This document shows positions 1 through 25,070 of a DNA stretch of 25,070 nt, piece by piece. The translations under genes and the position numbers were made by a program. Numbering within the stretch: the stretch's first letter is position 1; the number at the start of each line of letters is the position of its first letter. The stretch comes from a bacterium (GTDB taxonomy: Bacteria > JAMCPX01). The notes beneath the pieces were generated by a model. That model saw only the letters and a program-made list of their open reading frames with translations, did no database searches and was not told where the DNA came from. The stretch covers positions 1 to 25,070 of the forward strand of contig JAJYJX010000011.1 in NCBI GenBank assembly GCA_021789095.1. Direction: 5' to 3'.

Positions 1-87
1 AATTCCTTCGTGTACTTATCATATAAAGTAAGCCATAAAAATCTCAACTAAGAACTTGGCAATCTAATAAAAAGGAGATAATCGGTT

Positions 88-915
88 ATGGCTATAATAA
101 CCATATCAAGGGGAACATTTAGTGGTGGAGAAAAACTTGCTGAATGTCTTGTCCAAAAATTAGGATATAAGTCAATAAGCAGGAAGATTCTCGTAGATGC
201 CGCTGAAAAATATGGCATTTCAGAGAATCAATTAATAACAACCATGGAAGCAAAACCCGCTATCAAAGAACGCCTGTCATTAAATATAGACAGGTTTCGC
301 TACCTTTCTTTTATACAGGCCACCCTCTGTGATGCAGCAAAAAACGATAACATTGTTTATTACGGGCATGCAGGTCATCTTCTTTTAAAAGATGCATGTC
401 CCGTCATAAAGGTTAAGGTTATAGCAGATATGGAACAGCGAATCCTCTTTGCCATGGAGCGTAACAAAATTTCCAGGGAAGAGGCGATTCCTTATATCAA
501 GAAAATGGACAAATACAGAAAAAAATGGACAAAATTTCTTTATGATATAGACTGGAATGACCCTTCGCTGTATGACGTTGTTATAAATTTGAAGCATACA
601 AGCATACAAACAGCATGTGATATGATAAGTGTTATGACAACCGCCCCGGAATTCAAACTCACAGAGACCTCAAAAAGAGCTATAGCGGATCTAACGCTTG
701 AGAGCCAGGTAAAGGCAAGGCTTGCATCCGATGATACTACAAAAGATTATATGCTGAAAATTGCGGTGAGAGACGGCAATGTAAGGGTCAGCGGCAGAGT
801 TAAAAATGTCGAGGATGCCAATAGAATAAAAACCATCATCGAAGAAATGCCGGGTGTCAAGAGCATGGACTGCAGTTGCGTAAACTATTACATAAACGAT
901 GATGTAATACTTTAA
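88..915 (+). CDS. Cytidylate kinase-like protein with C-terminal BON domain
   Basis: The N-terminus (AIITISRGTFSGGEKLAE) matches the start of the cytidylate-kinase-like family, where a glycine-rich phosphate-binding loop follows an ISR motif. The kinase-like part runs to about residue 190. Residues about 205-275 look like a BON domain, a small alpha/beta fold usually found in periplasmic or membrane-associated proteins; the GNVRVSGRV and GVKSMDCSC segments fit its strand-turn pattern. No signal peptide is visible, so a cytoplasmic protein is expected. The start is supported by an AAAAGGAGA ribosome-binding site 7-15 nt upstream. Its stop codon lies inside a copy of a short repeat (912-938), and a hairpin follows. 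True cytidylate kinases are shorter and lack BON, so the substrate is uncertain. The domain assignment is by eye. Confidence 0.75.
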   Translation: MAIITISRGTFSGGEKLAECLVQKLGYKSISRKILVDAAEKYGISENQLITTMEAKPAIKERLSLNIDRFRYLSFIQATLCDAAKNDNIVYYGHAGHLLLKDACPVIKVKVIADMEQRILFAMERNKISREEAIPYIKKMDKYRKKWTKFLYDIDWNDPSLYDVVINLKHTSIQTACDMISVMTTAPEFKLTETSKRAIADLTLESQVKARLASDDTTKDYMLKIAVRDGNVRVSGRVKNVEDANRIKTIIEEMPGVKSMDCSCVNYYINDDVIL

Positions 916-938
916 CCCAAAAATTACAATAGGAAAGT
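912..938 (+). repeat. Single end copy of the interspersed inverted-repeat element
   Basis: This stretch (TTAACCCAAAAAT, one extra base, then ACAATAGGAAAGT) matches the right terminal repeat of the element at 23694-23939 with about one substitution and two single-base indels over 27-28 nt. The matching stops abruptly at the hairpin that follows. The TAA inside it is the stop codon of the kinase-like gene, so the repeat abuts or supplies the gene's 3' end. It is probably a decayed or one-ended insertion. No opposite end was found nearby. Confidence 0.5.
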
Positions 939-941
939 AGA

Positions 942-967
942 GGCGATTCGGTGAATCGCCCTGTTTT
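942..967 (+). terminator. Hairpin terminator between convergent genes
   Basis: GGCGATTC-GGT-GAATCGCC is a perfect 8-bp stem with a 3-nt loop (942-960), followed on the + strand by CTGTTTTAT. It lies between the stop codons of the kinase-like gene (+) and the MFS gene (-), where a terminator is expected. The U-tract is clear only on the + strand, so it should mainly end kinase transcription. Confidence 0.7.
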
Positions 968-976
968 ATATGAATT

Positions 977-2485
977 CTATTCCGAAAGAAAATGCTCTTT
1001 CGCCATCTTTATCCGTCCTTTTTTCGTGATAGAAAGGACAGCTGAAACGAAATTAAGAACCGTGTAGGTAATAATGACTATTATAAACCCATGTATAAAA
1101 CCATTTTCCCTGAGCTGATGAGGCACACTGTTTATGTTAATATGATGATAACCCTTTGTAGTTAAATAAGCCGCTGTTATTGAGGTTATTATAAGTCCGG
1201 AAATATCTATACCGAACACCCTGCCGCTTGCCCTCATCATATTCAGAATGCCGCCGGCACTTCCCAGCCTTTCTTCAGGAACACTTCCCATAACAGAGCT
1301 GTTATTCGGCGGGGTAAATAATCCCATGCCCAATCCCAGTGCTGTAAATTCTATGATGAGTACAGCCACATCCGGCTGTCTGCCGGAAAAGATCATACAA
1401 AAGGATGCAATAGAACATATAAACATACCAATAGATGTCATGATGGGTGGACCATACCTGTCGGAAAGTGCGCCTGCAATAGGGGCGACAATAGACATGG
1501 TGATGGGTATAGGGGTCAATAATGTGCCTGCTGTAAACGCAGAAAACTTGGCTATATTCTCAAGATAGAACGGCATTATGAAAAGTATACCGAACAAAAC
1601 ATAATAAGAAAAGAATCCTGTAATATTACCCGCTGAAAAATCATATATTCTATACAATTTAAAATCCATCATCGGATATTTGAATTTTAACTCGGTCATG
1701 ATGAATACACTGAAGAAGATAACAAATAATATAATATAAGTAACTATAGTATCGGACTCCCAGCCCAATTTGCGTCCTTCGTTCAATGCCAGCACAAGAA
1801 ACAATAAGGCAGCAGCAAATGTAACACTTCCGATGTAATCCATCTTTTCTCTAATCTTTGATCTCTTATCTTTAGGTAAAATATACAAAGCTGCCAGCGT
1901 TCCAATAATACCAATCGGTACGTTTATATAGAAAATAGAACGCCATTTTGTGCCGAAGAGATTTAAATTGATAAGCAGGCCGCCAAGGAAAGGGCCGATT
2001 GACATGGCAATAGCCTGTACAGCCCCCTGAATACCGATAGCCTTGCCAAGTTCTTTTGAAGGAAAACATTGGGTTATAATGGCAACCGAATTAGCCTGCA
2101 ACAAACCGCCGCCTACAGCCTGAATTATCCTTGAAACGATCATAAATTCTATGTTCGGTGCAAAGCCGCATAATGCAGAGCCTATTGTAAAAATGACAAA
2201 ACCAAGATTGTACATCCTGCTTCTTCCGAACATATCCGCAAGTCTTCCGAAAAACGGCAGAAAAATTGTAAGGGTAAGCATGTATGCCATTGCCACCCAT
2301 TCATCGAGATGCAGGGATATGTGGTAATACTTTTCAAGTGTCGGCAAGGCAATATTTTCTATACTTACGTCGAGTGCAGACATGGATGCACCAATCAGAA
2401 CAGTTGTCAGTATAAACCATCTCCATTGTGGATGTGTTGAAAAGAATGGATGAGGCCATTTAACTTTTTGAGTATTTTCTTCCAT
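977..2485 (-). CDS. MFS drug/multidrug efflux transporter, DHA2 (14-TM) family
   Basis: A 502-residue, very hydrophobic protein with the layout of EmrB/QacA-type drug:H+ antiporters. TM1 ends in ALDVSIENIALPTL, the DHA2 form of the LDxTIVNVALP motif. The loop between TM2 and TM3 carries GRLADMFGRSRMY (MFS motif A), and SIGPFLGGLL in TM5 is the antiporter motif C. The length fits 14 membrane helices in the inner membrane. No EmrA-type membrane fusion partner lies next to it. The gene converges with the kinase gene and faces the metabolic block on its other side. A 21-bp near-palindrome about 60 bp upstream (2542-2562) could be the operator of an unseen regulator. No strong ribosome-binding site precedes the ATG. 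The substrate cannot be told from sequence. Confidence 0.9.
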   Translation of the reverse strand: MEENTQKVKWPHPFFSTHPQWRWFILTTVLIGASMSALDVSIENIALPTLEKYYHISLHLDEWVAMAYMLTLTIFLPFFGRLADMFGRSRMYNLGFVIFTIGSALCGFAPNIEFMIVSRIIQAVGGGLLQANSVAIITQCFPSKELGKAIGIQGAVQAIAMSIGPFLGGLLINLNLFGTKWRSIFYINVPIGIIGTLAALYILPKDKRSKIREKMDYIGSVTFAAALLFLVLALNEGRKLGWESDTIVTYIILFVIFFSVFIMTELKFKYPMMDFKLYRIYDFSAGNITGFFSYYVLFGILFIMPFYLENIAKFSAFTAGTLLTPIPITMSIVAPIAGALSDRYGPPIMTSIGMFICSIASFCMIFSGRQPDVAVLIIEFTALGLGMGLFTPPNNSSVMGSVPEERLGSAGGILNMMRASGRVFGIDISGLIITSITAAYLTTKGYHHININSVPHQLRENGFIHGFIIVIITYTVLNFVSAVLSITKKGRIKMAKEHFLSE

Positions 2486-2541
2486 AATTTATGTAATTAA
2501 CCTTTAACAATTAATCCGGATAAATAGTAAAAAAAATAATA

Positions 2542-2562
2542 TTTCGTATACAATATACAAAA
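2542..2562. promoter_or_regulatory. Near-palindromic operator candidate upstream of the MFS gene
   Basis: The sequence reads TTT-C-GTATA-CAA-TATAC-A-AAA, giving 8 complementary positions on each side with one mismatched pair. It sits about 57-77 bp upstream of the MFS start codon. Symmetric sites of this size are typical for MarR- or TetR-type repressors of efflux pumps. No such regulator is encoded in the window, so binding is inferred only. Confidence 0.35.
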
Positions 2563-2764
2563 TTTTTAATTTAGATAAAAAATATGGTCAATAAAAATTA
2601 GGCAATTTGCATTTTTTTCGTTTTCATGACATGAGGACTAGTCAAAAATTGTATGTGTTAAAAGAAAGGCGGCGTTGATCTTCTTAAAAAGAACAATAAA
2701 TTATCGGAAAAGTCTTGTGTTACAGGACAGGGAAAACCTCTCAATTCGGGCAAGTAATACAGCA

Positions 2765-2778
2765 GTCCGGCACCGGAC
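2765..2778. promoter_or_regulatory. GC-rich dyad upstream of acyl-CoA dehydrogenase
   Basis: GTCCGG-CA-CCGGAC is a perfect 6-bp inverted repeat, 69-82 bp upstream of the first gene of the metabolic block. It stands out as GC-rich in an AT-rich spacer. It could be an operator (for example for a TetR-type acyl-CoA-responsive regulator) or a small RNA hairpin. The chance of a 6-bp dyad in this space is not negligible. Confidence 0.3.
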
Positions 2779-2846
2779 AGAACCCGATCCTGGATTTCCC
2801 GATTATTTGACTTGCAGAACTTGGTGTACTAAAAATAATCCTTGTT

Positions 2847-4025
2847 ATGAAACAATTTAAAGGTACAGATTTCTATATACTTGATGATCTTCTTACAGAG
2901 GAAGAGCGTCTTACCAGGCAGAGTGTCAGAGACTTTGTTGATCGCGAGTTTATGCCGAAGATCCAGCAGTCATTCAGGGACGCTCGGTTTCCCATGGAGG
3001 TCGTTCCGTCTCTGGGCAGGCTCGGTGTGTTCGGCGCACAGATAAACGGGTACGGTTGCAGCAAGGTCAGCAATATTGCATACGGCATTATGATGCAGGA
3101 GCTTGAAAGGGGCGACTCGGGACTCAGAAGCTTTGCATCGGTACAGAGTTCCCTTGCCATGACCGCAATCCATGAATACGGCAGCGAAGAGCAGAAAAAC
3201 CACTGGCTGCCCGAGCTTGCCAGTGCAAAAAAGATAGGGTGTTTCGGACTTACAGAGTCCGACTTCGGATCCAACCCGGCAGGCATGCGTACAACAGCAA
3301 CACAGGACGGTAAATATTACGTAATGAACGGCTCGAAGATGTGGATAACAAACGGCTCTGTCGCGGATGTTGCGGTCGTATGGGCAAAGACAAAGAAAGA
3401 CGATCCCAAAAGCATAAAAGGGTTTCTTGTCGAAAAAGGAACCCGCGGGTTCAGCTCAAAAGACATACACAACAAGCTGTCCATGCGCGCATCGGTTACA
3501 TCGGAGCTGAGCTTTGACGAGTGTAAAATCCCCGAAGACAGTATACTGCCTCATTCCGGCGGTCTGAAATCCCCGCTTACCTGTCTTATGCATGCACGGT
3601 ACAGCATTGCCTGGGGCGCAATAGGTGCTGCCATGGCGTGCTATGAAGAAGCGCTCGACTACGCGAAAGAGCGCGTCCAGTTCTCAAGGCCCATTGCAGG
3701 ATACCAGCTTGTGCAGGAAAGGCTTGTGTGGATGCTTTCCGAAATTACCAAGGCGCAGCTCCTTGCCTGGCGCATGGGAAAGATGCAGGACAACGAGAGT
3801 TTAAAGCATTACCATGTCTCGCTCGCAAAGATGAACAACGTAAAAATAGCGCTTGAAATTGCAAGGGCATGCCGGGACATACTCGGCGCAAACGGCATAA
3901 CCGATGAATACCAGTGCATGAGGCATATGAATAACCTTGAGAGCGTTTATACGTACGAGGGCACCAATAATATCCATACCCTTGTGCTCGGAGAGCACAT
4001 AACAGGCATCAAGGCATTTGAATAA
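2847..4025 (+). CDS. Acyl-CoA dehydrogenase, glutaryl-CoA dehydrogenase type
   Basis: A 392-residue acyl-CoA dehydrogenase whose sequence follows mitochondrial glutaryl-CoA dehydrogenase along its length: RSFASVQSSL, GCFGLTESDFGSNP (flavin-contacting loop), MWITNG, LSMRAS, ARYSIAWGAIGAA, RDILGANGI and TYEGTNNIHTLVLG. E87, R94 and S95, which in GCDH contact the substrate's distal carboxylate, are present, as are Y370 and the catalytic base E371. This favours glutaryl-CoA (dehydrogenation, perhaps with decarboxylation to crotonyl-CoA) over a plain fatty acyl-CoA, with electrons passed to ETF. Some anaerobes have non-decarboxylating homologues, so the product is open. It heads the co-directional block. 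The ATG lacks a clear ribosome-binding site, but the alignment start fits. Confidence 0.88.
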   Translation: MKQFKGTDFYILDDLLTEEERLTRQSVRDFVDREFMPKIQQSFRDARFPMEVVPSLGRLGVFGAQINGYGCSKVSNIAYGIMMQELERGDSGLRSFASVQSSLAMTAIHEYGSEEQKNHWLPELASAKKIGCFGLTESDFGSNPAGMRTTATQDGKYYVMNGSKMWITNGSVADVAVVWAKTKKDDPKSIKGFLVEKGTRGFSSKDIHNKLSMRASVTSELSFDECKIPEDSILPHSGGLKSPLTCLMHARYSIAWGAIGAAMACYEEALDYAKERVQFSRPIAGYQLVQERLVWMLSEITKAQLLAWRMGKMQDNESLKHYHVSLAKMNNVKIALEIARACRDILGANGITDEYQCMRHMNNLESVYTYEGTNNIHTLVLGEHITGIKAFE

Positions 4026-4065
4026 GTTCCGTTAGCTCAAAAGGCTGGTATGGGAAGGTGATCAA

Positions 4066-5043
4066 ATGTACAATCTCGTTGTTTCATTCAATGTACCTGA
4101 AGAAGAAAAAGAAACAATAAAGAAAGCATTGAGCGGGTATTGCAATACAATCTTCCTGCACGATATACCGCAGTCTGAAAGGACTGAAGCCATTTCTAAA
4201 GCCGATATTCTTCTCTCGTGGAACCCTTCAAAGGAATGCACCGAAGAGGATTTTCTGTACATGAAAAAAGTTAAACTGCTGCAGCTGGTATCCGCAGGTG
4301 CAGACCATCTTCCTTTTGACAGGCTGAAGGCGGGTATGGTTGTCGCAAGCAACATAGGCGCATACTCCATGCCCATGGCAGAGCATGTTATGGCAATAAC
4401 ACTGGCACTTTTAAAAAGGCTTTTGCCCGGGCAAAAAAAACTGACAGAAGACGTGTTTGACCAGTTTACAGAGAACAGGATGCTCGATGGCGCAGTGTGC
4501 GGGATATTGGGCTATGGCGGAATAGGCAAGGCTGTTGCCCGTTACATGAGGGCATTTAATGTCAAGATATTCGCCGTAAACACCTCGGGCAGGACAGATG
4601 AAGATGTTGCATTCATTGGCACACTTGGAGATCTGGATTATGTATTGTCGAACTCTGACATCGTGGTGATCTCGCTTCCTTTAAACAGGCACACACGGGG
4701 AATCATCGCCAGGGAACAATTCGATAAAATGAAAAAGGACGCTGTTCTGATAAATGTGGCAAGGGGTGACATCATCGACCAGGGGACTTTATACAACCAT
4801 TTAAAAGCAAACCCCATGTTTATGGCCGGGATAGATGCATGGTGGATAGAGCCGTTCCGGCACGGCGAATTCCGCATCAACTATCCGTTTTTCGGACTGC
4901 CGAATGTCCTTGGCTCGCCACATAACTCCGCTATAGTACCGGGGGTCCTGGCAATGGGCATTAAATCTGCATTGGAGAATGTCATAAGGTTTGCAAAAAA
5001 AGAAAGGCCCAGGGGTATTGTGGATTTTGGGGATTATGTCTGA
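4066..5043 (+). CDS. D-isomer-specific 2-hydroxyacid dehydrogenase (NAD-dependent)
   Basis: A 325-residue member of the D-2-hydroxyacid dehydrogenase family. The Rossmann motif GYGGIG is at residues 149-154. The expected catalytic set is present: R233 in NVARGD, E262 in WWIEP and H286 in SPHNSA. It would interconvert a 2-oxoacid and a D-2-hydroxyacid with NAD(P)H in the cytosol. The usual signature around the Glu (DVFxxEP) is DAWWIEP here, with two tryptophans, which may alter the substrate pocket. GGAAGGTGA lies just upstream of the ATG. It sits 40 bp after the acyl-CoA dehydrogenase and before acpS and is probably co-transcribed. The substrate is unknown: related enzymes act on glycerate, phosphoglycerate, lactate or hydroxyglutarate. 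Confidence 0.87.
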   Translation: MYNLVVSFNVPEEEKETIKKALSGYCNTIFLHDIPQSERTEAISKADILLSWNPSKECTEEDFLYMKKVKLLQLVSAGADHLPFDRLKAGMVVASNIGAYSMPMAEHVMAITLALLKRLLPGQKKLTEDVFDQFTENRMLDGAVCGILGYGGIGKAVARYMRAFNVKIFAVNTSGRTDEDVAFIGTLGDLDYVLSNSDIVVISLPLNRHTRGIIAREQFDKMKKDAVLINVARGDIIDQGTLYNHLKANPMFMAGIDAWWIEPFRHGEFRINYPFFGLPNVLGSPHNSAIVPGVLAMGIKSALENVIRFAKKERPRGIVDFGDYV

Positions 5044-5091
5044 AGGGGAATTTATATTGCCAGTAAGTTATGCCTGGGCTATTGTGGGAAC

Positions 5092-5478
5092 ATGGGTATT
5101 GTCGGCATAGGTATTGATATTGTCAGAGTTTCACGTATAGAGAACCTGCTGAAGCAAAAGAAAAACAGGTTCACCAACAGGATCTTTACGGAGGCAGAGC
5201 GTGCCTACTGCGAGCGGTTCAAACACAGGGCTGAACGATACGCCGCACGGTTCGCCGCAAAAGAAGCAGCCAGAAAGGCAGTTTCACCGCTTTACCTGGG
5301 TTATTATAATTATAAAGAAATAGAGGTGGTAAGAAGGTCTGACGGCATGCATGGCATAAAGCTCCACGGAAAACTTTCTGCACTTGAAAAAAAGGACGTA
5401 CAATTTGTTGTTTCTTTAACACATGAGCAAGACTACGCCGTTGCCGTTGTTGTTGCACATTCCAATGGCCGGACGTAA
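5092..5478 (+). CDS. acpS: Holo-[acyl-carrier-protein] synthase
   Basis: A 128-residue protein of the usual AcpS length. It starts GIVGIGIDIVRVSRIE, with Mg2+-ligand D9, and has the second signature RFAAKEAARKA with E58. AcpS transfers the 4'-phosphopantetheine arm from CoA to the conserved serine of acyl carrier protein in the cytosol. In many bacteria acpS sits with pdxJ or nnrE/nnrD; here it lies between a hydroxyacid dehydrogenase and acyl-CoA dehydrogenase genes, which does not explain its role beyond co-expression. The start is the first ATG giving the canonical N-terminus, with a weak GTGGGA upstream. Confidence 0.92.
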   Translation: MGIVGIGIDIVRVSRIENLLKQKKNRFTNRIFTEAERAYCERFKHRAERYAARFAAKEAARKAVSPLYLGYYNYKEIEVVRRSDGMHGIKLHGKLSALEKKDVQFVVSLTHEQDYAVAVVVAHSNGRT

Positions 5479-5498
5479 AACGCACTGTTTCGTAAAGG

Positions 5499-5545
5499 TT
5501 GACACATTAATTTTTTTATTTTAGCCATGAAAGATATACAGGAGG
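5499..5545 (+). promoter_or_regulatory. Weak promoter candidate and strong ribosome-binding site before the degenerate ACAD gene
   Basis: A consensus -35 TTGACA (5499-5504) is followed by a T-rich spacer, but no good -10 lies at 16-18 bp (TAGCCA at 17 bp). CAGGAGGG just ahead of ATG 5553 is a strong ribosome-binding site. The 74-bp gap after acpS could mark a new transcription start, but the promoter is not convincing. Confidence 0.25.
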
Positions 5546-5552
5546 GCGTACT

Positions 5553-6749
5553 ATGACTATGAGCGGTAAACCCGGGGATCCCGATGTTTCTACGCACAGT
5601 GCTTTCACCATTGACGAACAGAAGGCCATTGAAGCACTTGGTCAGGCATTTGCAGTCAAAACCGTCCAGCCCATGTTATCCAGGGGAGGTCCTGACGGTG
5701 ATTCATTGATGGTATCCGGTATCCTGAAAGAGGCTGCAAGTATCGGGCTGCTTGCAGAACATGGTGAAGGTATGTCCGGCACTGAAACAGGCATATGGGG
5801 TACAATTGCTTTATCGGCAGGACCTGCGATGTCTTTAAATCTTCTAAAAAATATTGCACAAGTATGCGGCGGCATATCTGCGAATTTTCATGCTTCAGGC
5901 ATAGGTAATCTTGCGGCAGGCATGTTTAAACTGAACGTGACGGGCAGGCTGGCATATGTAATGCCGGATTTTGACGGGCTGCATATAATGCCCTCTTTGA
6001 ACAATCCTGCCGTAGCTTATAAGACGGCGTCAATAAAAGGAGATTACTCGGGTTCAGGTTATCTTATACATGGAGATAAAGGGTTCTTGCTGCAGGCACG
6101 TGAGACATCATCGTACATAATTGCCTTACCGCTCAAAACGGGTGATACATATTCATGGGGTGTTATGAGCATTCCTGCATCCGATAGTAGTGTAAAGATT
6201 GAAGCCGGAAAGAAGCAAATGGGCATAAGATCTGCTGAGATAATATATCTTAATATATATAATAAAAACATTATAAAACAAGATGTTATATTACTTAACA
6301 ATATAGATTATATACTATTGCTCTCTGCATACTACCTCGCAGGTATTGTTGCCATATTATCGGGTATTGCAAAAGGCGCTGTAGCATCTGCTATCAAGTA
6401 TGCAGGCGAGCGTTACCAGGGAACAAAATTAATCATCGAGCATCCGGCAGTGAGGTTTTTGATCGCGGAATCCGAAACAAGGATATCTGCAGTTGAGGCG
6501 ATGCTTGAGCATGTCCCGAAACAATCTCATGATGCGAAATCCATGCTTAAATATGCCTCAGGGCTTAAATGGTTCGGGTCTGTGCAGTGTGTGCAGGCCA
6601 TTACGGACAGCCTCCAGGTATTCGGAGGGTACGGGTACATGGAAGATTACGGCATGGAAAAACGGCTCAGGGACGGCGAAACACTGAAAAGCCTTTCAGG
6701 TTCTTCGGTTGTGCACCGGCATACAGTAATGGATACTATGGAGGTTTAG
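5553..6749 (+). CDS. Degenerate acyl-CoA dehydrogenase homologue, probably non-catalytic partner subunit
   Basis: The C-terminal half is recognisably acyl-CoA dehydrogenase (AGERYQGTKLIIEHPAVRF, LQVFGGYGYMEDYGMEKRLRDG), but key features are gone. The catalytic loop YEGT is replaced by LSGS (residues 381-384), removing the base glutamate. The flavin-contacting TEPxAGSD loop is not recognisable, with MPDFDG near the expected place. An internal stretch (about 6236-6322) is very AT-rich and encodes an Ile/Leu/Asn/Tyr-rich segment unlike the family. Only 3 bp separate its stop codon from the next gene, an intact acyl-CoA dehydrogenase whose ribosome-binding site lies inside this gene, so translation is probably coupled. 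Alpha2-beta2 acyl-CoA dehydrogenases built from unlike subunits are known in actinobacterial steroid degradation. A structural or regulatory subunit is my inference; gene decay is the alternative, although the frame is fully open. Confidence 0.7.
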   Translation: MTMSGKPGDPDVSTHSAFTIDEQKAIEALGQAFAVKTVQPMLSRGGPDGDSLMVSGILKEAASIGLLAEHGEGMSGTETGIWGTIALSAGPAMSLNLLKNIAQVCGGISANFHASGIGNLAAGMFKLNVTGRLAYVMPDFDGLHIMPSLNNPAVAYKTASIKGDYSGSGYLIHGDKGFLLQARETSSYIIALPLKTGDTYSWGVMSIPASDSSVKIEAGKKQMGIRSAEIIYLNIYNKNIIKQDVILLNNIDYILLLSAYYLAGIVAILSGIAKGAVASAIKYAGERYQGTKLIIEHPAVRFLIAESETRISAVEAMLEHVPKQSHDAKSMLKYASGLKWFGSVQCVQAITDSLQVFGGYGYMEDYGMEKRLRDGETLKSLSGSSVVHRHTVMDTMEV

Positions 6750-6752
6750 CAA

Positions 6753-8060
6753 ATGAAAACAGATCTGAGATACGCGGTTTCCACATTAAAGCCTCTTGGC
6801 AGGCTGCTTGTCAATACGGACAATATAAGCACATGGGAGCATGATACAAAGACCCTGCCGTTTTCATGCAGAAGGCTGAGAAGAAAATACAGGATGTTTG
6901 CAAAGAAGTATCTCGAACCAATAGCTCTTGAAGTTGACGGCGATATTGAACACTTTGATCCCCTTCCTGTGCTGAGAGCAGCAGGCAGGGAAGGGCTGCT
7001 TTCTGAGGCCATGTTCAGGCCGGTTGGTTCCGGTAGTCTCTCTGCAATGCTTTTCAGTGGAGGGCTTACATTTCCCATCGCCTTGAAAGGTGAAGAATTA
7101 ATGAGTGCATGCGGAGGGCTCGGCTTGCTTATACTTGACCATGAACTTGGCATTGCCCCGATAATGCTTGCAGGCGACCTGTTCCAGTTCTTCAAATGGC
7201 TGGGCAAGATAGCCTATGCAAACCTTCACGGAGAGCCGTGTCCTGTTGCCTTTGCAATTACAGAACCGTCCGCGGGTTCTGATGTAGAGGAGACTGAGGG
7301 GGCGCTGAAGGCAAGGCTTATGACATACGCTGAACCTGTTGAAGGCGGCTACAGGCTGAACGGCAGGAAGGTCTTCATAAGTAACGGCGCTGTTTCGAAA
7401 TATGTAACGTTGTTTGCAGCTATGAAGGGCGAAGGTATAGAGTCATGGACATGCTTTCTCCTAGACAAAGAGATGAAAGGGTTTTCCGTTGGCAGGCACG
7501 AAAGGAAGATGGGGCAGAGAGCATCCGATGCCTCGGAGCTGATCCTTGAAGACGTGTTCGTACCAGGCAGCAGGGTGATAGGCAAGCTGCGCGGAGGCTG
7601 GGCATTGAACCGCAATGTGCTTGTATATTCACGTGTGGGTGTTGCGGCAATGTCGCTGGGCATAGCAAGGTCTGCACTTGAAAAGACCGTTGATTTCTGC
7701 AGGACGCATTCCCTTGGGGGTAAAAGGCTTATCGAGTACCAGGATGTACAGCTTTCAATAGCGGACATGATGATAGATGTTTCCGCTGCAAGAGGCATGG
7801 TATGGCAGGCAGCCAGATCAACAAAGCCGTACCAGGCTGCGACCGCGGGTGCAAAGGTATTTGCAAGCGACACTGCGTACAGGGTAAGCAACCTTGCGAT
7901 GGAGATAATGGGTGATTACGGGTATGTGCACGAATACGGTGTTGAAAAGGCGCTCAGGGACGCAAGGCTTACACAGATATACGAGGGTACAAACCAGGTC
8001 AACAGGCTTGCGGTCATAGAATGGCAGTTCGATTCAGAGCTGGCGCAGACAGTGTATTGA
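6753..8060 (+). CDS. Acyl-CoA dehydrogenase (intact)
   Basis: A 435-residue acyl-CoA dehydrogenase with all landmarks: VAFAITEPSAGSD (about 166-177, flavin and substrate contacts), NGRKVFISNG, RKMGQRASDASEL, EIMGDYGYVHEYGVEKALRDA and YEGTNQVNRL with catalytic base E411. It should oxidise an acyl-CoA at C2-C3 and hand electrons to ETF. It is longer than the usual 380-400 residues, mainly through an N-terminal extension of about 40 residues. The GGAGG preceding its ATG lies inside the upstream degenerate homologue, which points to translational coupling and perhaps a mixed oligomer. Chain length of the substrate cannot be judged. A repeat element follows directly downstream. Confidence 0.88.
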   Translation: MKTDLRYAVSTLKPLGRLLVNTDNISTWEHDTKTLPFSCRRLRRKYRMFAKKYLEPIALEVDGDIEHFDPLPVLRAAGREGLLSEAMFRPVGSGSLSAMLFSGGLTFPIALKGEELMSACGGLGLLILDHELGIAPIMLAGDLFQFFKWLGKIAYANLHGEPCPVAFAITEPSAGSDVEETEGALKARLMTYAEPVEGGYRLNGRKVFISNGAVSKYVTLFAAMKGEGIESWTCFLLDKEMKGFSVGRHERKMGQRASDASELILEDVFVPGSRVIGKLRGGWALNRNVLVYSRVGVAAMSLGIARSALEKTVDFCRTHSLGGKRLIEYQDVQLSIADMMIDVSAARGMVWQAARSTKPYQAATAGAKVFASDTAYRVSNLAMEIMGDYGYVHEYGVEKALRDARLTQIYEGTNQVNRLAVIEWQFDSELAQTVY

Positions 8061-8367
8061 TTCGCGGCTGATTCTGTTTTAAATTTAGGACTACATACCT
8101 TATGCAGTCTCTCCGGTGAAACCAAAATATGCGATTGCAAAATAAGGAAGTTTGAGTAATGAAAGAAAACCCTGCGTCAAATAGAGGTATTCTTCGAATA
8201 TCGGCAAAACGTATAACAATGGTGTGTGCATATAAACATACAGAGGGCTATAACATCATGTATGATCAAAACCTCTGAATCTCAGGTGGATCTCAGGGTT
8301 GGACGAATGAGCAAACTTCCTTATTGCATTCTGAGGGTAAATAAAAATTTTAAAAAGGGGTTTTCAA
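8061..8367. other. 307-bp intergenic gap filled by a repeat element
   Basis: The gap between the acyl-CoA dehydrogenase and aconitase genes is mostly occupied by the repeat element at 8118-8340. Outside it only about 57 bp on the left and 27 bp on the right remain, the latter holding the aconitase ribosome-binding site AAAAGGGG. I see no tRNA and no convincing terminator or promoter. Confidence 0.6.
8118..8340 (+). repeat. MITE-like interspersed element, copy A
   Basis: A roughly 223-bp unit bounded by inverted repeats. The inner 14 bp are perfect (AATAAGGAAGTTTG at 8141-8154 and its complement at 8312-8325), with weaker outer pairing. The unit aligns over its whole length with the complement of 23694-23939, including an identical 18-nt core at 8185-8202 that folds as GGTATTC-TTC-GAATATC. 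The same frame in both copies encodes similar peptides (MRLQNKEV and MHLKNREV; ASNRGILRIS and ASNKGILRIS), but copy A has in-frame TGA codons. No transposase-sized frame is present. It could be a non-autonomous mobile element or the remnant of a gene. Boundaries are approximate. Confidence 0.65.
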
Positions 8368-10296
8368 ATGAAGGAAAATCTTGTAATGAAAATTTTCAAA
8401 TCACACCTTGTCGAAGGTACATTGAAGCCGGGCAATGATATAGGGTTAAGAGTCGATGAGACTTTGCTTCAGGATGCAACAGGCACCATGGCTGCACTCC
8501 AGTTCGAGGCAATAGGCATACCGAGGATAAAGGTAAAAAGGGCTTTCACATTTGTGGATCACAACATGCTGCAGACAGGTTTCCAGAATGCGGACGACCA
8601 CAGGTTCCTTCAGACTTTTTCAAATAAGTACGGACTGTATTTCTCAAAGCCCGGCAACGGCATATGCCACCAGGTATATCTCGAGAGGTTCTCTAAGCCC
8701 GGCATCGTTTTGCTGGGTGCAGACAGCCATACGCCGAATGCAGGCGCAACAGGTATGATAGCAATAGGTGCAGGCGGGCTTGATGTTGCTGTTGCAATGG
8801 CAGGCAGGCCTTACTACACAAAGATGCCTGCTGTTGTTCATGTGAAGCTTACCGGCAGGCTTAAGCCGTGGGTCGCGTCAAAGGATATAATGCTGGAACT
8901 GCTGAGACGCCTTACTGTAAAGGGCGGTGTGGGAAAGGTCTTCGAGTTCGGAGGAGAGGGTGTTAAAACCCTGTCTGTACCGGAGCGTGCCACGATAGCA
9001 AACCTTGGTGCAGAGCTTGGTACGACAACATCCATTTTCCCTTCCGATCAAAGGGTGCTTGAGTACTTTAAGCTCCAGAAAAGAGATAAAGATTATAAGC
9101 CGTTCACCGCAGATCCCGATGCGGAGTACGATGAGGTTGTAGAAATAGCACTTGATAAGCTTACACCGCTGGTCGCCAGGCCATCAATGCCGGATAAGGC
9201 AGTTCCAATAACGGAAGAAGAGGGCAAGGATGTAAGACAGGTGTGCATAGGAAGCTGCAACAACTCGTCTTATGATGACCTCATGCTTGTTGGCGCGATG
9301 TTAAAGGGTAAAAAGGTACATCCTGATGTAAGCCTCACTGTAACGCCGGGTTCAAAGCAGGTGTTTGAAATGGTTGCCGCGTCAGGCGCGCTTCAGCACA
9401 TGATCGGTGCAGGAGCAAGGATACTTGAAGCCGCGTGCGGACCGTGTATCGGGATGGGGCAGGCGCCTCCTTCAGGTTCTGTATCAATCAGGACGATGAA
9501 CCGCAACTTCCTTGGCCGCAGCGGGACCCCTGATGACAGGGTCTATCTTGCAAGTCCTTACGTTGCAGCAGCATGCGCGTTAAAAGGCAGGATATATGAC
9601 CCAAGAAGGCTTGGTTCAAAGCTGCCTGTTATCAGAAAAGCAAAAAGCTTTATTATCGATGACAGCAACATCATCAAGCCGTCTGGAAAACCCGGGAAAG
9701 TCGTCGTGGAAAAGGGGCCCAATATAAAACCATTGCCATTGCGCGGCGAGCTCGAGGATGCAATAACATCCGTCATTCTTATAAAGGTCGGTGACAACAT
9801 TACGACCGACCACATTATGCCTGCAGGAGCAAGGGTGCTTCCTTACCGGTCCAACATACCTGCAATATCCGATTTCGTTTTTTACAACATAGACCGTGAA
9901 TTCCCGAAGCGCGCAAAACAATCCGGCGGCGGCATCATTGTCGGCGGCGGCAATTACGGACAGGGCTCAAGCAGGGAACACGCTGCCCTTGCACCGATGT
10001 TCCTCGGCGTGAAGGCTGTCATGGCAAAATCCTATGCGCGCATCCATCGTTCCAACCTGATAAACTTCGGCATCATACCGTTGATCATCAGGGACCAGGC
10101 GGCATTTGATTCGATCGAACAGGGCGATACGATCGTCATGGAAAATATCAGGGAGCATATCAAAAAAGATGATCGCATGAGTGTTTCCATAAAAAACAGG
10201 GACAAAACAATAGAGGTTTATCTTGATACGAATGCAAGGGAGAGGAAGATACTGCTGTCCGGCGGCCTTTTAAACATGATAAAACAGGAGGCATGA
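8368..10296 (+). CDS. Aconitate hydratase (short, 642-residue form)
   Basis: Aconitase catalyses citrate to isocitrate through cis-aconitate with a [4Fe-4S] cluster. The cluster cysteines are visible: C297 in CIGSCNNSSYDD and C357/C360 in EAACGPCIGMG. Other family signatures are DHN (65-67), LLGADSHTPNAGATGM, IRTMNRNFLGRSG and, in the swivel domain, TTDHIMPAG, NYGQGSSREHAAL and RSNLINFGIIPL. At 642 residues it is the compact form common in anaerobic bacteria rather than the roughly 890-residue AcnA. AAAAGGGG precedes ATG 8368; a second ATG at 8386 is a possible start. A homoaconitase-like role is possible, but citrate to isocitrate fits the 2-oxoacid oxidoreductase downstream. Confidence 0.88.
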   Translation: MKENLVMKIFKSHLVEGTLKPGNDIGLRVDETLLQDATGTMAALQFEAIGIPRIKVKRAFTFVDHNMLQTGFQNADDHRFLQTFSNKYGLYFSKPGNGICHQVYLERFSKPGIVLLGADSHTPNAGATGMIAIGAGGLDVAVAMAGRPYYTKMPAVVHVKLTGRLKPWVASKDIMLELLRRLTVKGGVGKVFEFGGEGVKTLSVPERATIANLGAELGTTTSIFPSDQRVLEYFKLQKRDKDYKPFTADPDAEYDEVVEIALDKLTPLVARPSMPDKAVPITEEEGKDVRQVCIGSCNNSSYDDLMLVGAMLKGKKVHPDVSLTVTPGSKQVFEMVAASGALQHMIGAGARILEAACGPCIGMGQAPPSGSVSIRTMNRNFLGRSGTPDDRVYLASPYVAAACALKGRIYDPRRLGSKLPVIRKAKSFIIDDSNIIKPSGKPGKVVVEKGPNIKPLPLRGELEDAITSVILIKVGDNITTDHIMPAGARVLPYRSNIPAISDFVFYNIDREFPKRAKQSGGGIIVGGGNYGQGSSREHAALAPMFLGVKAVMAKSYARIHRSNLINFGIIPLIIRDQAAFDSIEQGDTIVMENIREHIKKDDRMSVSIKNRDKTIEVYLDTNARERKILLSGGLLNMIKQEA

Positions 10297-10299
10297 ACT

Positions 10300-10602
10300 A
10301 TGGCACAATGGTATAAGGTATCCTGCGAGAATTGTGGTTATACAAATGAACTCATTTTGGGTTCATCCGTAACTGCGGAAAGCCTGAAAGATTTAAACGA
10401 GGACTCAGCGGACTTCAAGATCTTCAAATGCAAGAACGACCGTGAACTGTTTACCATAGATGTGCACAGCAGCGACTTCGATAACAAATGTCCTGTGTGC
10501 GGTGCTGCCGTAACGGAAATAAACATTGATAAAATCGATGGACATACCTGTCCCAGGTGTGATAGCAAAACACTAAAGATAGAGCCTGTAGTACACATGT
10601 AG
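10300..10602 (+). CDS. Small zinc-ribbon protein of unknown function
   Basis: A 100-residue protein with three cysteine pairs: C9/C12 (CENC), C64/C67 (CPVC) and C84/C87 (CPRC), plus a lone C44. Pairs of this type usually form zinc ribbons. There is no signal peptide or membrane helix. It starts 4 bp after the aconitase stop, with AGGAGG upstream, and the ferredoxin-type flavoprotein follows 22 bp later, so it is surely co-transcribed. It could be a metal-binding or redox accessory protein for its neighbours. I do not recognise a named family. Confidence 0.75.
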   Translation: MAQWYKVSCENCGYTNELILGSSVTAESLKDLNEDSADFKIFKCKNDRELFTIDVHSSDFDNKCPVCGAAVTEINIDKIDGHTCPRCDSKTLKIEPVVHM

Positions 10603-10623
10603 AAAGGCAAAAGGACAAGGAGC

Positions 10624-12417
10624 ATGAAGGAAGAAAAAACCTATCTGTCATCAGAACGGGAATCCTTTAATCATCTGACAGCGGCAAGGCGCGTTGAAAG
10701 GTCTGTTTACTTCTCAAACAATAAAAAGGATTTTGCATGGATGGGAGAAAATGTTCCCTGCCAGACAGCATGTCCTGCATTAACGAACATTCCGGGTTAT
10801 ATATACACCGATTATCAGGAAAGGTACGGCAGGTCTTACGAGATCAACCGCTATGTAAACATACTGCCGGGTGTGCTCGGCAGGATCTGCTCAAGGCCGT
10901 GCGAACTCGCATGCAGGCACGGATGGCCGGGTTTTGGTGAACCGGTTGCAATATGTCATTTAAAAAGGGTCGCAAGTGATTTCAAGCCTGAAGGACACCG
11001 CATAGAAGAGTTCATGTTCGGGCCTTCGGGCAAGAAGGTCGCAGTTGTCGGTTCCGGACCCGCGGGCCTTGGTGCTGCACACGACCTTGCCATATTCGGT
11101 CATAGGGTAACAATATATGAGGCACTTGAGCGTCCAGGCGGCATGCTCAGATACGGCATACCGGAATTCAGGCTCCCAAGGGACATACTCGATGTTGAGA
11201 TCTCGAACATCCTCAGACTCGGCGTTGACCTTCATGCAGGCGTGCGTGTGGGCAAGGATATAAAGCTTGAAGAACTTCTCAGAAGCTATGATGCCGTGGT
11301 TCTTACAGCAGGTACCTACAGTCCGAACAAGCTCGGGATAAAAGGCGAAACCCTCGATCATGTTTATTCGGGTCTTGATTTCATGATGGATGCGAATTCG
11401 GGCAAGGATGTTTTTGTAGGCAGTAAGGTCCTCGTTGTCGGCGGCGGGTATACTGCAATGGACTGTGCGAGAACGTCGATGAGGCTTGGTGCCAGGAGAG
11501 TGATTATAAACATACTTACAACAGAGGATTACATCACGGTAAACAGGGATGAACTCAATGAAGTAAAAACAGAAAATGTAGAGATAAGGGGGCTGGTTTC
11601 AATCGAGCAGGTAGATCGTTCGGGCAATAGCCTTGGTGTAAGGTTCAAGAGGAACAGGCTCGGCGGGTACAGTGAAAAAGGAGAGAGGCTTGCTGTACCG
11701 ATAAAGGGGTCTGATTTTACGGATGATGCCGACAGCGTGATCTATGCCGTAGGCCAGAGACCTGAAATTTCGTTTGTAAAGAGTGTCTTAAGGCTGGATA
11801 AGGGCAATATGATAACATATGACAGGTCAAGCTTTGCAACGGACGTAAAAGGGCTTTTTGTTGCGGGCGATTTTGGAACCGGTGCCTCCACGGTCATCGA
11901 ATCCATAGCGTCCGGACGCAATGCAGCATGGGCCATTGACAGATACCTTGCAGACCGGACACGGAGAAAAAAGGTTGTACGGTTCGAGAAATACGCAGAA
12001 AAGCAGAGGGAGCGTGCATGGGATTTCATCCCGAGGCAGGCCATGCCCACACTTCCGGTAAAGGAACGTGTTGATCAGGTAGAGGTCGAACTCGGGCTGA
12101 ACATGACCCTTGGTAAAGAGGAGGCAAAGAGATGCTACCTGTGCTACCTGAAGTTTGAGATAGATGTCCCGAGATGCATATACTGCCGGTACTGTATTGA
12201 TGTCTGTCCTACAAACTGCATACATACAACAAAGGACGTTATAACGGAAGATGACGGAAAGCAGAGGCTGGTTGTTACGGATAAATGGAACGAGGTAAGC
12301 GCAATCGTTATTGACAACAATAACTGCATACGGTGCGGGAATTGCAAGAAGGTGTGTCCTGTGGAGTGCATAGATGTTGTCAAGGTTGAGCTCATAGAGC
12401 AGGATGTAGAGGTATAG
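10624..12417 (+). CDS. GltD/NfnB-like FAD oxidoreductase with C-terminal 2x[4Fe-4S] ferredoxin domain
   Basis: A 597-residue protein in three parts. The N-terminus (40-115) carries the cysteines typical of the iron-sulfur head of glutamate synthase small subunit and NfnB-type proteins (C46, C50, C89, C93, C97, C111). The middle is a two-dinucleotide flavoprotein, with the FAD motif GSGPAG at 143-148 and the NAD(P) motif VVGGGYTAMDCA near 270. The C-terminus has two ferredoxin motifs, CIYCRYCIDVCP and CIRCGNCKKVCP, for two [4Fe-4S] clusters. No glutamate synthase large subunit is nearby. The genes downstream encode a KorAB-like enzyme without its own ferredoxin subunit, so this protein may carry electrons between KorAB and NAD(P). 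That role is inference. AAGGAGC precedes the ATG. Confidence 0.87.
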   Translation: MKEEKTYLSSERESFNHLTAARRVERSVYFSNNKKDFAWMGENVPCQTACPALTNIPGYIYTDYQERYGRSYEINRYVNILPGVLGRICSRPCELACRHGWPGFGEPVAICHLKRVASDFKPEGHRIEEFMFGPSGKKVAVVGSGPAGLGAAHDLAIFGHRVTIYEALERPGGMLRYGIPEFRLPRDILDVEISNILRLGVDLHAGVRVGKDIKLEELLRSYDAVVLTAGTYSPNKLGIKGETLDHVYSGLDFMMDANSGKDVFVGSKVLVVGGGYTAMDCARTSMRLGARRVIINILTTEDYITVNRDELNEVKTENVEIRGLVSIEQVDRSGNSLGVRFKRNRLGGYSEKGERLAVPIKGSDFTDDADSVIYAVGQRPEISFVKSVLRLDKGNMITYDRSSFATDVKGLFVAGDFGTGASTVIESIASGRNAAWAIDRYLADRTRRKKVVRFEKYAEKQRERAWDFIPRQAMPTLPVKERVDQVEVELGLNMTLGKEEAKRCYLCYLKFEIDVPRCIYCRYCIDVCPTNCIHTTKDVITEDDGKQRLVVTDKWNEVSAIVIDNNNCIRCGNCKKVCPVECIDVVKVELIEQDVEV

Positions 12418-12419
12418 GT

Positions 12420-13454
12420 ATGCCGAAGAAAGCTTTTAAATATGTTATAATAGGGGACGGGCATGCAGGCAACAGCGCTGCGAAAACACTGAGGGAAGGC
12501 AACCGTGACGCGGAAATAATAATTATATCATCCAAACCCACTCATTACTTTGATCACAGTCTTCTCGCCAATTTCCTGCTGGATAAAAAAGACATAACTT
12601 CTCTCTACTTATACCCGTACACATGGTACAAAGAAAACAATATAAGGCTGAGGCTCAACCAGACCGTTACAAAGGTTATTCCGGACAAGCACCAGCTCAT
12701 TCTCGCACACAACGAGCGTATACACTATGACAGGCTTCTTGTTGCATCAGGGGCAAAACCAAAACTGCCGGAATCCCTGTCAAGGTACAAGAGCCTGCTT
12801 ACGGTCTTTACTGATGCTGTTGAGGCATTGAAACTAAGAGAAAGGCTTGGAAAATTGAAACATGTAACGATGGTTGGAGGGGATTGTATAGGTCTGCATC
12901 TTGCCGGTGCAATGTTAAAGCTCGGTAAATCAGTTACTTTTGTACTTAATGAATATAATTTCTGGCCTCTTGAGTATGATGAAGCGGTCAAAGACAAGCT
13001 TATAGAGAGCCTTAAAAAGAAGCACATCGAAGTGATTGCGGACGATATAACAACAGAGATTGTAAAGGACGGTACGGGCCTTAATGTCATGACAAAGAAC
13101 GGTAAAATCATAAAAACGGATCTTGCATTCCTTACTTCCGGTATGGTTCCTAACATAGATTTTCTTGACGGCAGCGGTATAGATGTTCAGACCGGCATAC
13201 TGGTTGATGAATACATGCACACAAGCGCACAGGATATATGGGCAGCAGGGGAGTGTGCGACGGTTTATTATCCGGAATTGAAAGATTACCGCCAGACAAC
13301 AGGTGAGATCAACGCAAAGGTGCTTGGAAACATATCCGCAAGGAACATGCTTGAGGAAAAAAAGGTTGTAAGCCTTGCTGAGCCCGGCAAGATTACAATC
13401 GAGGGCGAGGATTTTATTACCTACGGGTGGAAAGGATTCTCAATTGACATATGA
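12420..13454 (+). CDS. FAD-dependent NAD(P)H oxidoreductase (pyridine nucleotide-disulfide oxidoreductase fold)
   Basis: A 344-residue flavoprotein. The N-terminal FAD motif GDGHAGNSAAKTLR is followed by LLVASGAKPKLP, by a second Rossmann motif VGGDCIGLHLAGAM for NAD(P)H, and by DIWAAGECA, which closes the FAD site. It resembles rubredoxin reductases and the flavin half of assimilatory nitrite reductase. No redox-active CxxxxC pair is visible, so it is not a thiol reductase. It begins 2 bp after the previous stop codon and overlaps korA, so it belongs to the same transcript and probably the same electron-transfer unit. Whether it binds the GltD-like protein or KorAB directly is not known. Confidence 0.85.
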   Translation: MPKKAFKYVIIGDGHAGNSAAKTLREGNRDAEIIIISSKPTHYFDHSLLANFLLDKKDITSLYLYPYTWYKENNIRLRLNQTVTKVIPDKHQLILAHNERIHYDRLLVASGAKPKLPESLSRYKSLLTVFTDAVEALKLRERLGKLKHVTMVGGDCIGLHLAGAMLKLGKSVTFVLNEYNFWPLEYDEAVKDKLIESLKKKHIEVIADDITTEIVKDGTGLNVMTKNGKIIKTDLAFLTSGMVPNIDFLDGSGIDVQTGILVDEYMHTSAQDIWAAGECATVYYPELKDYRQTTGEINAKVLGNISARNMLEEKKVVSLAEPGKITIEGEDFITYGWKGFSIDI

Positions 13455-15207
13455 AAAAAGCGTGACAATTGAAATATGCGGGAGCTCCGGGGACAGATCC
13501 CTTGCAGCAGGCGAGATACTTATAAAGACCCTGTCTGACATCGGGTATCATGTCATATCATTCGATGCTTATCCTGCGGAGATAAGGGGGTTCGGGAAAA
13601 CTGTTGCGCACATGAGGGCGGGCAGGGAATTCATGCTCAGCCTCAGCCGCAAGGTCGACATACTCATATCGCTGAACGACAGGTACTCCATGGAGCAGCT
13701 TAAAAGTTTAAACGATGAGGGCGTAGTCATATTTGATAACAGGCCCATGGAGACAGTGGAGGAGAACGCATGTATTGCAGGGCATCTGGGCCCAGGCATG
13801 TATCTCTACGGCATACCTCTTTACCAGTTGAGCCAGAAGACAACGAATGAGTCCAGGTCAAGGAACATTGTTGTTCTCGGGGCTGTTTCAGCATTATTTA
13901 ACATACCTAAAAATGAGTTTATAAATAATCTCACTGTAAAGCTCGGGAAAAAGGACAAGAGCGTGGATGCGGTTGTTGCTGCATTTGAAGAAGGGTACAG
14001 ATATGTGAGCGAAAACATTGTAAAGCTTGATCCCTACAGTTTTGAAAGGCTGTCCGTGGACAGGAAGGGCTACAAGCTGATGGACGGGAACAAGGCTGTT
14101 GCACAGGGGGCTATTGATGCGGGGTGCAAGCTGTATGCTGGGTATCCTATTACGCCTGCAACAAAGATCATGGAGGTACTGTTTACAGAACTGCCGAAGT
14201 ATGGCGGTGTTGTCGTACAGACCGAGGATGAGATCTCTGCAATAGGGCATGTGACAGGTGCCGGGTTTGCAGGTGTAAGGGCTATGACAGCAACCTCAGG
14301 ACCGGGCTTCTGCCTTATGACGGAGTTTATCGGATACAATGTGATGTCGGAGAATCCGGTTGTCATTGTTGACAGCCAGAGAGGAGGGCCTGCAACAGGC
14401 CTGCCCACAAAAACAGAACAGTCCGATCTTAACCACGCCTTATTCGGAGGCAATGGAGATACACCGAGGATAGTCATAGCACCAACAAGCGTAAAAGAAT
14501 GCTATCAATGGACAGCAGAGGCGTTCTACCTGGCAGAAAAATACCAGATGCCCGTGATCATCCTTATAGACCTGTTTTTATCGTTGTCTGTTAGAAACGT
14601 TTTACTTGACCCGTTACCCAATTACAAAAAAAGCAGTAATAAAGTTCCGGCTCAGGAAGATATGAAGCTTTATCTCCGGCAGAAGATAACGGATGATGGC
14701 GTATCCCCAAGGGCGCTTCCCGGACAGGAAAACGGGTATCAGGTTGTTTCAGGCCTTGAGCAGAATGAGTATGGAACACCTGTTTATGACGAGCATTCAC
14801 ACACAATGATGACGGAAAAAAGGTTCAGAAAGATAAAGGCGGCGCTCGAGAACGATGTTCCCCCGCCGCTGAGGAGCGGTACAAAGGGCAAGGTAAAACT
14901 TGGCGTTATATCATGGGGCTCAACAGCCGGTGCTGCTGCAGATGCACTTGACAGTGTTTTAAAGGAAGGCAGGAGCGTGGCAATGCTGAAGATCATCGTG
15001 ATGAATCCGCTCAGGGAAAAGGAGATACAGGAATTCCTGGACGATTGCGAAAAGGTGCTTGTACCGGAACTGAACTACGAGGGTCAGTTTGCAAACTGGC
15101 TTTCAATGCACTTCCAGAAGAAATTCTACAGGTATAACAAAGTAGCAACAAGGCCTATCACGCATGACGAAATTGAGGAAGAAATAGAGAGGTTGTTGAA
15201 GGAATAA
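13444..15207 (+). CDS. korA: 2-oxoacid:ferredoxin oxidoreductase, fused gamma-alpha subunit (KorA-like)
   Basis: The first 190 or so residues are the gamma domain (GSSGDRSLAAGEIL, YPAEIRGFGKTVAHMRAG), and the rest is the alpha domain (GNKAVAQGAIDAGCKLYAGYPITPATKIME, TEDEISAIGHVTGAGFAGVRAMTAT, SQRGGPATGLPTKTEQSDL). This fused layout is that of KorA of 2-oxoglutarate:ferredoxin oxidoreductases, which make succinyl-CoA and reduced ferredoxin. I chose the TTG start at 13444, preceded by AAAGGA at 7 nt spacing, over an ATG at 13375 that would overlap the upstream gene by 80 bp; GTG 13462 is also possible. The glycine-rich gamma loop has SGDRS where KorA proteins usually have SGDG. Context (aconitase, KorB) favours 2-oxoglutarate, but another 2-oxoacid cannot be excluded. 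Confidence 0.85.
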   Translation: MTYEKSVTIEICGSSGDRSLAAGEILIKTLSDIGYHVISFDAYPAEIRGFGKTVAHMRAGREFMLSLSRKVDILISLNDRYSMEQLKSLNDEGVVIFDNRPMETVEENACIAGHLGPGMYLYGIPLYQLSQKTTNESRSRNIVVLGAVSALFNIPKNEFINNLTVKLGKKDKSVDAVVAAFEEGYRYVSENIVKLDPYSFERLSVDRKGYKLMDGNKAVAQGAIDAGCKLYAGYPITPATKIMEVLFTELPKYGGVVVQTEDEISAIGHVTGAGFAGVRAMTATSGPGFCLMTEFIGYNVMSENPVVIVDSQRGGPATGLPTKTEQSDLNHALFGGNGDTPRIVIAPTSVKECYQWTAEAFYLAEKYQMPVIILIDLFLSLSVRNVLLDPLPNYKKSSNKVPAQEDMKLYLRQKITDDGVSPRALPGQENGYQVVSGLEQNEYGTPVYDEHSHTMMTEKRFRKIKAALENDVPPPLRSGTKGKVKLGVISWGSTAGAAADALDSVLKEGRSVAMLKIIVMNPLREKEIQEFLDDCEKVLVPELNYEGQFANWLSMHFQKKFYRYNKVATRPITHDEIEEEIERLLKE

Positions 15208-15212
15208 ACCCC

Positions 15213-16028
15213 ATGGATAAAATAGATCAATACGTAAAACCAGAGGTGTATTATCCGGACAATGACATACAGGAGGTAAAGGAAAAAGGGGTGCTCCAGT
15301 ACAGGTCTGAAAGGCTTCCGACATGGTGTCCAGGGTGCGGGTATTTCGGCATAGAGACGGCGTTGACCAATGCGCTCGGCAATATGGGTATAAAACCAAA
15401 AGACCTGATAATCGTTTCAGGCATAGGGTGTGTGGGCAGGTACCCGTTTTTTATAAGAGGTTATGGTATGCATACCCTGCATGGAAGGGCGCTTCCCGTG
15501 GCATCCGGAGCAAAGCTTGCAAGGCCTGAATTGACGGTCCTTGCTTTGATTGGTGATGGTGACGGGCTCGGCATAGGCGCAGGACACCTGCCCCATACAA
15601 TACGGCGTAATCCCGATATAACATGTGTTCTGTTTGACAATGCAATATACGGACTGACAAAGGGACAGACCAGTCCCATGACCCCTCAGCATCAGGTAAC
15701 GAGATCGCACCCTATGGGAAACCCTGACCCCAAGATGAATCCAGTACTGCTTGCACTGTCTTACGGGGCAACGTATGTTGCAAGAGGGTTTGCAGGTACG
15801 CCTGATGAGATGCAGAGATTGTTTGAAGAGGGCATAAAACACAAGGGGTTCTCTTTCATACACATAATGAGTCCGTGCGTAACATTCGATAAGGTAAACT
15901 ATCTTTATGAGAACCTGAGAAGCTGGGTAAGTCCTCTGCCCCCGAGTTACGATAACACGAATCTGGACAAGGCATTTGATATTGCCCGTGGTACAGAGCT
16001 TTACACAGGGCTTATATACAAGCAGTAG
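15213..16028 (+). CDS. korB: 2-oxoacid:ferredoxin oxidoreductase beta subunit (KorB-like)
   Basis: The 271-residue thiamine-diphosphate subunit. WCPGCGYFG (C39, C42), C73 in SGIGCVGR and the C-terminal cysteine in MSPCVTFD are the ligands expected for the [4Fe-4S] cluster. LIGDGDGLGIGAGH (113-125) with N143 in FDNAIYGLTKGQTSPMTP is the TPP/Mg2+ site. It pairs with the KorA-like protein 5 bp upstream. Neither subunit carries the two-cluster delta ferredoxin found in pyruvate enzymes, so electrons must leave to a separate carrier; the iron-sulfur flavoprotein upstream is a candidate. AAGGAATAAACCCC precedes the ATG. Confidence 0.9.
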   Translation: MDKIDQYVKPEVYYPDNDIQEVKEKGVLQYRSERLPTWCPGCGYFGIETALTNALGNMGIKPKDLIIVSGIGCVGRYPFFIRGYGMHTLHGRALPVASGAKLARPELTVLALIGDGDGLGIGAGHLPHTIRRNPDITCVLFDNAIYGLTKGQTSPMTPQHQVTRSHPMGNPDPKMNPVLLALSYGATYVARGFAGTPDEMQRLFEEGIKHKGFSFIHIMSPCVTFDKVNYLYENLRSWVSPLPPSYDNTNLDKAFDIARGTELYTGLIYKQ

Positions 16029-16073
16029 ATCTGTTAGGGCAGTATGAATCCTTAAAAAGGAGGTATAAACTAT

Positions 16074-16709
16074 ATGCCGACCAAATCCGCATTACAGGCT
16101 CTTTCTATTTTAAGAAACCCGTCACAGTTCCATTGGTATGTTGTTCCGTTCCTGTTAGTTGTCCTTTACATATATTTCGTAGAAGTAGGTAAGAACGACT
16201 GGAGCCGTTTTTTTGCAGGGCTTGCCCTGTGGGGCATGGACTGGTTCAACGAGATATGGAACGGCCTTGTTTTTCACTTTACGAATTATGCACCTGTATG
16301 GGGTACGCCTGGTAAAACGGCATTTTTGATCTTAATAGGCCTTAATATAGAGATCTGCTTCATGTTTGCGATCATGGGCGTTGCAGTGACATATGCCCTC
16401 CCTGCTGACAGGAAAAAGAAAATATTGGGGATCCCCAACCGCGTTTTCTATGCGGTTGCCTTCAGTATAACAAGCGTAATAGTGGAATACCTGCTTCATG
16501 CAGCAGGGGCACTGACATGGGATTATCCGTGGTGGAATGTAAAGGCACCATGGCTCATTTTCCTTATAGGCTATCTGCCATTCTTCGTTGTGTCATTCTG
16601 GGTGTATGACATGGAAAGCATAAAGAAGAAGGTTTTCGTGACCGGGACTATACTCGGGTTCGACCTTGCGTGCCTTATCGTGTTCGGCGCCGTGCTAAAG
16701 TGGATTTAA
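16074..16709 (+). CDS. Five-helix integral membrane protein of unknown function
   Basis: A 211-residue protein with about five hydrophobic helices (near 20-38, 85-107, 126-146, 155-177 and 186-208). Tryptophan-rich stretches occur (WGMDWFNEIWNGLVFHF, TWDYPWWNV). Acidic and polar residues lie within membrane parts (NIEICF, VEYLLHAAG), which could serve ligand binding or catalysis. A strong AAGGAGGT lies upstream. It ends the co-directional metabolic block, 45 bp after korB, so it may serve the same pathway, perhaps in transport or membrane anchoring. I do not recognise the family. Confidence 0.75.
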   Translation: MPTKSALQALSILRNPSQFHWYVVPFLLVVLYIYFVEVGKNDWSRFFAGLALWGMDWFNEIWNGLVFHFTNYAPVWGTPGKTAFLILIGLNIEICFMFAIMGVAVTYALPADRKKKILGIPNRVFYAVAFSITSVIVEYLLHAAGALTWDYPWWNVKAPWLIFLIGYLPFFVVSFWVYDMESIKKKVFVTGTILGFDLACLIVFGAVLKWI

Positions 16710-16712
16710 ACC

Positions 16713-16750
16713 AACAACTCCTCATCTCTACGGAAAGATGATCTGTTGTG
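16713..16750 (+). terminator. Stem-loop at end of metabolic block
   Basis: ACAAC-TCCT-CATCT, an 8-nt loop, then AGATG-ATCT-GTTGT forms two 5-bp stems separated by a symmetric 4x4 internal loop. It begins 4 nt after the stop codon of the membrane-protein gene. No U-tract follows, so it may stabilise the mRNA 3' end rather than act as a classical terminator. Confidence 0.4.
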
Positions 16751-16841
16751 TTCCTGGTAATAGTATATTTAATTATATTACTTTATTTCAAGTTACAAAA
16801 GACAACGCCCTATTCAGGGTGGACATTGAGAGGAATATTGT

Positions 16842-17066
16842 TCATTTGCTCCAATTGCTGTTGTCTGCGCTGCCTTTCTTGTTCCTCCTGTTTTTTTGTT
16901 CTTCCTTTTGCTGTTGTTCAAGTTGTTGTTCTTGAATTTGATGTTGTTTTGTAAGAGCAGGTGATCCTTCATCGCACCCGAGCAAAATGGGTACTCCAAT
17001 GAATAATACCGAAATAATTACTACGAACCAAAATTTTGGTTTATTTAAAATTGATGAGCAGCACAT
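16842..17066 (-). CDS. Possible small lipoprotein, antisense overlap with hemerythrin gene
   Basis: The 74-residue product has a positively charged start (NKPKFW), a hydrophobic stretch (VVIISVLFIGVPIL) and a lipobox LLGC (28-31), as in a type II signal peptide. The predicted mature part is about 44 residues, rich in Gln, Glu and Lys (QQLEQQQKEEQKNRR). Against it: the first 70-80 bp run antisense to the start of the hemerythrin gene, no ribosome-binding site precedes the ATG, and AT-rich antisense can mimic a hydrophobic stretch. Alternatively the region is a non-coding low-complexity spacer. Confidence 0.35.
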   Translation of the reverse strand: MCCSSILNKPKFWFVVIISVLFIGVPILLGCDEGSPALTKQHQIQEQQLEQQQKEEQKNRRNKKGSADNSNWSK

Positions 17067-17415
17067 GGAGTTGTTTCACTTAATGAACAGGCTTTTTGAC
17101 GCCTGTAATCATGGAAAGGGCAGGGAAGAAATCGGGCATGTTTTTGAGTTTCTCAATAATTATATAATGCATCACTTTAACACTGAAGAAGAGTATATGA
17201 ACAAATATAATTATCCCCGCTCTTCCAATCATAAGGAGATACACAGAAACTTTAAAAATGATTTTGCAGAGTTAAAAAAGAAGTTGGGCCGCTCTTTCAA
17301 TGAGCTGTCAATACTTGAAGAAACAAATTGGTTACTCGGAGAGTGGTGGATAAACCATATAAATAAAGTCGATAAAGAATTGGGCACATTTTTAAAGTCA
17401 AAGGGTGCACACTAA
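16987..17415 (+). CDS. Bacteriohemerythrin
   Basis: A single-domain hemerythrin of 142 residues (138 if ATG 16999 is used). The diiron ligand pattern is complete: H26 in KIDEQH, H63 and E67 in HHFNTEE, H82 and H86 in NHKEIH, and H124 with D129 in WINHINKVD. Such proteins bind O2 reversibly at a non-heme diiron site and serve oxygen delivery, sensing or scavenging; in an anaerobe, protection from oxygen is likely. Neither ATG has a clear ribosome-binding site. Its 5' end overlaps a possible antisense lipoprotein gene. Confidence 0.88.
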   Translation: MGTPMNNTEIITTNQNFGLFKIDEQHMELFHLMNRLFDACNHGKGREEIGHVFEFLNNYIMHHFNTEEEYMNKYNYPRSSNHKEIHRNFKNDFAELKKKLGRSFNELSILEETNWLLGEWWINHINKVDKELGTFLKSKGAH

Positions 17416-17465
17416 CCTATATCGGTATTTGCGGTGTCGGGGCTACCGGCTTATCCGTTCCTCTA

Positions 17466-17494
17466 TTGATTATTCTACAATCTTTTGTTATCTT
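17466..17494 (+). promoter_or_regulatory. Candidate sigma70 promoter for the ThiC-family gene
   Basis: TTGATT (17466-17471), a 17-bp spacer and TATCTT (17489-17494) lie just ahead of the gene, whose ribosome-binding site AGAGAGGA and ATG 17516 follow closely. Transcription would start near 17501, leaving a leader of about 15 nt, too short for a TPP riboswitch. No TPP-type conserved boxes are seen in the 100-bp gap either. Confidence 0.4.
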
Positions 17495-17515
17495 AAACTT
17501 TAGAGAGGATGAGTC

Positions 17516-18811
17516 ATGAACCACATTTTATCAGCCAAAAACGGCAGAGCAACAGAAGAAGTAAAATTCGTTGCCGAGAAAGAGGGCATACATATTGATA
17601 CTGTGCTCGAAAGGGTAAGTCAGGGAAGGATTGCCATACTTAAAAACAAGCACCACAGCATAAATCCGGTTGGTATAGGTGAAGGCCTGTCGGTAAAAAT
17701 CAATGCGAATATAGGTTCTTCAGAGGACAAACTAAACCTTGAAGACGAGCTCGAAAAGCTCAAGATATCGGTCGAATACAGGGCGGATGTTGTTATGGAC
17801 CTGTCAACGGGCGGTAATATCAACAGGATCAGGAAAGAGATGCTTAACCATTCGAGCATACCGGTTGGCACGGTCCCCATATATCAATCCGTTGTAAACT
17901 CGGTAAGGAAACACAAATCCATGTTTAAACTTACAGTCGATGAAATGTTCGACAATATTACGGAACAGGCGGAACAGGGTGTTGATTTCATGACAATACA
18001 CAGCGGTGTTACAAGAGAGTCGGTAGAAAGGTTTAAAAAACAGGGCAGGCTGCTTGATATTGTCAGCCGGGGAGGCACGTTCATGATGGAATGGATGGAG
18101 TACAGTGGCAGGGAAAATCCATTCTATGAATACTATGACAGGCTTATAGAGATCCTGTCAAAACACGACGTTGTTATCAGCCTTGGCGACGGCCTGAGGC
18201 CCGGGGCAATAGCCGATGCAACGGACAGGGGACAGGTGCAGGAACTGATATTACTGGGCGAGCTTGCCAAGTACGCGGTTGATCAAGGAGTTGGAGTTAT
18301 GATTGAAGGGCCCGGTCATGTGCCTATAAACCAGATAGAGACCAACATCAAACTTGAGAAACAACTGTGCAACGGTGCGCCGTTTTATGTGCTTGGTCCT
18401 CTTGTAACTGATATAGCGCCGGGTTACGATCATATAACATCGGCAATAGGCGGCGCCATAGCCGGTGTGGCAGGCGCAGACTTCCTGTGCTATGTAACAC
18501 CCGCAGAGCATCTGCGTTTACCGAGCCTTGATGACGTAAAAGAAGGAATTATTGCGTCACGTATTGCTGCACATGCCGCTGATATAGCACGAGGCGTCAA
18601 AGGCGCAATGCAGTGGGACATAAGCATGGCAAAGGCGAGGAAGGCAATGGATTGGGAAGCCCAGTGCAGGCTTGCCATTGATCCGAAGAAAGCAAGGGCA
18701 TACAGGGATTCGGTTTCCTTAAAGGATAATGATGTTTGCAGCATGTGCGGCGAGTTCTGCCCGATAAAACTTCAGCAGGCTGAACTGAAACGCGTAAGGA
18801 ATATGGTGTAA
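17516..18811 (+). CDS. ThiC-family radical SAM enzyme (phosphomethylpyrimidine synthase or 5-hydroxybenzimidazole synthase)
   Basis: 431 residues matching the ThiC family: KINANIGSS, ADVVMDLSTGG, IPVGTVPIYQ, VISLGDGLRPG, VMIEGPGHVPINQI, GAPFYVLGPLVTDIAPGYDHITSAIGGA and CYVTPAEHL. The C-terminal cluster motif is CSMCGEFC (C408, C411, C415), spaced CX2CX3C rather than the CX2CX4C of E. coli ThiC. ThiC rearranges aminoimidazole ribotide to hydroxymethylpyrimidine phosphate for thiamin. The related enzyme BzaF makes 5-hydroxybenzimidazole for cobamides from the same substrate in anaerobes. No thi, cob or bza genes and no TPP riboswitch are nearby, so the choice is open; ThiC is the default. Confidence 0.88.
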   Translation: MNHILSAKNGRATEEVKFVAEKEGIHIDTVLERVSQGRIAILKNKHHSINPVGIGEGLSVKINANIGSSEDKLNLEDELEKLKISVEYRADVVMDLSTGGNINRIRKEMLNHSSIPVGTVPIYQSVVNSVRKHKSMFKLTVDEMFDNITEQAEQGVDFMTIHSGVTRESVERFKKQGRLLDIVSRGGTFMMEWMEYSGRENPFYEYYDRLIEILSKHDVVISLGDGLRPGAIADATDRGQVQELILLGELAKYAVDQGVGVMIEGPGHVPINQIETNIKLEKQLCNGAPFYVLGPLVTDIAPGYDHITSAIGGAIAGVAGADFLCYVTPAEHLRLPSLDDVKEGIIASRIAAHAADIARGVKGAMQWDISMAKARKAMDWEAQCRLAIDPKKARAYRDSVSLKDNDVCSMCGEFCPIKLQQAELKRVRNMV

Positions 18812-18914
18812 GAGTAGCAGGTATGTAGGAGTGAGAAAAAAGTTGGAGAAGGGGTGTACTATAATCAGGGGAACCGGTTGTAGACTGTAGTATAAAGATC
18901 TAAAAGGAGATTGG

Positions 18915-19946
18915 ATGGAGAATCAAGGCCAGGAAGGTATAAGATACGACGTTTATATAGACAGCATGAAGGACGAAAGCTCTAAAAAAGAAATCATCAT
19001 GTTCCTTGCGGGTATCGTCAAACACATACAGCTGGAGGACATCATATCAGGCATATCTAACCTGCCTTTTAAAGTCGTTAATGCTGTAACAGAGCAGACA
19101 GCAATGAAACTGCAGGAGAGACTCGGTTTGAGAGGTGCTGTTGTAAGATTGGTACAGCTTGTTCCCGGCAGTATTCCCGTTACCAACGAACATGACACTG
19201 CCGGTGCCCGTGTCCCGACGGAACATGCACAGCAGCAATCCGGCGCCACGGAAAGTACCAATGTAAAGCAGGCGTATGCTGCCCCGGGCGGGCAGCCGTT
19301 CCATGAGGAAGCACCTGCAAGTGTATCTTATATAAAAAGGTTGTGGCTGAACTGGGTGGAAGTAATGTTCAATACCACTTCATTTTTCAAGAGCATTGAT
19401 GAAGAGAAGCAGGTTCCTTTTCCTGTCATTTTTGCAATTCTATGGGGCACTATAGCAGTATTGCTGAATATACCGGCAGTTGTGTATACCCAGCGGACAT
19501 ACCTGAGTTTCTTTACAGGGAGCATGCATGTTCCAATGGTTTTGCCTGTTTCGGTCTATGCTTCTGCACTGGTTATAGCTCCTTTCTTTTTCTTCATATT
19601 CCTGTTTATAATGGCCGGTATCTATCATATATCTGTATTGCTGCTTGGAGGGAAAGGCGGCTTTGTATCTACGCTGAAGGTTGTATCATATTCTACAGGT
19701 GCAATGGTACTTGAGGTAATACCATATATTGGGGTGCCGTTGTTCTGGGCTTATTCGTTGTACCTTTACACGATAGGATTCAGAGAATTACACAAGATAT
19801 CGACGTCAAGGTCGTTTATTGCCGCTATTTTACCGGTTATGCTGTTGTTCATGTTCCTGGTTATCATACTCTTACTGGTTGTAATAGGATTTGGTGTAAA
19901 TTTCTTAAAACAGTTCAGGCCGCAGATCCCCGGGGTACCTATATAG
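18915..19946 (+). CDS. Yip1-domain integral membrane protein
   Basis: A 343-residue protein. The first 130 or so residues are soluble, ending in a low-complexity Pro/Ala/Gln/Thr-rich linker (HAQQQSGATES, APGGQPFHEEAPA). Residues about 140-340 form the Yip1-like membrane domain, with an amphipathic entry segment (WLNWVEVMFNTTSFFKSI) and about five hydrophobic helices (FPVIFAILWGTIAVLL, ALVIAPFFFFIFLFIMAGIYHI, a GGKGGFVSTLKVVSYSTG motif, and the long final helix LPVMLLFMFLVIILLLVVIGF). Function in bacteria is not established. AAAAGGAG lies upstream of the ATG. A perfect -10-like TATAAT at 18860-18865 is in the leader, but no matching -35 is seen. Confidence 0.8.
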   Translation: MENQGQEGIRYDVYIDSMKDESSKKEIIMFLAGIVKHIQLEDIISGISNLPFKVVNAVTEQTAMKLQERLGLRGAVVRLVQLVPGSIPVTNEHDTAGARVPTEHAQQQSGATESTNVKQAYAAPGGQPFHEEAPASVSYIKRLWLNWVEVMFNTTSFFKSIDEEKQVPFPVIFAILWGTIAVLLNIPAVVYTQRTYLSFFTGSMHVPMVLPVSVYASALVIAPFFFFIFLFIMAGIYHISVLLLGGKGGFVSTLKVVSYSTGAMVLEVIPYIGVPLFWAYSLYLYTIGFRELHKISTSRSFIAAILPVMLLFMFLVIILLLVVIGFGVNFLKQFRPQIPGVPI

Positions 19947-19992
19947 GAATAAAGTTGCTTTTTTAAAAACATTTTAATATAAATGTCTACTA

Positions 19993-20205
19993 ATGAAATA
20001 TACCTGTAAAAAGTGCAATAAGCCTGTTAACTATAGGAGTAAACTTGTTAGCGGTTATAGAATCAAGTATAAAGAGTGCGGCTGCGGATGGGCAGCCCTT
20101 GATGTTCTGTCGCCCGAGGGACAATCGGTAAAAGATGTGGTAGGTTTGAAGGCAGTTGAAAGAATGCTTCATTCTGAAAAAAGCCAGGTAAAGATTCATG
20201 GGTGA
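19993..20205 (+). CDS. Small cysteine-rich (zinc-ribbon-like) protein
   Basis: A 70-residue protein with CKKC (C5/C8) near the N-terminus and CGC (residues 29-31) in KECGCGW, a possible small metal knuckle. The rest is basic and helical. The frame overlaps the next gene by 8 bp, which argues for a real, translationally coupled gene. No ribosome-binding site is visible before the ATG, and I do not recognise a family. Its position before a diguanylate cyclase could mean a regulatory link, but nothing in the sequence shows it. Confidence 0.6.
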   Translation: MKYTCKKCNKPVNYRSKLVSGYRIKYKECGCGWAALDVLSPEGQSVKDVVGLKAVERMLHSEKSQVKIHG

Positions 20206-21262
20206 CGAGCGCCATATACCGGTAAATAATAATTATATCAGGAATATAGGTACTGATACCAGGGCCATTGAAATCCTTCACGAAATTGGCAAAACACTTA
20301 CTTCCACTCTTGATCTCAAAGAGGTACTCTCCATTATCATGCAAAAGATTTCGGAATTGCTGAAGCCTTCAAACTGGTCCCTGCTGCTGATCGATGAAGA
20401 AAAACACGAATTGTTCTTTGAAATCGCTGTCGGCGAGAATGCGGATAAACTAAAAAACATGCATCTTACAATGGGAGAAGGAATCGCAGGATGGGTCGCC
20501 ATGACAGGGGAAGCCTTACTTATACCGGATGTAACCAAGGACCCGCGTTTTACGCCTAAAATAGACCATATAACGCACCTCAAAACACAGTCGATTATTT
20601 GTGTACCCTTAAAGAGTAAGGGCAGGGTGTTGGGTGTTGTTGAACTCATTAATAAGCTTGAAGACAAGCAGTTCAATCCAACCGACTTAAATATACTAAC
20701 GACCTTGACCGATTATGCCGCAATAGCCATTGAAAACGCGAAATACCTGCAAAGGGTGCAGGAATTGACCATAAGGGACGACCTTACGACCCTTTACAAT
20801 TCAAGATACCTTCATTTGATGCTCGAAAGTGAAATGGAAAGATCAAAGAGATACGGCCTGCATTTTGCCATGATCTTCCTTGATCTGGATCATTTTAAGC
20901 TCGTAAATGACAAGCACGGACATATCATCGGCAGTAAGGTATTGAGAGAAACCGCCGAGGTCATAAGGCTGGAGCTTAGAAAACCGGATATACCCATAAG
21001 GTACGGCGGTGATGAATTTGTGGTACTTTTACCGGAAACAGACAAAAAAGGCGCTTACAAGGTAGCAGCAAGGATGAGAGAATCTTTAAACGATCATGTA
21101 TTCTTGCGTGATGAAGGTTTTAATATAAGGCTTACAGCAAGCTTTGGTGTGGCTTCATTTCCCGAGGACGCGGATAACACGCTTGATCTCGTAAGGTTGT
21201 CCGACCAGGCGATGTACCGCATAAAGGAAACCACAAGAGACGGCATCGCACTGGCGGGATAA
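20198..21262 (+). CDS. GAF-domain diguanylate cyclase (GGDEF)
   Basis: A 354-residue cytosolic signalling protein. A GAF sensor domain covers about 35-180 (MGEGIAGWVAMTGEALLIPDV, SIICVPLKSKGRVLGVVELINK). A linker (VQELTIRDDLTTLYNSRYL) leads to the cyclase domain with FLDLDHFKLVND and an intact GGDEF at 270-274. It should make cyclic di-GMP from two GTP. RKPD at 261-264, five residues before GGDEF, is the RxxD inhibitory site, so product feedback is expected. No EAL domain or membrane segment is present. The GAF ligand is unknown. The stop codon is 13 bp from that of the convergent permease gene. Confidence 0.92.
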   Translation: MGDERHIPVNNNYIRNIGTDTRAIEILHEIGKTLTSTLDLKEVLSIIMQKISELLKPSNWSLLLIDEEKHELFFEIAVGENADKLKNMHLTMGEGIAGWVAMTGEALLIPDVTKDPRFTPKIDHITHLKTQSIICVPLKSKGRVLGVVELINKLEDKQFNPTDLNILTTLTDYAAIAIENAKYLQRVQELTIRDDLTTLYNSRYLHLMLESEMERSKRYGLHFAMIFLDLDHFKLVNDKHGHIIGSKVLRETAEVIRLELRKPDIPIRYGGDEFVVLLPETDKKGAYKVAARMRESLNDHVFLRDEGFNIRLTASFGVASFPEDADNTLDLVRLSDQAMYRIKETTRDGIALAG

Positions 21263-21274
21263 TTTCGCTTCCTG

Positions 21275-22093
21275 TTATTTTATCAGCCTTTTCTTTATGA
21301 GCCTGTAAGCAAGGATGCCCATTGGTATGCTCAGCATGCCCATGATTACCGAGAGTAAGAGTGCATTGTAATTCATAATTCCGCTGTTCGAGGATCTTGA
21401 CAGATCAACCATTGGTGTAAGAGGCAGGTACATTGCAATGTGCCTTACCCATTCCGGCAGCGTATCTATCGGAAAGAATATACCGCAAAACAGGAATAGC
21501 GGGGTAAGGATAATGGTGAAAAAGTAGTTAAAGAATTCATATGAATGCGCAAAACCGACAAATATCATTGAGAATGCTGAAAAGAATAATCCGTCCATTA
21601 TGACCGCTATAAGAGACATGACAAACAACCCCGAATGTACAAGGCCGAAAGCCGACATTATCGCTATAAAGAATACACTGCTGATCAGTCCTTTTGTCGT
21701 GCCCCATAGTATCTCGCCCGTAATGATCTCTGAAAGGTTTACAGGCGTTGCCATTATCGCATCATAGGTTTTCTGTGTTATCATCCTGGTATAGCTTGAT
21801 ATTGTGGCTTCAAAGCTCGCTGAAAACATTGACGATGATATGATAAGGCCGGGTGCAAGAAAATCTATGTATTTCATGCCGTTTACCTCGTGCACCAGCC
21901 TGCCCATACCATATCCCATAAGCACCAGGTAAAGCAGCGGTTCACCAAGGCTGGCAACGAGGCTCGGTTTTAAAAATTTGGTCCATACCACGAAGTTCCT
22001 ATACCATACCCTGTAGATCATTTTTATGCTTATCATATGTATATTTTGTTTCGTTTTACATGATTTATCAAGAAATATGTTTGATCTTGACAC
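21275..22093 (-). CDS. ABC-2 type transporter permease (NodJ/DrrB-like)
   Basis: A membrane permease of about 250-270 residues with six hydrophobic segments. Family hallmarks are FLKPSLVASLGEPLLYLVLMGYGMG near the start and the FFTIILTPLFLFCGIFFPIDTLPEWVRHIAMYLPLTPMVDLSR block near the end, typical of ABC-2 exporters for polysaccharides, drugs or Nod factors. The longest frame starts at 22093, but MISIKMIYR (ATG at 22036 or 22021) is a more natural N-terminus and would free the promoter region of the gene on the other strand. No ribosome-binding site clearly decides this. No ATP-binding subunit lies next to it, so the partner must be encoded elsewhere. The substrate is unknown. Confidence 0.85.
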   Translation of the reverse strand: MSRSNIFLDKSCKTKQNIHMISIKMIYRVWYRNFVVWTKFLKPSLVASLGEPLLYLVLMGYGMGRLVHEVNGMKYIDFLAPGLIISSSMFSASFEATISSYTRMITQKTYDAIMATPVNLSEIITGEILWGTTKGLISSVFFIAIMSAFGLVHSGLFVMSLIAVIMDGLFFSAFSMIFVGFAHSYEFFNYFFTIILTPLFLFCGIFFPIDTLPEWVRHIAMYLPLTPMVDLSRSSNSGIMNYNALLLSVIMGMLSIPMGILAYRLIKKRLIK

Positions 22094-22130
22094 ATTCTCA
22101 TGAGTTGTTTATTTGTATACTAGAAGGAGG
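22087..22130 (+). promoter_or_regulatory. Candidate promoter and ribosome-binding site of the SufT-like gene
   Basis: A consensus -35 TTGACA (22087-22092) is followed after 17 bp by TATTTG (22110-22115), a weak -10. The better-looking TATACT (22116-22121) is 23 bp away and would place the start inside the ribosome-binding site. AAGGAGG (22124-22130) lies 4 nt before ATG 22135, a strong ribosome-binding site on a very short leader. Confidence 0.4.
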
Positions 22131-22134
22131 CTTT

Positions 22135-22428
22135 ATGGCTATAACAAACGAGACGGTTCTTGATGTTTTAAAAACTGTTATGGATCCTGAGGTCGGCATG
22201 GATGTGGTAACCCTCGGTCTTGTTAAAAAAATAGATATAGATGATAAAAACAATGTCAAGGTTGATATGATTATGACTGTTCCCGGCTGTCCGCTCGTTG
22301 ATTATATACTTATGAGTGCCGAGTCGAGGATAAAGGGGATCGAAGGGATAGGAGCAGTTGACGTTAACCTGCTTGACGAACCATGGACACCTCCGTGGGC
22401 AAACGCAAACCAGGAGACGGGGAAATAA
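22135..22428 (+). CDS. MIP18/DUF59-family protein (SufT/PaaD-like iron-sulfur assembly factor)
   Basis: A 97-residue single-domain protein beginning AITNETVLDVLKTVMDPEVGMDVVTLGLV, the classic start of the MIP18/DUF59 family. MTVPGCPLVDYI has the conserved cysteine implicated in Fe-S maturation, and the C-terminus has LLDEPWTPPW as in many bacterial members. SufT-type proteins help mature Fe-S enzymes, which fits the many [4Fe-4S] proteins in this window. A longer in-frame reading from 22060 exists, but ATG 22135 has AAGGAGG and matches the family start. The Rrf2 regulator downstream, separated by a structured spacer, suggests shared Fe-S homeostasis. Confidence 0.87.
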   Translation: MAITNETVLDVLKTVMDPEVGMDVVTLGLVKKIDIDDKNNVKVDMIMTVPGCPLVDYILMSAESRIKGIEGIGAVDVNLLDEPWTPPWANANQETGK

Positions 22429-22522
22429 ACCCCGTTAGAAATAAGACGACTTTCTAATTCAGTAAATGATGAACAAATAATTTTAGTATCCCCGCTATAA
22501 AGAGCGTGATTTTCTAACGGGG
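22417..22522 (+). promoter_or_regulatory. Nested competing inverted repeats before the Rrf2 gene
   Basis: Four related segments occur. A is ACGGGG (22417-22422), B is CCCCGTTAGAAA (22430-22441), C is TTTCTAA (22451-22457) and D is TTTCTAACGGGG (22511-22522). B can pair with A (6 bp, 7-nt loop spanning the stop codon of the SufT-like gene), with C (7 bp) or with D (12 bp, perfect). D ends just before the AAAAAGGAG ribosome-binding site of the Rrf2 gene. A small CGCT/AGCG hairpin lies between (22493-22506). It may be an RNA switch, a set of operator half-sites for the Rrf2 protein, or a 93-bp inverted-repeat element. Confidence 0.55.
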
Positions 22523-22539
22523 CAAAAAGGAGTATAAAG

Positions 22540-22989
22540 GTGAGATTATCTTCAAGGGCAAGATACGGCGTAAGAGCAATGGCAAGGCTTTACAAAGATT
22601 TTAGCGGCGGGCCTGTATCGCTGAAAGAAATAGCAAAGCTTGAGATGATCGATGAGGCGTACCTTGCGCAACTGCTCCTTAAGCTCAAAAACTACGGTCT
22701 TATAACAACCGAAAGAGGGAAAGGCGGAGGATATAAGCCTTCAAAGCCCGCAGAAGATATAACCCTTATGGACATACTCCGTGCGGTCGAAGAAGAAATC
22801 ATGCCCCTTGAATGCTTTACCACGGATCTTGCGATCTGCCCTCTCACATCGTCATGTTTTACAAAGGACTTCTGGTATAATTTAAAGCAGGAGATAGAAA
22901 AGGCGCTTTCCGGCATCACGCTCAAATCCATCATAGAAAAGCATGATACAGACGTTATGTCGGGCAAACAGGTCGAAAAACTGATGTAA
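22540..22989 (+). CDS. Rrf2-family transcriptional regulator with three-cysteine cluster motif
   Basis: A 149-residue Rrf2/IscR-type regulator. The winged-helix part has MRLSSRARYGVRAMARL, VSLKEIAKLEMIDEAYLAQLLLKLKNYGLI and the wing ERGKGGGYKPSKP. C92, C100 and C106 (ECFTTDLAIC, TSSCF) match the positions where IscR and other members bind a [2Fe-2S] or [4Fe-4S] cluster, so it probably senses Fe-S status, redox or NO. Translation starts at GTG 22540 after AAAAAGGAG. It follows the SufT-like gene on the same strand but has no iscS or sufBCD next to it. The structured spacer upstream may be an autoregulatory site. Confidence 0.92.
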   Translation: MRLSSRARYGVRAMARLYKDFSGGPVSLKEIAKLEMIDEAYLAQLLLKLKNYGLITTERGKGGGYKPSKPAEDITLMDILRAVEEEIMPLECFTTDLAICPLTSSCFTKDFWYNLKQEIEKALSGITLKSIIEKHDTDVMSGKQVEKLM

Positions 22990-23000
22990 CAAGGCTGTTC

Positions 23001-23021
23001 AAAAAGGTCATTCTTCATGAC
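23001..23021 (-). terminator. Terminator-like hairpin for the response regulator gene
   Basis: Read on the minus strand, GTCAT-GAAGA-ATGAC is followed by CTTTTTG. The 5-bp stem is short, but the U-run is in the right place, 20-40 bp past the stop codon of the receiver gene. It lies between convergent genes. Confidence 0.4.
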
Positions 23022-23040
23022 GCCAGGGTGACAGATTCTT

Positions 23041-23415
23041 TTATTTTTTCTTCGCGAGTACCATATTGATAAGGTTCTCAAGTTTTTCAATCCTGAACGG
23101 TTTTTCAATGTAAAATAGCGTACCGGAACGGAATGCATGCTCAATCACTTCTTGTGAACCGTACGCGGTCATAATTATAATTGATGTACCGGGCCACCTG
23201 TTTTTTATGGTTTCTGCCAGAGCAATACCGTTCGTTTTTGCTGACAGTCTGACATCCGTGACAACGACATCGTAAGATGATTTATCAAGCTGCCTTAATG
23301 CCTCCTCTTCATTATAGACTGCCATTGCATCGAATTCTTTGTTTATTTCTCTCATCAGTTTGGCGATGTTTGTAGCAAAATAGATCTCATTGTCAACTAT
23401 CAGTAGCTTTGGCAT
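23041..23415 (-). CDS. Single-domain response regulator (CheY-like receiver)
   Basis: A 124-residue receiver domain with no output domain. The phosphoacceptor is D54 (VVVTDVRL), with T83 (IIIMTAYG) and K105 (YIEKPF) at the usual switch positions. The acidic pocket reads VDNE (D8, N9, E10): the second aspartate of the usual DD pair is asparagine, a variant seen in some receivers that may change Mg2+ binding. It probably works by protein-protein contact or in a phosphorelay. No histidine kinase is adjacent, so it is an orphan. AAGGA lies 9 nt upstream of the ATG. Confidence 0.9.
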   Translation of the reverse strand: MPKLLIVDNEIYFATNIAKLMREINKEFDAMAVYNEEEALRQLDKSSYDVVVTDVRLSAKTNGIALAETIKNRWPGTSIIIMTAYGSQEVIEHAFRSGTLFYIEKPFRIEKLENLINMVLAKKK

Positions 23416-23646
23416 TGTAATAATCCTTTTTTGTCAGAGGAGTTTTTTTGCGTTATCATAATTTCTATAAAAGTTTTCTTCATACTATATTATTTTGCAT
23501 CATATATGCCAGATTAAATAATATTTAACCTATTGAAATTATTGTGGAATTGCTTTAAAATAATAATGAAACATGTGTAAAGATGAACTTTGGCGTTTAA
23601 AAGTCAACGGCCCCGTCTTTTGGCGTGATGCCTCAAGCGAACATGC

Positions 23647-23671
23647 AGGGGCGAATAATCATTGCTCCTAC
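23647..23671. repeat. Imperfect REP-like palindrome
   Basis: Around AGGGGCGAAT-AATC-ATTGCTCCT the two arms are complementary with one mismatch and one missing base. A near-perfect GGGGCGAAT/ATTCGCCCC palindrome occurs as an extragenic repeat in a number of bacterial genomes from memory; this copy looks decayed. It is flanked by non-coding DNA. Confidence 0.35.
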
Positions 23672-23693
23672 AATTCTTATTATATTTTTTAAG

Positions 23694-23939
23694 TTAACCC
23701 CAAAAATGCAATAGGAAAGTTTGTTCATTCGTTCAACCCTGTGACCCACCTAAGATATATAGATTTTTTGTTATAAACGCGGTTTAAGTCCTTCGTAAGT
23801 TTATATGCTATTACCTTGTATTTCTTTTTTGTTGATATTCGAAGAATACCTTTGTTTGATGCACGACCCATCCCCCGGATGGGTACCCCTTCGCTCATTT
23901 CACAAACTTCCCTATTTTTCAAATGCATTTTTGGGTTAA
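23694..23939 (-). repeat. MITE-like interspersed element, copy B
   Basis: A 246-bp unit, inverted relative to copy A at 8118-8340. Its ends are inverted repeats: TTAACCCCAAAAATGCA on the left, complementary to TGCATTTTTGGGTTAA on the right, followed inward by the GGAAGTTTG-like block. The outermost TTAA occurs at both ends and could be target duplication or part of the repeat. The core 23834-23851 is identical over 18 nt to that of copy A. Unlike copy A it carries an extra hairpin, ACCCATC-CGGGG-GATGGGT on the minus strand (near 23868-23886). A 67-codon minus-strand frame is open here (MHLKNREVCEMSEG to WVTGLNE), where copy A has stop codons. Confidence 0.65.
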
Positions 23940-23964
23940 TAGCCGCAATACTTGATTTATTCTC

Positions 23965-23994
23965 TTGATTTGGTTATGATTTTTTAATTATAGT
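23965..23994 (+). promoter_or_regulatory. Candidate promoter of prfB
   Basis: TTGATT (23965-23970), an 18-bp spacer and TATAGT (23989-23994) give a fair sigma70 promoter about 120 bp upstream of the prfB start. The predicted transcript would begin at or within the hairpin that follows. Confidence 0.4.
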
Positions 23995-24031
23995 ATCCCT
24001 GTCAGAAGGCACTTATACTTACGACAGGATA
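23994..24031 (+). other. Hairpin in the prfB leader
   Basis: TATCCCTGTC (23994-24003) pairs with GACAGGATA (24023-24031) as a 9-bp stem with one bulged C around a 19-nt loop. It lies at the expected 5' end of the prfB transcript. It may stabilise the mRNA or be a protein-binding dyad overlapping the promoter. Confidence 0.4.
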
Positions 24032-24112
24032 GTGTAACAGCACTTTAATTTTTGATTGCAGGAAGGATAGGTACTAAATCCGGGGCAGGTTCCAGCCGGG
24101 TTAAAAAAAAAT

Positions 24113-25070
24113 ATGTTAAATTATGAATCCTTGAAGACAGAGCTTGAAAAGGCAGAAACAAAATTGTCCCGCATAAGGGGGCATCTTTGATGTCAGCTCG
24201 ATGCGATCCCGTATAGATGAGGTGAATGAGATTGTTGCTGCACCTGATTTCTGGAAAGACAGGTCAAAGGCATCCGCGCTCCTGAAAGAGAAGAACAAAC
24301 TCGTAGAACTCACCAGGATTATAGACCATCTTGAGCACGATACCGCAGACATTAAGGACATGTTGATCTTGCTGAAAGACGAGACCTCCCAGGATTACGG
24401 TGAACAGCTTTCGAGAGAAATAAACAATATTTTTAAGGAAATAAAAGCACTCGAGATAAAAGAAGTATTCAGGGACGAGCAGGATGCGAACAATGCGATA
24501 CTCGTTATCAATTCAGGCGCAGGAGGGACAGAGGCGCAGGACTGGGCACAGATGCTCCTGCGGATGTATACGATGTGGAGTGAATCGAAGGGTTTTAAAA
24601 CATCCGTAGTGGATTATCTCGAGGGTGAAGAGGCAGGAATAAAGAATGCAACCCTGCAGGTAGAAGGGAGCTATGCTTACGGTTATCTGAAGGCAGAGGC
24701 CGGGGTACACAGGCTTGTACGCATTTCACCTTTTGACTCCAACAAAAGAAGACACACGTCTTTTGCCTCTGTTTTTGTATATCCCGAGATAAACGAAGAC
24801 ATAAGCGTTCAGGTCGATGAAAAAGACCTGCGGGTTGATACGTACAGGGCAGGGGGGCACGGAGGGCAGAACGTGAACAAACTTGAGACAGCAGTACGTA
24901 TTACCCATATACCGTCAGGTATAGTTGTACAGTGCCAGAATGAAAGGTCCCAGTTCAAGAACAAGGAAATTGCCATGAGGATCCTGAAGAGCAGGCTTTA
25001 TGATCTTGAGCTCAGGAAAAGACAGGCAGAGAAGGATAAGATAGAATCAGCGAAGAAGGACATATCATGG
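24113..25070 (+). CDS. prfB: Peptide chain release factor 2 with programmed +1 frameshift (3' end outside window)
   Basis: Release factor 2 ends translation at UGA and UAA. The first 25 codons (from ATG 24113) end at CTT-TGA (24185-24190). Resuming one base later, at GAT 24189, gives an open frame to the window end ([16 protein letters not shown] onward) that carries the RF2 stop-recognition motif SPF ([12 protein letters not shown]) and the catalytic GGQ loop ([11 protein letters not shown]). The slippage signal is complete: AGGGGG (24176-24181) as internal Shine-Dalgarno, 3 nt, CTT, then in-frame TGA. Low RF2 favours the shift, an established autoregulation. The product is truncated here at KDISW, roughly 50 residues short of the usual end. 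The ATG has no clear ribosome-binding site. Confidence 0.95.
24176..24190 (+). promoter_or_regulatory. prfB programmed +1 frameshift site
   Basis: AGGGGG-CAT-CTT-TGA matches the bacterial RF2 recoding site: an internal Shine-Dalgarno element 3 nt ahead of a slippery CUU codon, followed by UGA. The base after UGA is U here, where C is the commoner context in E. coli. It makes RF2 synthesis depend on slow termination at UGA. Confidence 0.93.

Follow-up and report, generated by a model that had tools for sequence, protein, structure and literature searches.

The window, a stretch of 25,070 nucleotides of bacterial DNA, carries on its forward strand a run of six closely spaced genes, preceded by a gene for an aconitase (8368–10296, forward strand; above the cut-off for both NF005558 and TIGR01342), which we regard as pathway context and not as a subunit. 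The six genes encode a zinc-ribbon protein (10300–10602), a KorC-like protein here called GltDFd (10624–12417, 597 aa), a second flavoprotein, PadHl (12420–13454, 344 aa), the two subunits of a 2-oxoacid oxidoreductase, KorA (13444–15207) and KorB (15213–16028, 271 aa), and a protein with five hydrophobic segments, the 5-TM protein (16074–16709). Open reading frames and profile matches bear out an earlier, sequence-only reading of this DNA, in which the six genes were described as tightly packed around a KorAB pair devoid of a delta ferredoxin.

Proteins encoded at the locus

KorA is a fused gamma-alpha subunit, matching TIGR03710 with 574.4 bits (cut-off 482.75) and featuring the motifs YPITP and RGGP. 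Its start, either a TTG at 13444 or a GTG at 13462, lies right where the preceding gene ends or within that gene's last codons, an overlap common to members of the family. KorB, the TPP subunit (267.8 bits against TIGR02177, cut-off 261.9), has the cysteines for one [4Fe-4S] cluster: C39, C42 and C222 are invariant and C73 is found in 14 out of 15 sequences. No ferredoxin domain was detected in either protein, and no delta subunit is encoded in the block. The same genome also contains, on contig C187, a separate SdhB-SucC-SucD-KorDABC operon, complete with a 78-aa delta ferredoxin.

GltDFd contains a GltD/NfnB-type FAD and NAD(P) module (Pfam, NCBIfam), with an Fe-S domain at its N-terminus and a [4Fe-4S] ferredoxin tail at its C-terminus; the Pfam matches are Fer4_20, Pyr_redox_2 and, in the tail, a Fer4 dicluster. 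The 11 invariant cysteines of the tail exceed those needed for two clusters, and it may hold two or three. The domains are thus those first read from the sequence, but the added tail is not the peculiarity it seemed: KorC of Aromatoleum aromaticum EbN1 carries one too, which rules out that it is unique to the block. The solved folds nearest to the AlphaFold model (pLDDT 89) all belong to GltD modules, those found in StnABC, NfnABC and Nfn, with TM-scores, by target length, of about 0.8 against 4ylf_B and 5jca_L (the GltD-like NfnB module). The NAD(P) motif, GxGxTAxDCAR, is invariant except at one position. The arginine pair usual for binding of the NADP 2'-phosphate is, however, missing from GltDFd in the window's family, so that the acceptor may be NADP, NAD or neither.

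PadHl is a FAD flavoprotein of the PadH/AorC/ferredoxin-reductase class (Pyr_redox_2), modelled with an AIF/ferredoxin-reductase fold (pLDDT 87). Its score against PadH (NF045765), 153.6 bits, is below the equivalog cut-off of 475, and is equalled by that against HcaD. The description of PadHl as a second FAD/NAD(P) protein holds as regards FAD: the FAD motif is invariant, whereas the second glycine of the NAD(P) motif, a glycine in the solved relatives, is replaced by aspartate (GGD) in 43 of the 44 sequences, and the NAD(P) site is probably not working. Because of this substitution a role as second NAD(P)H site is disfavoured, and PadHl probably serves as a flavoprotein for relay or docking. 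Nucleotide binding may still survive the degeneration of a glycine motif.

Conservation of the gene block

The block formed by GltDFd, PadHl, KorA and KorB was found in 45 distinct genomes, eight of which belong to the window's family and the others to Thermodesulfobacteriota, Magnetococcales, Rhodocyclaceae and other groups; NaphS2 and Desulfoluna are among the carriers. GltDFd, PadHl and KorA follow one another on one strand in all 44 readable cases, so that none is without PadHl, and KorB lies directly after KorA at all 25 readable loci. The recurrence of the same order in about 45 genomes is far beyond chance.

The four genes also share a history. KorA sequences from the blocks form one clade (support 100), GltDFd sequences are likewise monophyletic in the GltD tree (support 100), and pairwise distances of the four proteins, calculated over 25 genomes, correlate with r = 0.93–0.98. 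Among 386 sampled genomes, 14 GltDFd matches of at least 49% identity were retrieved, all of them block members, while the next ones do not exceed 41%. The observation expected to speak against an association, flavoproteins widespread apart from KorAB, was not made: no GltDFd relative of at least 44% identity was found away from KorAB. It is accordingly very unlikely that GltDFd and PadHl act as independent reductases that do no more than share a transcript with an ordinary ferredoxin-dependent KorAB. The complex being putative, such an arrangement has a small probability, but the order is unbroken and the phylogeny shared across several phyla, this GltDFd subfamily was not seen without KorAB, and the ferredoxin-like tail makes up for the delta subunit that is missing.

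The outer two genes behave differently. The zinc-ribbon protein, which has CxxC pairs but weak matches to zinc-ribbon Pfam families (one above cut-off), has its gene beside the block in the window and in just three other family members, and not in loci L021, L024 and L025 or in other lineages. The 5-TM protein matches no Pfam or NCBIfam family; its gene is present in only 3 of the 9 family genomes, in one of which (G001) it lies away from the block, and was not found at other block loci. Both are judged to be outside the complex. Hence, of the single complex linking 2-oxoacid oxidation to NAD(P) that was originally envisaged, the four-gene core stands as a unit consistent with such a complex, while a six-gene complex is rejected, the zinc-ribbon gene being limited to part of the family and the 5-TM gene located elsewhere or missing.

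Proposed function

The usual annotation of Kor enzymes is ferredoxin-dependent, and it sets what is predicted for anaerobes in terms of redox balance and TCA-cycle direction. We propose, on the strength of the sequence comparisons and with a probability of roughly 60%, that the four genes between 10624 and 16028 encode a single complex in the cytoplasm, an NAD(P)-linked 2-oxoglutarate oxidoreductase made up of four subunits. KorAB would decarboxylate 2-oxoglutarate using TPP and CoA, and electrons would exit by the one [4Fe-4S] cluster in KorB and enter the GltDFd ferredoxin tail, which stands in for the missing delta ferredoxin; from the tail they would pass to the GltDFd Fe-S domain, to its FAD and finally to NAD(P)+. 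PadHl would be a permanent second FAD subunit, with an altered NAD(P) pocket, most likely relaying electrons to an external partner or stabilizing the assembly. Operation in reverse, or a sharing of electrons with ferredoxin, may also occur; fixation of CO2 by reverse electron flow through this enzyme, suggested in the sequence-only reading, is speculation. If the NAD(P)-linked form is real, predictions change for sulfate reducers, magnetotactic bacteria and beta-proteobacteria. That PadHl has consistently lost the canonical NAD(P) motif raises the question of what the second flavin does.

NAD(P) is suggested as acceptor by the near-invariant GltD NAD(P) motif, by the nearest folds, all GltD modules, and by the homologous KorC-KorA form described below. 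That the complex would mainly provide reduced ferredoxin to low-potential reactions such as aromatic-ring reduction, NAD(P) being a side acceptor, appears unlikely. NaphS2 and Rhodocyclaceae do carry the block, and the role cited for the Azoarcus evansii enzyme is to regenerate the reduced ferredoxin used by benzoyl-CoA reductase (PMC8163825), which favours such a role; yet Magnetococcales, Desulfoluna and the window's phylum hold the block with no evident aromatic pathway beside it, and the genome already possesses a canonical operon of the ferredoxin type, KorDABC.

Electron bifurcation or confurcation, in which the GltDFd FAD would split electrons between the ferredoxin tail and KorAB on one side and a PadHl path on the other, is possible but unsupported, and we consider it quite improbable. 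It would allow NAD(P)H to drive ferredoxin reduction or the reductive carboxylation of succinyl-CoA, and it is suggested by the membership of GltDFd in the NfnB/GltD class, by the bifurcating enzymes providing its closest folds and by the constant presence of a second flavoprotein. The same class, however, includes non-bifurcating glutamate synthase and DPD; the block has no NfnA-like, EtfAB-like or HydB-like subunit; PadHl is devoid of the canonical NAD(P) motif needed for a high-potential NAD site; and the KorC form has no adjoining PadHl. Moreover, electron transfer from 2-oxoglutarate to NAD(P)+ is downhill and does not call for bifurcation.

The choice of 2-oxoglutarate as candidate substrate of the proposed NAD(P)-linked complex follows from genes of the TCA cycle and of 2-oxoglutarate metabolism lying near the block in several lineages, together with a residue analogy; the argument from neighbours concerns about six loci. 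Aconitase genes precede the block in the window, L020, L022 and L023, and lie near it in L055, L056, L061 and L064, accompanied by citrate synthase in L055 and L056, and by glutamate dehydrogenase and a fumarase-type lyase in L061; a 2-oxoglutarate dehydrogenase E1-type protein is encoded near the block in L059. The position of Asp468 in the Sulfolobus alpha subunit is occupied by leucine in all 11 KorA sequences aligned, as it is in Hydrogenobacter KorAB, which is specific for 2-oxoglutarate (PMC5020499), and the window KorB has arginine at the Lys49 position. Another 2-oxoacid, aryl- or branched-chain for example, with TCA neighbours being incidental, is about as improbable a proposal as bifurcation. 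In its favour, many loci have no TCA gene beside the block, which stands alone in many genomes, and PadHl is similar to the PadH subunit of phenylglyoxylate dehydrogenase, but to HcaD just as much; against it, the neighbours recur in separate lineages and the residues at the tested positions are of the 2-oxoglutarate type.

Comparison with known systems

The block shares the core chemistry of KorA and KorB with the ferredoxin-dependent KorAB (Magnetococcus type, PDB 6n2n) and KorDABC enzymes, from which it differs by its flavoprotein subunits. The crystallized Magnetococcus OGOR (6n2n) is disfavoured as a product of such a block: the block KorA of one Magnetococcales genome is only a remote match to it, and that genome contains separate canonical KorAB genes besides the block, with one pair beside SucD.

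A GltD-like module, with the best fold matches, is shared with the bifurcating transhydrogenases NfnABC, StnABC and NfnAB. The block lacks the partner subunits of these enzymes and has KorAB and PadHl in their place: Pfam detected within it neither the FAD and [2Fe-2S] domains of an NfnA-like subunit nor a HydB-like bifurcating flavoprotein subunit, as in StnABC and NfnABC. We know of no GltD-like subunit in phenylglyoxylate dehydrogenase, PadEFGHI. This enzyme and the A. aromaticum AOR complex (AorC, PDB 8c0z) resemble the block in the association of a PadH/AorC-type FAD subunit with a low-potential oxidoreductase; PadHl is shorter than PadH and has a degenerate NAD motif.

The closest parallel is the 2-oxoglutarate:NADP+ oxidoreductase of A. 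evansii, reportedly described by Ebenau-Jehle et al. in 2003. An NADP-linked Kor with an extra flavoprotein subunit had initially been attributed to Thauera; the NADP-linked enzyme is instead that of A. evansii, one subunit of which has been placed in the GltD family (PMC10134865), while the Thauera enzyme is a ferredoxin-dependent KorAB (PMC9973337; PMC10134865). Plasmid 2 of A. aromaticum EbN1 carries a homologous three-gene set, KorC-KorA-KorB, which we infer to be of the A. evansii type. As in the block, a GltD-like KorC with the same ferredoxin tail, whose cysteines align with those of GltDFd, adjoins a fused KorA and KorB, and in the GltD tree a branch with support 97 has GltDFd and KorC on the same side. 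The EbN1 set, however, has no PadHl, identity to the block is low (34% for KorC, 30% for KorA, 38% for KorB), and its KorA is placed far outside the block clade. Taking KorABC enzymes to be defined by a three-gene composition and a common KorAB clade, the block is not one of them; taking them to be defined by a GltD-like KorC that has a ferredoxin tail and is encoded together with KorAB, it is.

Within 199 Rhodocyclaceae genomes, the block is found in 16 and the KorC-KorA form in 41, never together (p = 0.02, relatedness ignored), as expected of equivalents. Our searches of open-licence papers retrieved no description of the four-gene form, which is weak evidence of novelty. The GltD-plus-ferredoxin part was already known from these systems; what is new here is the addition of PadHl and how widely the four-gene form is distributed.

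Gene content and genomic context

Four consecutive genes on the + strand, encoding GltDFd, a GltD/NfnB-like flavoprotein with a ferredoxin tail (10624-12417), PadHl, a smaller FAD protein (12420-13454), KorA (13444-15207) and KorB (15213-16028), form a real, conserved block; on sequence grounds, its predicted product is an enzyme of a known kind in a variant form with four subunits. All six genes pointed out by the sequence-only reading were found on the + strand of the window, an entire contig (C97) of a 2.15 Mb draft genome. The proposed six-gene unit holds for the four block genes, which travel together, but not for the flanking zinc-ribbon (10300-10602) and 5-TM (16074-16709) genes: the former adjoins the block in no genomes other than those of the window and three of its relatives, while the latter is present in 3 of 9 family genomes, in one of which (G001) it is located apart from the block. 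The 5-TM protein, with its relatives in L169 and L170, is an orphan family with no Pfam or NCBIfam match.

KorA is a fused gamma-alpha subunit starting at TTG 13444 or GTG 13462, around the PadHl end; the overlap is shared by family members. No ferredoxin domain was found in KorA or KorB, and no delta gene within the block. The block is a second Kor system in this genome, since contig C187 (L029, 3861-9497) carries an SdhB-SucC-SucD-KorDABC operon. The Kor encoded there is of the canonical ferredoxin type, with a dedicated 78-aa ferredoxin, and its operon resembles one of the oxidative TCA cycle. Region 2847-8060, upstream of the aconitase gene that precedes the block, contains three acyl-CoA dehydrogenase-like genes, one of them matching neither the N-terminal nor the middle domain, together with genes for a 2-hydroxyacid dehydrogenase and an AcpS-like protein.

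Distribution and common history

The block is present in 8 of the 9 genomes, all from one family, which represent the phylum of the window. It is also found in other families and in Thermodesulfobacteriota, Magnetococcales and Rhodocyclaceae genomes; directed searches detected it in 16 of 199 Rhodocyclaceae-family and 6 of 85 NaphS2-class genomes. Removal of one evident duplicate (L165 = L064) left 45 distinct genomes. Gene order could be read in 44, the contig end falling inside GltDFd in L158, and GltDFd-PadHl-KorA were uninterrupted and on the same strand in all 44; KorB followed KorA in all 25 loci with enough sequence. None of the GltDFd homologues at or below 41% identity lies within such a block.

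Block KorA and block GltDFd each form a single clade (support 100 for both), and canonical Magnetococcales KorA and the KorA of Aromatoleum aromaticum EbN1 fall outside the former. Pairwise distances of the four proteins correlate at 0.93-0.98, partly on account of ordinary species relatedness. The other family KorA sequences that align over this part of the gamma domain (L020, L021, L022, L024, L025) carry a 31-aa insertion, missing from the window's KorA (site 13744-13750, after residue ~101) and from other lineages.

Predicted properties of the subunits

GltDFd conserves both an FAD motif, GxGPAG with one variable position, and an NAD(P) motif, GxGxTAxDCAR. At the usual Arg-Arg site for the NADP 2'-phosphate, some Thermodesulfobacteriota have RR; the corresponding residues are RT in Rhodocyclaceae and LT in the family of the window, suggesting that nucleotide preference may vary between lineages. 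Invariant cysteines occur in the N-terminal domain (46, 50, 89, 93, 97) and in the tail (504, 507, 518, 521, 524, 532, 568, 571, 574, 578, 582), the latter exceeding the need of two clusters; Cys528 is found in only 10 of 45 sequences. The predicted fold (pLDDT 89) most resembles the GltD-like modules found in StnABC, NfnABC and Nfn.

PadHl has an FAD/NAD-reductase fold with invariant glycines in the FAD motif. In its second nucleotide motif, Asp replaces the middle Gly in 43 of 44 sequences, whereas Gly occupies this position in relatives of known structure (3cgb, 1xhc, putidaredoxin reductase, AorC); the sole exception, L065, neighbors a GltDFd frame holding a stop codon. In the NADH-binding domain of AIF the acidic substitution G308E is pathogenic (PMC8069373), at a glycine which may not be the equivalent one. 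PadHl would thus retain FAD but have little or no affinity for NAD(P)H; most likely it either passes electrons on to an external carrier or has a structural role.

Both neighboring genes and KorA residues favor, but do not prove, 2-oxoglutarate as the substrate. Aconitase lies near the block in the window, L061 and L064, accompanied in L061 by glutamate dehydrogenase and a fumarase-type lyase; citrate synthase and aconitase do so in L055 and L056, and a 2-oxoglutarate dehydrogenase E1-type protein in L059. The YPITP and RGGP motifs are retained in block KorA, where Leu corresponds to Asp468 of the Sulfolobus enzyme; the 2-oxoglutarate-specific Hydrogenobacter KorAB likewise has Leu at this site (PMC5020499).

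Comparison with known systems

The GltD-ferredoxin fusion with a Kor, seemingly the most novel feature, turned out to have a close precedent. Plasmid 2 of EbN1 (L167, 4890-9594) encodes KorC (595 aa), KorA (622 aa) and KorB (351 aa); this KorC shares the ferredoxin tail, but the set, unlike the block, lacks PadHl. A branch with support 97 in an unrooted tree groups block GltDFd and EbN1-type KorC against 23 other GltD-like proteins. The plasmid is conjugative and the set adjoins two acyl-CoA dehydrogenase genes; another KorC copy, 75% identical, is found on contig C1 of G491. The 2-oxoglutarate:NADP+ oxidoreductase of Azoarcus evansii has one subunit that has been assigned to the GltD family (PMC10134865), and the EbN1 set is taken here to represent this enzyme type.

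A different GltD-like gene, outside the block, lies immediately 5' of KorA/KorB-like genes in a Bacteroidetes MAG (L128, 1482-7307). The pairing of GltD-like proteins with 2-oxoacid oxidoreductases may have arisen on more than one occasion. Among the same 199 Rhodocyclaceae-family genomes, KorC occurs in 41 and never together with the block (hypergeometric p = 0.02, relatedness ignored), so that the KorC form and the block may be alternatives for one function.
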